Program-made: the position numbers and the translations under genes
Shown: positions 1-64,000 of the stretch, in pieces
Layout: each line of letters begins with the position of its first letter
Position numbering within the stretch: position 1 is the first letter of the stretch
The notes under the pieces: generated by a model
What the model was told of the DNA's origin: nothing
The model's input: only the letters and a program-made list of their open reading frames with translations
Databases searched by the model: none
Assembly (NCBI RefSeq): GCF_035621355.1
Contig: NZ_CP141769.1
Span: 310,001 to 374,000 of the forward strand
DNA: 64,000 bases
Direction of reading: 5' to 3'
DNA from: Thiobacillus sp. SCUT-2
GTDB taxonomy: Bacteria > Pseudomonadota > Gammaproteobacteria > Burkholderiales > Thiobacillaceae

Positions 1-1604
1 GGGCACGGCCGAGCGATCCCCAGGCGTTGTCGATGCTGGCGACGGCCTACATGGCCCTGGGGCGGCACGCCGAGGCGGTGTCCCTGCTGGCGGACGCGGC
101 CAGTCTGGGGGGAAGCCGCGCGCCGGACGTTACCGCGAATTTCGGCCTGAGCCTCATCGGGAGCGGCCAGGAAGCGCAGGGGATGGCGCAACTTCAAAAA
201 GCCTACTCGGAGAATCCCGGCCGGGCCCACGCCGGCGTTCCATTGGCCATCCTGTACCTCAGGCTGGATCAGCCCCAGCCGGCGATCCAGATCCTGCAGG
301 CCGTGACGCGGAATGAACCGCAGAATCTGACCGCGATGAACGTCCTGGCAGTTGCGCGCGGGATGGCGAACGACCGGCTGGGGGCGCGCAAGACGTATGA
401 ACGCATCCTCGCGCTCAACCCGAACTTCACGCCTGCCCGGCTCAATCTGGCGCGCCTGGATCGCTACGAGGGCAAGCCGGACGACGCACGCCGGCGCCTG
501 CTTGCAATCCTCAAGACGCAACCCAGGAACGGTGACGCCATGTACGAACTCGCGCAGCTCGAGTCGGCTGCCGGGCGTACGTCCGAGGCTGTCCGCTGGC
601 TGGAAAAGGCGCGCGCGTTCGATCGGCAGGCGCTTCGCGCCAGCCTTGCGCTGATCGAGGTTTACCTCGGAGCCGGCGACGTCCAGAAAGCGCTGGATAT
701 CGCCAAGTCAGCCCAGGCGGGGAATCCGGACGACCTGCAGGCCCTGGAAGCGCTCGGCCGCTGCTATCTGGCCATCGGGAATGTCGGCCTGGCACGCGAG
801 AATTTCAAGCACCTGAGCCAGGCGGCGGGCTTCGACGCCGACTGGCAATTGCGTGCAGCGGATTGGCAGATGGGTGCCGGCGATCTCGACGGCGCACGCT
901 ACGCGGCGGACAAGGCATTGCTGAGCAAGCCCGGGTTGCTTCCTGCGCTGCTGGCCAAGGCGCGCCTGGAGAGCCGTGCCGGCAACCTGGACGCGGCTGA
1001 AAAACAGGCGCGTACGCTGGCGGCCCAGTACCCGCGATCGGCCGCGACCCAGCAACTGCTTGGCGATGTCGCCATGCAGCGCGAGCGCTATCGCGACGCC
1101 GTGTCCGCGTACGAAGCGGCCTACCGGCTCGAGAAGACGCCCGCGCGCGCGATCGGTCTGTTCGACGCTTATGGCCGTTCAGGGGAAACGGCCAGGGCGT
1201 TGTCGTTCATCCAGTCGTGGGTCGCGGCCAGCCCCGGTGACATCGCCGGCCGTCGCGCCCTGGCAGGCGCCTATATCGGGTCGGGACAACTCGATCTCGC
1301 GCAGCGGCATTATGAAACGCTGGTCCGGCTGTCGCCCAACGACGGCAGCCTCTACAACGACCTGGCCTACGTCATGCTCAAGCGCGGCCAGCCCGGTGCG
1401 CTGGCGGTCGCGCAAAAGGCGTATCAGCTGGCGCCGCGCGACGCCAACGTGGCCGATACGCTCGGCTGGGTGCTGGTCGAGGCGGGGCAGGTCGACAAGG
1501 GGCTGCGTTATTTGCGCGAAGCCCAGGTGCGGGCTCCCGATCATCCCGAGATCCGCGCGCATCTCGCAGAAGCCCTCAGGCGCCGGGGCGCGCCAGGCCG
1601 CTGA
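1..1604 (+). CDS. prsT: PrsT-like TPR repeat protein, 3' part (partial)
   Basis: The reading frame is already open at the window edge (in frame from base 3), so the start and any lipoprotein signal lie outside; about 534 residues are visible. They consist almost entirely of tetratricopeptide-type helical hairpins, with recurring patterns such as A-xx-Y-xx-L-xx-P-N-xx and a final A-D-T-L-G-W-V-L segment near the C-terminus. PrsT proteins are long (usually around 900 residues) TPR lipoproteins encoded with exosortase A/PEP-CTERM systems and are thought to act in assembly or export at the envelope. The next gene encodes a PEP-CTERM protein and an exosortase operon lies at 53-64 kb, which supports the assignment. 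A generic TPR protein cannot be excluded without the N-terminus. Confidence 0.75.
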   Translation, partial: ARPSDPQALSMLATAYMALGRHAEAVSLLADAASLGGSRAPDVTANFGLSLIGSGQEAQGMAQLQKAYSENPGRAHAGVPLAILYLRLDQPQPAIQILQAVTRNEPQNLTAMNVLAVARGMANDRLGARKTYERILALNPNFTPARLNLARLDRYEGKPDDARRRLLAILKTQPRNGDAMYELAQLESAAGRTSEAVRWLEKARAFDRQALRASLALIEVYLGAGDVQKALDIAKSAQAGNPDDLQALEALGRCYLAIGNVGLARENFKHLSQAAGFDADWQLRAADWQMGAGDLDGARYAADKALLSKPGLLPALLAKARLESRAGNLDAAEKQARTLAAQYPRSAATQQLLGDVAMQRERYRDAVSAYEAAYRLEKTPARAIGLFDAYGRSGETARALSFIQSWVAASPGDIAGRRALAGAYIGSGQLDLAQRHYETLVRLSPNDGSLYNDLAYVMLKRGQPGALAVAQKAYQLAPRDANVADTLGWVLVEAGQVDKGLRYLREAQVRAPDHPEIRAHLAEALRRRGAPGR

Positions 1605-1719
1605 CCGCGCGGGCTGTGGGCGGACGATGCGTCGGGTTTCTTTACAGTTATCGCGAGCCGCTCATGCTGTTGCCCCGAAGATGTGATGCAACGCCTTGAT
1701 AAACAATAAATAAAAATTC

Positions 1720-1737
1720 TTGGTACACCGATTGCTT
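1720..1737 (+). promoter_or_regulatory. Sigma-54 (-24/-12) promoter for the PEP-CTERM protein gene
   Basis: TTGGTACACCGATTGCTT has GG at 1722-1723 and GC at 1734-1735, separated by exactly 10 bases. It matches the TTGGCAC-N5-TTGC consensus except for one or two bases. It lies 46 bases before the ATG in an AT-rich gap. PEP-CTERM protein genes in other bacteria are known to be controlled by sigma-54 with PrsK/PrsR. Confidence 0.7.
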
Positions 1738-1782
1738 CGCTTCACTCGAGCGATCACTGCAGCAAACATAAGGACAAGCAAA

Positions 1783-2664
1783 ATGACACGGACACTCCGG
1801 CAGATTACAAGGGGAATGGGCGCACTGCTCGTGGGGCTCGGGCTGGCGGGCGCCGCGCATGCGACCTACTCATCGGGGCAGGGCACATCGTGCGGCGGCG
1901 GGACGACCAACCCGAACTGCGACACGTGGACCTTCAACAACACGAAAACCAACACCCAGAACGGCATCACGGCCACCGCGTCGGGCTGGTCGAACACCGT
2001 CGGTTCCGCGAACGTGCTTCTCGACAGCGCCTATATCACGCTGAACGGCAGCAGCGGTCTCGGCGTGCGCAACAACGACTGCTCCGGCTTTTCCAACTGC
2101 ACCGGCGGCACGTCGGGGCGCGATGCCAATGAGGGAAACAGCCCCGAGCATGCCATCGACAACAACGAGCGGGTCGATTCGATCCTCTTTTCCTTTACCG
2201 ACAAGATCAACCTCACGTCCTTCGCGGCGGGGTGGGTGCAGACCGACTCGGATTTCACGATCATGGCATATACGGGCTCCGGGAATCCGGCGAGCCTCGC
2301 GGGCCAGTCGTATGCGGGACTCCTGTCGAACGGCTGGTCCCTGATCGGCAACTTCCTCGCAGGTTCGAGCACCGGCGCTCACGATTTTGCCAACAGCGTC
2401 TATTCCAGCTACTGGCTGATCGGCGCGCTCAACACCTTTGTGGGCGGCGATCCGACCAAGGCGGGGAACGACTACTTCAAGCTGATTTCGCTCGCCGGCT
2501 GCACCTGCGACAATGCGCCGCCTGGAACCCCGGGATGCGGGGGCAACGGCAATGGCGGCGGCGTGCCGGAGCCGGGAACCCTGTTCCTGATGGGAGCGGG
2601 GCTGTTCGGTCTCACGCGTTTCAACGCACGGCGCCGGGTGCGCGGCGTTTCGCTGGCCGCCTGA
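1783..2664 (+). CDS. PEP-CTERM sorting domain protein (exosortase A substrate)
   Basis: A secreted protein of 293 residues. An N-terminal Sec signal ends near A-A-H-A (residue about 27). The mature part is rich in N, S, T and G and has few cysteines. The C-terminus carries the tripartite sorting signal: V-P-E-P-G-T, a hydrophobic stretch (L-F-L-M-G-A-G-L-F-G-L) and an Arg-rich tail. Exosortase A is expected to cleave at this signal and release or anchor the protein at the cell surface. The body resembles the XDP1 type of exosortase-dependent surface protein (segments such as E-H-A-I-D-N-N and D-S-I-L-F-S-F), but I hold that subfamily only loosely. The start at 1783 follows an AAGGA ribosome site; upstream in-frame codons lie inside the promoter. 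Confidence 0.88.
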   Translation: MTRTLRQITRGMGALLVGLGLAGAAHATYSSGQGTSCGGGTTNPNCDTWTFNNTKTNTQNGITATASGWSNTVGSANVLLDSAYITLNGSSGLGVRNNDCSGFSNCTGGTSGRDANEGNSPEHAIDNNERVDSILFSFTDKINLTSFAAGWVQTDSDFTIMAYTGSGNPASLAGQSYAGLLSNGWSLIGNFLAGSSTGAHDFANSVYSSYWLIGALNTFVGGDPTKAGNDYFKLISLAGCTCDNAPPGTPGCGGNGNGGGVPEPGTLFLMGAGLFGLTRFNARRRVRGVSLAA

Positions 2665-2684
2665 ACGCCCCGGCGACAGATCGA

Positions 2685-2706
2685 GAGGCCCTTCGGGGCC
2701 TCTTGC
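2685..2706 (+). terminator. Hairpin terminator after the PEP-CTERM gene
   Basis: GAGGCC, a CTTCGG loop and GGCCTC are followed by TTGCCGTTT. The stem sits 20 bases after the stop codon and precedes an independent gene. Confidence 0.65.
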
Positions 2707-2765
2707 CGTTTGGGAATGCGCGCGGCTCTGCTAGGGTGACGAACGGATAGGCCGCGGAGCATGAG

Positions 2766-3152
2766 ATGAAGCAGATCACCCCGAAGGAAACCCACACCTA
2801 TTTGCAGTCGCATCCGGAGGCCGTCTTCATCGACTGCCGCTCGGAAATCGAATACCTGTTCGTCGGCCATCCGGTCGGGGCGATTCACATCGCCTGGCAG
2901 GACGGGCCGGACTGGGACGTCAACCCGGACTTCCTCGGCCACGCCCGCAAGGCGGCCTCGGTCAACCGACCGGTGGTGCTGATCTGCCGCTCGGGCCGGC
3001 GCTCGGCCGATGCCGGCCGCTACCTCGAGAAGCACGGCTTTCCCGAGGTTTACAACGTTGCCCACGGCTTCGAGGGCGACATGGACGAGCAGCGCCATCG
3101 CAGCACCCGGAACGGCTGGCGTTTCGACGGCCTGCCTTGGGAGCAGACCTAG
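2766..3152 (+). CDS. Rhodanese-like domain protein
   Basis: A 128-residue single-domain rhodanese. The active-site loop C-R-S-G-R-R-S spans residues 74-80, with Cys74 as the expected persulfide-carrying nucleophile, preceded by a V-V-L-I strand. The N-terminal D-C-R-S (residues 23-26) matches the conserved D-(V/C)-R element of the fold. No signal peptide is seen, so it is cytoplasmic. Such proteins transfer sulfane sulfur, but the acceptor cannot be deduced here. The gene stands alone between a terminator and a convergent gene, with GGAG just before the start. Confidence 0.85.
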   Translation: MKQITPKETHTYLQSHPEAVFIDCRSEIEYLFVGHPVGAIHIAWQDGPDWDVNPDFLGHARKAASVNRPVVLICRSGRRSADAGRYLEKHGFPEVYNVAHGFEGDMDEQRHRSTRNGWRFDGLPWEQT

Positions 3153-4180
3153 CCCAGGGTGACGCCGAGCCAGGCGCCGATGAAGTAGGTCGCGAGTCCG
3201 GCCGCGCCGCCGATGCCGAGCATGCGCAGCCCGGAGAGGAGCGCGTGGCGCCCGGTGAACAGGCTCATGCTCGCGCCGACGATGAAGAGCCCGAGCGCGG
3301 TCAGCACGATCGATGCGGCGAGCGCGTGGGCGGACTCGACCAGGAAAGGCAGCAGCGGCAGGGCGGCGCCGGCGGTGAAGGCCGAGAAGGACGAGATCGC
3401 CGCCACCCAGGGCGAGCCGAGTTCGTCGGGGTTGAGGCCGAGCTCCTCGCGTGCCAGCGTGTCGAGCGCGCGCTCCGGGTCCTGCATCAGGGTATCGGCG
3501 AGGCGCCGCGCCTCCGCCGGGTCCATGCCCTTGGCAGCGTAGATCAGCGCCAGTTCGGCCGCCTCTTCCTGCGGGTACTCGGCGAGCTCGTCGCGCTCGA
3601 GGCCGATCTGGTATTCGAACATCTCGCGCTGCGAGCGCACCGACACGTATTCGCCCGAGGCCATCGAGAAGGCGCCCGCCAGCAGGCCGGCGACGCCGGT
3701 CAGGAGGATGACCGAGGGCTCGGGCGCCGCGCCGGCGACGCCGTAGATCAGCGCGGCGTTCGAGACCAGGCCGTCGTTGATGCCGAACACGCCGGCGCGC
3801 AGCGCGTTGCCCGCGGTGCCGCTCTGATGGCGCTTGCCGATCTGGTCGACGCGGGTCGGCATCGGATGCGGCGGATTCTGCGTGTAGAGCACCATGCCGC
3901 GTACCTTCATGGCCGCCAAGACACCGCGCATCGCGCGCGGCTTGAACAGCCGGGTCAGCCTGCCGACGATGCGCGTCCGCAGGTCGGGGCGGTAGGTCCC
4001 AGGCAGCGGTCCGCCGCCCTGGCGGATCGTGCCGAGCCAGATTTCCGCCTGCGCGTCGGCCGCCTGCGCGAGCTCGGTGAACAGCGCTTCGCGCGCGGTG
4101 CCGCGCTCGCAGTCCGCCACCACGCGGTAGAGCCAGGCCGAACGCTTTTCTTCCTGCCAGGATGCGTAAGCCGAACTCAT
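3149..4180 (-). CDS. VIT1/CCC1-family transporter with N-terminal ferritin-like region
   Basis: A 343-residue membrane protein. Residues about 1-110 are polar and helical and resemble the rubrerythrin/ferritin-like domain found fused to some VIT1/CCC1 transporters. Residues about 130-343 hold the transporter: G-I-N-D-G-L-V-S-N at the first helix, then S-M-A-S-G-E-Y-V-S, and three hydrophobic helices at the end. Relatives move Fe(II) or Mn(II) out of the cytoplasm. The start overlaps the stop of yifB (ATGA), so the two are probably co-transcribed. The C-terminal end overlaps the convergent rhodanese gene by four bases. Metal specificity is inferred from the family only. Confidence 0.83.
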   Translation of the reverse strand: MSSAYASWQEEKRSAWLYRVVADCERGTAREALFTELAQAADAQAEIWLGTIRQGGGPLPGTYRPDLRTRIVGRLTRLFKPRAMRGVLAAMKVRGMVLYTQNPPHPMPTRVDQIGKRHQSGTAGNALRAGVFGINDGLVSNAALIYGVAGAAPEPSVILLTGVAGLLAGAFSMASGEYVSVRSQREMFEYQIGLERDELAEYPQEEAAELALIYAAKGMDPAEARRLADTLMQDPERALDTLAREELGLNPDELGSPWVAAISSFSAFTAGAALPLLPFLVESAHALAASIVLTALGLFIVGASMSLFTGRHALLSGLRMLGIGGAAGLATYFIGAWLGVTLG

Positions 4181-5664
4181 GCCTGCCTCCGGTACTGGAT
4201 GGCCTCGGCAAGATGGACCGGCGCGATGGCATCGCTGGCCGCGAGGTCGGCGACCGTGCGCGCGAGCCGGAGCACGCGGTGATAGGCGCGAGCCGACAGG
4301 TTCAGCCGCGCGATCGCCTGCTTGAGCAGCGCTTCGCCGGCGGCATCGAGGCCGCAGAAGCGTTCGATGTCACGGGTGCCGAGCGCGGCATTCGGCTTGC
4401 CCTGCCGCTGGATCTGCCGGTCGCGCGCCGCCTGCACGCGGGCACGGATGGCGGCGCTGGGCTCGCCCGGCGCCGCCTGCAGCAGTTCGTCCTCGGTCAG
4501 CGCCGGCACGCCGACCTGGATGTCGATGCGGTCGAGCAGCGGTCCCGAAATGCGCGCGCGGTAGCGCGCGATCTGGTCCGGCGTGTCGCGGCAGGCCTGG
4601 GTGGGGTGGCCGAGATAGCCGCAGGGGCAGGGGTTCATCGCTGCGACGAGCTGGAAGCGCGCCGGGAAGTCGGCCTGCCGGGCCGCGCGCGAGATCGTGA
4701 TGTGGCCCGTCTCGAGCGGCTCGCGCAGCACCTCCAGTACCTGCCGCGGGAATTCGGGCAGCTCGTCGAGGAACAGCACGCCATGGTGCGCGAGCGAGAT
4801 CTCGCCGGGGCGCGGCGTGTTGCCGCCGCCGACCAGCGCCACGGCCGAGGCGGTGTGATGCGGGGCGCGAAACGGACGGCGGCGCCAGTGCTCCTGGCGG
4901 AAGCCGCCGTTGAGCGAGGCGACCGCCGCCGCCTCCAGCGCTTCGGCCTCATCCATCTCCGGGAGGATGCCGGGGAAGCGCGCGGCGAGCATCGACTTGC
5001 CGGTGCCGGGCGGGCCCGCCAGCAGCACCGAATGACCACCCGCCGCGGCGACCTCGAGCGCGCGCTTGGTGGCGCTCTGGCCCTTGACGTCGGCGAAGTC
5101 CGGGTAGTCGGGCACGGGATCCGCTGCGCGCGCCGTGGGTGCGGCAAGCGGCGCCTGGCCCGCGAGCCAGCCGCACACCTCGAGCAGGCTGGTCGCGCCG
5201 AACACGTCGACGCCGCTCGCCAGGACGGCTTCGCCGGCCGATTCGACCGGCAGCACCAGCTGGCGGCCCGCGGCGCGGGTGGCCAGGGCCATCGCCAGCG
5301 CGCCGCGCACCGGGCGCAGTCCGCCGGTCAGCGCGAGTTCGCCCGCGAATTCCGCCTGCTTGAAACGATCGGCCGGGATCTGGCCCGACGCGGCCAGGAT
5401 CGCCAGGGCGATGGGAAGATCGAAGCGGCCGGATTCCTTCGGCAGATCGGCCGGTGCCAGGTTGACCGTGATGCGGCGCGCCGGGAACTCGAAGCGGGCG
5501 TTCTGGATCGCTGCGCGGACGCGGTCGCGCGCCTCCTTCACTTCGGTTTCCGGCAGGCCGACCAAGGTGAAGGCAGGCAGGCCGTTGGCGAGGTGCGCCT
5601 CGACGACGACCTCGGGCGCATGCATGCCGTTCAGGGCCCGGCTGGTGACGACGGCGACGGCCAC
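4177..5664 (-). CDS. yifB: YifB/ComM-family Mg-chelatase-like AAA+ ATPase
   Basis: A 495-residue protein close to E. coli YifB (506). The N-terminal ChlI-like domain starts A-V-A-V-V-T-S-R-A-L-N-G and contains V-E-A-H-L-A-N-G-L-P-A-F. Walker A is G-P-P-G-T-G-K-S (residues 217-224) and Walker B is V-L-F-L-D-E-L-P-E-F. A cysteine-bearing N-P-C-P-C-G-Y motif follows. In naturally competent bacteria the family (ComM) promotes branch migration during transformation. The start chosen is the GTG at 5664, four bases after the ubiK stop. An upstream extension would overlap ubiK and lacks similarity. It is translationally coupled to the downstream transporter gene. Confidence 0.9.
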   Translation of the reverse strand: MAVAVVTSRALNGMHAPEVVVEAHLANGLPAFTLVGLPETEVKEARDRVRAAIQNARFEFPARRITVNLAPADLPKESGRFDLPIALAILAASGQIPADRFKQAEFAGELALTGGLRPVRGALAMALATRAAGRQLVLPVESAGEAVLASGVDVFGATSLLEVCGWLAGQAPLAAPTARAADPVPDYPDFADVKGQSATKRALEVAAAGGHSVLLAGPPGTGKSMLAARFPGILPEMDEAEALEAAAVASLNGGFRQEHWRRRPFRAPHHTASAVALVGGGNTPRPGEISLAHHGVLFLDELPEFPRQVLEVLREPLETGHITISRAARQADFPARFQLVAAMNPCPCGYLGHPTQACRDTPDQIARYRARISGPLLDRIDIQVGVPALTEDELLQAAPGEPSAAIRARVQAARDRQIQRQGKPNAALGTRDIERFCGLDAAGEALLKQAIARLNLSARAYHRVLRLARTVADLAASDAIAPVHLAEAIQYRRQA

Positions 5665-5668
5665 GGAC

Positions 5669-5932
5669 CTATTCGGCGTCGCGCTGCTGCTTTTCCAGTT
5701 CGGCGACGCGCGCTTCCAGCTGCGCGAGCTTCTCGCGCGTGCGCGCAAGGACCTCGGTCTGTACGTCGAATTCCTCGCGGTTCACCAGGTCGAGCTTGCC
5801 GAGCATCGAGGTGAGGCCGGCCTTGAGGTTCTGTTCGATGTCGCGGGCGGGCGACTGCTTCAGCACCTCGCCCAGCTTGCCGACGAGTTCATTGACGAAT
5901 GCGGGCGTGGGAAATTTCGTGTTCGGGTTCAT
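5669..5932 (-). CDS. ubiK: Ubiquinone biosynthesis accessory factor UbiK (BMFP domain)
   Basis: An 87-residue protein with the amphipathic BMFP pattern. The N-terminal half contains [13 protein letters not shown] and the C-terminal half is a coiled coil ([13 protein letters not shown]). E. coli UbiK/YqiC has 96 residues, trimerises and supports the Ubi metabolon in aerobic ubiquinone synthesis. The start chosen is M-N-P-N-T-K-F at 5932; four more in-frame codons upstream (M-E-A-V) are possible. It is the first gene of the ubiK-yifB-VIT group and diverges from the porin gene. Confidence 0.85.
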
Positions 5933-6111
5933 GACGGCCTCCATTGAGAGCGGAGTGTAGCAAGCCACGGCGCGATGGAGGGGCCCGCGACGGACGCGCC
6001 GGGCACAAAGACCGTGCATGCGGATTCCGCAACGCACCAGCAGGGTGCGAACGCCGGCCGATCGCTGCGCATGAGATTTGTAACCCCATGTTTTATAGTG
6101 ACAAAGTGAGC

Positions 6112-6127
6112 TGGCATGCCACGTGCT
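6112..6127 (+). promoter_or_regulatory. Candidate sigma-54 promoter for porin-glnK-amtB
   Basis: TGGCATGCCACGTGCT keeps the GG-N10-GC spacing (GG 6113-6114, GC 6125-6126) and differs from TGGCACG-N4-TTGCT at two positions. It lies 48 bases before the porin ATG. A 7-bp hairpin (GGGTGCG/CGCACCC, 6135-6154) sits in the presumed leader. Nitrogen-regulated glnK-amtB operons commonly use sigma-54 with NtrC. Confidence 0.45.
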
Positions 6128-6175
6128 GAACGACGGGTGCGATTTTGCGCACCCTCATTCGCTCAGGAGAAATTC

Positions 6176-6982
6176 ATGAAAAAAACTGCACACGCTTGGG
6201 TTCTGGCCGGTCTGGTGGGCATGCCCACCTTCGCGATCGCGGACGAGCCGGCTTCGCCGCACACCCTGACCGCCAACGTCGGCCTCACCAGCAACTACGT
6301 GTTCCGCGGTATCTCGCAGACCCAGGGCGAACCGGCCATTCAGGGCGGGCTCGACTATTCCCACGCGAGCGGCTTCTACCTCGGTACCTGGGGCTCCAAT
6401 GTCGGCTGGCTGACCGACTTCCAGGGCTACAAGAGCGGCAGCATGGAGCTCGACATCTACGGCGGCTACCGCAACGCCATCGGCCCCGTCAGCTATGACG
6501 TTGGCGCGATCCGCTACATGTACCCGGGCAGCAAGAACAATACCGATCCGGCAAACACCACGCTCCCCGGTGCCTGGACTTCGGAAGCTTATGCTTCCGT
6601 GGGCTGGAAGTGGTTCACCGCCAAGTATTCCTACTACCTGAGCGATTCGGTGTTCGGCGTCGGGCCGAATGCCAATGGCTCCGGCTACCTCGATCTTTCC
6701 GCCAGCCTGCCCGTCGCCGACACCGGCCTGACCCTGGGCGCGCATTGGGGTTCTTTCAACTTCAAGAACGACACGACGTATTCGCCTGCCGTTACACCGG
6801 ACTACAAGGACTGGAAGGTCAGCGCGACCTATGACCTGGGCAAGCTGGCGAAGCAGACGTCCGGCATGAACCTGGGCGTCGCGTACAGCGACACCGACGC
6901 CGAGAAGGCATTCTGGCACGACGCGAGTGGCCGTTATCTGGGCAAGGCCACCACCACCGTCTGGATTTCCAAGACGTTTTGA
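6176..6982 (+). CDS. TorF-family putative porin
   Basis: A 268-residue outer-membrane protein of the Gcw_chp/TorF type. The Sec signal ends around A-I-A-D (residue about 22). The mature start L-T-A-N-V-G-L-T-S-N-Y-V-F-R-G-I-S-Q-T is the family hallmark. The remainder alternates amphipathic beta strands with G/N/D turns and ends in aromatic W-I-S-K-T-F. Family members are predicted small barrels of uncertain substrate. The start at 6176 follows a CAGGAGA ribosome site. It precedes glnK-amtB with a hairpin terminator between, an arrangement that suggests a role under nitrogen limitation; that role is inference. Confidence 0.85.
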   Translation: MKKTAHAWVLAGLVGMPTFAIADEPASPHTLTANVGLTSNYVFRGISQTQGEPAIQGGLDYSHASGFYLGTWGSNVGWLTDFQGYKSGSMELDIYGGYRNAIGPVSYDVGAIRYMYPGSKNNTDPANTTLPGAWTSEAYASVGWKWFTAKYSYYLSDSVFGVGPNANGSGYLDLSASLPVADTGLTLGAHWGSFNFKNDTTYSPAVTPDYKDWKVSATYDLGKLAKQTSGMNLGVAYSDTDAEKAFWHDASGRYLGKATTTVWISKTF

Positions 6983-6990
6983 TCAACTGA

Positions 6991-7389
<399 letters not shown>

Positions 7390-7400
7390 GGAGCCTGAAC

Positions 7401-8918
7401 ATGAAAAAGCTATTTGCTTCGCTGGGCTTGATGTTGGCCCTGCTGTCACCCCAGTTCGCGCTGGCGGACGACGCTGCGGCGCCGGCGCCCGCCGCATCCG
7501 TTTCGGCGCCGGCCGAGCAGGCTGCGCCTGCAGCGGCCGTCTCACCCGCTGCGGCTGCAGCCCCCGCTGCTGCGGTCGTCGCCGCGCCGGCCCCCACCCC
7601 CAACAAGGGCGACACGGCCTGGATGCTGCTGGCGACGATCCTCGTCATCATGATGTCGATTCCCGGGCTCGCGCTGTTCTACGGCGGCCTGGTGCGCAGC
7701 AAGAACATGCTGTCGGTGCTGATGCAGGTGTTCTCGATCTTCGCGCTGATCACGGTGCTGTGGGCGGTCTACGGCTACTCGCTGGCCTTCACCCAGGGCA
7801 ACGCGTTCTTCGGCGGCTTCGACCGGCTGTTCCTGAAGGGAATCTTCAACCCGGTGGACGGCAGCGTCGCGAACGCCGCGACCTTCAGCAAGGGCGTGGT
7901 GATCCCGGAATTCGCCTTCGTCGCGTTCCAGGCGACCTTCGCGGCCATCACCGTCGCGCTGATCGTCGGTTCGTTCGCCGAGCGGATGAAGTTCTCCGCG
8001 GTGATGCTGTTCTCCGTCCTGTGGTTCACCTTCGCCTACATTCCGATGGCGCACATGGTCTGGTTCTGGCCGGGTCCGGACGCCTACACCGACGCCAAGG
8101 CGGCCGAGGCGGCCACCGCGACGGCCGGCTGGCTGTTCCAGAAAGGTGCGCTCGACTTCGCCGGCGGCACGGTCGTGCACATCAACGCCGCGATCGCCGG
8201 CCTGGTCGGCGCCCTCGTGATCGGCAAGCGCGTCGGCTACGGCAAGGAAGCGATGACGCCGCACAGCCTGACCATGACCATGATCGGCGCCTCGCTGCTG
8301 TGGGTGGGCTGGTTCGGCTTCAACGCCGGCTCCGCGCTGGAAGCGGGCGGCACCGCGGCGCTGGCCTTCATCAACACCCTCAACGCGACGGCGGCCGCGG
8401 CGCTGACGTGGACCTTTGCCGAGTGGCTGCTGAAGGGCAAGCCCTCGATGCTGGGTGCGGCTTCCGGTGCGGTGGCGGGCCTCGTCGCCATCACCCCGGC
8501 CTGCGGCTGGGTCGGCGTGGGCGGTGCGCTGGCCATCGGTGCGCTGGCGGGCGTGGTCTGCCTGTGGGGCGTGACCGGCCTGAAGAAGCTGCTGGGCGCG
8601 GACGACGCGCTGGACGTCTTCGGCGTGCACGGCATCGGCGGCATCCTCGGCGCGCTGCTGACCGGCGTGTTCAACACCTGGAAGCTGGGCGGCACCGGCA
8701 TCGTCGACTACGTCAACAACACGATCGTCGACACGCAGATCGCGTCGCAGGTGTGGATCCAGGCGCAGGCGGTGTTGACCGCGCTGGTCTGGTCGGGCGT
8801 CGTGGCCTTCGTCTGCTACAAGGTGGTCGACCTCACGATCGGCCTGCGCGTCAGCGAAGAGCAGGAACGCGAAGGGCTGGACACCAACCAGCACGGCGAG
8901 CGCGCCTACTCGATGTAA
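7401..8918 (+). CDS. amtB: Ammonium transporter AmtB
   Basis: A 505-residue channel with a cleavable signal (M-K-K-L-F-A-S-L-G-L-M-L-A-L, cut near A-L-A-D) and an unusually long Ala/Pro-rich linker (residues about 24-68) before the first transmembrane helix. Eleven hydrophobic helices follow. The twin pore histidines are seen in V-V-H-I-N-A-A-I-A-G and in V-F-G-V-H-G-I-G-G-I. The protein conducts NH4+/NH3 into the cell and is gated by GlnK from the cytoplasmic face. The linker is longer than in E. coli AmtB and is presumably periplasmic. Confidence 0.95.
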   Translation: MKKLFASLGLMLALLSPQFALADDAAAPAPAASVSAPAEQAAPAAAVSPAAAAAPAAAVVAAPAPTPNKGDTAWMLLATILVIMMSIPGLALFYGGLVRSKNMLSVLMQVFSIFALITVLWAVYGYSLAFTQGNAFFGGFDRLFLKGIFNPVDGSVANAATFSKGVVIPEFAFVAFQATFAAITVALIVGSFAERMKFSAVMLFSVLWFTFAYIPMAHMVWFWPGPDAYTDAKAAEAATATAGWLFQKGALDFAGGTVVHINAAIAGLVGALVIGKRVGYGKEAMTPHSLTMTMIGASLLWVGWFGFNAGSALEAGGTAALAFINTLNATAAAALTWTFAEWLLKGKPSMLGAASGAVAGLVAITPACGWVGVGGALAIGALAGVVCLWGVTGLKKLLGADDALDVFGVHGIGGILGALLTGVFNTWKLGGTGIVDYVNNTIVDTQIASQVWIQAQAVLTALVWSGVVAFVCYKVVDLTIGLRVSEEQEREGLDTNQHGERAYSM

Positions 8919-8943
8919 GTCTTCCGTTCTCCTTGGAAGCCGG

Positions 8944-8969
8944 GGCGCCCTGCAGGGCGCCTTTTTTTT
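8944..8969 (+). terminator. Rho-independent terminator after amtB
   Basis: GGCGCCC-TGCA-GGGCGCC (8944-8961) is followed by eight T. It ends the glnK-amtB transcript just before the convergent PEBP gene. Confidence 0.9.
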
Positions 8970-8996
8970 CCATGCCGGAACCGGGCGCGATCCCGG

Positions 8997-9560
8997 CTAG
9001 CGTTGCTTCCTGTAATAGCCGACGAGTTCCGCGTGGCCGAGGACGTGGCCGTGCATCGCCCGTTCCAGCGCGGCCTTGGTCGGCGGCTGCAGCGCCGGCA
9101 GCACCGTGTCGAGTGCGTAGAGCTTGTGCACGTAACGGTGCCGGCCGATCGGCGGGCAGGGGCCGCCGTAGCCGGTGCGCTTCCAGTCGTTGAGGCCTTC
9201 GCGCGTTCCGGGCGGCAATTCGGAGACGCCCGCCGGGAGCCCCATGGCGTCAGGCGGGAGGTTGTAGAGCACCCAGTGCACCCAGGTGATTTTCGGCGCG
9301 GCCGGGTCGGGCGCATCGGGATCGTCGACGATCAGCGCCAGGCTCTTCGTGCCTGCAGGCAGGCCCGACCACGCCAGCGGCGGCGACTGGTCGCGCCCGT
9401 CGCAGGTGTTCAGGGCGGGGATGTCGGCATGATGGCCGAAGGCGCTCGAGCTGAGTTCCATCGCGGGGCTCCTGTCCGTGGCGCACGCGAGGCCGGCTGC
9501 CAGGGCGAGGCTCAGCGCAGCCCGTGCGCGTGTCGCTTTCTGCATCGTGAATGGCTCCAT
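8997..9560 (-). CDS. YbhB/YbcL-family (PEBP-like, Raf kinase inhibitor-like) protein, secreted
   Basis: A 187-residue protein with a Sec-type signal (A-A-L-S-L-A-L-A-A-G-L). The PEBP fold follows: F-G-H-H-A-D-I-P, C-D-G-R-D-Q-S-P-P-L, I-V-D-D-P-D-A-P and W-V-H-W-V-L-Y-N-L-P, then G-P-C-P-P-x-G-x-H-R-Y. The bacterial role is unknown; the family binds anionic ligands. The start at 9560 is preceded by GAAGGGCGA at good distance. A second ATG at 9545 would give a shorter signal and remains possible. Expression appears monocistronic. Confidence 0.85.
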   Translation of the reverse strand: MEPFTMQKATRARAALSLALAAGLACATDRSPAMELSSSAFGHHADIPALNTCDGRDQSPPLAWSGLPAGTKSLALIVDDPDAPDPAAPKITWVHWVLYNLPPDAMGLPAGVSELPPGTREGLNDWKRTGYGGPCPPIGRHRYVHKLYALDTVLPALQPPTKAALERAMHGHVLGHAELVGYYRKQR

Positions 9561-9714
9561 TCGCCCTTCACTATAGGGTTTGATCGGGCAAAAAAGAGGC
9601 ATACCCCCAACATACATTTTCTACCGTCATACGCTGTCAGATTTGCCTCTTCCGCACCCCCATCTACGGAATATTTCGTTCGACAAGTTCTGATCGTATT
9701 TACGTTCGAAGCAC

Positions 9715-9739
9715 AAAAAAAAGCCACCTGGTGGGTGGC
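9715..9739 (-). terminator. Rho-independent terminator of the lipoprotein pair
   Basis: On the minus strand GCCACC-CACCA-GGTGGC is followed by eight T. It lies 20 bases beyond the stop of the 9760-10233 gene. Confidence 0.88.
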
Positions 9740-9759
9740 TCGGCATCAAGCTTTATATC

Positions 9760-10233
9760 TCAGTTCACATTTTGACGAATAAAGATCGCCTGCTGAACCT
9801 TGCTAAAAACGTCTTGATACACTTGTGGGTCTTCAATCGGTTGATCATGCGCGCCGCGCATGCCATAACCACTAGATGTCTGGGTAGAGTTCACGAAATT
9901 TAGGCGAACCTTTGTGCGCCCCGGGACGATTTCTTCTACAAAGGCCGTTGCCTGTACGTCCTTCATTACTTGGCCGACAAATGGAACGAAGCTTTGTTGA
10001 GTCGGGCTTTTGGCACTAATGAGGCCGGTTTCGAGATTGGCATTTCCCACCACGTAGCCCAAGTCTTGGAACACGGATAGCGTTGATGCGAAAGCCACTT
10101 TCTTCGTCGTTTCGAATTCTTTCGCTTGGATGGCCTGTAGCTCAAGCGGAGATTTCGTTGTTTGCGGCGCCATTGCGCAGCCGCCCGTAAACAGAAGCGA
10201 CGCGATCAACGGAAATGCTAGATATTTTCTCAT
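9760..10233 (-). CDS. Small lipoprotein of unknown function
   Basis: A 157-residue lipoprotein. The signal ends in the lipobox F-T-G-G-C (Cys19), followed by A-M-A-P-Q. The mature domain contains K-V-A-F-A-S-T-L-S-V-F-Q-D-L-G-Y and L-E-T-G-L-I-S-A-K-S, a pattern seen in small envelope lipoproteins that often accompany BamE-like proteins. No catalytic motif is visible. It lies three bases downstream of a BamE-like gene, so the two are co-transcribed and end at a strong terminator. Base composition is clearly AT-richer than its neighbours, suggesting a different history. Confidence 0.8.
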   Translation of the reverse strand: MRKYLAFPLIASLLFTGGCAMAPQTTKSPLELQAIQAKEFETTKKVAFASTLSVFQDLGYVVGNANLETGLISAKSPTQQSFVPFVGQVMKDVQATAFVEEIVPGRTKVRLNFVNSTQTSSGYGMRGAHDQPIEDPQVYQDVFSKVQQAIFIRQNVN

Positions 10234-10236
10234 GGC

Positions 10237-10680
10237 TTAGAAGGAGGTCGCGTTATACGTAAAGTCAGTGACAGCGGAGTCTTTAAATTTAATAATTATG
10301 GTGAGCGTTCGTTGCGTTCGAGACGTTGCTCCACTTGCCCGGGTTGTCGAGCCTATTCCAGCCGCGCCGACATTGCCTGTCCCCCCCAAAATCAACCCGG
10401 CAATGCCGTTTTGACTTGTTGAGTATGCCGTATCCGTGCTCACCTTGTCGTAAATCCACGTCTCAATTCCATCTCGATCTTTGGTAACCATGTTTGGGGC
10501 GCCCAAAACTTTAGCCACATCTGCTTGAGACATGCCGGTTTTGATTTCCCGCTGAGCTACGCCCAGAGTGATTTTTGCCTCACTCGAATCGCCAAGTTCC
10601 CGGCGGTGATCCGCAACAGTCATGCAGCCCGCTAAGGATAAGATCCCTAGCATGGTCAAGGCTAGTTTGGTTGTTTTCAT
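10237..10680 (-). CDS. SmpA/OmlA (BamE-like) domain lipoprotein
   Basis: A 147-residue lipoprotein with lipobox L-A-G-C (Cys19). The BamE-like domain is recognised by I-K-T-G-M-S-Q-A-D-V-A-K-V-L-G-A-P, then T-W-I-Y-D-K-V. A Gly/Thr/Ser-rich insertion (I-A-G-L-I-L-G-G-T-G) precedes the last strands. It is not the housekeeping BamE, because the context is accessory and the insertion is atypical. AAGGTG is the ribosome site. It is first in a two-gene AT-rich operon on the minus strand. Function beyond envelope localisation is unknown. Confidence 0.8.
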   Translation of the reverse strand: MKTTKLALTMLGILSLAGCMTVADHRRELGDSSEAKITLGVAQREIKTGMSQADVAKVLGAPNMVTKDRDGIETWIYDKVSTDTAYSTSQNGIAGLILGGTGNVGAAGIGSTTRASGATSRTQRTLTIIIKFKDSAVTDFTYNATSF

Positions 10681-10895
10681 GATTTCGCACCTTATTGATT
10701 ATTTTAATTGCGAGTCTACTCGTCTTGGTGCGTAAAAAAAAGCCGAGTCCGCTTCTGAACGACGCGATGTTTCTGCGCCACGTCGCGGGGATTCCCCAGG
10801 GATTTTTTTCAATACTTGCGTTTGACAGAGTAAGGGACGCGGCTGCAGCGGCGGTCAATATGCTGTTTTCTTGCCAAGCGTAGGTACTGAAAGAA
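10681..10895. other. AT-rich gap with no supported gene
   Basis: It holds the promoter side of the lipoprotein pair. A short open frame at 10695-10883 on the plus strand has no ribosome site and no recognisable features, so I do not call it. An eight-A run at 10733-10741 is the only obvious landmark. Confidence 0.5.
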
Positions 10896-11089
10896 TCATG
10901 ACGCCCGTCTTTGGGCCGTCGGCCAAACGCCATCTGTCGGCCGTTTTGGCTCGATGGCCTTGCGTACCGTCACTGCGACATCCTTGGCTGCGGCGTGTGG
11001 CCGAGTGCAATCTGTTCGGACGTTAGCGCGCAGCCTGACAGGCTGGCCAGCACCAGACGGCATGTGACGGGCAGTACGTGGTTTCTCAT
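10896..11089 (-). pseudogene. Probable frameshifted small lipoprotein gene
   Basis: On the minus strand an ATG at 11089 has a strong AAGGAG ribosome site six bases upstream. It encodes a lipoprotein signal ending in L-S-G-C (Cys20) and then A-L-T-S-E-Q-I-A-L-G-H-T-P-Q before a stop at 10970-10972. In a neighbouring frame the sequence continues as V-A-V-T-V-R-K and stays open to a stop at 10896. This looks like one lipoprotein (a C-x-L-x-x-x-Y/H-x-P-Q start followed by a V-x-V-T-V strand) broken by a frameshift. A genuine 39-residue peptide or a sequencing error are alternatives. Confidence 0.4.
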
Positions 11090-11360
11090 CGTTCTCCTTC
11101 GGAATTGAATGTGTTCCTGCCGAGCGGGCAGCGCGGCCAATTTGGAGTGCCCCCAAGCGCTCGCAAGGCTGCTCCGGCCGTGTGTTCCTCCGGCGCGGCT
11201 GCCTTCGCATGTTGCAGGATGGGTGCCGCGCAGGCGCTGCCAGGCGGGAGCGGGCGTGACGGAACGCGGCTTGACGAACGCGTGCGCCGGGCCAAAAAGA
11301 GGCTATACAAAAGTGTCGTATTCGGGCGGTCAGACCAAAAACGTGTGCGAGGAGGCGATC

Positions 11361-12689
11361 TTGGGCAACTTCAAGAAAGGCATGCAGGGCGTTCACATGG
11401 GTCGCTTCCCCACGCGGCTCGGCGTTTCTCTTGCGCAAGCGGGGCTGATCACGGCGCTGGCGTGCGCCGCGCCGGTTGCGCGGGCGGACGAGCCGCCGTC
11501 GCCCGCGCCGGGCGATCTGGCCGCGATCAAGCAGGAGCTTGCGAAGCAGGCCAGGGCCCTGGCGGAGCAGCAGCGCGAGTTGGCGATCGAGCAGAAGAAG
11601 CTGGACGCGCACCGGCAGGCGCTGGACGACAGCCGGCGCCGGCTGGCCGCGCTGCAGAAACAGCTCGGGATGGCGCCGGACGAGCCGAGGGCGGGCGACG
11701 ATGACCTGCTCGTCTCGGGCGGACAGGGCGGCGGCAGCGTACCCGAGAATCCGCCCGTCGACGTCGGCACGCTCTTCGCCCAGCCGACCATCCTGACGCC
11801 GAAGGGCGCGGTCGTCTTCGAGCCGTCGCTGCAGTACTCGTTCAGCAATTCCGATCGCGTCTCGATCGTCGGCTACAGCATCCTGCCCGCGCTGGTGATC
11901 GGCCTGATCGACGTGCGCACGGTCAGCCGCAGCACCTGGATCGCGGCAGCGGACGTGCGCTACGGGCTGACAAACCGCCTCGAACTCGAGGCCAAGGTGC
12001 CGTACGTCTATCGCTATGACGATACCTTCAGCCGGCCGCTCGACCTGAGCGGAGGGGCGACTGAGCAAATGTTCAACGCCAGCGGAAACGGCATCGGCGA
12101 TATCGAACTGGCCGCGCGCTACCAGCTGAATCTGCCGAAGGGAAACGATCCCTTCTATATCGCAGGGCTGCGGTTGAAGACGCGAACCGGCAAGGACCCG
12201 TTCGAAGTCAGCTATGCCCCCGGCAGTACGCTCATTACCGCCGGCTCACTGCAGACCGAACTGCCGACCGGCTCGGGTTTCTATACCTTGCAGCCCAGCC
12301 TGAGCATGGTCATGCCGGCCGATCCGGCCGTGTTCTACGGCGGCATCAGTTACCTCTGGAACATCAAGCGTGACATCAACAAGAACGTCGGTGGCGTCCA
12401 GATCGGGCAGGTAGACCCGGGGGACGGCGTCGATTTCAACGTGGGCATGGGGCTCGCGCTGAACGAAAGAAGTTCGTTCAGCGTCGGCTACGAGCATACC
12501 TGGATCGGCAAGAGCACGCTGAACGGCGTCACGCCGCCGACCGAGCTGACGACGCAGCTGGCCAGCCTGCTGGTCGGCTATTCCTACCGGCTCAACCAGA
12601 CCACCAGCCTCAACCTGTCGATCGGCGCCGGGCTGACCAACGACACGCCGGACACGCAGATCACGCTGCGCGTCCCGATGCGCTTCTAG
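11361..12689 (+). CDS. Outer-membrane beta-barrel protein with N-terminal coiled coil (FapF-like architecture)
   Basis: A secreted protein of about 442 residues. The signal ends near P-V-A-R-A-D (residue about 42). A heptad-rich coiled coil of about 50 residues follows (L-A-K-Q-A-R-A-L-A-E-Q-Q-R-E-L and repeats), then a D/G-rich linker, then about 270 residues of alternating beta strands ending in T-L-R-V-P-M-R-F, a typical barrel C-terminus. FapF, the amyloid exporter of Pseudomonas, also combines a helical coiled-coil segment with a barrel. The start is uncertain: TTG at 11361 has GAGGAGG at good distance, while ATGs at 11382 and 11397 lack one. It converges on the C39-peptidase group and is the likely export pore of that cluster (inference). 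Confidence 0.72.
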   Translation: MGNFKKGMQGVHMGRFPTRLGVSLAQAGLITALACAAPVARADEPPSPAPGDLAAIKQELAKQARALAEQQRELAIEQKKLDAHRQALDDSRRRLAALQKQLGMAPDEPRAGDDDLLVSGGQGGGSVPENPPVDVGTLFAQPTILTPKGAVVFEPSLQYSFSNSDRVSIVGYSILPALVIGLIDVRTVSRSTWIAAADVRYGLTNRLELEAKVPYVYRYDDTFSRPLDLSGGATEQMFNASGNGIGDIELAARYQLNLPKGNDPFYIAGLRLKTRTGKDPFEVSYAPGSTLITAGSLQTELPTGSGFYTLQPSLSMVMPADPAVFYGGISYLWNIKRDINKNVGGVQIGQVDPGDGVDFNVGMGLALNERSSFSVGYEHTWIGKSTLNGVTPPTELTTQLASLLVGYSYRLNQTTSLNLSIGAGLTNDTPDTQITLRVPMRF

Positions 12690-12722
12690 CCGGCGGGCAA
12701 GGCGACGCCTGGCCTGCTTCGT

Positions 12723-13352
12723 TCAGCGCAGGCCGGCCGCGCTCAGCTGGTTGAGCGCGGCGCCCAGCCGCATCGCGGCGGCGGCCTGCTGCATCGAGAG
12801 CGTGGCGTTCAGCACCGTGAGGTTGCGGATGACCTGGTTGTCCACCGTGTTCTGGATCACCGTGTTCAGGGCCGACAGCGACTCCGGCAGCGTGAAGTTG
12901 TTGCCCGTGCCGTTCTGGACCAGCGTCAGCACACCCTGGTTGTTGAGAATCTGGGTGGTGACGGTCGTCGGGGGCGATCCGCCTGACGCAAGCTGCGGCG
13001 GCGGGCTGCCACCGGACGGAGGCGAGGGCGCGTTGGTCACGGGGCTTGCGGGTGCAGGCGGGGGCACGCTGGCGACCCCTCCGGCCACCGGCGATGCGAC
13101 AGGGCCGAACTGCAGCGGTGTGAGCTTCATCGACGAGACGAGCTGGCCATTGACGTAGGTCAGTTGCTCCAGCGAAAAGGCCAGCGTCACCTGCATGCCG
13201 TTGAGGTTGAATTCGAAGCCGCCGCGCATGGCGTCGAGCTCGGCGTCGGTCGCCGCCGCATAGCCGTCGAAGCCCGACAGGCCGGCGTGCGCCGTTCCGC
13301 AGGCGAGCAGCGCCGCCACCGCCAGGCCGTGGGGTGTGAAATTTGTGTTCAT
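12723..13352 (-). CDS. Secreted protein with double-glycine motif and Q/N-rich C-terminal repeat; candidate C39-peptidase substrate
   Basis: A 209-residue protein with a Sec signal (A-V-A-A-L-L-A-C-G-T-A-H-A). Residues 36-45 read D-A-E-L-D-A-M-R-G-G, like the ELxxxxGG leader cut by C39 peptidases. A beta-rich stretch (F-E-F-N-L-N-G-M-Q-V-T-L) and a Pro/Gly/Ser linker (about 95-130) follow. The C-terminal part holds T-V-I-Q-N-T-V-D-N-Q-V-I-R-N, related to motifs in two neighbouring secreted proteins. I do not recognise a named family. It is last in the peptidase transcript, nine bases after the peptidase stop; a GTG at 13361 would give a slightly longer signal. Confidence 0.75.
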   Translation of the reverse strand: MNTNFTPHGLAVAALLACGTAHAGLSGFDGYAAATDAELDAMRGGFEFNLNGMQVTLAFSLEQLTYVNGQLVSSMKLTPLQFGPVASPVAGGVASVPPPAPASPVTNAPSPPSGGSPPPQLASGGSPPTTVTTQILNNQGVLTLVQNGTGNNFTLPESLSALNTVIQNTVDNQVIRNLTVLNATLSMQQAAAAMRLGAALNQLSAAGLR

Positions 13353-13361
13353 GATGGTCAC

Positions 13362-14042
13362 TCAGTAATCGCCGGGCTGCCTGCGCAGCAGGGTCGCGTT
13401 GGCGAGGCCGTCGGGCCCGCTCGCGAGGCTCAGCGGCGCCTTCTCCTTCACCCGCCAGTCCCGTGCGGCGTTGAACACCGCCTTCCGGTCGAGGCCGTTG
13501 ATGACGAAGAGAATCCTGCTCGCCATCATCTTCTCGAACTCGGGCAACGGATAGATGTGCCCGCCGAGCGAAGGGTCGCCGACGGCGACCAGGCCGTCGC
13601 GGATGCCCTTGACCACGACGAAGTGGTTGTAGCCGTTTTCGCGGATCAGCACGATGGCCGGGATGCCCACGCTGGCCAGGCGGCTGAGCGGGGCGACGTA
13701 GCCGTCGGCCGAGTAGCCGCGGCTTTGCAGGAAGTGCTTGAGGTCGAGCAGCGAGAAGCCTTCGCGGCGAATCTTCTGGTGGTCGCCGTCCTCCCACATC
13801 GCCTTGAAGATCGTGGGCTCGTCGACCGGGTCGCCATAGTGGTAGGTGAGCAGGGTGGACAGCGCCGCGGAACCGCAGCTGAAATCCAGCTCCTGCCGCA
13901 CCGTCTGCCGGAACTGGCGTTCCTTGAGGCTCTGGACCCTGACGTTGAAGCTGCCGCCGTCCACGCCGGGCACCAGCGCCGAGCCGGCCCATGCCGGAGG
14001 TGCCAGCAGCAGGACGAGCGCAAGCAGAAACCGGGCAGGCAT
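13362..14042 (-). CDS. Periplasmic C39-like cysteine peptidase (FapD-like)
   Basis: A 226-residue protein with a Sec signal (F-L-L-A-L-V-L-L-L-A-P-P-A-W-A). The peptidase C39 fold shows D-F-S-C-G-S-A-A-L with nucleophile Cys56, G-Y-N-H-F-V-V-V with His140, and V-G-D-P-S-L-G with Asp156. No ABC-transporter or membrane domain is present, so it acts alone in the periplasm, as proposed for FapD of functional-amyloid loci. Its start lies one base after the stop of the upstream small secreted protein, and the downstream gene begins at its own stop. Both flanking genes encode proteins with D-x-E-L-x-x-x-R-G-G, the plausible cleavage site. Confidence 0.85.
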   Translation of the reverse strand: MPARFLLALVLLLAPPAWAGSALVPGVDGGSFNVRVQSLKERQFRQTVRQELDFSCGSAALSTLLTYHYGDPVDEPTIFKAMWEDGDHQKIRREGFSLLDLKHFLQSRGYSADGYVAPLSRLASVGIPAIVLIRENGYNHFVVVKGIRDGLVAVGDPSLGGHIYPLPEFEKMMASRILFVINGLDRKAVFNAARDWRVKEKAPLSLASGPDGLANATLLRRQPGDY

Positions 14043-14043
14043 C

Positions 14044-14391
14044 TCACTGCACCTGCAGGTTGAGAATCGTTGCATTCTGGATCAGCACGTTGTTGCCGGA
14101 ATTCTGGATCACGGTGGAGAAGCCGGAATTGCCGGTCAGGGCGCCGTCGGTGACGTAATTGCTCCCGGTCACGCTGTCGAGCGCGGTGTTGTTGTAGACC
14201 GAGGCGTTCAGGTCGTTGAGGTTGGAAATCGTCGTCGTCCCGCCGCGGTTGCCCGCCAGTTCGGAATCGGGCACGGCCGCGGAGAACGCCGCGGGGGGCG
14301 ACGCGCCCGGCGCAGGGAGCGGGTCGGAGCGCGCCGCCGTCGCAGCGAGCAGGGCCGCTGCAGCCAGCAGGAGCAGGGTGACATGGCTCAT
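14044..14391 (-). CDS. Small secreted protein with double-glycine motif and Q/N repeat; candidate C39-peptidase substrate
   Basis: A 115-residue protein with a strong Sec signal (V-T-L-L-L-L-A-A-A-A-L-L-A-A-T-A-A). Residues 42-51 are D-S-E-L-A-G-N-R-G-G, matching the motif in the 12723-13352 product (identical D, E, L, R, G, G). After the presumed cut the mature chain is only about 64 residues, rich in N, T, S and G, and ends in T-V-I-Q-N-S-G-N-N-V-L-I-Q-N-A-T. Composition and length resemble small amyloid or pilin-like subunits. The start at 14391 has a GGAGGG ribosome site. It lies 57 bases after the glycine-rich gene in the same direction. Confidence 0.72.
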   Translation of the reverse strand: MSHVTLLLLAAAALLAATAARSDPLPAPGASPPAAFSAAVPDSELAGNRGGTTTISNLNDLNASVYNNTALDSVTGSNYVTDGALTGNSGFSTVIQNSGNNVLIQNATILNLQVQ

Positions 14392-14448
14392 CGTGACGTC
14401 CCTCCAGGAAACCCCCGGGACCGCCGCGCGATCCCGGGGCACACGGGG

Positions 14449-16401
14449 TCAATGCACCGACAGGTTGGCTTGTACGGTCACGCCAATCTGGGTCAGCGCA
14501 TTGGCGCCGGTGTTTTGCGACACGGAGATGATGCCGGCACCGTTGGTCAGGCTGCTGCCGATGGTGTTGGAGGCATCGTAGGAGCCGGCGTTGCCGCCGG
14601 TCGAATTGCCGCCGTTGCCGCCGACGCCGCCGTTGCCCGTGGTGGCCGAGGCCATCGCGCTGCTGCTGGCGCTGCCGCCCATGCCGCCGCTGCCGCCGGA
14701 GCCGTTGGCCGTGGCGGTGCCGCCGGTACCACCGGTACCACCGGTGCCGCCTGCGCCGCCGGCCGCGCCTGCGCCGGCGACGCCGCCCTCACCGGTACCG
14801 CCGGTGCCCGTCGCGCCTGCCGCACCTGCGCCGCCCATGCTCGTCCCGGCTGCGCCGACTGCGCCGGCACCGCCCGCGCCGCCGGTGCCGGTCGCGCCGA
14901 CCGCGCCCGCACCGCCGGTGCTGGTGCCGGCCGCGCCGGTTCCCGCCGCGCCGGTGCCGGTCGCGCCGGTTGCGCCGTTGCCGGCGGTGCTGGTTCCGGT
15001 CGCGCCGGTCCCCGCCGCGCCGGTGCCGGCCGCACCGGTGCCGGTGGCGCCTGCGGCACCCGAGCCGCCCGCGCCGCCCATGCCGGCCGCCGCGGTGCTG
15101 GTGCCGGTCGCGGTGCCCGCACCGCCGGAGCCGGCGCCCGCCGTATCGGTGCTGGTGGTGCTGCCGCCGGTGGAGGTGCCGCCGCTGCCGGCGGTCGACG
15201 TGTTGTTGGTGGGCCCGTTGGCGCCGTTGCTGGACGTGCCCGCCCCGCCGCCGGTTCCGCCGCCGCCGCCGCCACCCGCGCCGCCGGTGTTGTCATTCGC
15301 CGTGGAGACCGGCACGCCGGCACTGACGCCCAGCGCGCCACCGCCATTGGCGCTGGAAGAGCCGCCGGAACTGCTGCTGCCGCTGTCGCCGCCGATGCCC
15401 TTGCCGCCCATGCTGCCGGTCATGGCCGCGCTGTCGCCGCCGATGCCCTTGCCGCCGCTCGCGCCGCTGCCGCCGTCGCCGCCGATGCCCTTGCCGCCGA
15501 CGCCGAAGCCGCCTAAGCCGCTGCCGCCCGACGCGTTGCCGGAGCTGCCGCCCGAACCGCCGTCACCGCCGTAGCCCTTGCCGCCGATGCCCAGGCCACC
15601 GAGGGCGTCGCCGGAGCTGCCGCCCGAGCCGCCGGCACCGCCGACACCTTTGCCGCCGTTGCCGCCCGAGCCGCCGGCGCCACCCATGGCGTTGCCGGGG
15701 CTGCCGCCCGAACCGCCGTCGCCACCGTAGCCCTTGCCGCCGATGCCGCCGATGGCGCCGCCGCCGTTGCCGCCGTTGCCGCCGTTGCCGGCGCTGCCGG
15801 CCATGGTGTCGCCGCCGATCGCCTTGGCATAGCCGCTGGCACCGTCACCGCCGTTGGCGCCGTAGGACTTGCTGTGCGCGTCCTGGTTGGCGTCGCCGGA
15901 ATTGCCGCCCATGCCGCCATCGCCGGCGCGGCCGCCGCCGTAGGCGGTGTTGCCGCTGGGGAAGACGACGTTGTCATGTACCTCGCCATTCAGGGTCGTC
16001 GTCGCGGTGGCGTTCACCGTCGAGTTGAACGAATCCCGATTCTGCGACTGGGTGTTGAAGGAGTCGCTGTAGTGGGTGTCGGTGTGGGTGTTGTACGAAT
16101 CCTCGACCTTGCTGATGGTCTTGTTGTGCGTACTGCTGTCCGAGTTGTTCGAATCCTTGGTGACGTTGACGGTCTTGGTGTTGGTGCTGCTATCCGAGTT
16201 GTGCGAGTCCTGCGTGGCCGTCGAATTCTCGTTGGCCGCCGCGCCGGAAAGCTTCTCCTGGGTGGAGGACGCGGTTGCGGACTGGCTGACCGTGCCGTCT
16301 TGCGACGTCGGTGAACTGTTCGTGTTGGTGGGGTTGGCCCAGGCCTGGCTTCCCATCCCCAGGGCCATGGCGATCGCACTCGCCAAGAGGGTTTTGTTCA
16401 T
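14449..16401 (-). CDS. Large glycine-rich secreted low-complexity protein
   Basis: A 650-residue protein. The signal peptide (L-L-A-S-A-I-A-M-A-L-G) is cut near Q-A-W-A-N. Residues about 23-180 are rich in N, S, T and D with recurring D-S-x-N-S-D-S-S-T-x-x-K-T units. Residues about 180-600 consist of G-G-x-G-G and G-A-x-G-T tracts, first K-G-x-G-G-D type and then A-G-T-G-A-A type. The C-terminus ends in Q-N-T-G-A-N-A-L-T-Q, related to the motif of the two small neighbours. No double-glycine leader is seen. It is probably a surface or matrix protein (adhesin, amyloid or biofilm scaffold). AAGGAG precedes the start and a sigma-54 promoter lies 74 bases upstream. Confidence 0.75.
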   Translation of the reverse strand: MNKTLLASAIAMALGMGSQAWANPTNTNSSPTSQDGTVSQSATASSTQEKLSGAAANENSTATQDSHNSDSSTNTKTVNVTKDSNNSDSSTHNKTISKVEDSYNTHTDTHYSDSFNTQSQNRDSFNSTVNATATTTLNGEVHDNVVFPSGNTAYGGGRAGDGGMGGNSGDANQDAHSKSYGANGGDGASGYAKAIGGDTMAGSAGNGGNGGNGGGAIGGIGGKGYGGDGGSGGSPGNAMGGAGGSGGNGGKGVGGAGGSGGSSGDALGGLGIGGKGYGGDGGSGGSSGNASGGSGLGGFGVGGKGIGGDGGSGASGGKGIGGDSAAMTGSMGGKGIGGDSGSSSSGGSSSANGGGALGVSAGVPVSTANDNTGGAGGGGGGGTGGGAGTSSNGANGPTNNTSTAGSGGTSTGGSTTSTDTAGAGSGGAGTATGTSTAAAGMGGAGGSGAAGATGTGAAGTGAAGTGATGTSTAGNGATGATGTGAAGTGAAGTSTGGAGAVGATGTGGAGGAGAVGAAGTSMGGAGAAGATGTGGTGEGGVAGAGAAGGAGGTGGTGGTGGTATANGSGGSGGMGGSASSSAMASATTGNGGVGGNGGNSTGGNAGSYDASNTIGSSLTNGAGIISVSQNTGANALTQIGVTVQANLSVH

Positions 16402-16474
16402 GTTCTTGCTCCTTAAGCTGGTGTTGAAACTGGCTTCGTCCTGAGCCGTTGCAGCCGGGCTCGATGTGCCTGAC

Positions 16475-16490
16475 TGCACCTTCCGTGCCA
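16475..16490 (-). promoter_or_regulatory. Sigma-54 (-24/-12) promoter of the glycine-rich/C39 gene group
   Basis: On the minus strand the site reads TGGCACGGAAGGTGCA. It matches TGGCACG-N4-TTGCA at all but one position and keeps the GG-N10-GC spacing. It lies 74 bases before the start at 16401 and faces away from a VpsR-like sigma-54 activator gene. Confidence 0.72.
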
Positions 16491-16529
16491 GCTACGCAAC
16501 GCATTGATCGACAAGGAGATTGGTGCGGC

Positions 16530-16563
16530 CGCCTGCGGGCGACGCAGGAATCGCCCGCAGGCG
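16530..16563. repeat. 13-bp perfect inverted repeat, possible activator binding site
   Basis: CGCCTGCGGGCGA (16530-16542) and its exact reverse complement (16551-16563) flank an 8-base spacer. The element lies 40-73 bases upstream of the sigma-54 promoter and between the divergent activator and target genes. It could be an upstream activating sequence for the activator or a strong RNA hairpin. Confidence 0.6.
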
Positions 16564-16598
16564 GGTGACTCATCTGCGAGACAGCCGCGGGCGGCAGG

Positions 16599-16620
16599 CG
16601 CGCTTGGGCGCGGTTTTTTT
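16599..16620 (+). terminator. Possible terminator-like hairpin in the divergent region
   Basis: CGCGC-TTGG-GCGCG is followed by GTTTTTTT. The stem is short (5 bp) and no plus-strand gene ends here, so it could end a leader RNA or be chance. Confidence 0.3.
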
Positions 16621-16887
16621 CTCGCGGGATCAGGTGCTTGGACGCATCCGGCAGGCGCGGCGTCGAAGTGTTCAATTCCTGCGACACCCGGTCGTCCCGC
16701 GGGATCGCGGTCGGCCGCAAAAAAGCAAGAGACGTGCACGCTCGCAAAACTTTCCTATAGTGACGCATTGCTTCGCAGCAGTTGATCCAGCGGGTGCCAC
16801 GCCAAGGCGCTGCAGTACGGGATGGCGACGTCCCGGCGGCGACGGTCATGCCTTCGTGTCGAGGCCGCGTGACGAGCAGGAGGAGTG

Positions 16888-18273
16888 ATGTCGAGACGGG
16901 ATGTAATCGTGCACGCCGCCGCGCCCTGGCGGACGCAACTCATGGGCGTGCTGGCGGAAGCGGGATGGCGGCCGCTGGCGCTGGGCGAGTTCACCGACCT
17001 GCCGGGCGAGCGACGGCAGGACGTGCATGTCGGGGTGGTGAGGCTGGGCCGCGCCGACGATGCCGAGATCGACGCCCTGGACGAACTGATGGCGAGCCGG
17101 CCGGAAATCGAGTGGGTCGCGCTGGTGCCGACGGCCGCGCTGCCGAATCCCCGCGTCGGCCGCTTCCTGCGCCACCGCTGCTTCGACTTCCACACCCTGC
17201 CGATCGACACCCCCCACTTTCTCGCCACGCTCGGCCATGCCGAGGGCAAGGCCCGGCTGCCGAGCGGCGGCGCGGCGGGTTGCGAGGCCGAGGGTTGCTG
17301 CGGGATGATCGGGCACAGCCCGGCGATGCGAGACCTGTATGCGGCGATCCGGAAGGCGAGCGCCGTCGAGGCGCCGGTGATGATCAGCGGCGAAAGCGGT
17401 ACCGGGAAGGAACTGGTCGCGCGCGCGATCCACCAGCTTTCGCCGCGGCGGGACGGCCCGTTCATCGCCGTGAACTGCGCGGCGCTGCCGGCGAACCTGA
17501 TCCAGGCCGAACTGTTCGGCCACGAAAAGGGCGCGTTCACCGGCGCCTACCAGCGCAAGATCGGCCGCCTCGAGGCGGCGGCAGGCGGCACGATCTTTCT
17601 CGACGAGATCGGCGACCTGCCGCTGGAGATGCAGGTCACGCTGCTGCACGTGCTGCAGGACAAGGTGATCGAACGACTCGGCTCCAACCGCGAGATCCGC
17701 CTCGACGTGCGGGTGATCGCCGCGAGCCATGTGGAACTCGAGCAGGCCGTCGCCGACGCCCACTTCCGGGCCGACCTCTACTACCGCATCAACGTCATCC
17801 GGCTCCGCACCCCGGCGCTGCGCGATCGCGAGGAGGACGTGGAACGGCTCGCCCGCGCCTATCTCGAGCGCTTCCTGCCGGAGTCGCGCGGGGGGGTGCG
17901 CGGCTTCAGCCGCCAGGCGCTGACGGTGATGGCCAATTACGAGTGGCCGGGCAACGTTCGCGAACTCATCAATCGCGTGCGGCAGGCCGTCGTGCTGAGC
18001 GAGAACCGGCTGCTCACGCCACGCGACCTCGGGCTGGAAAAGCGCGTCTCGAGCGAGGGGTTCATGACCCTCGAGGAGGCGCGCTCGCGCGCGGAGCACG
18101 ACACGATCCGCCGCGCGCTGCGGCGCAACCAGAACAACGTCGCGGCGGCCGCACGCCAGCTGGGCATCTCGCGGGCGACGCTGTACCGGCTGCTGGTGCG
18201 CGTGTCGCATGCCGGCGCGGCGGTCCATCCGGAGTTCCCGCACGCGGTGTCGATGGCCGGTCGCGCGGACTGA
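16888..18273 (+). CDS. VpsR-like sigma-54-dependent transcriptional activator
   Basis: A 461-residue enhancer-binding protein. Residues 1-125 form a degenerate receiver-like domain with W-V-A-L-V-P and F-D-F-H-T-L-P-I-D, the VpsR signature. The AAA+ domain has Walker A G-E-S-G-T-G-K-E (168-175), the sigma-54 contact loop G-A-F-T-G-A (215-220) and Walker B F-L-D-E. The C-terminal Fis-type helix-turn-helix contains N-N-V-A-A-A-A-R-Q-L-G-I-S-R-A-T-L-Y. VpsR-family activators respond to cyclic di-GMP and switch on biofilm matrix genes. Divergence from a sigma-54 promoter at 16475 makes the glycine-rich/C39 cluster its probable target. The start has a CAGGAGGA ribosome site. Confidence 0.86.
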   Translation: MSRRDVIVHAAAPWRTQLMGVLAEAGWRPLALGEFTDLPGERRQDVHVGVVRLGRADDAEIDALDELMASRPEIEWVALVPTAALPNPRVGRFLRHRCFDFHTLPIDTPHFLATLGHAEGKARLPSGGAAGCEAEGCCGMIGHSPAMRDLYAAIRKASAVEAPVMISGESGTGKELVARAIHQLSPRRDGPFIAVNCAALPANLIQAELFGHEKGAFTGAYQRKIGRLEAAAGGTIFLDEIGDLPLEMQVTLLHVLQDKVIERLGSNREIRLDVRVIAASHVELEQAVADAHFRADLYYRINVIRLRTPALRDREEDVERLARAYLERFLPESRGGVRGFSRQALTVMANYEWPGNVRELINRVRQAVVLSENRLLTPRDLGLEKRVSSEGFMTLEEARSRAEHDTIRRALRRNQNNVAAAARQLGISRATLYRLLVRVSHAGAAVHPEFPHAVSMAGRAD

Positions 18274-18304
18274 CCGGCGCGGACGCCGGTCCGCAGGCGC
18301 TTTT
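18272..18304 (+). terminator. Hairpin terminator after the sigma-54 activator
   Basis: GACCGGCG-CGGA-CGCCGGTC is a perfect 8-bp stem starting at the stop codon; TTTT follows after nine bases. The gap to the T run makes it less than ideal. Confidence 0.5.
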
Positions 18305-18357
18305 GTATTGGCCGGGATTTCGGTAGGCTTCGGGCTGGTCATCCGGAACCCGACTTC

Positions 18358-19209
18358 ATGCATTTCACGCCCGCAACCTTCCGCGCCTGGCCCAACAAGC
18401 GCGTCACCCTGCTCGGCATGTCCGGCGTCGGCAAGACGCACATCTCGTCGATGCTGCGCGGCCACGACTGGTTCCATTTTTCCGGCGACTACCGCATCGG
18501 CACCCGCTACCTCGACGAGCCGATCCTGGATCTCATCAAGCAGCAGGCGATGCAGGTGCCGTTCCTGCGCGACCTCTTGCGGCGCGACTGGATCGACATC
18601 AAGAACAACATCAAGATCCACGACCTGGGCCCGGTGCTGACCTTCGTCGGCAAGCTCGGCGGACCGGAGTGGGGCGGCCTCTCCCTCGACGAGTTCTCGC
18701 GCCGCCAGGCGGCCTACCGCGAGGCCGAGATCGCCGCCATGCGCGACGTCCCGGGCTTCATCCGCAAGGGACAGGAGATCTACGGCTACCCGCATTTCGT
18801 CAACGACGTTGGCGGCAGCCTGTGCGAACTCGACGAACCCGGGGTGATCGAGCTGCTCGCCGAGCACACGCTGATCCTCTACATCCAGACGACCACGCGC
18901 GAGGAGGAGGAGACGCTGATCCGCCGCGCGCAGTCCGACCCCAAGCCGCTCTACTTCCGGCCGGCTTTCCTCGCCGAGCACCTGCCGCGCTACCTGCAGG
19001 AGAAGGGCCTCGAATTCATCGCGCAGATCGAGCCGGACGACTTCGCGCGCTGGGTGTTCCCGCACCTGTTCCACTCCCGCATCCCGCGCTACGAGGCGAT
19101 CGCCGGGCCGCACGGCTACACGGTGACCTCGCACGAAGTGGCGCAGGTGCGCGACGAGCACGATTTCCTCGCGCTGCTGGAAACGGCGATCGCGCGCAAG
19201 GGAAGCTGA
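18358..19209 (+). CDS. P-loop NTPase of unknown function, linked to homoserine succinyltransferase
   Basis: A 283-residue cytoplasmic protein. The Walker A motif is G-M-S-G-V-G-K-T (residues 20-27), set after a short N-terminal strand as in small kinases. Downstream are L-I-L-Y-I-Q-T-T and acidic stretches (R-E-E-E-E-T-L-I-R-R). No lid or substrate motif allows a specific kinase name. The stop lies one base before the metA-type gene, so both are translated from one message. The pairing suggests a link with methionine or homoserine metabolism, which remains inference. Composition matches the chromosome. Confidence 0.7.
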   Translation: MHFTPATFRAWPNKRVTLLGMSGVGKTHISSMLRGHDWFHFSGDYRIGTRYLDEPILDLIKQQAMQVPFLRDLLRRDWIDIKNNIKIHDLGPVLTFVGKLGGPEWGGLSLDEFSRRQAAYREAEIAAMRDVPGFIRKGQEIYGYPHFVNDVGGSLCELDEPGVIELLAEHTLILYIQTTTREEEETLIRRAQSDPKPLYFRPAFLAEHLPRYLQEKGLEFIAQIEPDDFARWVFPHLFHSRIPRYEAIAGPHGYTVTSHEVAQVRDEHDFLALLETAIARKGS

Positions 19210-19210
19210 C

Positions 19211-20263
19211 ATGCCGCTGGTCGCGCACAATGCCCTGCCCACCTTCGAGCGCCTGCGCCGGGACGGCATCACGGTGCTGTCGACCGAGCGCGCGGCCAGG
19301 CAGGAGATCCGCGAACTGCACGTCGGCCTCCTGAACATGATGCCGGACGCGGCGCTGGAGGCGACCGAGCGGCAGTTCTACCGGCTGGTCGGCGAATCCA
19401 ACCCGATCGCGCAGTTCTACATGCACCCCTTCACGCTGCCGACGCTGCCGCGCGGCGACAAGGCGCAGGCGCACATCGCGCAGTACTACGAAAGCTTCGA
19501 GGCGATCCGCGAGAAGGGGCTCGACGCGCTCATCATCACCGGCGCCAACGTCAGCCACCCCAACCTCGCCGACGAGCCCTTCTGGCAGCCGCTGATCGAG
19601 GTCATCGACTGGGCCTGGGACAACGTCACCTCGACGCTGTGCTCGTGCCTCGCCACCCACGCGGTGATGCAGTTCCGCCATGGCCAGACGCGGGTGAAGC
19701 AGCCCGCCAAGATCTGGGGCGTGTTCGAGCACCGCGTCACCGACGGCCGCCATCCGCTGGTGGCCGACGTCAACACCCGCTTCGACGTGCCGCATTCGCG
19801 CTGGAACGACGTTTCGCGCGCGCAGTTCGAGACGGCCGGCGTCAAGGTGCTGGTCGAGAGCGCCGAGGCCGGCGTGCACCTCGCGGTCTCGCGCGACGGC
19901 CTGCGCACGGTGTTCTTCCAGGGGCATCCCGAATACGACACGGTGTCGCTGCTGAAGGAGTACAAGCGCGACCTGCTGCTCGCCGCCGAGGGCAAGCTGC
20001 CTGCGTTTCCGCCGTTCCCGGTGCGCTACTTCGACTGCCAGGCGCAGGCGCTGCTGGCGGAATTCGGCCGGCGCCTGCAGGCGGGCGAGGCGCTGGCGTT
20101 CCCCGAGGCGCAGGTGCTGCCGCGGCTCGACAACACCTGGCACGACACCGCCGAGGCCGTCGTCGGCAACTGGATCGGCTGCGTCTACCAGGTCACCCAT
20201 CGCGAGCGCGGCCTGCCCTTCATGCCCGGCATCGATCCCGACAACCCGCTGGGCCTCGCGTGA
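19211..20263 (+). CDS. metA: Homoserine O-succinyltransferase (MetA/MetAS type)
   Basis: A 350-residue enzyme of the glutamine-amidotransferase-like MetA fold. It makes O-succinylhomoserine (or O-acetylhomoserine) from homoserine, the first committed step of methionine synthesis. It contains L-N-M-M-P-D-A-A-L-E-A-T-E-x-Q-F, D-A-L-I-I-T-G-A-N-V, the nucleophile in L-C-S-C-L-A-T-H (Cys146) and the His/Glu pair in F-Q-G-H-P-E-Y-D (His239, Glu241). Acyl donor choice cannot be read reliably by eye. It overlaps the next gene by four bases (GTGA), tying it to a lipid-transport operon. No SAM riboswitch is visible upstream. Confidence 0.88.
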   Translation: MPLVAHNALPTFERLRRDGITVLSTERAARQEIRELHVGLLNMMPDAALEATERQFYRLVGESNPIAQFYMHPFTLPTLPRGDKAQAHIAQYYESFEAIREKGLDALIITGANVSHPNLADEPFWQPLIEVIDWAWDNVTSTLCSCLATHAVMQFRHGQTRVKQPAKIWGVFEHRVTDGRHPLVADVNTRFDVPHSRWNDVSRAQFETAGVKVLVESAEAGVHLAVSRDGLRTVFFQGHPEYDTVSLLKEYKRDLLLAAEGKLPAFPPFPVRYFDCQAQALLAEFGRRLQAGEALAFPEAQVLPRLDNTWHDTAEAVVGNWIGCVYQVTHRERGLPFMPGIDPDNPLGLA

Positions 20264-21354
20264 CGCAGGCGCGCGCACACTTCGACGACACCCGGGGCGC
20301 GCTGGTCGCCAGCGGCGCCTGGCAGGCGGATGCCGCCGCGGCCCTGCCCGATCTCGGCGGCAAGGAGGTGCGCATCCTCGACGGCAGCGGCGTCACCCGG
20401 CTCGACACCAACGGCGCGTGGCTGCTGCTGGCCGCGGCGCGCCCGCAGCCCGGCGCGGCCCTGCCGGAATTGCGCGGCTTCCAGGCGCAGCACCAGGCCA
20501 TCCTGGAGCTGGTCGCGCAGCATCGCGGGGATACGGGCGCACGGAGCGGGCCGCGCCAGGAAGGCGTGCTCGAGACGATGGGGCGCAGCGCCGTGTCGAT
20601 GTGGGCGCACGTCCTCGGCCTGCTCGACTTCGTCGGCCGGCTCGTCATCGAGCTGATCGGGCTGGCGGGCCAGCCCGGGCAGTGGCGCTGGCGCGAGTTC
20701 GGCGCGCAGATGAGCGCGGTGTTCGCCGGCGCGATCCCCATCGTCGCCGGCATGCTGTTCCTGCTCGGCGTCGTGTTCGCCTATCTGCTCGGCGACCAGG
20801 CGCAGCAGTACGGTGCCAACATCTTCGTCGTCGACGGCATGCTGCTTGCGATTCTGCGCGAAATCTCGCCCGTCATCGTCGCGGTCCTGCTGGCCGGGCG
20901 CACGGGCGCCGCGATCACCGCGCAGCTCGGCACCATGAAGGTCACCGAAGAGATCGACGCCATCGCCACGCTCGGCCTGTCGCCACTGGCGGTGCTGGTG
21001 ATCCCGCGCATGATGGCGCTGCTGCTCGCGATGCCGATGCTGGTCTTTATCGGCGACATCGCCGGCATTGCGGGCGGCATGCTGGTGGCGCAGCAGCAGC
21101 TCGACATCTCGGCCCACATGTTCATCGACCGGATGGTCGACGTGATCCAGCTGAAGACGCTGATGGTCGGGCTCGGCAAGGCGCCCGTGTTCGCCATCTT
21201 CATCGCCATGATCGCCTGCCGCATGGGCTTGTCGGTGACGCGCGACGCGCGCAGCGTCGGCGCCAACACCACGTCGACCGTGGTGCAGAGCCTGGTCGCG
21301 ATCATTCTCCTCAATGCGATCTTCGCCGTCACCTTCGTCAGGCTGGGCATCTGA
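20260..21354 (+). CDS. mlaE: MlaE-family ABC transporter permease with N-terminal STAS domain
   Basis: A 364-residue protein. Residues about 1-90 form a STAS-like domain (V-R-I-L-D-G-S-G-V-T-R-L-D-T-N-G-A-W), the MlaB role fused to the permease. Residues about 100-364 are the MlaE permease, with A-G-A-I-P-I-V-A-G and the signature E-I-S-P-V-I-V-A-V-L-L-A-G-R-T-G-A-A. With the following MlaF and MlaD it forms an inner-membrane complex that moves phospholipid between the membranes. The GTG start at 20260 overlaps the metA stop. The longer open frame upstream lies inside metA and is not coding. Confidence 0.88.
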   Translation: MTQARAHFDDTRGALVASGAWQADAAAALPDLGGKEVRILDGSGVTRLDTNGAWLLLAAARPQPGAALPELRGFQAQHQAILELVAQHRGDTGARSGPRQEGVLETMGRSAVSMWAHVLGLLDFVGRLVIELIGLAGQPGQWRWREFGAQMSAVFAGAIPIVAGMLFLLGVVFAYLLGDQAQQYGANIFVVDGMLLAILREISPVIVAVLLAGRTGAAITAQLGTMKVTEEIDAIATLGLSPLAVLVIPRMMALLLAMPMLVFIGDIAGIAGGMLVAQQQLDISAHMFIDRMVDVIQLKTLMVGLGKAPVFAIFIAMIACRMGLSVTRDARSVGANTTSTVVQSLVAIILLNAIFAVTFVRLGI

Positions 21355-22118
21355 TGGAAACGGTGATCGAGGTCCGCGACGTCGTCACCACGCTCGGCGG
21401 GCACGGCATTCACCGCGGGCTCAGCCTTTCGGTCGGGCGCGGCGAAGTCATCGCGCTGATCGGCGGCAGCGGCACCGGAAAATCAGTGCTGCTGCGCGAG
21501 ATCATCGGCCTGCTCAAGCCGCAGGCGGGCCGCGTCGAGCTGTTCGGCCAGTCGGTGTGGGACGCGACGGCGGACCAGATGAACGTGCTGCGCCGCCGCT
21601 TCGGCGTGCTGTTCCAGGATGGCGCGCTGTTCTCCTCGCTGTCGGTGGAGGACAACGTCGCCACCCCGCTGTTCGAGCATACCGCGCTGCCGCGCGCCAC
21701 CTGCCGCCGGCTGGCCCGCCTCAAGCTCGCCCTGGCCGGGTTGCCGCCCGACGCCGCCACGAAGCGCCCGAGCGAGCTCTCCGGCGGCATGCGCAAGCGC
21801 GTGGCGCTGGCGCGCGCGCTCGCGCTGGATCCGGAACTGCTGTTTCTCGACGAGCCGACGTCCGGCCTCGATCCGATCTCGGCGCGCGCCTTCGACGCGC
21901 TGATCCGGCTGCTGGCCGACAGCCTGGGGCTCACCGTATTCCTCGTCACCCACGACTTGGATACACTCTTCTCCATCATCGACCGCGTGATCGTGCTGTC
22001 GGACGGCCGCGTGCTCGGCAGCGGCACGGTGGCCGAACTCAAACACATCGACGACCCGTGGCTCCAGGCGTATTTCGCCGCGCGGGCGCACGAGGGAGAA
22101 CCCAGCCATGGAAACTGA
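21354..22118 (+). CDS. mlaF: MlaF-type ABC transporter ATP-binding protein
   Basis: A 254-residue ATPase. Walker A is G-G-S-G-T-G-K-S (37-44), the signature is L-S-G-G-M-R-K-R (M/R form typical of MlaF), Walker B is L-L-F-L-D-E-P-T-S-G-L-D, and the H-loop is V-T-H-D-L-D. It powers the MlaE permease. The start codon overlaps the mlaE stop (TGATG), and the 3' end overlaps mlaD by 11 bases, so the complex is translationally coupled. The C-terminal tail is the expected MlaF extension. Confidence 0.92.
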   Translation: METVIEVRDVVTTLGGHGIHRGLSLSVGRGEVIALIGGSGTGKSVLLREIIGLLKPQAGRVELFGQSVWDATADQMNVLRRRFGVLFQDGALFSSLSVEDNVATPLFEHTALPRATCRRLARLKLALAGLPPDAATKRPSELSGGMRKRVALARALALDPELLFLDEPTSGLDPISARAFDALIRLLADSLGLTVFLVTHDLDTLFSIIDRVIVLSDGRVLGSGTVAELKHIDDPWLQAYFAARAHEGEPSHGN

Positions 22119-23055
22119 AGGCCGCTACACCCTGGTCGGCGCGCTGGTGCTGCTGGTGGTGGCGCTGATGACGCTCGCGATCGCCTGGCTGACCGGGGCG
22201 GCCGACACCATCGCCTACCAGACGTACACGATCTATTTCCGGCAGCAGTCGCTCGACGGGCTCGCGGTCGGCAGCCCGGTGAAGATGCGCGGAATCAAGA
22301 TCGGCGTCGTCGACGGCTACCGCTTTTCCAGCAAGGAGGACGAGGCGGTCGCGGTGAGCGCCCGGGTCGACGAGGGCGTGCCGGTGCATGCCGGCGCCGT
22401 CGCCTTCATCAAGCGCAACCTCGTCACCGGCATCGCCGCCGTCGAGATCGCCAACGGCCCGAGCGAAGCGCCGCTGCTGAGCCGCCCGCCCGAGGGCGAA
22501 CGTTATCCCGTCATCGCCGAAGGCAGTTCCGACATCGACAAGGTTGCCACCGCCGTGTCGCGGCTCGCGGTGAGCGGCGCGCAGGTGCTCGAGAAGATGA
22601 ACACGCTGCTGTCCGACGACAACCAGCGTGCGTTCAGCGAGACGCTCGCCAATCTCAACGCACTGTCCGGACATTTGGCCGCCAACCGGCAGACGCTCAC
22701 CGAGGCGGTGCAGAGCATCCGCGCGGCGTCGGACGAATTCCGCCGCGCCGGCGCCAGCATCGACCAGGCCGCCACGCGCGCCGACGGCACCCTCGCCAGC
22801 GTGGGGCAGAACGCCGATGCCGCGTTGAAGCAGGCCGCCGTCGCCATGGAACAGCTGCAGCGCGACGCCGGCCTGATCTCCCGCCAGGTGCAGCAGCTCA
22901 GCGAATCGGGGACCCTGCAACTGAACAACGTCGGCCGCGACGTGCGCGCCGGCGCCGACGTGCTCACCACCGCGGGCCAGCGCCTGTCCAATCCGCGCAG
23001 CATCCTGTTCGGCCCCGCCAAGGGCCAGCTCGGTCCCGGAGAAACCCTGCCATGA
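22108..23055 (+). CDS. mlaD: MlaD/MCE-domain substrate-binding protein
   Basis: A 315-residue protein anchored by one N-terminal helix (L-V-G-A-L-V-L-L-V-V-A-L-M-T-L-A). The MCE domain covers about 35-120, with G-L-A-V-G-S-P-V-K-M-R-G-I-K-I-G-V-V. A long C-terminal helical region (about 150-300) is richer in Q, A and N than short MlaD proteins, more like PqiB/YrbD-type helices that build a periplasmic channel. It binds lipid on the periplasmic side of MlaEF. It overlaps both neighbouring genes. Confidence 0.9.
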   Translation: METEGRYTLVGALVLLVVALMTLAIAWLTGAADTIAYQTYTIYFRQQSLDGLAVGSPVKMRGIKIGVVDGYRFSSKEDEAVAVSARVDEGVPVHAGAVAFIKRNLVTGIAAVEIANGPSEAPLLSRPPEGERYPVIAEGSSDIDKVATAVSRLAVSGAQVLEKMNTLLSDDNQRAFSETLANLNALSGHLAANRQTLTEAVQSIRAASDEFRRAGASIDQAATRADGTLASVGQNADAALKQAAVAMEQLQRDAGLISRQVQQLSESGTLQLNNVGRDVRAGADVLTTAGQRLSNPRSILFGPAKGQLGPGETLP

Positions 23056-23684
23056 CCATCCGTCTCGCCCTGATCGCCCTTGCATTCGCGCTGGGAGGCT
23101 GCGTCAATCTCGGCCAGGAATCGGGACCGGGCGTGGTGTACTACGTGCTGGAAGACGGCGTCCGGGCGGCCGCTTCGGCGCAGCCGGGCGACGCCGTGCC
23201 GCCGCCGGACGCGCCGCCGCAGGCCGGAGTGCCGACGCTCGCGGTGCTCGACACGCGGACGAGCGGGTTCTACGACGGCGACGCAATCGTCTTCGCCCGC
23301 AGCGCCGACACGCGCGGCCAGTACCAGTTCGCGCGCTGGACCGAGCGTCCCGGCCGCCGCCTCTCCGAACTGCTGCGCGCCCGCCTCGAACGCACCGGTC
23401 GCTATCGGGTCGTGCCGGGCGGCGGCTACGTGCGCGCCAGGTTCGCGCTCGATACGCGCCTGCTCGAGTTCTATCACGATGCCGCCAGCCAGCCGGGCAA
23501 GGTCCGCCTGGCGCTTCGCGCCGAGCTGATCGACCTCGACACGCGCACCCTGCTTGGCCGCCGCACGTTCGAGGAGCAGGTTCCCGTCCAGACCTACGAT
23601 GCCGCCGGCGCGGCCGCGGCGTCCAGCGTCGCGGCCGGCCGTCTCCTCGACGACCTCGACGCCTGGCTCGCGCGCCTCCGATAA
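23052..23684 (+). CDS. ABC-type transport auxiliary lipoprotein (PqiC/YmbA-like)
   Basis: A 210-residue lipoprotein with lipobox A-L-G-G-C (Cys17). Segments Y-Y-V-L, L-A-V-L-D-T-R-T-S-G-F and F-A-R-W-T-E-R-P fit the DUF330/PqiC family, outer-membrane lipoproteins that accompany MCE transporters. It probably docks the MlaD channel to the outer membrane. Its start overlaps mlaD (ATGA), completing the STAS-permease, ATPase, MCE, lipoprotein operon. A Pro-rich segment near residues 42-60 is a linker. Confidence 0.83.
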   Translation: MTIRLALIALAFALGGCVNLGQESGPGVVYYVLEDGVRAAASAQPGDAVPPPDAPPQAGVPTLAVLDTRTSGFYDGDAIVFARSADTRGQYQFARWTERPGRRLSELLRARLERTGRYRVVPGGGYVRARFALDTRLLEFYHDAASQPGKVRLALRAELIDLDTRTLLGRRTFEEQVPVQTYDAAGAAAASSVAAGRLLDDLDAWLARLR

Positions 23685-23728
23685 GCACCTACAATTCGGT
23701 TAGCGCCCACAACAAAAGGAGAGAGACC

Positions 23729-24157
23729 ATGAAGCGCCTGCTTGCCGTACTGTGCCTGTGCTCCGTCGCCGCCGTCGCCCATGCCGAGATCTCGCAGAAG
23801 TTCGGCACCCTCGAAGTCCACTACAACGCCATGACGACCGACGAACTGCTGCCCGAGGTCGCGCGCACGTACAAGATCGAGCGCAGCAAGACGCGCGGCC
23901 TCCTGACGATGTCGGTCCTGCGGCAGAACAAGGTCGGCGTGGGCGTGCCGATCCCGGCGAAGCTCACGGTCTACGTCACGAACCTCAGCGAGCAGCTCGC
24001 GAGCGTGCCGATGCGGGAGGTGAAGGAGGGGGCCGCGATCTACTATCTCGGCGAATTCCGCGTCGCCCCGCCGGACACCCTCAAGTTCAAGGCGACCGTC
24101 GAAGTGCCCGGCGAACCGGCGCACGTCATGAACTTCGACCAGAAGTTCTACAAGTAA
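23729..24157 (+). CDS. DUF4426 domain periplasmic protein
   Basis: A 142-residue protein with a Sec signal ending A-V-A-H-A (residue about 20). The mature domain begins E-I-S-Q-K-F-G-T-L-E-V-H-Y-N-A and contains T-D-E-L-L-P-E-V-A-R-T-Y-K-I and a final F-D-Q-K-F-Y. This is the DUF4426 pattern, an Ig-like periplasmic fold without known activity. AAAGGAGAGA precedes the start. It follows the Mla operon by 44 bases and may be read from it or from its own promoter. Confidence 0.82.
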   Translation: MKRLLAVLCLCSVAAVAHAEISQKFGTLEVHYNAMTTDELLPEVARTYKIERSKTRGLLTMSVLRQNKVGVGVPIPAKLTVYVTNLSEQLASVPMREVKEGAAIYYLGEFRVAPPDTLKFKATVEVPGEPAHVMNFDQKFYK

Positions 24158-24187
24158 GGCATCCGCGCCCTCCGCCGCACAGGGCGA

Positions 24188-24868
24188 TCAGGCGCCGGAC
24201 CAGGCGGAATAGGCCAGCCGCAGCAGCCCCCACACGCCGAAGCCGGCGACCGCCAGCCCGGCGGCGCGGCGCACCCACAGCCGCTGCATGAAGGGCTGGA
24301 TCTGGCGCGCGAACAGCCCCATGCCCAGCAGGTTGGGCAGGGTGCCGAGGCCGAACGCCAGCATCAGCGCGGCGCCCGACGTCGCGCTGCCGGCCGCCAG
24401 CGCCGACACCAGCACCGAGTACACCAGCCCGCACGGCAGCCAGCCCCACGCCATGCCCGCCAGCAGCGCCTGCGGCAGCGACCTCACCGGCAGCAGCTTC
24501 TGGAACAGCGGCTTCACCCGCTCCCACAGCGCGCCGCCGGCACGCTCGAACACCAGCACCCAGCGATTGAAGCCGGCCAGATACAGTCCCAGGAGGATCA
24601 TCACCGCCTGCGCCAGCAGGTATAGCAGCGTCTGCACCGGCAGGAAGCCGGCCAGCTTGAGCGAGCCGCCGAGCGCGCCCGCCAGCGCGCCGAAGAGCGT
24701 GTACGACGATACCCGCCCGAGGTTGTAGGCGAGATGCAGGCGGAACGGCGGCGTGCTGCCGTCGGCGCGGAACGAGAACGCCGCCACGATGCCGCCGCAC
24801 ATGCCGACGCAGTGCACGCCGCCGAGCAGGCCGGCGAGCAGGGCGGTCAGCAGCGAGAATTCGATCAT
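24188..24868 (-). CDS. TauE/SafE-family (DsbD-like) membrane protein
   Basis: A 226-residue membrane protein with six or seven hydrophobic helices. It starts with G-G-V-H-C-V-G-M-C-G-G (His19, Cys20, Cys24), a Cys-x3-Cys pair typical of the COG2836 branch, and contains W-L-P-C-G-L-V-Y in the middle. Relatives sit with cytochrome oxidase maturation genes and are suspected to handle copper or reductant across the membrane; sulfite export is the default name. The start overlaps the ampG stop (ATGA), so it is read in the ampG transcript. Confidence 0.8.
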   Translation of the reverse strand: MIEFSLLTALLAGLLGGVHCVGMCGGIVAAFSFRADGSTPPFRLHLAYNLGRVSSYTLFGALAGALGGSLKLAGFLPVQTLLYLLAQAVMILLGLYLAGFNRWVLVFERAGGALWERVKPLFQKLLPVRSLPQALLAGMAWGWLPCGLVYSVLVSALAAGSATSGAALMLAFGLGTLPNLLGMGLFARQIQPFMQRLWVRRAAGLAVAGFGVWGLLRLAYSAWSGA

Positions 24869-26235
24869 GGCTTCTTCGCCTGTCGCGCAACCAGCCACAC
24901 CAGCAACAGCACCGGCACCCCGATCAGCGCCGTGCCGGTGAAGAAATTCGCCCAGCCGTAGGCATCGACGAATTCTCCGGAGAAGCCGGCTATGAACTTG
25001 GGCAGCAGCAGCATCACCGAGGTGAACAGCGCATACTGCGTGGCCGAATACGCCTGGTTCACCAGGCTGGACAGGTAGGCGACGAAGGCCGACGAGGCGA
25101 TGCCGGCGGAAAGGTTGTCGGCCGACACCGTGAACACCAGCGCCCCCATGTCGTGCCCGCGCCCCGCCAGCCACACGAAAAGAAGATTGGTCGCCGCCGA
25201 CAGCAGCGCGCCGAGGAACAGCGTGCGCATCACGCCGAGCCGCATCGTCAGCACGCCGCCGAGCCCGGCGCCGGCGATGGTCATGATCACGCCGAACACC
25301 TTGGACACGGTGGCGACCTCGTCCTTGGTGAAGCCCATCTCCTGGTAGAAGGGATTGCTCATCACCCCCATCACCACGTCGGAAATCCGGTACAGCGCGA
25401 TCAGTGCCAGCATCAGCACGGCCTGCCACTTGTAGCGCTGGACGAAGTCGATGAACGGCGACAGCACCGCATCGTAGAACCACGCGATCGCGTTCAGCGG
25501 TCCGTCCGACAATCCCAAATGCGCGAACTTCTCGCGCGCATGCGCCTCGCGCTCGTTCGTCGCGGCGGGAATCCTCCTCTCGGGCTCGCGGATCGTCAGC
25601 GTGGTGAAGATGCCCACGACCATCAGCGCCGCCATCGCCGTGTACGCCACCTGCCACGGGGGGAAATCATAGGCCGCCGGGCTGCTGTCGGCGCTCGCCG
25701 CGATCCACAGCGCACCCGCGCCCGCGGTGATCATCGCGATGCGGTAGCCCGCCTGGTAGGTCGCCGCCATCGCGCCCTGTTTTTCGACCTCGACCGCCTC
25801 GATGCGGTAGGCGTCGAGCGCGATGTCCTGCGTCGCCGAGGCGAAGGCCACCGCCAGCGCGAAATAGACCGTGTGCGCCAGGTTCACCACCGGGTCGGTG
25901 TTCGCCATGCCGAAGAGCGCCAGCGCGATGCACACCTGCGAGAGCAGCAGCCAGGCCCGCCGCCGCCCCAGCAGGCGCGTCAGCAGCGGCAGGGGCAGCC
26001 GGTCGACCAGCGGCGACCACAGGAACTTGAAGCCGTACGCCAGCCCCACCCACGAGAGATGCCCGATCGTCGCCCGCGCGATGCCCGCCTCCGACAGCCA
26101 GAACGACAGCGTGCCGAGCACCAGCAGCAAGGGCAGCCCGGCGGAGAAGCCGAGGAACAGCATGCCGACGACGCGCGGGTGGGCGTAGACCTTGAGGGCG
26201 TTGAGCCAGGGATGGCTCAAGGCAGGGGTGGGCAT
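24865..26235 (-). CDS. ampG: AmpG-family muropeptide permease (MFS)
   Basis: A 456-residue transporter with twelve or more hydrophobic helices. Signature segments are G-F-S-A-G-L-P-L-L-L-V, W-S-P-L-V-D-R, S-A-T-Q-D-I-A-L-D-A-Y-R and N-P-F-Y-Q-E-M-G-F-T-K-D-E-V. AmpG imports GlcNAc-anhydroMurNAc peptides for cell-wall recycling and, in some bacteria, for beta-lactamase induction. No ampR or ampC lies nearby, so recycling is the likely role. It is the first gene of a two-gene minus-strand operon. Confidence 0.9.
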   Translation of the reverse strand: MPTPALSHPWLNALKVYAHPRVVGMLFLGFSAGLPLLLVLGTLSFWLSEAGIARATIGHLSWVGLAYGFKFLWSPLVDRLPLPLLTRLLGRRRAWLLLSQVCIALALFGMANTDPVVNLAHTVYFALAVAFASATQDIALDAYRIEAVEVEKQGAMAATYQAGYRIAMITAGAGALWIAASADSSPAAYDFPPWQVAYTAMAALMVVGIFTTLTIREPERRIPAATNEREAHAREKFAHLGLSDGPLNAIAWFYDAVLSPFIDFVQRYKWQAVLMLALIALYRISDVVMGVMSNPFYQEMGFTKDEVATVSKVFGVIMTIAGAGLGGVLTMRLGVMRTLFLGALLSAATNLLFVWLAGRGHDMGALVFTVSADNLSAGIASSAFVAYLSSLVNQAYSATQYALFTSVMLLLPKFIAGFSGEFVDAYGWANFFTGTALIGVPVLLLVWLVARQAKKP

Positions 26236-26526
26236 ATTCTCGATTGGCTTTCGGTGAACAGGTTGTTTATATTAAAAAAAAGTGGATTGGGGCTATGCGG
26301 TCGGCGTTGGGCTTCTGGGACTACCCGGGAGTCCTTCGACTTTCTGGGTGGCTTGCTCCATGGCCTTTTCTGCTGGTTTCCCTCAAGGTGAAAGCTTTCG
26401 TCTGTACACGGCTGCAAGCCGCTACTTTATCCGATCGGCATTCACCCAAGCCGAGTAATTTCTGACATTCGAAGGGCTTCTGTGGCCATGGTCGATTCAA
26501 ATGAGTCGTTAGGATAAGATGGCGCC
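26236..26526. other. AT-richer divergent gap between ampG and the toxin-antitoxin pair
   Basis: No gene or RNA is supported in these 291 bases. A TAAGAT hexamer at about 26514-26519 in front of the antitoxin start could be its -10 element. Composition drops relative to ampG and marks the edge of an acquired segment. Confidence 0.5.
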
Positions 26527-27231
26527 ATGACTCAGCGCATAGAAAAGGCCGCCATTTTCGATCAGCCAGCCTATCCGGCAAGCGAAGCCGCGTACATCCT
26601 CAATCTCCCCCCTGCAACAGTGAAAGCCTGGAGTTTTGGGCAGACACGTCGGGACGATGGCAGCGTGCGTTTCAAAGCAGTTATTCGCGCGGCCGATCCG
26701 CGTAATAGATTGCTGTCATTTGCCAATCTTTGCGAATTGCATGTTCTGGCTGCGATCCGGCGTGTGCATCGGGTTAGCCTGCCCAAAGTACGTGATAGCG
26801 TCGAATTCCTGCGTAGCCAGTTGGGTGCTGACAGGCCGCTGATCGATCGACAGTTCAAAACCAACGGTATCGATCTTTTCGTCGAGCACGCCAGCAAGTT
26901 GCTTAACGTGTCGCGTCAGGGACAAGAGGCGCTGCGCGGCGAATTCGAACTCGCACTCGCGCGCATTGAGCGTGACAACCAGGGCAATCCGATCAAACTG
27001 TTCCCGTTCAGTCGAACCTCCGAACATACGGCGCAGCAGCCGAAATCCGTGGTCATCGATCCGCGTCTGTCTTTTGGACGTCCTGTTTTGACTCGATCCG
27101 CTGTACCCACCGAAGTGATTTTCGACCGCTTCCAGGCCGGCGATTCGCTGGAAGACATGTCGCTCGATTACAACGTTGACGAAAAAGAAATCGAAGAAGC
27201 GCTCCGCTTCGAACAGCGCCGCGCCGCCTGA
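26527..27231 (+). CDS. VapB45-like antitoxin (DUF433 domain)
   Basis: A 234-residue protein. The N-terminal part has a helix-turn-helix-like segment (P-A-S-E-A-A-Y-I-L-N-L-P-P-A-T-V). The C-terminal DUF433 domain contains V-V-I-D-P-R-L-S-F-G-R-P-V-L and the acidic tail Y-N-V-D-E-K-E-I-E-E-A-L-R-F-E. This layout matches mycobacterial VapB45-type antitoxins, which pair with VapC45 PIN-like toxins. The next gene encodes such a toxin and overlaps by 56 bases. The protein probably neutralises the toxin and autoregulates the operon. Confidence 0.8.
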   Translation: MTQRIEKAAIFDQPAYPASEAAYILNLPPATVKAWSFGQTRRDDGSVRFKAVIRAADPRNRLLSFANLCELHVLAAIRRVHRVSLPKVRDSVEFLRSQLGADRPLIDRQFKTNGIDLFVEHASKLLNVSRQGQEALRGEFELALARIERDNQGNPIKLFPFSRTSEHTAQQPKSVVIDPRLSFGRPVLTRSAVPTEVIFDRFQAGDSLEDMSLDYNVDEKEIEEALRFEQRRAA

Positions 27232-27619
27232 ACCGATCACCCTGTTTGTCGATCGTTGCGCCTGGAGCCGTTTATTGGGCGAGGCGCTGGATGCGCTTGA
27301 CGCAACCTATATTGCCCACCATCAGTATTTTTCACCCGATGCACCGGACGAAGAATGGCTGGCCGTTGCGGGCCGGGAAGGCTGGGTGGTGCTCACTCGT
27401 GACAAGCACATCCGCAGACGCCCAGCCGAACTCGAAGCGTTTCGCGAGCACAAGGTCATCGTGTTTGTGTTGGCCGCCGGCAATGCTTCGGCCGCTGAAA
27501 CGGCCGATCTCATCACACGCCTGTATGGAAAAATCCAGAAACTCGCTACTCAAACCGAGCCGCCCGTCATGTACAGCGTAACCCGCTCTGGGATGGGCAA
27601 GCCGATGAAGTTCAAGTAA
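27176..27619 (+). CDS. VapC45-like PIN-domain toxin
   Basis: A 147-residue protein with a basic N-terminus (T-K-K-K-S-K-K-R). The PIN-like core has acidic residues in L-F-V-D-R-C, D-E-E-W-L-A and L-T-R-D-K-H-I-R-R-R, consistent with a Mg-dependent ribonuclease site. The only in-frame start before the core is TTG at 27176, inside the antitoxin gene, so expression depends on coupled translation at a weak start. Its stop overlaps by eight bases the stop of the convergent restriction-modification gene. The RNA target is not known. Confidence 0.75.
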   Translation: MTKKKSKKRSASNSAAPPEPITLFVDRCAWSRLLGEALDALDATYIAHHQYFSPDAPDEEWLAVAGREGWVVLTRDKHIRRRPAELEAFREHKVIVFVLAAGNASAAETADLITRLYGKIQKLATQTEPPVMYSVTRSGMGKPMKFK

Positions 27620-30368
27620 CGGTAGTCTTCTTCCCGCGCTTAACGGGGACAGCAGGCAGCAGCGAAGTCAGCACCTGGTAGCGCTGAAACAGGAACGCCA
27701 CCCGCTCGGCGTCGGACTTGAAGCCAGATTTGCCGTAGGCCTTGTCCACCGCCGCGTCGAGCTTCTGGTGCGCGCGCAAAAGCGCGGGCGGCATGGTCAG
27801 CGGGTCGTAGAGGTCGGCGAGCGAGGCGCCGGGAAAAGCGGCACGTGCGTCGAGCACGGCCTGGGCGGCGGTCTCGATGGCCAGCTTCGTCTTGTCGTCG
27901 GGGGCGTCGGGCCAGGGGAAGTTGTTGTAGACGATCTGACCGGTATAGCGATAGCGGCTTTCCAAGCGACCACAAACATATTTCACCCAGGCCATATGCA
28001 TGCGGGAAGTCATGACGCCAAAGTGAAACAGCGTGGCATCAGGAATGCATAGATTGGCATTTCCAACAATTACTTGGGGCGACAGAAAGCCAATCGGAAT
28101 AAACTCGCGCCGTTCGGACGAATGGCATGGCACCAGCAAATAGCGGGTCGTGGGTTGACGGATTTCGCCGAACAGCGCGGGTGTCGCGGCGAGTGCCCGC
28201 GTAGCCTCTCGACTACTCGCTTCCCGATGGGCTTTGACCTTCTGAACGCGCTCCATGACAGCTGGCATGGCACGCAGTTCTGCAGGTGGACAGTCCTCCA
28301 GCCATAAGCACCAACGCGGGATGTTGTTTATGAATTCGTCTGCACCGAGAAAAGGTCTGATCCACTGGGTGGCGGCGGGGCATACGCTCAGCAGTGCCTC
28401 TTTCTCTGCATCATTTAGAAATAGATGGCCGCCGTCGTTGGCCATGGAGCCAAAGACGATGGGTGGTACGTCACAAATAACTGTGCGCCGTGATGGCAAC
28501 GCTACATCCGGGGCATCGACCAGATAGGGGTTGATGTTGGTGGCAATCGTGGCATGTGGCTCGCCATCCAAGTCGTCGTATTCGTAAATCACACGGCGCG
28601 TAGGCAGAGACCGAGCAAAGCCAATAATGACGCAATGCACGGCAGCCTTGCCGCGTGCCTCGTTACTCCAGCGGAAGGTTCGATGGGCGAAATGGATGTG
28701 CATTCCCTGTGCCAGCATCCATCCCCACAAACTGCCAACTTGCTCGCCCTGGACAATGCTGTTGGTGGAGACAAAGCCTGCGACCACGCCCGGATTCGAC
28801 TTGGAGTAAGCCGCGGCCTTGATGTACCACGCCGCGACGAAATCCAGCACACCACCGCCTTCAAGCCGTGCAAACAACGGTGCAGCATCAGACTTTTGCT
28901 GTGCAGATTGATGCTGCTTGCCAATAAACGGCGGGTTACTCATGACGTAGCTCGCGCGCTCGGCCGGCAGCACGTTGTTCCAGTCTAGCGTGAGCGCGTT
29001 GCCGTGGACGATGTGCGGGCTGGTCTTGAGTGGAATGCGGGCGAAGTACATGCCGAATTCCTCGCCGACCCGGAGGTTCATCTGGTGATCGACGAGCCAC
29101 AGCGCGACCTGGGCGATCTGCGCGGGGAATTCCTCGATCTCGATGCCGTGGAACTGGTCGACGTCGAGCTGGATGGCCTGGTGGATGTCGAGGAAGCGCG
29201 AGCCGGGGCCTTCGTTGGACGCGCGCAGGATTTCGAGTTCCAGCAGGCGCAGCTCGCGGTAGGCGATGACGAGGAAGTTACCGCAGCCGCAAGCGGGGTC
29301 GAAGAAGGTGAGCGAACGCAGTTTCTTATGGAACTCGAACAGCCGGTTGCGGTTCTTCTTCACCTTGTGGAACTCGTCCCACAGGACGTCGAGGAACAGC
29401 GGCTTGATGAGCTTGAGGATGTTTTCCTCGCTGGTGTAGTGCGCGCCAAGATTGCGCCGCGCGGTCTTGTCCATGATGGACTGAAACAGCGCGCCGAAGA
29501 TGGCCGGAGAAATCGCGCTCCAGTCGAGCGCGCAGGCGTCGAGCAGGGCCTCGCGCATGGCCGAGTCGAAATCGGCGATGGGAATGGCTTCCTCGAACAG
29601 GCGGCCGTTGACGTAGGGGAAGGCGGCGAGCTGTTCGTCGAGCGCGGGGCTACGCTTCGGCTCCGGCGTGTTCAGAACCTGGAACAGCTGGGCGAGCAGC
29701 GGGCCGAGGTCGGAACCGTCCTCGCGGGTGCGCTCCTCGATGTAGGTGTGTAAGGCTTGCGCCGGCTGGAAGATGCCGGTGTCGTCGGCGAACAGACAGA
29801 ACAGCAGGCGCACCAGCAGCACTTCAAGCGCGTGGCCGTCATAGCCGGACGCCTTGAGCGCGTCGTGCAGCCGCCCCATATGTTCGGCGGCCCGGATGTT
29901 GACCGGGTTCTGCGGCTTGATGTCCTGCGTTTCGTAGCCGGCGACGAAGCCGAAGTGGCGGATGTACTTGTGCAGATCTTTCAGCGCGAATTCACGGGTA
30001 TCGCCGCTTTCCAGATCGTAGAGGCGGAAGCGGGCGAAGTCGCACACGACGATGTGGCGCGGCAGGTCGCGTTCCTTGATGCCGGGGAAATAATCGAGCG
30101 CCTGATTAAAGGCACGGTCGAGGTTCTTGCCGCGCGACTTCTGCTCCACCAGCAGCATGCCGGGCCAGAACAGATCGACGTAGCCCTGGTCGCCGCCGAA
30201 TTTCTTGACGGCGTGTTCGAAGGTGGCGACGCGCTTGTTGGTGATGCCGAAGATTTCGAAGAAGGCGATCCAGAACGGCTTGGCCTCGCTGTCCTCGCTG
30301 GAGGCGTCTGCCCACTCGCGGGAGAAGGCGAGGGCGCGGGACTTGATCTCGTTCCAGGAAAGCGGCAT
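27612..30368 (-). CDS. MmeI-like type IIL restriction-modification enzyme (N6-adenine methyltransferase with nuclease domain)
   Basis: A 918-residue single-chain enzyme, nearly the length of MmeI (919). Near the N-terminus Asp65, Glu75 and Lys77 form D-x9-E-x-K (in V-D-L-F-W-P-G-M-L-L-V-E-Q-K), the same spacing as the MmeI nuclease site. A helical connector follows. Methylase motif I is F-F-D-P-A-C-G-C-G-N-F (about residue 355) and motif IV is S-N-P-P-F (about 478), the adenine-N6 type. The last 300 residues would hold the target-recognition domain. Such enzymes methylate one strand and cut about 20 bases away. Start M-P-L-S-W at 30368. No separate restriction or specificity gene is present. 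Confidence 0.85.
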   Translation of the reverse strand: MPLSWNEIKSRALAFSREWADASSEDSEAKPFWIAFFEIFGITNKRVATFEHAVKKFGGDQGYVDLFWPGMLLVEQKSRGKNLDRAFNQALDYFPGIKERDLPRHIVVCDFARFRLYDLESGDTREFALKDLHKYIRHFGFVAGYETQDIKPQNPVNIRAAEHMGRLHDALKASGYDGHALEVLLVRLLFCLFADDTGIFQPAQALHTYIEERTREDGSDLGPLLAQLFQVLNTPEPKRSPALDEQLAAFPYVNGRLFEEAIPIADFDSAMREALLDACALDWSAISPAIFGALFQSIMDKTARRNLGAHYTSEENILKLIKPLFLDVLWDEFHKVKKNRNRLFEFHKKLRSLTFFDPACGCGNFLVIAYRELRLLELEILRASNEGPGSRFLDIHQAIQLDVDQFHGIEIEEFPAQIAQVALWLVDHQMNLRVGEEFGMYFARIPLKTSPHIVHGNALTLDWNNVLPAERASYVMSNPPFIGKQHQSAQQKSDAAPLFARLEGGGVLDFVAAWYIKAAAYSKSNPGVVAGFVSTNSIVQGEQVGSLWGWMLAQGMHIHFAHRTFRWSNEARGKAAVHCVIIGFARSLPTRRVIYEYDDLDGEPHATIATNINPYLVDAPDVALPSRRTVICDVPPIVFGSMANDGGHLFLNDAEKEALLSVCPAATQWIRPFLGADEFINNIPRWCLWLEDCPPAELRAMPAVMERVQKVKAHREASSREATRALAATPALFGEIRQPTTRYLLVPCHSSERREFIPIGFLSPQVIVGNANLCIPDATLFHFGVMTSRMHMAWVKYVCGRLESRYRYTGQIVYNNFPWPDAPDDKTKLAIETAAQAVLDARAAFPGASLADLYDPLTMPPALLRAHQKLDAAVDKAYGKSGFKSDAERVAFLFQRYQVLTSLLPAVPVKRGKKTTVT

Positions 30369-30370
30369 GG

Positions 30371-31150
30371 CTACGGAGTGTAGTCGTAGTCGACGATCAG
30401 CGGCGCGTGGTCGGAAAAGCGCTGGTCCTTGTAGACGCTGGCGGACTTCGCCCTGGCCGCGATGCCGGGGGTGGCGATCTGATAGTCGATGCGCCAGCCG
30501 ACGTTCTTGGCCCAGGCCTGGCCGCGGTTGCTCCACCAGGTGTAGGCCTCGCCGGTGTGTTCGGGATAAAGGCTGCGGTAGACGTCGACCCAGCCGAGTT
30601 CGTCGAACAGGCGCGTCATCCAGGCGCGTTCCTCGGGCAGGAAGCCGGAGTTCTTCTGGTTGGATTTCCAGTTCCTGAGGTCGATCTCGCGGTGGGCGAT
30701 GTTCCAGTCGCCGCAGATGACGATCTCGCGGCCAGACTTGATCAGCGCCTCGAGGTGGGGGAAAAACTGTTCCATGAAGCGGAACTTGGCCTGCTGGCGC
30801 TCCTCGCTGCTGGAGCCGGAAGGCTGGTAGAGCGAGATCACGGCGAGATGGCCGTAGTCGGCTTCGATGTAGCGGCCCTCGGCGTCGAATTCGGGAATGC
30901 CGAAGCCTTCGACTATCTGCTGGGGTTGTTGGCGTGTGTAGATGCCGACGCCGCTGTAGCCCTTCTTCTCGGCGTGGTGGAAGGCGCCGGCAAGGCCGTC
31001 GCAGGCGACGAGTTCGGGCTTCAGGTCGGCGGCCTGCGCCTTCAGTTCCTGCACGCAGACGACGTCGGCATGCTGTGCGGGCAGCCAGTCGAAGAAACCC
31101 TTGGTGGCGGCGGACCGGATGCCGTTGAGGTTGGCCGATATAATTCGCAT
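30371..31150 (-). CDS. xthA: Exodeoxyribonuclease III
   Basis: A 259-residue AP endonuclease/3'-5' exonuclease. It shows [11 protein letters not shown] near the start, the metal ligand in C-V-Q-E-L-K (Glu35), [14 protein letters not shown] and the catalytic C-terminal F-S-D-H-A-P-L. It cuts abasic sites in base-excision repair. The start M-R-I-I-S at 31150 is preferred; a TTG 15 bases upstream is possible. It diverges from pyrE with only 28 bases between starts, so the two promoters overlap. The stop is two bases before the restriction-modification gene. Confidence 0.93.
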
Positions 31151-31178
31151 CAGTTTCGCATTCAAGAAAAGTCAGGAA

Positions 31179-31817
31179 ATGTCCGATTACAGAGCCGAGT
31201 TTGTGAAGTTCGCCATTGATTCGAACGTGTTGTGTTTTGGCGAGTTCAAGACCAAGGCGGGGCGCATGAGCCCCTATTTTTTCAACGCGGGGCTGTTCAA
31301 CGACGGCGACAAGCTGAAGCGGCTGGGCGAATTTTACGCGAAAGCCATCGTCGGCTCGGGGATCGCGTTCGACGTGCTGTTCGGACCAGCCTACAAGGGC
31401 ATCCCGCTGGCGGCGAGCATCGCGATCGCGCTGTCCGCGATGGGCCGCAACGTGCCGTTCGCCTTCAACCGCAAGGAGGCGAAGGACCACGGCGAGGGCG
31501 GCACGGTGGTCGGCGCCGCGCTCAAAGGCAAGGTGCTGATCGTCGACGATGTGATCTCGGCGGGTACCTCGGTGCGCGAGTCGGTCGACCTGATCCGCGC
31601 GGCGGGCGCCGAGCCGGCGGGCGTGGTGATCGCGCTGGACCGCATGGAGCGCGGCACCGGAGCGAAATCCGCGGTGCAGGAAGTGCGCGAGCAGTATGGC
31701 ATTCCGGTGGCGGCGGTGGTCACCCTGGACAACCTGGTGGAGTTTCTGGAACGTGATGCAAAGCGACAAACCGAACTGCAAGCCGTGGCGGCCTACCGGG
31801 CGCAATACGGCGTCTAG
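31179..31817 (+). CDS. pyrE: Orotate phosphoribosyltransferase
   Basis: A 212-residue enzyme that joins orotate and PRPP to form OMP in pyrimidine synthesis. It starts M-S-D-Y-R-A-E-F and has [22 protein letters not shown] and the PRPP-binding motif [13 protein letters not shown]. Length agrees with E. coli PyrE (213). CAGGAA precedes the start. The 3' end overlaps the start of the DUF4124 gene by 62 bases. Confidence 0.95.
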
Positions 31818-32406
31818 TCTACTGGCCCTGGGCTTGCTGCTGACAGCGAGCGCGGCGCAGGCCGGGATGTACCGCTGGGTCGACGGCAACGGCCGCGTGC
31901 ACTACAGCGACACGCCGCCGGCCACCTACAACCAGAGCGGCGGCGTCGAGATGAACAAGCAGGGCGGCGTCGTCAAGCGCACGCAGTCCGAGGCCGAACG
32001 CCGCGCCGAGGCCGCGCGCCAGGCGGAGGAGAAGCGCATCCAGGACGAGCAGCAGAAGCAGGCACAACTCGATCGCGCGCTGACCCAGACCTATACCACC
32101 GAAGCGGAAATCGACCTCGCACGCGACCGGGCGCTGGAGAACTACAAGCTGATGAACCGGGGGGCCGAAATACGCGCCCGCGCGGTCGATGCCAACCTGG
32201 CCGAACTGCGCGGGCGGATTGCGGCGATCGAGAAGGCCGGGCGCCCGGTCAGCCCCAACCTGCGGGCGCAGCTCGATCAGGCGGTCCGCGAGCGCGAGGA
32301 CCTCACGCGCACCATCCAGGGCAACCAGGAGGCGATGGAGCAGGTGCGCCAGAAGTACGCCGCCGACAAGGCGCGCTTCCGCGAACTGACGGGCAGCAGC
32401 AAGTAG
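31756..32406 (+). CDS. DUF4124 domain-containing secreted coiled-coil protein
   Basis: A 216-residue protein. The signal peptide ([16 protein letters not shown]) is followed at once by the DUF4124 motif [19 protein letters not shown]. Residues about 95-216 form a long charged coiled coil. DUF4124 modules occur in many periplasmic proteins of unknown function. The start at 31756 lies inside pyrE, giving a 62-base overlap; no other start includes the signal. A terminator follows 31 bases after the stop. Confidence 0.83.
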
Positions 32407-32436
32407 CGGTCACCGCGGCGAGGACGCAGACGACAA

Positions 32437-32461
32437 GGGGCGCAATCGGCGCCCCTTTTTC
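32437..32461 (+). terminator. Rho-independent terminator after the DUF4124 gene
   Basis: GGGGCGC-AATCG-GCGCCCC followed by TTTTTC. It ends the pyrE transcript just before the convergent gatB stop. Confidence 0.88.
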
Positions 32462-32462
32462 T

Positions 32463-33935
32463 TCACTGCAGCCTGGCCTTCAGCAGTTCGTTGACCTGCG
32501 CCGGATTGGCCTTGCCGCGGCTGGCCTTCATCACCTGGCCGACCAGGGCGTTGAAGGCCTTTTCCTTGCCGGCGCGGAATTCGTCGACCGACTTCTGGTT
32601 GGCGGCGAGCACCTCGTCGACGATCTTTTCCAGTTCGCCGCTGTCCGACATCTGCTTGAGTCCGCGCGCCTCGATGATCGCGTCGACCTCGCCGGCGCCT
32701 TCCCACAGGCCTTCGAACACCTGCTTGGCGAGCTTGCCGGAAAGGGTGCCATCCTGGATGCGCGCGATCAGCGCACCGAGCTGGGCGGCGGACACCGGGC
32801 TCTGCGCGATGTCGAGTTCGGCCTTGTTGAGTGCGGCGGCGAGTTCGCCCATCACCCAGTTGGCGGCGAGCTTCGCATGCTCCCCTCTCCCTCCGGGAGA
32901 GGGACTGGGGGAGAGGGAAGCCAGCACCGCCTCGAAATATTCCGCCGTGGCGCGCGATGAGGTCAGCGCCGTCGCGTCATAAGCCGATAGGCCATCCATG
33001 CGGTATTTCGCGAGTTTGACCTGCGGCAGCTCCGGCATTTCGGCACGCACCCGCTCGATCCATTCTTCGGTCAGCCTGACCGGCAGCAGGTCGGGGTCGG
33101 GGAAGTAGCGATAGTCGTGCGCCTCTTCCTTGCTGCGCATCATGCGCGTCTCGCCGGTGTCGGGGTCGAACAGCACGGTGGCCTGCTCGATGCGGCCGCC
33201 GTCCTCGAGCGTCTCGATCTGCCAGCGCACTTCGTAGTCGATCGCCTGCTGCAGGAAGCGAAAGGAGTTGAGGTTCTTGATCTCGCGGCGGGTGCCGAAT
33301 TCCTTCTGCCCGACCGGGCGCACGGAGACGTTGGCGTCGACGCGGAAGCTGCCTTCCTGCATGTTGCCGTCGCAGATGCCGATCCAGGTCACCAGCGTGT
33401 GCAGCGCTTTCGCATAGGCGACCGCCTCGGCGCTGGAGCGCATCTCCGGCTCGGAGACAATCTCCAGCAGTGGCGTGCCGGCGCGGTTCAAATCGATGCC
33501 GGTCATGCCGTGGAAGTCTTCGTGCAGCGACTTGCCGGCATCCTCTTCCAGGTGGGCGCGGGTCAGGTGGATGACGCGCTCTTCCGACTGCCCTGAGCTT
33601 GTCGAAGGGACCACGATCGTCAGCGCGCCGCCCTCGACGATGGGCTTGGCGAGCTGGCTGATCTGGTAGCCCTTGGGGAGATCAGGATAGAAGTAGTTCT
33701 TGCGGTCGAACACGTTGACGCGGTTGAGCGTGGCGCCGATGGCGAGGCCGAACTTGATCGCGCACTCGACCGCAGCCTTGTTCAGCACGGGCAGCACGCC
33801 GGGCAGCGCGATGTCGACCGCGCTCGCCTGGGTGTTGGGCGCGGCGCCGAAGGCGGTGCTGCTGCCGGAGAAGATCTTGGACTGGGTGGCGAGCTGGGTG
33901 TGGACTTCCAGCCCGATGACGGTCTCCCACTTCAT
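32463..33935 (-). CDS. gatB: Asp/Glu-tRNA amidotransferase subunit B with two repeat-derived insertions
   Basis: A 490-residue GatB, which converts mischarged Glu-tRNA(Gln) and Asp-tRNA(Asn) together with GatA and GatC. It starts [15 protein letters not shown] and has the cradle motif [21 protein letters not shown] and a C-terminal YqeY-like tail. Two stretches are foreign to the family: S-T-S-S-G-Q-S-E (about residues 111-118) and [11 protein letters not shown] (about 340-350). Each is encoded by a different repetitive palindromic element. The frame is intact, so the enzyme is probably functional. It overlaps gatA by four bases. Confidence 0.95.
32883..32917. repeat. Palindromic repeat element inside gatB (CCCTCTCCC type)
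   Basis: CCCTCTCCC-TCC-GGGAGAGGG (32883-32903) is followed by ACTGGGGGAGAGGG. A related palindrome lies at 61974-61997 in an intergenic region. This type of mobile short repeat is common in high-GC proteobacteria. Confidence 0.8.
33591..33609. repeat. Repeat element inside gatB (CCCTGAGCTTGTCGAAGGG type)
   Basis: CCCTGAGCTTGTCGAAGGG is a widespread short interspersed repeat in proteobacterial genomes. Read on the gatB strand it encodes S-T-S-S-G-Q-S, absent from ordinary GatB sequences. Confidence 0.8.
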
Positions 33936-35395
33936 TGCAGGCCCTCCGGACGACGGGCGTGCCAGTCGGTGACGCGCTGGTACTGATGGGCGACGTTGAG
34001 CATCTTCGCCTCGCTGAAATAGTCGCCGACGAGCTGCAGGCCGATCGGCAGGCCCTTCGAGTCGAAGCCGCACGGCAGCGACATGCCCGGCAGGCCGGCG
34101 AGGTTGGCGGGGATCGTGTAGAGGTCGTTGAGGTACATCTCGACCGGGTCGTCCGACTTTTCGCCCAGTTTGAACGCGGTGCCGGGCGCAGTGGGACCGA
34201 GGATGACGTCGCAGGCCTTGAACGCCTCGGCGAAGTCGTGCGCGATCAGGCGGCGGATCTTCTGGGCCTGGAGATAGTAGGCGTCGTAGTAGCCGTGGCT
34301 GAGGACGTAGGTGCCGATCAGGATGCGCCGCTTCACTTCGGCGCCGAAACCCTGCGCGCGGGTCTTGGCGTACATGTCGTTGAGATCGGCGTACTCGGGG
34401 GCGCGGTGGCCGTAGCGCACGCCGTCGAAGCGCGACAGGTTGGACGAGGCTTCGGCCGGGGCCAGCACGTAATAGACGGGGATGGCCAATTTGGAATTGG
34501 CGAGCGAGATCTCGACCGTCGTCGCACCGAGCTCCTTCAATTCATTGACGGCCGCCTCCACTGCCGCGGCGACCTCGCTGTTGAGGCCCTCGGCGAAGAA
34601 CTCCTTCGGCAGGCCGACGCGCAGGCCGGCGAGCGGCTGGTCGAGGTCGCGCGCGTAGTCTTCCTTGTCGCGCTCCAGGCTGGTCGAGTCCTTCGAGTCG
34701 AAGCCGGTCATCACGTTCAGAAGCAGTGCGCAGTCCTCGGCCGACGGCGCCATCGGCCCGGCCTGGTCGAGACTGGAGGCGAAGGCGATCATGCCGTAGC
34801 GCGACACCAGGCCGTAGGTCGGCTTGAGGCCGGTGATGCCGGCGAACGCGGCGGGCTGGCGGATCGAGCCGCCGGTGTCGGTGCCGGTGGCGGCCGGCGC
34901 CATGCGCGCGGCGACGCAGGCGGCGGCGCCGCCCGACGAGCCGCCCGGCACGCGGGCGGTATCCCAGGGGTTCTTCACCGCGCCGAAATGGCTGGTCTCG
35001 TTCGACGAGCCCATGGCGAACTCGTCCATGTTGGTCTTGCCGAGGCTCGGCATGCCGGCCGCCTTGAAGCGCGCGACCACGGTCGCGTCGTAGGGGGCGA
35101 CGAAGTTGTGCAGCATCTTCGAGCCGCAGGTCGTGAGCCAGCCGTCGGTGCAGAAGATGTCCTTGTGCGCGATCGGCACGCCGGTGAGCGGGCCGTTCTT
35201 CCGGGCGGCGATCAGCGCATCGGCGGCGGCGGCCTCCGCCAGCGTTTTCGCGGGGTCGACCGTGATGAAGGCATTGATCGCCGGATTCAGCGCGGCGATG
35301 CGGTCGAGGTAGGCCTGCGCGAGCTCGCGGCTGGACACCTGCTTCGTCGCCAGCTGCGCGGCGAGCGCGGAAACGGAGGCGTCGAACGGGTTCAT
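33932..35395 (-). CDS. gatA: Asp/Glu-tRNA amidotransferase subunit A
   Basis: A 487-residue amidase that releases ammonia from glutamine for the GatB active site. The Ser-cisSer-Lys triad is visible as Lys78 (I-A-H-K-D), Ser153 in P-G-G-S-S-G-G and Ser177 in G-T-D-T-G-G-S-I-R. Length is normal. The gene order gatC-gatA-gatB with four-base overlaps at both joints shows a tightly coupled operon, divergent from mreB. No anomaly is visible in this subunit. Confidence 0.97.
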
Positions 35396-35679
35396 TCGAT
35401 CACCCTGGGGACGAGGTAGAGGCCGTTCTCCACCGCCGGGGCGATGGCCTGGAACGCGGCATGGCGGTCGGTTTCGGTGACGCGGTCCTCGCGCAGGCGC
35501 TGGGAGACTTCCTGCGCGTGCGCCATCGGCTCGATGCCGGACGTGTCCACCGCCTGCATGGCGGCGATGAGGTCGAAAATCGTGTTGAGCTGGGTCTGCG
35601 TCGCCTGCGCCTGGGCATCGTCGATTTCGATGCGCGCAAGGCGGGCGATGCGCTTGACGTCGTCCTGGCTGAGGGACAT
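35392..35679 (-). CDS. gatC: Asp/Glu-tRNA amidotransferase subunit C
   Basis: A 95-residue GatC, the small belt subunit that stabilises GatA on GatB. It starts [16 protein letters not shown] and includes [10 protein letters not shown] and L-R-E-D-R-V-T-E. It is first in gatCAB. A TATCAT -10-like hexamer lies in the 104-base gap shared with mreB. Confidence 0.95.
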
Positions 35680-35720
35680 GGTGGAACCACCTGGTGACTT
35701 ACGGGAACGAAGCCCGTTAG

Positions 35721-36827
<1,107 letters not shown>

Positions 36828-36861
36828 ACGCGCGCGCGGTTGACCGGGGCTGCTGACGGCG

Positions 36862-37701
36862 ATGCCAGGCCAGCTCATGTTCGCCCGCCGGCTGGGGCCG
36901 ACGGCACGCCTGGCCATCTGGCTCCTGATCGGCTTGTCCTGCGTCGTGATCGATGCCCGCTACCACGCGCTCGACACCCTGCGCAGCGGGCTGTCCCTCT
37001 TCCTGCAGCCGGTGCGCGAGGTGCTGCGCGTTCCCGGCGACCTCGCCGGCGAAATCGGCGGCTTCTTCGTTCGCCACCGCACCCTGCAGCGCGAGCGCGA
37101 TGCCCTGCTGGCCGAGCGGGCCCGCCTGCTCGTCGGCGTGAACGAGGGGCGGGAACTCGCGCGGGAAAATGCCGAACTGCGGGCGCTGCTGCAGCTGCAG
37201 CAGCGCCCGGGCCAGAAGGTGGTGCACGCCGCCTTCCTGTTCCAGGGCCATGACTGGTTCGCCCAGCGCGTCACGCTCGACGAGGGCGGCAGCGCGGGGG
37301 TACGCAGCGGCCTGCCCGTGGTCGATGCCTATGGCCTCGTCGGGCAGGTGACCCGGGTCTATCCGGGGTCGAGCGAGGCGACGCTGGTGAGCAGCCCGGA
37401 GCAATTGACCCCGGTGTTCGTCGAACGCACCGGCCAGCGCGGCCTGGCCGCCGGGACCGGGCACGGCCAGATGGAGTTGCGCTACATGCCGGCGCAGACG
37501 GATATCCGTGCGGGGGATCGCCTGCTCACCTCGGGCATCGACCGCGTCTACCCGGCGGGGATCCCGGTCGCCGCCGTGCGGCGGGTGTCGCGCTCGCAGT
37601 CCAGCCCCTACCTGCGCGTGGAGTGCCAGCCGCTCGCCGGCCTCGATCGTGCACGCGGCGTGCTGGTGCTGATGGCGGAACCGCAGGAGCGTCCGCGATG
37701 A
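36862..37701 (+). CDS. mreC: Rod shape-determining protein MreC
   Basis: A 279-residue bitopic protein: a short cytoplasmic start, one transmembrane helix (I-W-L-L-I-G-L-S-C-V-V-I), a coiled coil (about 70-110) and the beta-rich MreC core with G-L-V-G-Q-V and L-T-S-G-I-D-R-V-Y-P-A-G-I-P-V. It activates PBP2-RodA from the periplasm. The stop overlaps the mreD start (ATGA). The C-terminus lacks a long Pro-rich tail found in some betaproteobacteria. Confidence 0.93.
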   Translation: MPGQLMFARRLGPTARLAIWLLIGLSCVVIDARYHALDTLRSGLSLFLQPVREVLRVPGDLAGEIGGFFVRHRTLQRERDALLAERARLLVGVNEGRELARENAELRALLQLQQRPGQKVVHAAFLFQGHDWFAQRVTLDEGGSAGVRSGLPVVDAYGLVGQVTRVYPGSSEATLVSSPEQLTPVFVERTGQRGLAAGTGHGQMELRYMPAQTDIRAGDRLLTSGIDRVYPAGIPVAAVRRVSRSQSSPYLRVECQPLAGLDRARGVLVLMAEPQERPR

Positions 37702-38198
37702 ACGATTCCCTGCAGCACGCCGGCGGCTGGCGCCGCATCCTCGGCACCCTGGCGCTGGCCGTCTTGATCGAACAGATGCCGTGGTCGGGCTGGGGGCTCG
37801 TCGCGCGGCCCGATTTCCTGCTGGTCGCGGTGCTGTTCTGGGCGCTGCACCAGCCTGCGCGCGTCGGTTTCGCCACCGCCTTCCTGCTCGGCTTGCTGAC
37901 CGACTTCCAGGACGGCCCCGTGTTCGGCCAGCACGCGATCGCCTATGTGATGGCCGCGTACCTGGTGCAGTTCCTGCGCCTGCGGCTGCTGCAGTTCGAG
38001 CCGCTGCGCCAGGCCGCGCAGATGTTCCCGATCCTGCTCGGCGCGCAGCTGGTGGTGCTGCTGGTCGGCTGGCTGGCGGTCAATCCGCCGGCGGGGCTGG
38101 ACATCCTGATTCCGGTGCCGGCGAGCACCCTGCTGTGGTACCTGGTGGCCCTGTTCGGGCGCATCTGGCATGGCAAGGGCGCGCCCCACCGCGCATGA
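37698..38198 (+). CDS. mreD: Rod shape-determining protein MreD
   Basis: A 166-residue integral membrane protein with five or six hydrophobic helices, including R-P-D-F-L-L-V-A-V-L-F-W and G-L-L-T-D-F-Q-D-G. It links MreC to the elongasome. It overlaps mreC by four bases and precedes mrdA by six. Length and topology are typical. Confidence 0.9.
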   Translation: MNDSLQHAGGWRRILGTLALAVLIEQMPWSGWGLVARPDFLLVAVLFWALHQPARVGFATAFLLGLLTDFQDGPVFGQHAIAYVMAAYLVQFLRLRLLQFEPLRQAAQMFPILLGAQLVVLLVGWLAVNPPAGLDILIPVPASTLLWYLVALFGRIWHGKGAPHRA

Positions 38199-38204
38199 GC
38201 TGAG

Positions 38205-40097
38205 ATGCCGCTCGCGACGCCGCTGAAGAATCTCGATCGCGAACTGGCCCGCTTTCACGGCCGACTGAAAGCAGGGGCGGTCTTCGTGGTGCTGCTGGCG
38301 GCTGCGCTGCTGGGGCGCGGCTATTACCTGCAGGTCACGCAGCACGATTACTACATTCAGCGCGCGGAATCGAACCGCATTTCGCTGGTGCCCACGGCGC
38401 CCAACCGCGGCCTCATCCTGGACCGCAAGGGGCGCATCCTGGCGGAGAACTATTCCGCCTACACGCTGGAACTGACGCGCACGCGCGCGAGCGACCTCGA
38501 GGCGACGCTGGCCGAGGTCGGCAAGCTGATCGAGATCACGCCCGGCGAGCTGCGGCGTTTCCGGCGGCTGCTCGCCGAATCCCACGAGTTCGAGACCGTT
38601 CCGCTGAAGAGCAAGCTGACCGACGAGGAGGTCGCGATTCTGGCGGCCAATCACTACCGCCTGCCGGGCGCGCAGGTGAAGGCGCGGCTGTTCCGCAACT
38701 ACCGGGCCGGCCCCGGCATGGCGCACGTGGTCGGCTTCATCGGGCGGATCAACGACCGCGACCTCAAGGCGCTGCGCGCGTCCGGTCGCGAGGAGAACTA
38801 CCGCGGCACGGTTCACATCGGCAAGACCGGGCTCGAGCAGAGCTACGAGGCGGTGCTGCACGGGCGCACCGGCTTCGACCAGATGGAGACCGACGCGAGC
38901 GGCCGCGCGGTGCGCATGCTGTCGCGGATTCCGCCGGTGCCGGGCAAGGACCTGCGGCTGTATCTCGACGCCGGGTTGCAGGCCGTCGCCGAACACGCCT
39001 TTGGCGACTACACGGGCGGCCTGGTCGCGCTCGACCCCAACACCGGCGGCGTGCTGGCGATGGTGAGCAAGCCGGGCTTCGACCCCAATCTGTTCGTCGA
39101 CGGCATCGATCCGGAGACCTGGAAGACGCTCAACGAGTCGCCCGAGCGCCCCATGGTCAATCGCGTCCTGCGCGGCATCTATCCGCCGGGCTCGACGATC
39201 AAGCCGTTCATGGGCCTGGCCGGGCTCGAGACGGGCGTGCGCACGCCGAGCGACAGCATCGTCGACCCCGGCTATTTCATGCTGCCGAACAGCAGCCACC
39301 AGTACCGCGACTGGAAGCGCGGCGGCCACGGCATCGTCGACCTGCGGCGGGCGATCGCGCAGTCCTGCGACACCTATTTCTACAAGCTGGCGGTCGACCT
39401 CGGGATCGACCGCATGCACGACTTCCTGGAGAAATTCAGCTTTGGCGAGAAGACCGGCATCGACCTCGACGGCGAATCGCCCGGCCTGCTGCCGTCGCGC
39501 GAATGGAAGGAACGCCGCTGGAAGAAGATCTGGTACCCGGGGGAGACCGTGATCGCCGGCATCGGCCAGGGCTATCACCTGACCACGCCGCTGCAGCTGG
39601 CGACCGCGACGGCGATGATCGCCAACGGCGGCAAGCGGATCGAGCCGCGCCTGGTGGAGGCGATGCGCGACCCGCTCACCCACGTCTGGCAGCCGCTGGC
39701 GCCGGTGGTGCGCGACCAGGTGCCGATCAAGCCGGAGGACCTGGCCGTCGTGCGGCAGGGGATGGTGGACGTGGTCCACCCCGGCGGGACGGCGTCGGTC
39801 GCCGGCGCCGGGGCGCCCTACACGATGGCCGGCAAGACCGGCACGGCACAGGTGGTCGGCATCAAGCAGGGGGCGCGCTACGACGCCAGCCGCCTCGCCC
39901 GGCAATACCGCGACCATGCGCTGTTCATCGCCTACGCGCCGGCCGAGAATCCCAGGATCGCGATCGCGGTGCTGGTCGAGAACGGCGGGCATGGCGGCTC
40001 GACCGCGGCGCCGATCGCGCGCGCGGTGTTCGACTACTACCTGACCGGGAAGCTTCCCGGCAGCATGAAGGCGGAGGGGAACGATGCCTCGGACTAG
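38205..40097 (+). CDS. mrdA: Penicillin-binding protein 2 (elongation transpeptidase)
   Basis: A 630-residue class B PBP with one N-terminal membrane helix (about 24-44). The dimerisation domain contains N-R-I-S-L-V-P-T-A-P-N-R-G-L-I-L-D-R. Transpeptidase motifs are S-T-I-K (Ser330, Lys333), S-C-D (387-389) and K-T-G-T (544-547). It crosslinks peptidoglycan made by RodA during cell elongation. It overlaps mrdB by 14 bases. Confidence 0.96.
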   Translation: MPLATPLKNLDRELARFHGRLKAGAVFVVLLAAALLGRGYYLQVTQHDYYIQRAESNRISLVPTAPNRGLILDRKGRILAENYSAYTLELTRTRASDLEATLAEVGKLIEITPGELRRFRRLLAESHEFETVPLKSKLTDEEVAILAANHYRLPGAQVKARLFRNYRAGPGMAHVVGFIGRINDRDLKALRASGREENYRGTVHIGKTGLEQSYEAVLHGRTGFDQMETDASGRAVRMLSRIPPVPGKDLRLYLDAGLQAVAEHAFGDYTGGLVALDPNTGGVLAMVSKPGFDPNLFVDGIDPETWKTLNESPERPMVNRVLRGIYPPGSTIKPFMGLAGLETGVRTPSDSIVDPGYFMLPNSSHQYRDWKRGGHGIVDLRRAIAQSCDTYFYKLAVDLGIDRMHDFLEKFSFGEKTGIDLDGESPGLLPSREWKERRWKKIWYPGETVIAGIGQGYHLTTPLQLATATAMIANGGKRIEPRLVEAMRDPLTHVWQPLAPVVRDQVPIKPEDLAVVRQGMVDVVHPGGTASVAGAGAPYTMAGKTGTAQVVGIKQGARYDASRLARQYRDHALFIAYAPAENPRIAIAVLVENGGHGGSTAAPIARAVFDYYLTGKLPGSMKAEGNDASD

Positions 40098-41184
40098 CCA
40101 CTGGATCATCCGCAGCCTGAGTCATGTCGACGTCATCCTGCTGGTGCTGGTGCTGCTGCTGCTCGGCATCAGCCTGGCCGTCGTGACGAGCGCCTCCGGC
40201 GAAAGCCCGGCCCGCATCACCGGGCATCTGGTCAATATCGCGCTCGCGCTCGGCGTGATGGTGGTGATGGCCAACGTGCCGCCGCACCTGCTGTCCAAGG
40301 TCGGGCCGCCCCTGTATGCGGTGGGGATCGTGCTGCTGGTCGGCGTCGCGCTGTTCGGCGAAATCCGCAATGGCGCGCGGCGCTGGCTGGACCTGGGATT
40401 CATGGCGTTCCAGCCGTCTGAACTGCTGAAGCTCGCGCTGCCGCTGATGCTGGCCTGGTATTTCCAGCGCAACGAGGGCGGGCTGCGCACGAAGCACTTC
40501 TTCGTCGCCGGCGCCCTGCTGGCGATGCCCTTCCTGCTGATCCTGCGCCAGCCCGACCTCGGCACGGCGCTGCTGATCGGCGCCTCCGGCTTCTACCTGC
40601 TGTTCTTCGCCGGCCTGCCGTGGAAGGTCATCGTCGGCGGCGGCGCGCTGGGGGCGGCGAGCCTGCCGGTGGTGTGGGGGTTGATGCACGACTATCAGCG
40701 GCAGCGCATCCTGACCCTGCTCGATCCCTCGTCCGATCCGCTCGGTGCCGGCTACCACATCATCCAGTCGACCATCGCCATCGGCTCGGGCGGCCTGTTC
40801 GGCAAGGGCTGGATGCAGGGAACGCAGAACCAGCTCGATTTCATTCCCGAGCGCACCACCGACTTCATCTATGCGGTGTTCGGCGAGGAATTCGGCTACG
40901 TCGGCGCCGTCCTGCTGGTGGCGCTCTACCTGGCCGTCGTCGCGCGCGGGCTGCTGATCGCGGCGCGGGCACCGACCCTGTTCGGGCGCCTGATGGCGGC
41001 GACCGTGAGCCTCAATCTCTTCACCTACGTGTTCGTCAACATGGGCATGGTGTCCGGCATCCTCCCCGTGGTCGGCGTGCCCCTGCCGCTGATGAGCTAC
41101 GGCGGCACCGCCCTGCTCACGCTGCTGCTCGGCATCGGCATTCTGATGAGCGTGGCGACGCACCGGCAGCTCAACAAGTCGTGA
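40084..41184 (+). CDS. mrdB: RodA peptidoglycan glycosyltransferase (SEDS family)
   Basis: A 366-residue polytopic SEDS protein. Family motifs are G-A-R-R-W-L-D-L-G, F-Q-P-S-E-L-L-K, R-Q-P-D-L-G-T-A-L and the catalytic-side loop P-E-R-T-T-D-F-I-Y-A-V-F-G-E-E, then G-V-P-L-P-L-M-S-Y-G-G-T. It polymerises lipid II with PBP2. The start overlaps mrdA, and rlpA follows after 18 bases. Confidence 0.96.
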   Translation: MPRTSHWIIRSLSHVDVILLVLVLLLLGISLAVVTSASGESPARITGHLVNIALALGVMVVMANVPPHLLSKVGPPLYAVGIVLLVGVALFGEIRNGARRWLDLGFMAFQPSELLKLALPLMLAWYFQRNEGGLRTKHFFVAGALLAMPFLLILRQPDLGTALLIGASGFYLLFFAGLPWKVIVGGGALGAASLPVVWGLMHDYQRQRILTLLDPSSDPLGAGYHIIQSTIAIGSGGLFGKGWMQGTQNQLDFIPERTTDFIYAVFGEEFGYVGAVLLVALYLAVVARGLLIAARAPTLFGRLMAATVSLNLFTYVFVNMGMVSGILPVVGVPLPLMSYGGTALLTLLLGIGILMSVATHRQLNKS

Positions 41185-41202
41185 GCGGCTAAAATACGCC
41201 CC

Positions 41203-42027
41203 ATGAACACGAAATCCTTCCTGGGCGTCGCCGTTCTCGCATTGGTGCTTGCCGGCTGTGCCACCGCGCCGCCGGCCAAGCAGGCGGCGCGCACGCCCCC
41301 TCCCGCGAAGGGCGGCTACTACCTCGACGACGGCCCCGAGGCCAATCCGCCGGCGAACCTCGATGCGGTTCCCGACGCCGTGCCGCGCAAGGAGCCGCTG
41401 AACCGCTTTGCGAACCGCGCCTACGTCGCGCTCGGCACGACCTATACGCCGCAGACCACGTACCAGCCTTACGTCGAGGAGGGCGTGGCCTCGTGGTACG
41501 GCCGCCGCTTCAACGGCAAGAAGACCGCGTCCGGCGAACGCTACGACATGTACGCGATGACGGCGGCGCATCCGACGCTGCCGATCCCGAGCTATGCGCG
41601 CGTCACCTCGCTCGATACCGGAAAATCGGTCGTGGTGCGCGTCAACGACCGCGGTCCGTTCCACAGCAGGCGCATCATCGACCTGTCCTACACGGCCGCC
41701 CACAAGCTGGGCTTTCTGGCACGCGGCAGCGGCCGGGTGCGGGTCGAGAGCATCGATCCCGATGGCGGTGACGCCGGAGGCAAGGACTCCGAGGACGGCA
41801 TCTATCTCCAGGTCGGCGCTTTTTCCCGCGCCGACAATGCGCGCGCGCTGCGCGACCGCCTCGAGCGCCTGCTCGACATCGACGCCAGCCAGACCCGCGT
41901 CGTGCTCGACGGCAGGCTGCACCGCGTGCAGCTCGGGCCCTACGCCAGCGACGATGCGGCCCAGACCGATCGTGCGCGGGTACGGGAACGCCTCGACCTG
42001 AATGCGGTCCTGGTCAAACGCGACTGA
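41203..42027 (+). CDS. rlpA: RlpA septal-ring lytic transglycosylase (lipoprotein with SPOR domain)
   Basis: A 274-residue outer-membrane lipoprotein with lipobox L-A-G-C. The double-psi beta-barrel domain (about 90-180) shows G-V-A-S-W-Y-G, K-K-T-A-S-G-E-R-Y and V-R-V-N-D-R-G-P-F. The C-terminal SPOR domain (about 195-270) starts Y-L-Q-V-G-A-F and binds denuded glycan at division sites. RlpA cleaves peptide-free glycan strands. It is encoded within the mrd-dac group as in most betaproteobacteria. Confidence 0.92.
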   Translation: MNTKSFLGVAVLALVLAGCATAPPAKQAARTPPPAKGGYYLDDGPEANPPANLDAVPDAVPRKEPLNRFANRAYVALGTTYTPQTTYQPYVEEGVASWYGRRFNGKKTASGERYDMYAMTAAHPTLPIPSYARVTSLDTGKSVVVRVNDRGPFHSRRIIDLSYTAAHKLGFLARGSGRVRVESIDPDGGDAGGKDSEDGIYLQVGAFSRADNARALRDRLERLLDIDASQTRVVLDGRLHRVQLGPYASDDAAQTDRARVRERLDLNAVLVKRD

Positions 42028-42041
42028 CTGAAAGGCCGAGC

Positions 42042-43163
42042 ATGAAGCATTTCTGGCTGGGGCTGGCGCTCCTTTTTTCCTTTTCCGTATCGGCCTGGGC
42101 GGGGCCTGCCGGCATCGCGGCGCGCGCGTGGATCGTGATCGACCAGGCGAGCGGGCGCGAGCTGGCTTCCCAGCAGGCCGACCTGCCGCTGGCGCCGGCG
42201 TCGCTGACGCAGATGATGACCGCCTACGTCCTGCTCGACGACATCCGCCGGAACAAGCTGAACCTGGGCCAGATGGTGACGGTACCCGCGGCGGCCGTGC
42301 AGATGGACGGCTCGCGCGTCTTCCTGCAGGCGGGCGAGAAGCTCAGCGTCGAGACCCTGCTGCAGGCGATGCTGCTGGAATCGGCGAGCGACGCGACGGT
42401 GGCGCTGGTGACGGCGGCGTCCGGCAGCGAGGCCGCGTTCGTCGCGCGGATGAATCAGGAAGCGCGGCGCCTCGGCATGACCCGCACCCGCTTCGTGAAC
42501 GCCACCGGCCTCGATGCGCCGGGACAGGAAGCGAGCGCGCGCGACCTGGCGCTGCTGGGCCGGGTACTGGCGCGCGATTTCCCCGACCGGCTGGCGCTGT
42601 TCGGGCAGCGCGAACTGCCGTTCAAGGGCGTCACCTATTTCAACGGCAACCGCCTGCTGTGGCGCGACAGCACGGTGACCGGCCTGAAGGCCGGGCGCAC
42701 GCCCCAGGCAGGCTATTGCCTGGCGGCGTCGGCCCAGCGCGGCGACCAGGGGCGCATCGCCGTGGTGCTCAATGCGCGCTCGGACGGCCAGCGGACGCAG
42801 GATGCGCTGCGCCTGCTCAACTACGGCTTCGAAAATTTCGATAGCGTGCTGCTGTATCGTGCCGGGCAGACGGTCAAGGAAATGAAGGTCTACCGCGGCG
42901 AGCAGCCCACGGTCAGCATGGGCTTCGCGCAGGACTTCCATATGCTGGTGCCGCACGGCGGCGCGGCGCGGGTCAAGGCCGAGGTCATCACGCGGCAGCC
43001 GATGCTGGCTCCGCTGAACCGTGGCCAGCGCATCGGGACCTTGCGGCTCACGCTCGACGGCCACCTGCTTGGCGACTATCCGCTGGTCGCGCTGCAGGAT
43101 GTCGGCGTCGCCGGCCTGCTGGGGCGCGGCTGGGACTCGATCCGGCTGCTCTTCGCGAAATGA
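42042..43163 (+). CDS. DacA/PBP5-like D,D-carboxypeptidase homologue with altered catalytic motifs
   Basis: A 373-residue secreted protein of the PBP5/6 family: signal (S-F-S-V-S-A-W-A), the peptidase S11 fold and the beta-rich C-terminal domain. PBP5 needs SxxK, SGN and KTG. Here they read S-L-T-Q (54-57), S-A-S (114-116) and K-A-G (216-218), so the general-base lysine of motif 1 and key residues of the other two are replaced while Ser54 stays. Flanking residues are well conserved (N-A-T-G-L-D-A-P-G-Q). It is probably not an active carboxypeptidase and may be a structural or regulatory pseudoenzyme. It overlaps the dat gene by four bases. Confidence 0.88.
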   Translation: MKHFWLGLALLFSFSVSAWAGPAGIAARAWIVIDQASGRELASQQADLPLAPASLTQMMTAYVLLDDIRRNKLNLGQMVTVPAAAVQMDGSRVFLQAGEKLSVETLLQAMLLESASDATVALVTAASGSEAAFVARMNQEARRLGMTRTRFVNATGLDAPGQEASARDLALLGRVLARDFPDRLALFGQRELPFKGVTYFNGNRLLWRDSTVTGLKAGRTPQAGYCLAASAQRGDQGRIAVVLNARSDGQRTQDALRLLNYGFENFDSVLLYRAGQTVKEMKVYRGEQPTVSMGFAQDFHMLVPHGGAARVKAEVITRQPMLAPLNRGQRIGTLRLTLDGHLLGDYPLVALQDVGVAGLLGRGWDSIRLLFAK

Positions 43164-44023
43164 ACGTCTACCTCAACGGGCGGTTCCTGCCGCTCGCCGA
43201 GGCGAAGATCTCGGTGCTCGATCGCGGCTTCCTGTTCGGCGACGGCGTGTACGAGGTCGTGCCGGTCTACTCGGGCAAACCGTTCCGGCTCGAATCGCAC
43301 CTGCGCCGCCTGCAGGCCAGCCTCGACGGCATCCGCCTGGCCAATCCGCACGACGAGGCGGCGTGGCGTGCGCTCATTGGCCAGTTGATCGCGCAGCAGG
43401 GAAGCGAAGACCAGTCGGTCTACGTCCAGGTGACGCGCGGCCTGCCAGGCGAAGGCGAGCCGCTGCGCGACCACCCGTTTCCGCAGGCCGCGGTGCCGAC
43501 CGTCTTCATGCTCGCGCAGCCGCTGGTGACGGCATCGCCCGCGCAGAAGGCCGCCGGCGTCTGCGCCGTCACCGCCGCCGACGACCGCTGGCTGCGCTGC
43601 AACATCAAGGCGAGCGCGCTGCTGGCGAACATCCTGCTGCGCCAGCAGTCGGTCGACGCCGGTTGCGCCGAGACGGTCATGCTGCGCGACGGCTACCTGA
43701 CCGAGGGCGCGGCGAGCAACATCTTCGTGGTGAAGGACGGCGTGCTGCTCGCGCCGCCGCCGTCGAACCTGATGCTCACCGGCATCACCTACGACGTGGT
43801 GCTGGAACTCGCCGCCGCGCACGGCATTCCCCACGTCGTCCGCCCGGTCGGCGAGGCCGAGCTGCGCGGTGCCGACGAGCTGTGGATGACCTCGTCGACC
43901 AAGGAGATCATGGCCATCGTCCGGCTCGACGGCGCGCCCGTCGGCGCCGGCGTGCCGGGACCGCTGGCACAACGGATGGATGCCCTGTACCAGACTTTCA
44001 AGCGCGAGGTGATGCGGGCGTGA
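43160..44023 (+). CDS. dat: D-amino-acid aminotransferase (class IV PLP enzyme)
   Basis: A 287-residue fold-type IV aminotransferase. It begins with Y-L-N-G-R-F-L-P-L and has [12 protein letters not shown], the PLP lysine in C-N-I-K-A-S (Lys150), T-E-G-A-A-S-N-I-F and M-T-S-S-T-K-E-I. D-alanine aminotransferases interconvert D-Ala and D-Glu for cell-wall precursors, which suits the location next to peptidoglycan genes. A branched-chain or lyase relative is possible but less likely. It overlaps both neighbours. Confidence 0.88.
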
Positions 44024-44283
44024 GCGACGAAACCCTGCTGACATTCCCGACCGATTTTCCCATCAAGATCATGGGCGAGCGGCGCGACGACTTCGCGCAG
44101 ACCATGGTCGAGCTGGTGCTGCGGCACGCGCCGGACTTCCGGCCGGAAACGGTCGAGATGCGGGCCTCGCGCAGCGGCAACTATCTTTCACTGACGGTCG
44201 TCGTGCGTGCGACCTCGAAGGCGCAGCTCGACGCGCTGTACCGCGAGATCACCGCCCATCCCTGGGTGAAGATGGCGCTCTGA
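44020..44283 (+). CDS. ybeD: YbeD-family protein (DUF493)
   Basis: An 87-residue protein with the ferredoxin-like YbeD fold: [30 protein letters not shown] and a final H-P-W-V-K-M. It is nearly always encoded between a dac/dat gene and lipB, as here, and is thought to support lipoate attachment or its regulation. The start is a GTG overlapping the dat stop (GTGA), and its stop overlaps the lipB ATG. Confidence 0.9.
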
Positions 44284-44921
44284 TGGCAGGCGGTGAGCGG
44301 CAAGCGGCGGGCGGCGAGGCGATCGTCCGGCAACTGGGGCGGGTGGAGTACGTGCCGACCTGGCGGGCGATGCAGGACTTCACCGCACGCCGCACGCCGG
44401 ACACCCCCGACGAACTCTGGGTACTCGAGCACCCGCCCGTCTACACGCTGGGCCAGGCCGGCAAGGCCGAGCACCTGATCGCCGCGACCGACATCCCGCT
44501 GGTGCCGATCGACCGCGGCGGGCAGATCACCTACCACGGACCCGGGCAGGCCGTCGTCTACGTGCTGGTCGACCTGCGCCGCCGCGGCTACGGCATCCGC
44601 GAACTCGTGGTGCGCATGGAGCAGGCGGTGATCGACTTCCTCGCGGCCCGCGGTGCCAGCGCGGCGCGGCGAGCCGGCGCCCCCGGCGTTTACGTCGATG
44701 GCGCGAAGATTGCCGCGCTCGGCCTGCGCGTGAGGCACGGCTGCACGTATCATGGCCTGGCGCTCAACGTCGACATGGACCTCGGTCCGTTCGCGGCCAT
44801 CAATCCCTGCGGCTACGCCGGGATGCCGGTGACGCAATGCCGCGACCTCGGCATCGACGAACCGGTGGCCGCGGCGGGGCGCGCCCTCGCCGCCAGCCTG
44901 GCGAAGACGATCTATTCTTGA
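44283..44921 (+). CDS. lipB: Octanoyl-ACP:protein N-octanoyltransferase LipB
   Basis: A 212-residue transferase that moves octanoate from ACP to lipoyl domains. Motifs are [20 protein letters not shown] with the catalytic Lys, and I-N-P-C-G-Y with nucleophile Cys176. It is translationally coupled to ybeD. The partner lipA lies about 2.7 kb downstream, separated by a TrpD-like/Rieske pair and two minus-strand genes. Confidence 0.95.
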
Positions 44922-44970
44922 CCGCTTCGCCGGGACATAAGTATTCTTGCAACTTCTAATGGAGCTGCTT

Positions 44971-46086
44971 ATGCCCGCCGATTCCCTGCCGTCCGACCCC
45001 AGGCTCCTGATGCGCTCGATCATCCAGCGCATCGCCACCGGACCGGACCTGTCCAAGAACATCAGCCGTACCGAGGCGCATCTCGGCACCAAGGCCATCA
45101 TCGACAACGTGATCGATCCGGTGCAGGTCGGCATCTATTTCATCGCGCTGCGCATGAAGCGCGAGACGATGGACGAAAACCGCGGCGTGCTCGACGCGGT
45201 GCTCGAGACCACCCGCCGCGTGACGGCCGAGGTCGACGAGGTGGTCGATATCGGCGATCCCTACGACGGCTACAACCGTTGCCTGCCGGCGGCCCCCTTC
45301 CTCGGCCCGCTGCTGGCCGAATGCGGCCTGCACGTCGTCAGCCACGGCCTCGACAAGGTCGGCCCCAAGTACGGCGTGACCGCACGTCACGTGCTCGAGG
45401 CCGCCGGCGTCCCGGTCGACCTGACGCCCGAGGCGGCGGCCGCCCGGCTGGCCGATCCGGCGATCGGCTGGACCTACGTCGACCAAGCGCAATCCAACCC
45501 CGGCCTGCACCACCTCGTCACGCTGCGCGCGCAGATGATCAAGCGCCAGGTGCTGACGACGGTCGAGGTCCTCTCCAAGCCCATCCAGGGCCGCAAGAAG
45601 ACGCATTTCGTCACCGGCTACGTGCACAAGCCGTATCCGCCCGTGTATGCCGACCTCGCGCGCGAGGCCGGCTTCGACACGGCCTGCATCGTGCGCGGCG
45701 TCGAGGGTGGCGTGATCCCCTCGCTGCGCCAGACCGGCAAGTATTTCCACTACCACGACCGCGGCGCCGAAGTCGAAGCCAACATCGACCCGGTGGCGCT
45801 CGGCATCGATCAGCCGGTGCGCGCGGTGCCGCTGCCCGGCTCGGTGGCCGGCGAGGCGGGCGAGGACGAGATCGTCGCGGCCATCGACATCCCGGCGACG
45901 GCGCGCGCGGCGGCGGAAGCCGGCATTCTGGCGCTGAAGGGCGACAAGGGGCCGACCTACGATTCGCTCGTGCTCGCCGGCTCGATCATCCTGCATCACG
46001 TCGGCAAGGCTGCCAGCGTGGCGGATGCGGCGGCGCAGGTCCGCACCGTGCTGGATTCCGGCAAGGCGGTCGCAAGGATCAAGTGA
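44971..46086 (+). CDS. Anthranilate phosphoribosyltransferase-like protein (TrpD2-type), function unknown
   Basis: A 371-residue protein with the nucleoside phosphorylase-like/TrpD fold: an N-terminal helical domain (T-G-P-D-L-S-K-N-I-S-R) and a central alpha/beta domain. The TrpD phosphate loops (G-T-G-G-D-G and K-H-G-N) are not conserved; related positions read D-I-G-D-P-Y-D-G and V-S-H-G-L-D-K-V-G-P-K-Y-G-V. It is thus unlikely to be tryptophan-pathway TrpD. It overlaps a Rieske ferredoxin gene (TGATG) and sits between lipB and lipA. TrpD2 proteins can bind nucleic acids, so the function is open. GGAG precedes the start. Confidence 0.7.
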   Translation: MPADSLPSDPRLLMRSIIQRIATGPDLSKNISRTEAHLGTKAIIDNVIDPVQVGIYFIALRMKRETMDENRGVLDAVLETTRRVTAEVDEVVDIGDPYDGYNRCLPAAPFLGPLLAECGLHVVSHGLDKVGPKYGVTARHVLEAAGVPVDLTPEAAAARLADPAIGWTYVDQAQSNPGLHHLVTLRAQMIKRQVLTTVEVLSKPIQGRKKTHFVTGYVHKPYPPVYADLAREAGFDTACIVRGVEGGVIPSLRQTGKYFHYHDRGAEVEANIDPVALGIDQPVRAVPLPGSVAGEAGEDEIVAAIDIPATARAAAEAGILALKGDKGPTYDSLVLAGSIILHHVGKAASVADAAAQVRTVLDSGKAVARIK

Positions 46087-46394
46087 TGAGCGGATACGTT
46101 GCGATCGCCGCAGCCGACGAACTCAAGCCGGCCGAAATGAAGCGCGTCGTCGTCGACGGCAGGCGCCTCCTGCTGTGCAATGCCAACGGCACGCACTACG
46201 TCGTCGACGAGATGTGCAGCCACGAGGATTATTCGCTCTACCTGGGCTGCATCAAGGACGGCAAGATCAAGTGCTCGCTGCACGGCAGCTACTTCGATCT
46301 CGCGACCGGCCGGCCCACCTGCGAACCGGCCGACACGCCGATCCGGACCTATCCGGTCAAGGTCGAAGCCGGCCAGGTGTGGGTCGAGGTCTGA
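46086..46394 (+). CDS. Rieske-type [2Fe-2S] ferredoxin
   Basis: A 102-residue soluble Rieske protein. Cluster ligands are Cys44-x-His46 in M-C-S-H-E-D and Cys63-x2-His66 in C-S-L-H-G-S-Y-F-D. No signal or membrane anchor is present. Such ferredoxins pass electrons to oxygenases or reductases. Its translational coupling to the TrpD-like gene suggests that the two work in one redox step, but no oxygenase gene is nearby. Confidence 0.88.
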   Translation: MSGYVAIAAADELKPAEMKRVVVDGRRLLLCNANGTHYVVDEMCSHEDYSLYLGCIKDGKIKCSLHGSYFDLATGRPTCEPADTPIRTYPVKVEAGQVWVEV

Positions 46395-46988
46395 CTACTT
46401 TTCCAGCAGGCGGCGGATCGTCTCGACCATCGCGGGATGGTCGAAATCGCGCCCGCCCATGCCGCGGTACACGATGCGCCCGCGCGGGTCGACGAGGAAG
46501 CTGGTCGGCAGGCCCAGCACGCCCCAGGCCGGCGCCACTTCGCTCGTGCGGTCGATCAGGATGGGAAAGCCCGGCGCGGGATCGAGCTGCCCGGTGAACA
46601 CGAACACGTTGTCGGGCGTCTCTTCCTGGTCGATGGCCAGGATGGCGAAGGGCTCGCCGTCCAGCTGCTGCCGCAGCCGCTCCATCGAGGGCATCTCGCG
46701 GCGGCAGGGCGGACACCAGGTCGCCCAGAAGTTCACCAGCACGACCTTGCCGCGATAGTCGGACAGCCGATGCAGCTTGCCGTCGAGGTCGGGCAGGGCG
46801 AAATCCGGCGCGGGCCGGGCGGGCTTGAGCGCCGTCAGGCTGTGGCTCAGCTCCGGCAGCGGCAGCGCGGCACGGGCGGGCAGCGCCAGGCACAGCGCCG
46901 CGCAGAGGCCGAGCGCCTTAGTGCGCAGCCGGCGGCTGCGCGGGCGCGCAGGCGAGGTTCTCGAGCTTGCCGGTGTAGTGCTTGCCAT
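46395..46988 (-). CDS. TlpA/ResA-family periplasmic thiol-disulfide oxidoreductase
   Basis: A 197-residue thioredoxin-fold protein with active site W-C-P-P-C (Cys92, Cys95). The N-terminus holds a basic region and signal (G-L-C-A-A-L-C-L-A-L-P-A-R-A). The pattern F-W-A-T-W-C-P-P-C and the cis-Pro loop L-G-L-P-T-S-F-L-V match TlpA-like reductases that keep periplasmic cysteines reduced, for example for cytochrome assembly. The start at 46988 has a GGAG site and overlaps the upstream gene by 71 bases. It converges directly on the Rieske gene. Confidence 0.87.
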   Translation of the reverse strand: MASTTPASSRTSPARPRSRRLRTKALGLCAALCLALPARAALPLPELSHSLTALKPARPAPDFALPDLDGKLHRLSDYRGKVVLVNFWATWCPPCRREMPSMERLRQQLDGEPFAILAIDQEETPDNVFVFTGQLDPAPGFPILIDRTSEVAPAWGVLGLPTSFLVDPRGRIVYRGMGGRDFDHPAMVETIRRLLEK

Positions 46989-47496
46989 GATGACTCCAGG
47001 AATAGACGAGGTCGAAGCGGGCGCCGGGCGGCAGGCGAACGGTCGTGAAGCCCTGGGCCCAGTCGCCGGCGTCGAAGCTGACGTCGGCGGGCAGGATCGA
47101 CCAGCCGAAATCCGCGCCCAGCTTCTTCCATTCGGCGACCCATTCGGGTTTGGTCTTGAGGCGGTGCGCCTGGCCGTCGGGCGTGACGTAGCGCCAGTCC
47201 GCGACCCGGTAGGAGAGGAGGCCGCCCGACTGGTTCTGCGCGACGGTGCCGAATACGCAGTAGTCCTTCATGCTGTCGACCACCGCCGGCGGCAGGCCGC
47301 GTGACGAATACAGCGCGGCGACGAAATCCGGATAGAGCTGGATGAGTTCGAGGCTGAAGCCGCGGTCTTCCTTCTTCCAGGAAAACAGCCCGCTGTCGGG
47401 GTCGCGGGTTGCCGTCTGGCCGGCGGCCGGGCTTGCTGCCGCGGCCGGCAGTGCGAGCAGCAAGGCGAGGGGGGCGAGGATGCGTGCGCGTGCCAT
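46918..47496 (-). CDS. Conserved periplasmic protein of unknown function
   Basis: A 192-residue protein with a clear signal peptide ([14 protein letters not shown]). The mature part includes [21 protein letters not shown] and [19 protein letters not shown] do not recognise the family. It is upstream of the TlpA-like gene in the same direction with a 71-base overlap, so it may be a redox partner or substrate. It diverges from lipA. Confidence 0.75.
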
Positions 47497-47601
47497 GTCC
47501 GAATATTAGCGCTGAGCGCGCCGCCGTCCATCCCCCCTGCCGCCGGGAGGGCGGGCCGCCCCGTCATCTCGGGTAAAATTGCGTCTTTAGCGAGGCACTC
47601 C

Positions 47602-48528
47602 ATGGCTGATCCCATCCAACACAAGGGCGCGTCGAAGACCTCCCGCATTCCGATCAAGATCGTGCCGCAGCCGCGCATGCGCCTGCCGTCGTGGATCCGC
47701 GCCAAGTCGCCCAACGTGCCGAACGTCGCGCGGCTCAAGGGCATCCTGCGCGAGGCGAAGCTGCACACCGTGTGCGAGGAGGCCTCGTGCCCCAACCTCG
47801 GCGAATGCTTCGGCCACGGCACCGCGACCTTCATGATCCTGGGCGACCTCTGCACGCGGCGCTGCCCGTTCTGCGACGTCGGCCACGGCACGCCGCTGCC
47901 GCCGGACGCCGACGAGCCGCGCCATCTGGCCGAGACCATCGCGCTGATGGCGCTGAAATACGTGGTGATCACCAGCGTCGACCGCGACGATCTGCGCGAC
48001 GGCGGCGCCGGGCATTTCGCGCAGTGCATCGCCGCGGTGCGCGAGCAGTCGCCGGCCACCCGCATCGAGATCCTGACGCCGGACTTCCGCGGTCGGCTCG
48101 AGAAAGCGCTCGACATGCTCGGTACGGCGCCGCCGGACGTGATGAACCACAACCTCGAGACCGTGCCGCGCCTCTACAAGGCGGCGCGCCCGGGTGCCGA
48201 CTACGCCCATTCGCTGAAGCTGCTGAAGGACTTCAAGGCGCGCCACCCCGATATCCCGACCAAGTCCGGCCTGATGCTGGGCCTGGGCGAGGAGGACGAT
48301 GAGATCCTCGAGGTGATGCGCGACCTGCGCGCGCACGACGTCGACATGCTGACGCTCGGACAGTACCTGCAGCCGTCGCAGCATCACCTGCCGGTACTGC
48401 GCTTCGTGACGCCCGAGCGCTTCGCGCAGTTCGAGCAGGAAGCGCTGGCGATGGGCTTCCGGCATGCCGCCTGCGGGCCGATGGTGCGCTCGAGCTATCA
48501 CGCCGACCAGCAGGCCGCGGGCGTCTAA
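47602..48528 (+). CDS. lipA: Lipoyl synthase LipA
   Basis: A 308-residue radical-SAM enzyme that inserts two sulfurs into octanoyl groups. The auxiliary cluster cysteines are Cys58, Cys63 and Cys69 (CX4CX5C) and the radical-SAM cysteines are Cys84, Cys88 and Cys91 (CX3CX2C). Also seen are V-I-T-S-V-D-R-D-D and M-L-G-L-G-E, and a C-terminal R-S-S-Y-H-A. It works after LipB. The gene stands alone on the plus strand with a 105-base upstream gap. Confidence 0.96.
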
Positions 48529-48592
48529 AATTCGGCCGGGTTTTATCGGCCGGTTTATATTGTTGTTATCATGGTTTATTGTTTTTACATAA

Positions 48593-48605
48593 ACCTTGAT
48601 AAGGT
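48593..48605 (+). promoter_or_regulatory. Palindrome overlapping the ribosome site of the ATPase gene
   Basis: ACCTT-GAT-AAGGT is a perfect 5-bp-arm palindrome whose right arm contains the AAGG ribosome site, nine bases before the ATG at 48614. It could be an operator or could sequester the site in RNA. The surrounding 70 bases are strongly AT-rich. Confidence 0.35.
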
Positions 48606-48613
48606 CTTTATAT

Positions 48614-49795
48614 ATGGATCCGCGCATCAATCCTTACGCTCCCGGTGCGGGTACGCAGCCTCCCGAACTGGCTGGCCGCGACGAACTCATCGAAAAAGCG
48701 GCCATTGCCCTGGACCGGCTGCGGAATGGCCTTTCGGCTAGAAGCCTGCTGCTTGTTGGACTACGGGGCGTTGGGAAGACTGTTCTGCTCACGCGGATCG
48801 CTCAGGAGACGGAAGCGAGAGGTTTTGTCGTGGTGACGATCGAATCGCCGGAGAAGCGATCATTACCCGCGTTGCTGATACCTTCGATAAGGATGGCCAT
48901 TCTCAAGCTCGACCGCATTGCCGCGGCAGGTGATCTGGCTAAAAAAGCACTTAAGGCGTTAGGCGGCTTCGTCGGTGCAATGAAGGTAAAGTATCAGGAC
49001 ATCGAATTTGGGGTGGATCTGGGCAATGAGCCGGGTATTGCGGACTCGGGTGATCTTGAGCACGACCTGATCGATCTTTTTGTTGAGCTTGGTCATGCCG
49101 CGAGGGAAAAGAAAACAGCCGTCGTCTTCTTTATCGATGAGTTGCAGTATGTCGAGGAGGACCAGTTTGCCTCGCTTATTACTGCGCTCCATAAATGTGC
49201 TCAGTTGCAACTTCCGGTTGCGTTGATTGGGGCGGGGCTTCCCCAGCTGGTAGGGCGGGCGGGACGCGCTAAATCCTACGCGGAACGGCTGTTCGAATAC
49301 CCCGAAATCGGGCCTCTCAAGGAAGATGAGGCACGGCGAGCATTGGTGATTCCTGCGCGGGAACGGGGCGTTGAGTATGAGGAGGGGGCGTTGGAAGAGA
49401 TCCTCGCTCAGACCAAAGCCTATCCTTACTTTCTCCAGGAATGGGGCAAGCACAGCTGGCACTGTGCCGCTTCTTCGCCCATCACGAGGGCAGATGCTGC
49501 CGCGGCCACCGAGCTCGCGATTCAGGAACTGGACGCGAGTTTCTTCCGTGTACGCTTCGACCGGCTTACGCCCGCCGAAAAAAAATATCTGCGTGCCATG
49601 GCCGAATTGGGTGAGGGACCTCACCGCTCAGGTGACATTGCCCATTTGTTGGGACGAGATGTCCAGACTGTTGCGCCGATTAGGGCCAGCCTAATTGGTA
49701 AAGGCATGGTGTATAGCCCTTCGCATGGCGACAACAGTTTCACCGTTCCCTTGTTTGACGGCTATATGAAGCGCGTAATGCCCCAATTGCAGTAA
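48614..49795 (+). CDS. Stand-alone P-loop ATPase (STAND/Orc1-type) with C-terminal helix-turn-helix
   Basis: A 393-residue cytoplasmic protein. Walker A is G-L-R-G-V-G-K-T (49-56) and Walker B is V-F-F-I-D-E-L-Q. A sensor-like G-A-G-L-P-Q and a lid region (Y-P-Y-F-L-Q-E-W-G) follow, as in archaeal-type ATPases. The C-terminal part (S-G-D-I-A-H-L-L-G-R-D-V-Q-T-V) looks like a winged helix. Codon use and base composition are AT-richer than both neighbours, and the upstream gap is strongly AT-rich, which points to horizontal acquisition. No partner gene is adjacent. A defence or nucleic-acid role is possible but unproven. The start M-D-P-R-I-N-P is preferred. Confidence 0.75.
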   Translation: MDPRINPYAPGAGTQPPELAGRDELIEKAAIALDRLRNGLSARSLLLVGLRGVGKTVLLTRIAQETEARGFVVVTIESPEKRSLPALLIPSIRMAILKLDRIAAAGDLAKKALKALGGFVGAMKVKYQDIEFGVDLGNEPGIADSGDLEHDLIDLFVELGHAAREKKTAVVFFIDELQYVEEDQFASLITALHKCAQLQLPVALIGAGLPQLVGRAGRAKSYAERLFEYPEIGPLKEDEARRALVIPARERGVEYEEGALEEILAQTKAYPYFLQEWGKHSWHCAASSPITRADAAAATELAIQELDASFFRVRFDRLTPAEKKYLRAMAELGEGPHRSGDIAHLLGRDVQTVAPIRASLIGKGMVYSPSHGDNSFTVPLFDGYMKRVMPQLQ

Positions 49796-49805
49796 TTTGC
49801 AGCGC

Positions 49806-50591
49806 CTACCTGAGCAGTCGCCGGCGCGTCAGCGCCAGCGCGATGACGTAGCCGACGCTGCCATAGGCGGCCAGCCCGAAGACGTGTAGCGCGATGTCGT
49901 CGGGGACCCTGCCGACGACCAGCGGCCGCGCCAGGTCGATCGCGTGCGTGAGCGGCAGCCAGGCCGATATCGCCTGCATGGGGCCGGGCAGCTGCGCCAC
50001 CGGGAAGAACACGCCGCACAGCAGCACCATCGGCGTGATCACCAGCGTGAAGTAGTAGAGGAAGAAGTCGTAGCTCGGCGACACGGCATTCATCACCAGG
50101 CCCATGCCGCCGAAGCAGAACCCGACCAGCGCCACCACCGGGATGATCCACAGCGTCATCCAGAAATTGCCGTACAGGCCCAGCCCCCAGATCACCGCGA
50201 GGATCGCGAGCCCCGACAGCAGGCTCTTCGACGCGGCCCAGGTCAGTTCCCCCAGCATCACGTCGTCGAGCGTGAGCGGCGCGTTCAGGATCGCGTCCCA
50301 GGTGCGCTGCACGTGCATGCGCGAGAAGCTGGAATACAGCACCTCGAAGGTCGCGGCGTTCATGGTGCTGTAGGCGACGGTGCCGGCGGCGAGGAAGGTG
50401 AGGTAGGGCATGCCCGCGACGTCGGGCAGCAGGCTGCCGAGGCCGAAGCCGAGGCCGAGCATGTAGAGCATCGGGTCCGCGAGGTTGCCGAGGATCGACG
50501 GAATGGCGAGCTTCCTCCACACCAGGTAGTTGCGCTGCCAGACCGGAATGAAGCGCCACGACAGGCGCGGCATGCGCAGGGGGCTAGTCAC
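49806..50591 (-). CDS. NodJ-type ABC-2 transporter permease
   Basis: A 261-residue permease with six hydrophobic helices and ABC-2 features: [22 protein letters not shown] and the pattern [13 protein letters not shown]. NodJ/DrrB-type permeases export lipo-oligosaccharides, drugs or polysaccharide precursors. The substrate is unknown. The GTG start at 50591 has a GGGAGG site and overlaps the ATPase gene by eight bases. It is the last gene of the 52763-49806 minus-strand group. Confidence 0.86.
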
Positions 50592-51489
50592 GCAGGTCCC
50601 TCCCGGTCAGCTTGAGAAACACGTCCTCGAGGTTCGACGGCCGGTGCACGTAGCGCAGGCCGCTCGCGTGCCTGAGCGCGCCGATCACGTGATCGGCATT
50701 GTCCGTGTAGCAGAACAGCGTCTCGCCGACGGTCTCGAAGCGCTGGCAGGCCGTCGATGCATGGGCGCGCGCCCAGTCCCCGAGTCCTTCGCCGAAGACC
50801 TCGACCACCGCGGGCTCGATGTGGGACTCGATCAGTGCGCGCGGCGCGCCCTCGGCGACGATGGCGCCGTGATCGAGGATGGCGAGGCGGTCGGCGAGCC
50901 GCTCGGCCTCGTCCATGAAGTGGGTGGTGAGCACGATCGTCTTGCCGGCGGCGATCAGCCGGCGCAGGCCCTGCCAGATCAGGTGGCGCGCCTGCGGATC
51001 GAGGCCGGTGGTCGGCTCGTCGAGGAACAGGATGTCGGGATCGTGCACCAGCGCGCGCGCCAGCGTCAGGCGCCGCTTCATCCCGCCCGACAATTGCGCG
51101 ATCTGCGCGTCGGCCTTGGTCGCGAGGCCGGCGAAGTCGAGCAGTTCGGGCACCCGGGCGGCGATCGCCGCGCGCTCCATGCCGAAGTAGCGACCGTAGG
51201 CGAGCAGGTTCTCGCGCACCGAGAAGTCGGGATCGAGGTTGTCCATCTGCGGCACCACGCCGACCTTCATGCGCGCCTCGCGGGCGCGCTGCGGCACCGG
51301 CAGGCCGGCGAGCTCGATGCTGCCGGCGTCGGGATCGGTGAGGCCCAGCAGCAGGCGCAGCGTGGTGGTCTTGCCGGCGCCGTTGGGACCGAGAAGGCCG
51401 AAGCATTCGCCGCGCCGGACGTCGAGGTCGAGCCCGCGCACGACCTCGGTCGTGCCGTAGCGCTTGGTGAGGCCGCGCGCCTTCAGCAC
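50584..51489 (-). CDS. NodI-type ABC transporter ATP-binding protein
   Basis: A 301-residue ATPase. Walker A is G-P-N-G-A-G-K-T (34-41), the signature is L-S-G-G-M-K-R-R, Walker B is [12 protein letters not shown] and the H-loop is T-T-H-F-M. A C-terminal extension (about 225-301) resembles NodI/DrrA regulators. It drives the adjacent ABC-2 permease. The GTG at 51489 has GGAGG seven bases upstream; a GTG at 51495 is the alternative. It overlaps the hydrolase gene. Confidence 0.9.
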
Positions 51490-52085
51490 GGGCACGCCTC
51501 CAGGAAGGCCTGCTTCAGTTCCTTCAGCTTGCCGTGGAAGAAGTGGCCCGCCGCGGGAATGATCCTGGTGGCGAGCCCCTGCTGCTCGGCCCACAGGCGG
51601 ATCGCGGCGGGCGGAATCAGTTCGTCGGCATCGCCGAAGATCACCACCGTGTCGGGCGGCACCGGGTCGAATTCGTACATCGTGACGGCCGGGGCGACCA
51701 GGATCAGGCGCCTGGCGTGCAGTTCCTGGCGCAGGCGGTGCTGCACGAAGGCGCCGAACGAGAAACCGGCCAGCGCCCACGGCAGGCCGGGATAGCTCGC
51801 CTCGACGAAGCGGGCGACGGCGAGCAGGTCGTCGGTCTCGCCGACGCCGGCGTCGAATTCGCCGTCGCTCATGCCGACGCCGCGGAAATTCGGCCGCACG
51901 CTGACCCAGCCGAGTTCGGTCGCCGCCTTGGCGAGCGTCGTCACCACCTTGTTGTCGAGGCTGCCGCCATGCAGCGGATGGGGATGGGCGACCAGCAGCA
52001 GGCCGCGGCGGTCGGTCTCGGGGTCGTCGATCACGGTTTCCAGCTTGCCGACGGAAACCGGGATGCGCAGCTTGTAGCGTTTCAC
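51483..52085 (-). CDS. Alpha/beta hydrolase (COG2945-like)
   Basis: A 200-residue small hydrolase. It has H-P-H-P-L-H-G-G near the oxyanion hole, the nucleophile elbow A-G-F-S-F-G, an acidic residue in F-G-D-A-D-E-L-I-P and a C-terminal histidine in P-A-A-G-H-F-F-H-G. The natural substrate is unknown. The GTG start overlaps the ferredoxin stop (GTGA). It sits within an operon with a ferredoxin and an ABC exporter. Confidence 0.85.
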
Positions 52086-52399
52086 TTCAACCGCAAGCGC
52101 TCGACGATACGCCCCTGCTTCAGATGCTGCTCGAAGATCTCGTCGATGTCGGCCTCGTCGACGTAGGTGTACCAGACGCCTTCCGGGTAGACCACGACGA
52201 CCGGACCCTCGTCGCAGCGGTCGAGGCAGCCGGCGCTGTTGATCCGGCACTTGCCTTCGCCGTTGAGGTTGGCGTGCTTGACCTTCTTCTTGAGGTAATC
52301 GCGCATGCGCTGGCCGCCGGCGTCGCCGCAGCACCTGGCGCCGTCGTCGCGCCGGTTGGTGCAGAAGAAGACGTGGTGCTTGTAATAGGGATCAGTCAT
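52082..52399 (-). CDS. Thioredoxin-like [2Fe-2S] ferredoxin
   Basis: A 105-residue protein of the thioredoxin-like 2Fe-2S type. Ligand cysteines are in [14 protein letters not shown] and in [12 protein letters not shown]. Such ferredoxins act as soluble electron carriers; related proteins have been tied to nitrogen or cobalamin metabolism. No signal is present. It overlaps both flanking genes, which indicates translational coupling in the minus-strand operon. Confidence 0.86.
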
Positions 52400-52763
52400 T
52401 CTGGAATTCCGAATATTTGCGCGCGTTGCCGTGCGCCTGGTCGACCGGATACTTGCGCGCGTTGATCGCGAGCTTGTCGCCGGCCGCCTGCAGCAGGTCG
52501 ATGCCGAGCAGGTCGGCCAGCCGCGTCAGGTAGATCAGCACGTCGGCGATCTCCTGGCGCACCGCCTCGTGCTGGGCAGGGCTCAGCCCACTGCTTTCCT
52601 CCGGCGTCAGCCACTGGAAGGGCTCCACCAGCTCGGCGGCTTCGACAACGAGGGCCATCACCAGGTTCTTAGGAGTATGGTAGCGTTGCCATGCACGCGC
52701 CTCGGCGAATTCGCGGACGCGCCGGCGCAGCGTGTCGAGGCTGTCGATGTCGTGTGCGGTCAT
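52392..52763 (-). CDS. MazG-like nucleotide pyrophosphohydrolase
   Basis: A 123-residue all-helical protein of the iMazG/RS21-C6 group. The metal-binding pattern E-x-x-E...E-x-x-D is seen as V-V-E-A-A-E-L-V-E-P-F and R-Q-E-I-A-D-V-L-I-Y-L. It probably hydrolyses non-canonical dNTPs (house-cleaning). The start M-T-A-H-D at 52763 is chosen; an in-frame ATG nine bases upstream exists. It is first in the minus-strand operon with the ferredoxin, hydrolase and ABC exporter. Confidence 0.85.
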   Translation of the reverse strand: MTAHDIDSLDTLRRRVREFAEARAWQRYHTPKNLVMALVVEAAELVEPFQWLTPEESSGLSPAQHEAVRQEIADVLIYLTRLADLLGIDLLQAAGDKLAINARKYPVDQAHGNARKYSEFQND

Positions 52764-52939
52764 GGCCCGCATGATACCGCGGCGCGCGGCAGGCTTACGA
52801 CATCGCTGTCGGATTGCCGACGGGCCGCCCGTCGGGCGTGCGGAAAGTGGGGCCGAATGGCGGCTTCCGGCGCGGCTCGGTGCCTGGCCTGGGGCTTGCT
52901 TGTGCCCTTGGCCAGTGAAACGGGTTTTTGAATCCGCTC

Positions 52940-52954
52940 TGGCATAATGCCGGC
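52940..52954 (+). promoter_or_regulatory. Weak candidate sigma-54 promoter of the polysaccharide operon
   Basis: TGGCATAATGCCGGC keeps GG-N10-GC spacing but lacks the TT before GC. The overlapping CATAAT could also be a sigma-70 -10 element. It lies 31 bases before the first gene of the operon, ahead of an AAGGAGGAGG ribosome site. Confidence 0.3.
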
Positions 52955-52984
52955 GAATCAATGCATATAAGGAGGAGGGTGGAC

Positions 52985-53608
52985 ATGTTCACGATCAAGA
53001 AGCATCTTGCACGCGCTGCCGTCGTGCTGGCGGTCGCCGCCATGGCGGGCTGTTCCAGTACGCCGACCTACCCGCCCGCGCCTGCCTCGACGGGCAAGTA
53101 CAGCTGGAACTACCTGATCGGCCCGGGGGACTCGGTTCAGGTGTTCGTGTGGCGCAACCCCGACGTGTCCGGCACCTTCCCGGTGCGTCCGGACGGCAAG
53201 ATGACCATGAATCTGGTCGAGGACATCCAGGCGTCCGGCAAGACCCCGACCCAGCTGGCGCGTGACATCGAGAAGGCGCTCGGCAAGTACATCCAGGAAC
53301 CCATCGTCACCGTGATCGTCGCCGGCGGCATCGGGCCGTTCGACCAGCAGATCCGCGTGATCGGCGAGGCGGCCAAGCCCCAGGCGCTCAACTATCGCGA
53401 GCACATGAGCCTGATCGACCTGATGATCGCGGTCGGCGGGCTGACCGATTTCGCGGCAGGCAACAAGGCCTACATCCTGCGCACGGTGGACGGCAAGCAG
53501 GCGCGGCTTGGGGTGCGTCTCGAGGACCTGCTGCGCGGCGGCGACACCTCGGCCAACGTCGAGATGCGGCCGGGCGACGTGCTGGTGGTGCCTGAAAGCC
53601 TGTTCTAA
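52985..53608 (+). CDS. Exosortase-A-system polysaccharide export lipoprotein (Wza-like)
   Basis: A 207-residue lipoprotein with lipobox M-A-G-C (Cys23). The poly-export domain (about 45-130) has Y-L-I-G-P-G-D-S-V-Q-V-F-V-W-R-N-P-D and an SLBB-like part with I-R-V-I-G-E-A. It ends R-P-G-D-V-L-V-V-P-E. It is the outer-membrane exporter of the XrtA/PEP-CTERM exopolysaccharide. It heads the operon and has a strong ribosome site. Confidence 0.92.
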   Translation: MFTIKKHLARAAVVLAVAAMAGCSSTPTYPPAPASTGKYSWNYLIGPGDSVQVFVWRNPDVSGTFPVRPDGKMTMNLVEDIQASGKTPTQLARDIEKALGKYIQEPIVTVIVAGGIGPFDQQIRVIGEAAKPQALNYREHMSLIDLMIAVGGLTDFAAGNKAYILRTVDGKQARLGVRLEDLLRGGDTSANVEMRPGDVLVVPESLF

Positions 53609-53655
53609 CCGGTCTGCGCCGCCTCAGCGGCGCTTCTTGATGGCGGAACGTCCTC

Positions 53656-55191
53656 ATGGAACAACTGTTGCAGCAAATTCTTGCCTATGCGAAGGCTGCC
53701 TGGCAGCGCCGCTGGTGGGGCGTGGCGGTGGCGTGGCTGGTATGCCTCGTCGGCTGGACCTGGGTGATGATGATGCCCGACCGGTATCAGGCGTCGGCAC
53801 GCGTGTATGTCGACACGCAGACCCTGCTCAAGCCCTTGCTGGCCGGGCTCGCCGTCGAGCCCAACGTCGAGCAGCAGATCAAGCTGATGACGCGCCAGCT
53901 GGTGAGCCGGCCGACGCTGGAAAAGGTGGCGCGGATGACGGATCTCGACGTGAAGGCGAAGACGCCCGAGCAGACCGAGGCGATGCTGAACGAGCTGGCG
54001 AGCAAGATCTCCATCGCGGACGCCGGCCGCGAGAATCTCTATACGATCAGTTATCAGGACGCCAGCGGTGACCTGGCGAAGAAGGTCGTGCAGTCGCTGT
54101 TGACCATCTTCGTCGAAAGCAGCCTGGGCAAGACGCGCCTGGACATCTCGAGTTCGCAGCGCTTCATCGAGGAGCAGCTGCAGCAATACGCGCAGAAGCT
54201 GAACGAGGCGGAGAACGCGCTCAAGGATTTCAAGCAGAAGCATATCGGCATGATGCCGGGGCAGGGGGGCGACTACTACGCGAAGCTCGCCGACGTCAGC
54301 GGCCAGGTGCGGCAGGCCCAACTGGATCTGCAGGAGGCCGTGAACCGTCGCAACCAGCTCAAGCGCCAGCTGGCGGACGAGGAACCTGAGCTGAGCGCCG
54401 CCGCAGCAGCCAGCGCGGATACCAGCGAAATCGACGGCCGCATCCAGGCGCTGCAGAAGCAGATGGACCAGCTGCGCCTTCAATATACCGACCTGCATCC
54501 CGACGTGCAGGCGACCAAGCGCCTGATCGAGAAGCTGCAGGCCGACAAGAAGGCCGAGCAGGCGAAGCGCAAGGCCGATCCGACGGGCGCGAAGATACAG
54601 AATCCGGTCTACCAGCAGCTCACGCTGTCGATTGCCGAGGCGGATGCCACCGTGGCTTCGCTGCAGGCGCGCGTCTCGGAATACCAGCGTCGCTACGGTG
54701 AGCTGCGCAGCGCCTCCAACATGATTCCGCAGGTCGAGCAGGAATACACGCAGCTGACGCGGAACTACGACGTCTACAAGCAGAACTACGACGACCTCCT
54801 GAAGCGCCGCGAATCCGTCACCATGTCGGGCGAGGTCGAGAGCAAGACCGACACTGTCGATTTCCGGGTGATCGATCCCCCCTTCGTGCCGAGCAAGCCG
54901 GCCTGGCCGAACCGGCCCCTGCTGCTGTCGCTGGTCGGGCTGGGCGGCCTCGCAGCCGGGACGGCGTTTGCCTTCCTGCTGAGCCAGCTTCGCCGTACCG
55001 TGACCGACCGCCGCGTGCTGCGCGAACTCACCGGGCTGCCGCTGCTGGGCGCCGTATCGCGGGTGGAGACCGATGAGACCCGCCGCCGCAAGCGCAAGGG
55101 CCTGCTGACGTACCTGGCGGCGCTGGGCAGCCTGATCGCCGCCTACGGGGCCGTGATGATCCTGCAGCTGGTCGTCTCGCGCGCGGGCTAG
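53656..55191 (+). CDS. Exosortase-A-system polysaccharide chain-length determinant (Wzz-like)
   Basis: A 511-residue inner-membrane co-polymerase. Helix 1 (about 20-37) is followed by the Wzz domain (Y-Q-A-S-A-R-V-Y-V-D-T-Q-T-L-L), a long periplasmic coiled coil (about 170-390) and P-P-F-V-P-S-K-P-A-W-P-N-R before helix 2. A third hydrophobic helix ends the protein. It controls polymer length together with the kinase encoded next, nine bases downstream. Confidence 0.92.
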   Translation: MEQLLQQILAYAKAAWQRRWWGVAVAWLVCLVGWTWVMMMPDRYQASARVYVDTQTLLKPLLAGLAVEPNVEQQIKLMTRQLVSRPTLEKVARMTDLDVKAKTPEQTEAMLNELASKISIADAGRENLYTISYQDASGDLAKKVVQSLLTIFVESSLGKTRLDISSSQRFIEEQLQQYAQKLNEAENALKDFKQKHIGMMPGQGGDYYAKLADVSGQVRQAQLDLQEAVNRRNQLKRQLADEEPELSAAAAASADTSEIDGRIQALQKQMDQLRLQYTDLHPDVQATKRLIEKLQADKKAEQAKRKADPTGAKIQNPVYQQLTLSIAEADATVASLQARVSEYQRRYGELRSASNMIPQVEQEYTQLTRNYDVYKQNYDDLLKRRESVTMSGEVESKTDTVDFRVIDPPFVPSKPAWPNRPLLLSLVGLGGLAAGTAFAFLLSQLRRTVTDRRVLRELTGLPLLGAVSRVETDETRRRKRKGLLTYLAALGSLIAAYGAVMILQLVVSRAG

Positions 55192-55199
55192 GAGGGAAC

Positions 55200-56147
55200 A
55201 TGAGCATCATTGAAAAAGCGGCGGGCAAGCTTGGCATGGGCGGCGCCCACGCCGCGCCCCGCGAGGGCGAAGGCCATAATGGCGCGCACGATGCCAGCCT
55301 GATCGAGAGCGCGCTCAACAAGCAGCGCGTCGGCCAGGCGGCGCCGGCGGAGCCGGTGGGGCCGGTGGGGCCGGTGGACAAGGTGCCCGACACCCGGGCG
55401 ATGGAAGGCGAAAGCCAGATGCAGTCGATCAACCTGGCGCGCCTGCACCGCATGGGGGTCGTCGCGCCGGATGCGGAAAAGAGCCAGATCGCCGAGGAGT
55501 TCCGCATCATCAAGCGCCCCCTCATCGCCAACGCCTTCGGCCAGGGCGCGGCGCGCGTCAAGAACGGCAACCTCATCATGGTCACCAGTTCGCTGCCGGG
55601 CGAGGGCAAGAGCTTCTGCGCCATCAACCTGGCGATCTCGATGGCGATGGAAATGGACCGCACCGTGCTGCTGGTCGATGCCGACGTCGCCAAGCCGCGC
55701 GTACCCGAATACCTCGGCATCCACGCCGACAAGGGACTGCTCGACGTGCTGCAGGACAAGGACCTGAAGCTGTCCGACGTGCTGATCCGGACCGACATCG
55801 CCAAGCTTACCGTGCTGCCGGCCGGCCGCACCTACAAGCGCGCGACCGAACTCCTCGCGAGCGCCGCGATGACCCGCCTGGTCGAGGACATCGGCAACCG
55901 CTACCCGGACCGGATCATCCTGTTCGACTCGCCGCCGCTGCTGGCGACGAGCGAATCCAGCGTACTGGCGACGCACATGGGGCAGATCGTGATGGTGGTC
56001 GAGGCCGAAAAGACGTCGCAGGAAGCGGTGCGCGAGGCGCTGGGCCACATCCAGTCGTGCGAGGTGGTGGGGATGCTGCTGAACAAGACGACGCCCACCC
56101 CCGGCGCGGACTACTACTACGGCTACTATGGCAGCTATGGCAAATAA
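55200..56147 (+). CDS. Exosortase-A-associated tyrosine autokinase
   Basis: A 315-residue BY-kinase. Walker A is S-L-P-G-E-G-K-S (131-138), Walker A' is L-L-V-D-A-D-V-A-K-P, and Walker B is I-L-F-D-S-P-P-L-L. The C-terminus is a Tyr cluster (D-Y-Y-Y-G-Y-Y-G-S-Y) where autophosphorylation occurs. Residues 1-90 form a variable, partly Pro/Gly-rich region. It regulates the chain-length protein by phosphorylation cycles. Confidence 0.92.
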   Translation: MSIIEKAAGKLGMGGAHAAPREGEGHNGAHDASLIESALNKQRVGQAAPAEPVGPVGPVDKVPDTRAMEGESQMQSINLARLHRMGVVAPDAEKSQIAEEFRIIKRPLIANAFGQGAARVKNGNLIMVTSSLPGEGKSFCAINLAISMAMEMDRTVLLVDADVAKPRVPEYLGIHADKGLLDVLQDKDLKLSDVLIRTDIAKLTVLPAGRTYKRATELLASAAMTRLVEDIGNRYPDRIILFDSPPLLATSESSVLATHMGQIVMVVEAEKTSQEAVREALGHIQSCEVVGMLLNKTTPTPGADYYYGYYGSYGK

Positions 56148-57702
56148 GCCCGATGGCGCCAGCGCGCGGGGTGCCTGGCGGGCAGCGCGGCTCGCCCTGG
56201 TACTGGGCCTTGCGGGCGCGCCTGCCGCGCATGCCATCGAGTGGCGCGTCGAGCCGTCCGTGCGCGCAACGGCGACCTATACGGACAACGTCAGGCAAAG
56301 CGCCAGCAACACCCAGGATGCGCTGATCCTCAGCGCGACGCCGAGCGTCATGCTGCGCTCCGAGGGATCGCGCCGGCTGCAGGCCAGCCTGCAGTATGGC
56401 TTTACCGGCGTGTCGCGCTTCGGCGGCGACAGCAGCGACAATCTCTATCACATGCTGAACGCGCTCGGCAAAGCCGAGCTGGTCAAGGATTTCCTGTACG
56501 TCGACGGGGCCGCGCACATTTCGCAGGAACTCATTTCCATCCTCGGTTCTCCTGCCGATGCCACGACCAACAACAGCAACCGTACGACCGTCGGAACCTA
56601 CTCGATCAGCCCCTATGTCCAGCACCGCCTCGGCACCTTCGCCATCGCGCAGGCGCGCTACACGGCGAGCGGGGCGATGTTCCAGAACAATGTGGCGGCC
56701 AATTCCAGCATCAATGCCTTTACGGCGAGCCTGCTCAGCGGAACCCGCTTCAACGACCTGAGCTGGGGCCTCAACTATTCCCTGCGCAAGGCGCAGAACC
56801 GCAACGCCGCCGACACCACGCTGGAGAGTGCGAACGTGACGGCGGGCTACGCCCTGAGCTCCCATTTCCGCGTGTTCGGCATGGTGGGGCAGGACTGGAA
56901 CGACTATCTCAGCACGACGGGCACGAGTGGCTCGTTCTACAGCGCGGGGGTCGGCTGGTCGCCGACGCGGCGGACCAGCATCGAGGCATCGGCCGGCGAG
57001 CGCTACTTCGGCCGCACCTTCAGCCTGGCGGCCACGCACCGAACCCGGATGTCGCGCTGGAATGCGAGCTATTCCGAGAACGTCAGCGACATCACCCAGC
57101 AATTCCTGGCGCAGAGCAGCCGCATCTTCTGGCTGTGCGGCGCCAATCTGAATCTGGTGGAAACCGCTGACCTCACGAATCCGGCCCCGGGGAGTTGCAT
57201 CGGCCCCATCTCCGCGGGCCAACTGGCTACGGCATACAGCAGCCTCGGGGTGAGCACCTCCGACTTGATCGCTGCGGGCCTGCTGAACATCGCGACCACG
57301 AGCGGCATCTACGTGATCAAGAACGCCCGCGCGGGGGTGTCATGGGACGTCGGCCGCCTGAGCTACGGGCTCGTGCTGACGGACACCAGGCGTCTCTACC
57401 AGGCGCTGGCTGGCGCGGAGGATCGCGTGCAGGCGGTGATCGGTTCCGTGTCCTATCGCCTGTCGGCCCAGACCACGGCCACCGGCGGGCTTTCGCTGAC
57501 GCGCAACACCGCGGATGCGCTGGTGACGGGCGGGGCGCCGCGCCAGGACGACATCCTCAGTGTCAGTCTCGGCCTCAACCGTCGCTTCGACGACAAGCTC
57601 GACGGCGCGTTGATATTCCGCCACACCCATCGCGATTCGAACCTTGCCAGTGCAACCTACGACGAAAACGCGCTCACGGCCCTGGTCAACATGCGCTTCT
57701 GA
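56137..57702 (+). CDS. PEP-CTERM-system-associated outer-membrane beta-barrel protein
   Basis: About 521 residues. A Sec signal ends A-A-H-A-I-E; the mature start contains A-T-A-T-Y-T-D-N-V. The rest is beta-rich and ends N-M-R-F with aromatic-alternating strands, as in the outer-membrane proteins linked to exosortase A loci (TIGR03016-type). It probably helps secrete the polysaccharide. The start is uncertain: ATG 56137 or 56128, both within the kinase end. A sigma-54 promoter for the next gene follows its stop. Confidence 0.83.
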   Translation: MANKPDGASARGAWRAARLALVLGLAGAPAAHAIEWRVEPSVRATATYTDNVRQSASNTQDALILSATPSVMLRSEGSRRLQASLQYGFTGVSRFGGDSSDNLYHMLNALGKAELVKDFLYVDGAAHISQELISILGSPADATTNNSNRTTVGTYSISPYVQHRLGTFAIAQARYTASGAMFQNNVAANSSINAFTASLLSGTRFNDLSWGLNYSLRKAQNRNAADTTLESANVTAGYALSSHFRVFGMVGQDWNDYLSTTGTSGSFYSAGVGWSPTRRTSIEASAGERYFGRTFSLAATHRTRMSRWNASYSENVSDITQQFLAQSSRIFWLCGANLNLVETADLTNPAPGSCIGPISAGQLATAYSSLGVSTSDLIAAGLLNIATTSGIYVIKNARAGVSWDVGRLSYGLVLTDTRRLYQALAGAEDRVQAVIGSVSYRLSAQTTATGGLSLTRNTADALVTGGAPRQDDILSVSLGLNRRFDDKLDGALIFRHTHRDSNLASATYDENALTALVNMRF

Positions 57703-57716
57703 GCGGCCCGGCGGAA

Positions 57717-57732
57717 TGGCACGGGCGTTGCT
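57717..57732 (+). promoter_or_regulatory. Perfect-consensus sigma-54 promoter inside the polysaccharide operon
   Basis: TGGCACGGGCGTTGCT matches TGGCACG-N4-TTGCT at every conserved base (GG 57718-57719, GC 57730-57731, ten bases apart). It lies 15 bases after the outer-membrane gene and 44 bases before the ATPase start. Confidence 0.85.
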
Positions 57733-57775
57733 GTACGGGTAGCGGGGATGCGCGTGTTCAGATAACGGATTGTCC

Positions 57776-58819
57776 ATGTACGAAGACTATTACCGCTTTA
57801 GCGCCAAGCCGTTCCAGCTCAATCCCGACCCGCGCTTCTTCTTCGGGTCGAAGGGCCACAAGCGGGCGATGGCCTACCTGGATTACGGCCTCTCGCTCGG
57901 CGAGGGGTTCATCGTCATCACCGGCGAAGTGGGGGCCGGCAAGACGACGCTGGTGCGCAACCTGTTCCGGCAGCTGGAGGCGCACAACCTCGTTGCGGCG
58001 CAACTGGTGTCGACCCAGCTCGATGCCGAGGACACCTTGCGCAGCGTGGCGGCGAGCTTCGGCCTCGAGCACGAGGGGCTGACCAAGTCGGCGCTGCTGA
58101 AGAATCTCGAGACCTTCCTGGGAACGGCGGCACGGCAGGGCAAACGCGCGCTGCTGGTCGTCGACGAGGCGCAGAACCTGACGCCGCGCGCGGTCGAAGA
58201 GCTGCGCATGCTGTCCAATTTCCAGAACGACGACCGCTCGCTGATCCAGACCTTCCTGCTGGGGCAGCCGGAGTTCCGCGGCATCCTGCAGAGCCCGGAC
58301 ATGCAGCAGCTGCGCCAGCGCGTCGTGGCTTCCTACCACCTGGGGCCGCTCGATGCGGACGAGACGCGCGGCTATATCGAGCACCGCCTGCGCACGGTGG
58401 GCTGGCAGGGCACGCCGGGCTTCGACAGCGAGGCGTTCGCTGCGTTGCATCGCTTCACCGGCGGAATCCCGCGCCGCATCAACACGACGTGCGACCGTCT
58501 GCTCCTGTTCGGATTTCTCGAGGAAAAGAGCCATTTCGGCGAGGCGGAAGTGGGCGAGGTGATCTCGGACCTGCGAAGCGAGGTTGCGCATCAGGAATTC
58601 CAGGGGGCCACCGGTGTCGGCGCTTCCCAGCCCGCCCAGCCTGCGGGCCTGCTGCACCAGGAAGACACGGCGCGGCTTGCGCAGCGCATCGACCAGGTCG
58701 AGCGCTCGGTGAATCGCATCCTGCCGATCGTGCGCAAGATCCTCTACACGGTCAGCGAACGCCACCCGACGACGGACGACGACGGCACGCAGCCGGAAAA
58801 TTTCGACGCCACCCATTGA
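57776..58819 (+). CDS. XrtA/PEP-CTERM-system-associated AAA ATPase (ExeA-like)
   Basis: A 347-residue AAA+ ATPase. Walker A is G-E-V-G-A-G-K-T (50-57), Walker B is L-L-V-V-D-E-A-Q-N-L, and the sensor region contains G-G-I-P-R-R-I-N. It begins Y-E-D-Y-Y-R-F-S-A-K-P-F, as ExeA/general-secretion ATPases do. In exosortase A operons this ATPase (TIGR03015-type) always lies between the outer-membrane gene and wecB. The ATG at 57776 is chosen. It is the first gene behind the perfect sigma-54 site. Confidence 0.9.
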   Translation: MYEDYYRFSAKPFQLNPDPRFFFGSKGHKRAMAYLDYGLSLGEGFIVITGEVGAGKTTLVRNLFRQLEAHNLVAAQLVSTQLDAEDTLRSVAASFGLEHEGLTKSALLKNLETFLGTAARQGKRALLVVDEAQNLTPRAVEELRMLSNFQNDDRSLIQTFLLGQPEFRGILQSPDMQQLRQRVVASYHLGPLDADETRGYIEHRLRTVGWQGTPGFDSEAFAALHRFTGGIPRRINTTCDRLLLFGFLEEKSHFGEAEVGEVISDLRSEVAHQEFQGATGVGASQPAQPAGLLHQEDTARLAQRIDQVERSVNRILPIVRKILYTVSERHPTTDDDGTQPENFDATH

Positions 58820-58829
58820 CGATCCGGCC

Positions 58830-59951
58830 ATGACCCAGGTTCTGTGCATCGCGGGTGCGCGCCCCAATTTCATGAAGATCGCGCCGGTCATGGCAGCGCT
58901 CGCCGAGACCGGCATCAGCGCGCAGCTGTTGCATACCGGGCAGCATTACGACGCGGCGATGAGCGACAGCTTCTTCTCCGACCTGGGCATCCCGCCGCCG
59001 GACCACCACCTCGAGGTCGGCTCGGGCACGCATGCGGTGCAGACGGCCGAGGTGATGAAGCGCTTCGAGCCGGTGCTGGAAAGCGTGCAGCCGCAGGCGG
59101 TCCTTGTGGTGGGCGATGTCAATTCGACGCTCGCGTGCGCGCTGGTCGCGGCCAAGCGCGGCGTCCGCGTGATTCATGTGGAGGCCGGCCTCAGGAGCTA
59201 TGACCGCAGCATGCCGGAGGAGATCAACCGGGTGCTGACCGACCAGATCTCCGACCTGCTGTTCACGACCGAGCGCACGGCCCTCGCCAACCTGCAGGCC
59301 GAAGGCATCGACGCGTCGCGCGTCGAGTTCGTCGGCAATGTCATGATCGACACCCTCTATCGCAATCTGGAGCGCGCGGTGCCGGCGGCCCGAACCCTGG
59401 GCGCCGCATTGCCGCAGTATGCGGTGCTGACGCTCCATCGGCCTTCCAACGTGGACGATCCGGCGACGCTCGCCGCGCTGCTCGACGTCGTCGGCGAGAT
59501 CAACCGACGCCTGCCGGTGGTGATGCCGCTGCATCCGCGCACGCGCGGCAACGTCGAGAAATTCGGGTTGACCGCAAAGCTCGACGGCCTGCATATCCTG
59601 CCGCCGGTCGGCTACCTCGAGATGCTCGGCCTGATGCGCGACGCCCGGCTGGTGCTGACCGATTCCGGCGGCATCCAGGAAGAAACCACCGCCCTCGGCG
59701 TGCCCTGCCTCACGCTGCGCGATAACACCGAGCGCCCGATCACGATCGACGAAGGCACCAACACCCTCGTCGGGCCGAACCCGGAGGCGATCCGGGCCGC
59801 GTTCGCCGACGTGATGGCAGGCGGCGGCAAGGCCGGCCGCATTCCGGAATACTGGGACGGACGGGCGGCGATGCGCATCGCGCACGCGCTGCAGGGCTGG
59901 CTGCCGCAGAAGAAGGGTACGCACGCCCTGACGGGGATCCGGGTGGGCTGA
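58830..59951 (+). CDS. wecB: UDP-N-acetylglucosamine 2-epimerase (non-hydrolysing)
   Basis: A 373-residue GT-B fold epimerase that makes UDP-ManNAc from UDP-GlcNAc. It starts with I-A-G-A-R-P-N-F-M-K-I-A-P and has H-T-G-Q-H-Y-D, H-V-E-A-G-L-R, P-E-E-I-N-R, and T-D-S-G-G-I-Q-E-E, all typical. ManNAc is then a likely component of the polysaccharide or of its linkage. It overlaps the deacetylase gene (TGATG). Confidence 0.93.
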   Translation: MTQVLCIAGARPNFMKIAPVMAALAETGISAQLLHTGQHYDAAMSDSFFSDLGIPPPDHHLEVGSGTHAVQTAEVMKRFEPVLESVQPQAVLVVGDVNSTLACALVAAKRGVRVIHVEAGLRSYDRSMPEEINRVLTDQISDLLFTTERTALANLQAEGIDASRVEFVGNVMIDTLYRNLERAVPAARTLGAALPQYAVLTLHRPSNVDDPATLAALLDVVGEINRRLPVVMPLHPRTRGNVEKFGLTAKLDGLHILPPVGYLEMLGLMRDARLVLTDSGGIQEETTALGVPCLTLRDNTERPITIDEGTNTLVGPNPEAIRAAFADVMAGGGKAGRIPEYWDGRAAMRIAHALQGWLPQKKGTHALTGIRVG

Positions 59952-60790
59952 TGAAGAACGCCATGTCGATTGACGTCGAGGACTATTTCCAGGTGTCGGC
60001 CTTCGCGCCGCACATTCGACGCGAGGACTGGGACGCGCTGCCGTGCCGCGTCGAGCGCAACGTCGACACGATCCTCGCGCTGCTCGACGAGGCCGGTGCC
60101 AGGGCGACCTTCTTCACCCTCGGCTGGATCGCCGAGCGCCATCCGCAGGTCGTGCGCCGCATCGTCGACAACGGCCACGAGCTTGCGAGCCATGGCTACG
60201 GCCACCAGCGGGCGAGCGACCTCACGCCCGCGCAGTTCCGCGACGACGTCAGCCGCGCCAAGGCCATCCTCGAGGACCTCGGCGGGGTCGCCGTCCGCGG
60301 CTATCGCGCGCCCAGCTTCTCCATCAACCGCGGGAACTGGTGGGCGGTCGAGGCGCTGCAAAGCGCCGGCTATGTCTACAGCTCGAGCATCTACCCCGTG
60401 CGCCACGACCACTACGGCATGCCCGACGCACCGCGTTTCCCGCACCGTCCGAACGGCGCGGAGGGGATTCTCGAAGTGCCGCCGACCACGCTGCCGCTGC
60501 TGGGCCGCAACCTGCCGGCCGCGGGCGGCGGGTGGTTCCGCCTGCTGCCCTACGCGGCTTCGCGCTGGATGCTCAGGCGCGTCAATGCGTGCGACGGGGC
60601 GCCGTGCATGTTCTATTTCCATCCGTGGGAGCTCGATGCCGAGCAGCCGCGCCAGTCCGGACTGCCGGCGAAGACGCGCTTCCGTCATTACGTGAACCTG
60701 AGGCGGATGCCGGGCCGGCTGCGCCGGCTGCTGCGCGATTTCGAATGGGATCGCGTCGACCGGGTGTTTCTCGAGGGCGGCTGCCAATGA
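59951..60790 (+). CDS. XrtA-system polysaccharide deacetylase
   Basis: A 279-residue NodB-type carbohydrate esterase. It begins M-S-I-D-V-E-D-Y-F-Q-V-S with the metal-binding Asp, and has the H-x3-H motif in E-L-A-S-H-G-Y-G-H and Y-R-A-P-S-F-S. No signal peptide is present, so it probably works on lipid-linked or cytoplasmic precursors. It removes N-acetyl groups from amino sugars, in keeping with wecB upstream. It overlaps both neighbouring genes. Confidence 0.9.
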   Translation: MKNAMSIDVEDYFQVSAFAPHIRREDWDALPCRVERNVDTILALLDEAGARATFFTLGWIAERHPQVVRRIVDNGHELASHGYGHQRASDLTPAQFRDDVSRAKAILEDLGGVAVRGYRAPSFSINRGNWWAVEALQSAGYVYSSSIYPVRHDHYGMPDAPRFPHRPNGAEGILEVPPTTLPLLGRNLPAAGGGWFRLLPYAASRWMLRRVNACDGAPCMFYFHPWELDAEQPRQSGLPAKTRFRHYVNLRRMPGRLRRLLRDFEWDRVDRVFLEGGCQ

Positions 60791-61857
60791 ACCGGCTGGC
60801 CGATCCCCTTCCGGCGGCCGACGTGGGCGCGGGCGTCAGCGTCCGCATGCTGGGCGCGCAGGAAGGCGCGCGCTGGGATGCCTACGTGAATGCGCATCCG
60901 GACGCGACGTTCTTCCATCGCGCGGGCTGGCGGCGCGTGATCGAGGCGGCGTTCGGCCACCGCACCCATTTCCTGCTGGCGGAGCGCGGCGGCGAGATCG
61001 TCGGCGTGCTGCCGCTGGCGGAAATCAGGAGCCGCCTGTTCGGCCATGGCCTGGGGTCCCTGCCGTTCTGCGCCTACGGCGGCATCGTGGCCGACCACGA
61101 CGCCGCCTTCCGCGCCCTCGACGCCGCGGCACAGTCACTGGCGCAGCGGCTCGGCGTCGGCGCGCTGGAATATCGCAACCAGGCGCCGCAGCATGCGCAT
61201 TGGCCGACCAAGGACCTGTACGTCACCTTCAGGAAGGTGATCGCGCCCGAGGTCGATGCGAACCTGAACGCGATTCCGCGCAAGCAGCGCGCCATGGTCA
61301 GAAAGGGCATCAAGGCGGGCCTCGTCGGTGAAATCGACGGCGACACGTCCCGCTTTTTCCGGGCGTATTCGGCGAGCGTTCATCGCCTCGGCACGCCGGT
61401 GTTCTCCCGCAAGTATTTCCGGCTGCTCAAGGAAGAATTCGGCAGCGACTGCGAAGTGCTTACCATCACGCAGGACGGCAAGTTGATCGCCAGCGTGCTG
61501 TCGTTCTACTTCCGCGACGAGGTGTTGCCGTATTACGGCGGCGGCGTCGACGCGGCCCGTGCCGTCGCCGGCAATGACTTCATGTACTGGGACCTGATGC
61601 GGCGTGCCTGCGAGCGTGGCCTCAAGGTGTTCGACTTCGGGCGCAGCAAGCGCGGCACCGGCTCGTTCGACTTCAAGAAGAACTGGGGCTTCGAGCCGAC
61701 GCCGCTGTACTACGAATATTTCCTGGTGAAGGACACCGAGGTTCCGGAGGTCAACCCGCTCAACCCGAAATACCGGCTTTTCATCCAGGCCTGGAAGAAG
61801 ATGCCGCTGGCGCTGGCCAACGTGATCGGGCCGCACATCGTCAAGAACCTGGGGTAG
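60787..61857 (+). CDS. XrtA-system FemAB-like acyl/aminoacyl transferase
   Basis: A 356-residue protein of the FemAB/GNAT-like family linked to PEP-CTERM systems (TIGR03019-type). It contains F-H-R-A-G-W-R-R-V-I-E-A-A-F-G, P-F-C-A-Y-G-G and F-G-R-S-K-R-G-T-G-S-F-D-F-K-K-N-W-G-F, the family signature. It presumably adds an amino-acid or acyl group to the polymer. The start overlaps the deacetylase (ATGA). The operon is interrupted afterwards by a 172-base repeat-bearing gap. Confidence 0.88.
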   Translation: MNRLADPLPAADVGAGVSVRMLGAQEGARWDAYVNAHPDATFFHRAGWRRVIEAAFGHRTHFLLAERGGEIVGVLPLAEIRSRLFGHGLGSLPFCAYGGIVADHDAAFRALDAAAQSLAQRLGVGALEYRNQAPQHAHWPTKDLYVTFRKVIAPEVDANLNAIPRKQRAMVRKGIKAGLVGEIDGDTSRFFRAYSASVHRLGTPVFSRKYFRLLKEEFGSDCEVLTITQDGKLIASVLSFYFRDEVLPYYGGGVDAARAVAGNDFMYWDLMRRACERGLKVFDFGRSKRGTGSFDFKKNWGFEPTPLYYEYFLVKDTEVPEVNPLNPKYRLFIQAWKKMPLALANVIGPHIVKNLG

Positions 61858-61939
61858 TGTGCAGCGTGAATATTCTGCTTGCCCGCGCATTGGCCACCGC
61901 CGTGCCGCCCTCTGATGGAACCTCTGACCAATCGACTAA

Positions 61940-61997
61940 GCCCGCAAGCGGGCAAGTCGCTGGTTATCCCCAACCCTCTCCCGCTTGCGGGAGAGGG
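61940..61997. repeat. Two palindromic repeats between the FemAB and glycosyltransferase genes
   Basis: GCCCGC-AA-GCGGGC (61940-61953) and CCCTCTCCCGC-TT-GCGGGAGAGGG (61974-61997, 11-bp perfect arms). The second resembles the element inserted in gatB. It could also act as a transcriptional attenuator or RNA stabiliser. Confidence 0.75.
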
Positions 61998-62029
61998 GGC
62001 AGAGGCTTCGCTTCGCGAGCCCGAAGCGC

Positions 62030-63253
62030 ATGAGCGAAGGCCTGCTGTTTCTCGCGCACCGCATCCCGTATCCGCCCAACAAGGGCGACAAGATCCGTTC
62101 GTTCCACCTCCTGCGCCATCTGAGCACGCGCTACCGCGTTCATCTCGGCGCCTTCGTCGACGATCCCGCCGACTGGCAGTATCGCGAGGCGCTGCGGCCC
62201 TACTGTGCGTCGGTCAGGCTGGTGCCGCTGCACCCGCGCCGGGCGCGGCTGGCGAGCCTGGCGGGCCTGCTGACCGGCGAGGCGCTGACCTTGCCTTATT
62301 ACCGGAGCGGCGCGCTCAGGCGCTGGGCCGCCGCCCTGGCGGCCGACGGTACCGTGACGCGCGGGCTGGCCTTCTCCTCGGCGATGGCGCAGTTCATGCC
62401 GCCCGGGCTTGCGCGCCGGGTGCTCGACATGGTCGATGTCGATTCCGACAAGTGGACGCAATACGCGCCGACCCAGCGCTGGCCGTTGTCGTGGCTGTAT
62501 GCGCGCGAAGGCCGCAAGCTGGCGGCGTGGGAGGCGCGGGTGGCCGGGTGTTTCGACGCGACCTTGCTGGTATCGCCCGCCGAGGCGGCCTTGCTGCGGC
62601 AGCGCGTGCCGGCGGCATGCGACCGCATCGGCGTGTTCGAGAATGGCGTCGACGCCGAGTATTTTTCGCCGGTCCGGGACTATCCGGATCCCTATGCGGC
62701 CGGGCAGATCAGCGTGGTGTTCACCGGCGCGATGGACTACTGGCCGAACGTGGATGCCGTCAGCTGGTTTGCCGAGCGGGTCTTTCCTGCGGTCCGGGAG
62801 GCGGTCCCATCGGCCCAGTTCACGATCGTCGGCAGCCGGCCTGCCGAAGACGTGCTTGCGCTGGCGCGCCAGCCCGGCGTCGTGGTGACCGGCAGCGTAC
62901 CCGACGTCCGCCCCTGGCTTGCCCATGCGGCCTGCGCCGTGGCGCCGCTGCGCATCGCGCGCGGCGTGCAGAACAAGGTGCTGGAGGCGATGGCGATGGC
63001 CCGTCCCGTAGTCGTCACGCCGCAGGCGGCCGAAGGGATCCATGGTGCGCCGGGGCGCGATTTCGTGGTTGCGGCCGACGCAGCCGGGTTCGCCGCGGAA
63101 GTCGTCGCGGCGCTGCGTCTCCGGGCTTCCGTGCCGCAGGCGCGCGCGCGCGTGCTGGCGCAGTATGACTGGACCCGCAACGTGTCCGCCGTCGATCCGC
63201 TGCTCGAGGCGGCTTCACCGGCCGCCCCCCTTCTGGAGACCTGCCCCGCATGA
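62030..63253 (+). CDS. Exosortase-A-system glycosyltransferase (GT4-like)
   Basis: A 407-residue GT-B glycosyltransferase. It starts L-L-F-L-A-H-R-I-P-Y-P-P-N-K-G-D-K-I-R-S, with the conserved glycine-rich acceptor loop, and has V-F-T-G-A-M-D-Y-W-P-N-V and P-L-R-I-A-R-G-V-Q-N-K-V-L-E-A-M-A-M, the nucleotide-sugar pattern of TIGR03087-type PEP-CTERM sugar transferases. The start at 62030 follows the repeat gap. It overlaps xrtA by four bases. Confidence 0.9.
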   Translation: MSEGLLFLAHRIPYPPNKGDKIRSFHLLRHLSTRYRVHLGAFVDDPADWQYREALRPYCASVRLVPLHPRRARLASLAGLLTGEALTLPYYRSGALRRWAAALAADGTVTRGLAFSSAMAQFMPPGLARRVLDMVDVDSDKWTQYAPTQRWPLSWLYAREGRKLAAWEARVAGCFDATLLVSPAEAALLRQRVPAACDRIGVFENGVDAEYFSPVRDYPDPYAAGQISVVFTGAMDYWPNVDAVSWFAERVFPAVREAVPSAQFTIVGSRPAEDVLALARQPGVVVTGSVPDVRPWLAHAACAVAPLRIARGVQNKVLEAMAMARPVVVTPQAAEGIHGAPGRDFVVAADAAGFAAEVVAALRLRASVPQARARVLAQYDWTRNVSAVDPLLEAASPAAPLLETCPA

Positions 63254-64000
63254 GTGCCTTGCCCGATACCCTGCCTGCAGCCGCGCCGCGCGGCACCTGG
63301 CCCCTGTACGGAGGGGTGACGGCCCTCGTCCTGCTGGCGCTGGCCGCGATCTTCTGGCCGACCTTTCACGCGATGGCGGCCATCTGGGAGCGTTCGGAGA
63401 CCTTCGCCCACGGCTACCTGATCTTCCCGATCAGTCTCTGGCTGATCTGGCGCAAGCGCGAGGCGCTTGCCCGCGTTCGCCCGCGCCCCGACCTGCGCGG
63501 GCTCGTCCTGCTGGCCGGTGCCGGGGCGGCCTGGCTGCTGGCCGACGCTGGCAGCGTCGCCGTCGTCGCGCAATATGCCTTCGTCGCGATGCTGGTCGCC
63601 GCGGTCTGGATCCTGCTCGGGGAAGCGTTTCTGCGGGCAGCCTTCTTTCCGCTGATGTTCCTGTTCTTCGCGGTGCCGATGGGAGAGTTCCTGATCCACC
63701 CCCTGATGAACGTGACCGCCGATTTCACGGTGTCGATGCTGCGGGCGACCGGCATTCCGGTCTACCGCGAAGGCACGTTCTTCAGCATTCCCAGCGGCAA
63801 CTGGTCGGTCGTCGAAGGGTGCTCCGGCCTGCGCTACCTGATCGCCTCGGTGACGCTCGGCGTGCTGTACGCCTATCTGTCCTACCGTTCGTTCAAGCGC
63901 CGCCTGCTGTTCTCGCTCGCCGCGATGGTGGTGCCGGTGTTCGCCAACAGCGGGCGCGCCTACCTGATCGTGATGATCGCCCACCTTTCCGACATGAAGC
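63250..64000 (+). CDS. xrtA: Exosortase A (partial, runs off the window)
   Basis: The first 250 codons of an integral membrane transpeptidase/protease. Multiple hydrophobic helices are followed by the catalytic motif V-V-E-G-C-S-G-L-R with nucleophile Cys191 and then N-S-G-R-A-Y-L-I-V with the catalytic Arg. The conserved His motif is expected just beyond the edge. XrtA recognises PEP-CTERM signals such as that of the 1783-2664 product. The ATG at 63250 overlaps the glycosyltransferase stop. Confidence 0.93.
   Translation, partial: MSALPDTLPAAAPRGTWPLYGGVTALVLLALAAIFWPTFHAMAAIWERSETFAHGYLIFPISLWLIWRKREALARVRPRPDLRGLVLLAGAGAAWLLADAGSVAVVAQYAFVAMLVAAVWILLGEAFLRAAFFPLMFLFFAVPMGEFLIHPLMNVTADFTVSMLRATGIPVYREGTFFSIPSGNWSVVEGCSGLRYLIASVTLGVLYAYLSYRSFKRRLLFSLAAMVVPVFANSGRAYLIVMIAHLSDMK

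Follow-up and report, generated by a model that had tools for sequence, protein, structure and literature searches.

Organization of the Locus

The window, that is, the whole stretch of 64,000 nucleotides that was analyzed, harbors a Fap-like amyloid secretion locus that encodes a Gly-rich protein, a small secreted protein (A), a C39 peptidase, and a FapE-like protein (E), together with a convergent FapF-like pore. A short element, here called the tag, lies ahead of the bodies of A and E and is numbered backwards from its last residue (-1). The features are:

11397..12689, + strand: FapF-like outer-membrane pore with signal, coiled coil, linker, and beta barrel; convergent with E
12723..13352, - strand: protein E, FapE-like and secreted, with Sec signal, tag, beta-rich region, and C-terminal VIQN-type module; start at the Met at 13352 (the listed open reading frame begins at GTG 13361)
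13218..13247, - strand: tag of protein E, DAELDAMRGG (-10 to -1), residues 36-45 counted from the ATG at 13352
13362..14042, - strand: C39 cysteine peptidase with Sec signal, FapD/FilB-like, with Cys56, His140, and Asp156; between the genes for E and A
14044..14391, - strand: protein A, small and secreted, with Sec signal, tag, and conserved C-terminal domain with VIQNSGNNVLIQNATILN-like end
14239..14268, - strand: tag of protein A, DSELAGNRGG (-10 to -1), residues 42-51 counted from the ATG at 14391
14449..16401, - strand: large Gly/Asn/Ser-rich secreted protein (Met at 16401)
16475..16490, - strand: possible, weak sigma-54 promoter element, TGGCAC-N5-GTGCA with one mismatch, upstream of the gene for the Gly-rich protein (the number of such matches across the window was equalled or exceeded in 5 of 100 shuffles)
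16885..18273, + strand: sigma-54 activator with VpsR domain; divergent, a possible locus regulator

The peptidase matches PF03412 with 61.7 bits (cut-off 22; E 8e-17) and contains Cys56, in agreement with the preliminary description of this neighbor as a C39 peptidase. Q61, C67, H151, and D167 (numbered from the Met at 14075) are invariant in 18 sequences; the Cys, His, and Asp among them, which become Cys56, His140, and Asp156 when counted from the Met at 14042, and the upstream Gln are predicted to be catalytic by analogy. In sequence and fold, the protein resembles LahT, PCAT1, and ComA, chains of which were the best PDB matches of its structural model (pLDDT 70.7). A conserved substrate groove was considered as further support and rejected, the PCAT1 knot residues Ala55 and Ile59 aligning with Leu and Lys (by eye), a point against the cleavage reading given below. 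With 136 bits against the FapD equivalog NF058616 (cut-off 330 not reached), the protein is related to but not filed as FapD, and the next best curated match is FilB NF050078 (116 bits, cut-off 475 not reached; E 1.5e-33). Judged by these profiles, the peptidase is a FapD/FilB relative.

The Gly-rich protein is probably the main fibre subunit. No tag was seen after its signal peptide, and the tag pattern occurred in 2 of 27 Gly-rich proteins, as chance-like matches. Its C-terminal module is weakly common to protein A, and A and E have a C-terminal VIQN-type module in common (hhalign probability 91, 34 columns). Protein E yielded no PDB relative (best match E 0.63); its low-confidence model (mean pLDDT 53) has a helix at residues 36-43 (-10 to -3) and a strand from residue 46 (+1), a helix-then-strand arrangement around the tag that is suggestive only.

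Conservation of the Tag

A motif common to both secreted neighbors of the C39 peptidase had been proposed from the two window proteins, and it stands at the positions claimed, with six of ten residues identical (D, E, L, R, G, G) and both tags ending in GG. The distance from the signal peptide, which was also said to be shared, is equal only approximately, as the tag lies by eye about 13 (E) versus about 20 (A) residues past the likely Sec cut. In E, the core reads L(-7)...R(-3)G(-2)G(-1) and is followed by Phe(+1); window E has Ala at -12 and Met at -4, and window A has Val and Asn at these positions.

The tag is real and far above chance. Ahead of the body, [LMIV]xxx[RTSKQ]G was found in 66 of 67 unique E open reading frames (the one without it is a fragment of 60 residues) and, among A open reading frames collected with a C-terminal HMM that is blind to the tag, in 51 of 53, such that 117 of the 120 unique A and E members fit the pattern with its Gly at -2 (required by the search). 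Within the 45 residues before the C-terminal domain, 39 of 52 A homologues contain LxxxRG (1000 shuffles: mean 1.0, maximum 6), and [LM]xxx[RTS]G occurs in the same region in 51 of the 52 (1000 shuffles: mean 4.1, maximum 11). In an alignment of 16 E proteins, L39, R43, G44, and G45 are the only invariant residues before the body. The motif is thus not lost in orthologues encoded beside the peptidase but is kept as a looser pattern.

Identical open reading frames were merged in these counts and in the position profiles, and E matches below 43 bits and A matches below 58 bits were left out, with cut-offs set at the gap between families (which dropped one locus, L070, with LATQTGK). The A HMM was built from seeds not chosen with the motif, while that for E used 51 motif-selected seeds, at least 16 of the 67 members not being seeds. 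A fully motif-blind E search starting from window E alone was rejected, as its profile shifted upstream and gathered other proteins as well; the resulting count of 8 of 76 under a position rule is an artefact of where the profile looked, and a looser test of the same set, anywhere in the open reading frame, gave [LM]xxx[RTS]G in 72 and LxxxRG in 68 of 76. The case for conservation rests on the blind A set, the held-out loci described below, and, for E, the HMM-based count with its motif-selected seeds. At 50 % identity, the post-motif parts of the 66 tagged E proteins form 40 clusters and the 51 A proteins a single one; at 70 %, the A proteins form 31 clusters. The A sequences are therefore far from independent.

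Among the 117 tagged proteins, -7 is Leu in 112 and Met in 5 (L, M, I, and V being allowed) and -3 is kept as Arg in E and as Arg, Thr, or Ser in A, a constancy that is partly by construction, since the search pattern set the -7 and -3 classes and the Gly at -2. Of the positions left free in the search, -12 is hydrophobic in 86 % of the 66 E and 80 % of the 51 A proteins, -4 in 83 % of E and 24 % of A (the low A value counting against the cleavage reading given below), and -15 in 65 % of E; E nearly never has hydrophobic residues at -11 to -9, -6, or -5. The hydrophobic residue at -12 is absent from the preliminary description.

The likeness to a double-glycine leader proposed there is strengthened by the residues at -12 and -7. 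Of the Glu-Leu pair whose invariance was to be tested, the Leu at -7 is kept and the Glu at -8 is not (22 of 66 E, 11 of 51 A), and the GG is not invariant either, because the free position -1 is Gly in 86 of 117, Ala in one, and R, K, or Q in the remainder. Asp(-10) is likewise not conserved (36 of 66 E, 9 of 51 A). The exact DxELxxxRGG was rejected as the conserved unit because it is rare among tagged homologues, at 9 of 66 E and 2 of 51 A proteins; what is conserved is thus looser than the motif first described. Two features of -1 count against reading the tag as a cleavage site: 16 of 66 E proteins have R or K there, unlike the small residues of known C39 sites, and within 14 of 49 loci A and E differ at this position.

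Linkage to the Peptidase Gene

Neighborhoods were compared in 78 stretches (40 + 20 regions, 17 loci, and the window), which are part of the hits, the remainder being mostly weaker. A same-strand tagged open reading frame lies within 1.2 kb of the C39 gene in 74 of 81 copies, compared with 4 of 81 for antisense and 21 of 81 for same-strand frames farther off; two of the 7 copies without a nearby tagged frame (L041, L094) have tagged A and E by the HMM count. These counts are by C39 copy and include a few repeats (L034 and L093 represent one contig, as do L046 and L105, and two copies each occur in L057, L079, and L088). In held-out loci, a tagged frame was found near C39 in 15 of 25 and antisense in 2 of 25; at one of them (L143), one of two matches is the N-terminus of the peptidase itself and the other an E-type protein.

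At the level of genomes, E found with a profile without the tag is accompanied by C39 in 31 of 32, versus 54 of 399 genomes overall, and in the lone E genome without C39, E lies at a contig edge. All 18 genomes with A have C39. Counting against strict linkage, 23 of the 54 C39 genomes gave no E-profile match, although some of them have an E-type protein by the E HMM (G367, G253, and G170, corresponding to L060, L063, and L064).

A FapF-type pore open reading frame is present in each of the 78 stretches. The window pore scores 141 bits against the FapF equivalog NF058560 (cut-off 700 not reached). Among the 44 pores that could be scored by a recognizable barrel start (of 72 unique pore open reading frames), 17 have a form of the tag in the linker, with hydrophobic or Ala at -12, L or M at -7, R at -3, and G or A at -2 (500 shuffles: mean 2.2, maximum 8; Ala at -2 in 7 of the 17), and plain LxxxRG occurs in 12 of the 44 linkers (shuffled mean 2.2, maximum 7). 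The linker of the window pore has no tag, a point against the cleavage reading. With only 17 of 44 matching, the pore linker was rejected as a universal third substrate, and the tagged linker is a clade-limited lead.

Relation to Fap, Fil, and Double-Glycine Leaders

As in Fap (fapABCDEF), a Sec-exported C39 peptidase adjoins a FapE-like protein and a coiled-coil/beta-barrel pore in the window. Unlike in Fap, the window peptidase, pore, and E fall below the NCBIfam equivalog cut-offs, a large Gly-rich subunit stands in place of FapB/FapC along with the tagged protein A, and the tags end in GG rather than in the GR or GK of FapE tags. Window E itself had no match to FapE NF058559 at E <= 1 and is connected by distant homology via the E-family HMM only. 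In the two loci tested (L085, L089), E-family proteins exceed the FapE cut-off of 250 with 351 and 347 bits, and these FapE proteins carry the tag E[LM]AxLRG[KR]Y. With a FapD/FilB relative and a tag in proteins above the FapE cut-off, the idea applies to a system that has been studied.

The catalytic Cys of FapD is required for FapC secretion, which was abolished by FapD C38A (PMC5557850). The published mass spectrometry coverage lacks the FapE N-terminus and includes FapA-D (PMC5557850), with which the untagged Gly-rich proteins agree. Two points from the same report count against the tag in Fap: the unseen FapE stretch is about 70 residues long and extends past the tag site, and Rouse et al. 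describe the Fap proteins as being without canonical C39 sequences (PMC5557850). Papers of 2017 and 2018 described the substrate of FapD as unclear or undetermined (PMC5557850, PMC6173800), and a review of December 2025 states that FapD is “thought to process” FapE and FapF (PMC12822426). Our literature search found no published FapD recognition motif.

For C39 leaders, the consensus is reported as L(-12)xxxE(-8)L(-7)xxxxG(-2)G(-1), with L-7, L-12, and -4 important (PMC6959990); LahT dispenses with E-8 and is tolerant at -3 (PMC6363468). Since the Leu residues at -7 and -12 are those that ABC-transporter C39 domains need (PMC6959990, PMC6363468), the leader analogy is stronger than the preliminary description could know. 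The window system is like that of PCAT/AMS C39 proteins (PCAT1, LahT, ComA) in the peptidase fold, the catalytic residues, and the leader spacing of -12, -7, -4, and -2 (PMC6959990, PMC6363468). It differs in that the peptidase is free-standing and Sec-exported with no fused ABC transporter, that the tag follows a Sec signal instead of being the export signal itself, and that -1 need not be Gly and -3 is Arg.

The putative FilA/FilB/FilC pilus system offers a further parallel, as FilA/DUF6160 proteins have an analogous tag behind a Sec-like signal, mostly with M-12, L-7, V-4, G-2, and Q-1. In contrast to the window tags, -3 is unconstrained, with S, T, H, N, R, V, and other residues, -1 is mostly Gln, and many tagged genes lie off the protease contig in two genomes. 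Two genomes contain 15 and 17 scattered matches to the FilA/DUF6160 variant, and with a corrected pattern the tag is present in 19 of 19 DUF6160 copies of G894 and G1002. Reading 30 of 43 DUF6160 matches by eye revealed the tag in 29, two with Ala at -2 and two with Glu at -1; the matches of one genome (G772) are under the Pfam cut-off. Because the Pfam model spans the tag region, presence of the tag in DUF6160 is not evidence by itself; the evidence consists of co-occurrence with FilB and of unrelated bodies. DUF6160 occurs in 5 of 274 genomes, which are the five with the best FilB matches (the threshold was picked after viewing the list, and 39 further genomes match FilB more weakly and are without DUF6160). 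The bodies are mostly unrelated, 166 of 171 pairs being without a match after the tag.

Proposed Mechanism and Alternatives

We consider it quite probable that the neighboring periplasmic C39 peptidase recognizes the tag and cleaves A and E there, after Sec cleavage. Support comes, at the level of sequence, from conservation, position, peptidase linkage, and fit to the known leader consensus, and we infer a two-step maturation of both proteins. Sec would export A and E, and their signal peptides would be removed. In the periplasm, by analogy with ABC-transporter C39 domains, the stretch from about -12 to -4 may form a small helix that docks on the C39 domain with its hydrophobic side chains at -12, -7, and, in E, -4. 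The Gly(-2) region would then enter the active site, where Cys56/His140/Asp156 would cut and release an N-terminal pro-piece. Cleavage may free the bodies of A and E for exit via the FapF-like pore or license the pore, and either would allow export of the untagged Gly-rich main subunit. The scheme would amount to double-glycine leader processing moved to the periplasm, behind a Sec signal.

Some type I exporters, for example HlyB, have inactive C39-like domains, and it is conceivable, albeit improbable, that the C39 protein binds the tag without cutting, keeping A and E unfolded or passing them to the pore, and that its triad serves another substrate. C39-like chaperone domains have indeed been considered for FapD (PMC6173800, PMC5135000), and the variable -1 would be easier to explain; yet none of the four catalytic residues (Cys, His, Asp, and Gln) varies across the 18 sequences, FapD C38A abolished FapC secretion (PMC5557850), and the Gly at -2 in 117 of 120 proteins fits the demands of an active site better than simple binding.

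We regard it as rather more doubtful still that the tag targets its carriers to the FapF-like pore and is linked to C39 through shared operon membership only. Such a role would compare with that of the N-terminal secretion signal of curli subunits, and the position behind the Sec signal and the pore frame in every stretch would suit it. The Gly-rich main subunit must cross the same pore, yet has no tag; moreover, 17 of 44 scorable relatives have a form of the tag within the linker of the pore itself, and the residues of the tag are spaced as in C39 leaders.

That the tag is a structural part of A and E bodies derived from one ancestor, unlinked to the protease, appears highly unlikely: the VIQN-type module makes the two possible distant relatives, but Gly-rich proteins weakly share the module and not the tag, FilA/DUF6160-type proteins with mostly unrelated bodies carry an equivalent tag, the tag form recurs in the pore linker at some loci, and C39 co-occurs with E and A almost without exception. 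Cutting at the tag by another periplasmic protease, with C39 acting elsewhere, for example only on the pore, is the least likely reading: Rouse et al. proposed FapF as a substrate too (PMC5557850), but the tag fits the C39 leader consensus and the C39 gene co-occurs.

Significance

Under the cleavage reading, double-glycine leader recognition, known from cytosolic ABC-transporter domains, would be a second, periplasmic maturation step. Fap, Fap-like, and Fil systems may even follow a general Gram-negative two-step export code, combining a Sec signal and a C39-type tag with a free periplasmic C39 peptidase and extending to multi-target and pore-linker cutting, a generalization that we put forward tentatively and judge a little short of an even chance. 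If true, one peptidase would in some genomes act on numerous tagged proteins of the DUF6160 type, which are unlinked and differ in their unrelated bodies, and in some loci its cuts would extend to the linker of its own pore. As FapD activity is needed for secretion of the Fap amyloid, the tag offers a concrete and testable answer to what FapD cuts, and with the site kept in FapE and two further protein classes, a simple mutational and mass-spectrometry test is at hand. If the reading is correct, the tag would also serve as a search pattern for unknown biofilm proteins.

The locus and its relatives

The locus spans 11.4-18.3 kb of the window and is transcribed on the minus strand in the order Gly/Asn/Ser-rich protein, protein A, C39 peptidase, protein E, with gene starts and signal peptides assigned by simple rules:

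16401-14449 (-), large Gly/Asn/Ser-rich secreted protein
14391-14044 (-), protein A, small, secreted
14042-13362 (-), C39 peptidase with a Sec signal
13352-12723 (-), protein E, secreted
11397-12689 (+), coiled-coil/beta-barrel protein, convergent with E
16885-18273 (+), sigma-54 activator with a VpsR domain, divergent

A sigma-54-like promoter element with one mismatch lies at 16475-16490 (-), roughly 75 bases 5' of the Gly-rich gene and next to the divergent activator; the overall number of such matches in the window is not clearly above chance. At 9760-10680 (-), divergent from the pore gene and upstream of it, are two small genes that look lipoprotein-like by eye; one of them matches BamE weakly, under the cut-off. 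Among curated families, the peptidase best matches FapD (136 bits, cut-off 330) and FilB (116 bits, cut-off 475), and the barrel protein FapF (141 bits, cut-off 700). With every score under its cut-off, the locus is by this measure related to the Fap amyloid system without being a member of it. The SCUT-2 genome is a single contig of 3.0 Mb; the nearest named relative of its peptidase comes from a Hydrogenophilales MAG (88% identity over residues 3-237), whose A and E have near-identical tags.

A conserved tag in A and E

The ten-residue strings DAELDAMRGG in E and DSELAGNRGG in A, reported in the preliminary description, are present where they had been placed and have six positions in common. 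Their conservation was followed in 78 stretches around peptidase relatives of 33-100% identity (the window plus three sets of 40 regions, 20 regions and 17 loci, the matches left out being mostly weaker ones), with ORFs called stop to stop. An HMM of the C-terminal domain of A alone, grown from the window sequence (cut-off 58 bits), retrieved 53 unique members, 51 of which carry [LMIV]xxx[RTSKQ]G ahead of that domain; the others are a fragment and the A of locus L045, reading LADLGGQ. E was searched with an HMM of the post-motif part (cut-off 43 bits) built on 51 motif-selected seeds, and the tag was present in 66 of 67 unique members, the sole miss being a 60-residue fragment. When 15 E proteins from named contigs were aligned with that of the window, no residue ahead of the body was invariant except L39, R43, G44 and G45. 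LxxxRG occurs in the A region of 39/52 sequences as compared to a mean of 1.0/52 after residue shuffling. Regarding kinship, clustering at 50% identity splits the 66 E sequences into 40 groups and puts the 51 A sequences into a single one; at 70% the A sequences make 31. At L079, the unit A-C39-E is tandemly duplicated in nearly identical copies.

Comparison with C39 leaders

With the residue that follows the pattern's Gly counted as -1, the search itself fixed Gly -2 and which residues were allowed at -7 and -3. The E seeds additionally had F/Y at +1, so that constancy at all these positions is partly by construction. At search-free positions, E tags (n=66) are hydrophobic at -15 (65%), -12 (86%) and -4 (83%), and hardly ever from -11 to -9 or at -6 and -5; they have Leu (63) or Met (3) at -7, Arg at -3 throughout, and G50, R13, K3 at -1. 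A tags (n=51) are hydrophobic at -12 in 80% but at -4 in just 24%, with Leu (49) or Met (2) at -7, R41, T7, S3 at -3, and G36, R9, Q3, K2, A1 at -1. Nine loci (L043, L044, L050, L051, L054, L056, L057, L079, L080) combine an A bearing Thr/Ser at -3 (TGQ, TGK, TGR, SGR) with an E that retains Arg; at L057 the peptidase is present twice. In a low-confidence model of E, residues -10 to -3 are helical and the first strand starts at +1.

From the helix register, cleavage would be expected after -1, making R/K/Q the P1 residue in 16/66 E and 14/51 A. The P1 residue of known C39 sites is small. Were the cut instead after Gly(-2), P1 would remain Gly and P2 would be Arg, with the register shifted by one. 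Since A and E differ at -1 in 14 of the 49 loci having both, one enzyme would need to accept both.

Leaders of ABC-transporter C39 substrates follow the consensus L(-12)xxxE(-8)L(-7)xxxxG(-2)G(-1) (PMC6959990) and form a short helix, -10 to -4, held in a hydrophobic groove (PMC6959990; PMC6363468). Both leucines, -7 and -12, matter and specificity is tuned by -4 (PMC6959990), while in LahT Glu -8 is changeable and -3 accepts Tyr, Phe, Lys or Glu (PMC6363468). As far as sequence can tell, the tag pattern is that of C39 leaders. Of the E-L element originally emphasized together with Gly, profile and published leader data therefore uphold Leu and Gly, whereas Glu is incidental; the third part that matters is -12, a position previously unmentioned. 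Searches of the open-access literature, among it PMC5557850, PMC6173800, PMC5135000, PMC3792158, PMC6173795, PMC12822426, PMC10638192 and PMC3223724, yielded neither a report of the tag nor a recognition motif for FapD or FilB.

Linkage to the peptidase

A fixed pattern (hydrophobic/Ala -12, L/M -7, R/T/S -3, G -2, then G/R/K/Q/A, behind a hydrophobic stretch) matched within 1.2 kb of 74/81 C39 copies on the same strand and 4/81 antisense, as compared to 21 and 11 farther away. At least two near same-strand matches occurred at 45/81 copies, two antisense at none; among the seven copies lacking one, L041 and L094 have HMM-found tagged A and E. In 25 held-out loci, from genomes with previously unused neighbourhoods and limited to 1.5-kb flanks, 15 had a same-strand and two an antisense match. 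Four of the remaining ten are FilB-type genomes, in which DUF6160 genes are located elsewhere or vary at -3.

A tag-free E-body profile matched 32/399 genomes of the order, 31 of them among the 54 with C39 (Fisher p 2e-30, kinship ignored); the sole exception has its E at a contig edge. The other 23 C39 genomes gave no match to this profile, and some of them do encode E-type proteins according to the post-motif HMM. A is present in 18/250 genomes, all 18 with C39.

Proposed processing and alternatives

On the best reading, A and E would be exported by Sec and trimmed by signal peptidase, whereupon the C39 peptidase would dock on the tag and cut at its Gly, either releasing A and E to the pore or priming it for the Gly-rich subunit. 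Common descent was weighed against this, as A and E have a 34-column C-terminal module in common (hhalign 91%) and are thus not fully independent witnesses; however, the module also occurs, weakly, in the untagged Gly-rich proteins, which makes simple inheritance of the tag less likely. The other rivals considered were docking without cutting, pore targeting and another protease.

Gly/Asn-rich upstream ORFs with a recognisable signal peptide lack the tag (in 2/27 the 80 residues that follow contain a [LM]xxx[RTS]G that looks like chance), which fits published mass spectrometry in which FapA-D were covered throughout and the FapE N-terminus alone was missing (PMC5557850). In the pore linker, a form of the pattern occurs in 17/44 scorable relatives (shuffled mean 2.2, maximum 8), seven of the 17 with Ala at -2; the window's linker has none. 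GG/GA motifs and missing peptides were described for the FapF linker by Rouse et al. (PMC5557850).

Reach beyond the locus

Rouse et al. described Fap proteins as being without canonical C39 sequences (PMC5557850). By position-specific criteria, FapE does appear to have a C39-type sequence, save at -1: in the two loci tested, proteins above the NCBIfam cut-off of 250 (351 and 347 bits) carry EMAELRGRY and ELAQLRGKY.

In FilB-type loci, the FilA/DUF6160 tag is mostly M-12, L-7, V-4, G-2, Q-1. DUF6160 occurs in 5/274 genomes of the class (four above the cut-off), which are also the five strongest of 44 genomes with FilB matches (E < 1e-60, next best 8e-38; hypergeometric p 8e-11, threshold chosen afterwards). 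Another genome, G806, has seven FilB-like C39 matches (E 2e-16 to 1e-14) on several contigs. Genomes G894 and G1002 have 15 and 17 DUF6160 matches spread over many contigs. The 19 copies read (L109, L111, L114, L115, L119, L120, L123-L126, L128, L129, L131-L137) have signal peptide and tag in common, the remainder mostly not, and 166/171 pairs of their post-tag parts are without a match at E 1e-3. The DUF6160 proteins of both genomes are candidates for processing in trans by a single FilB-like peptidase, and a common N-terminus on unrelated bodies looks like a processing signal.
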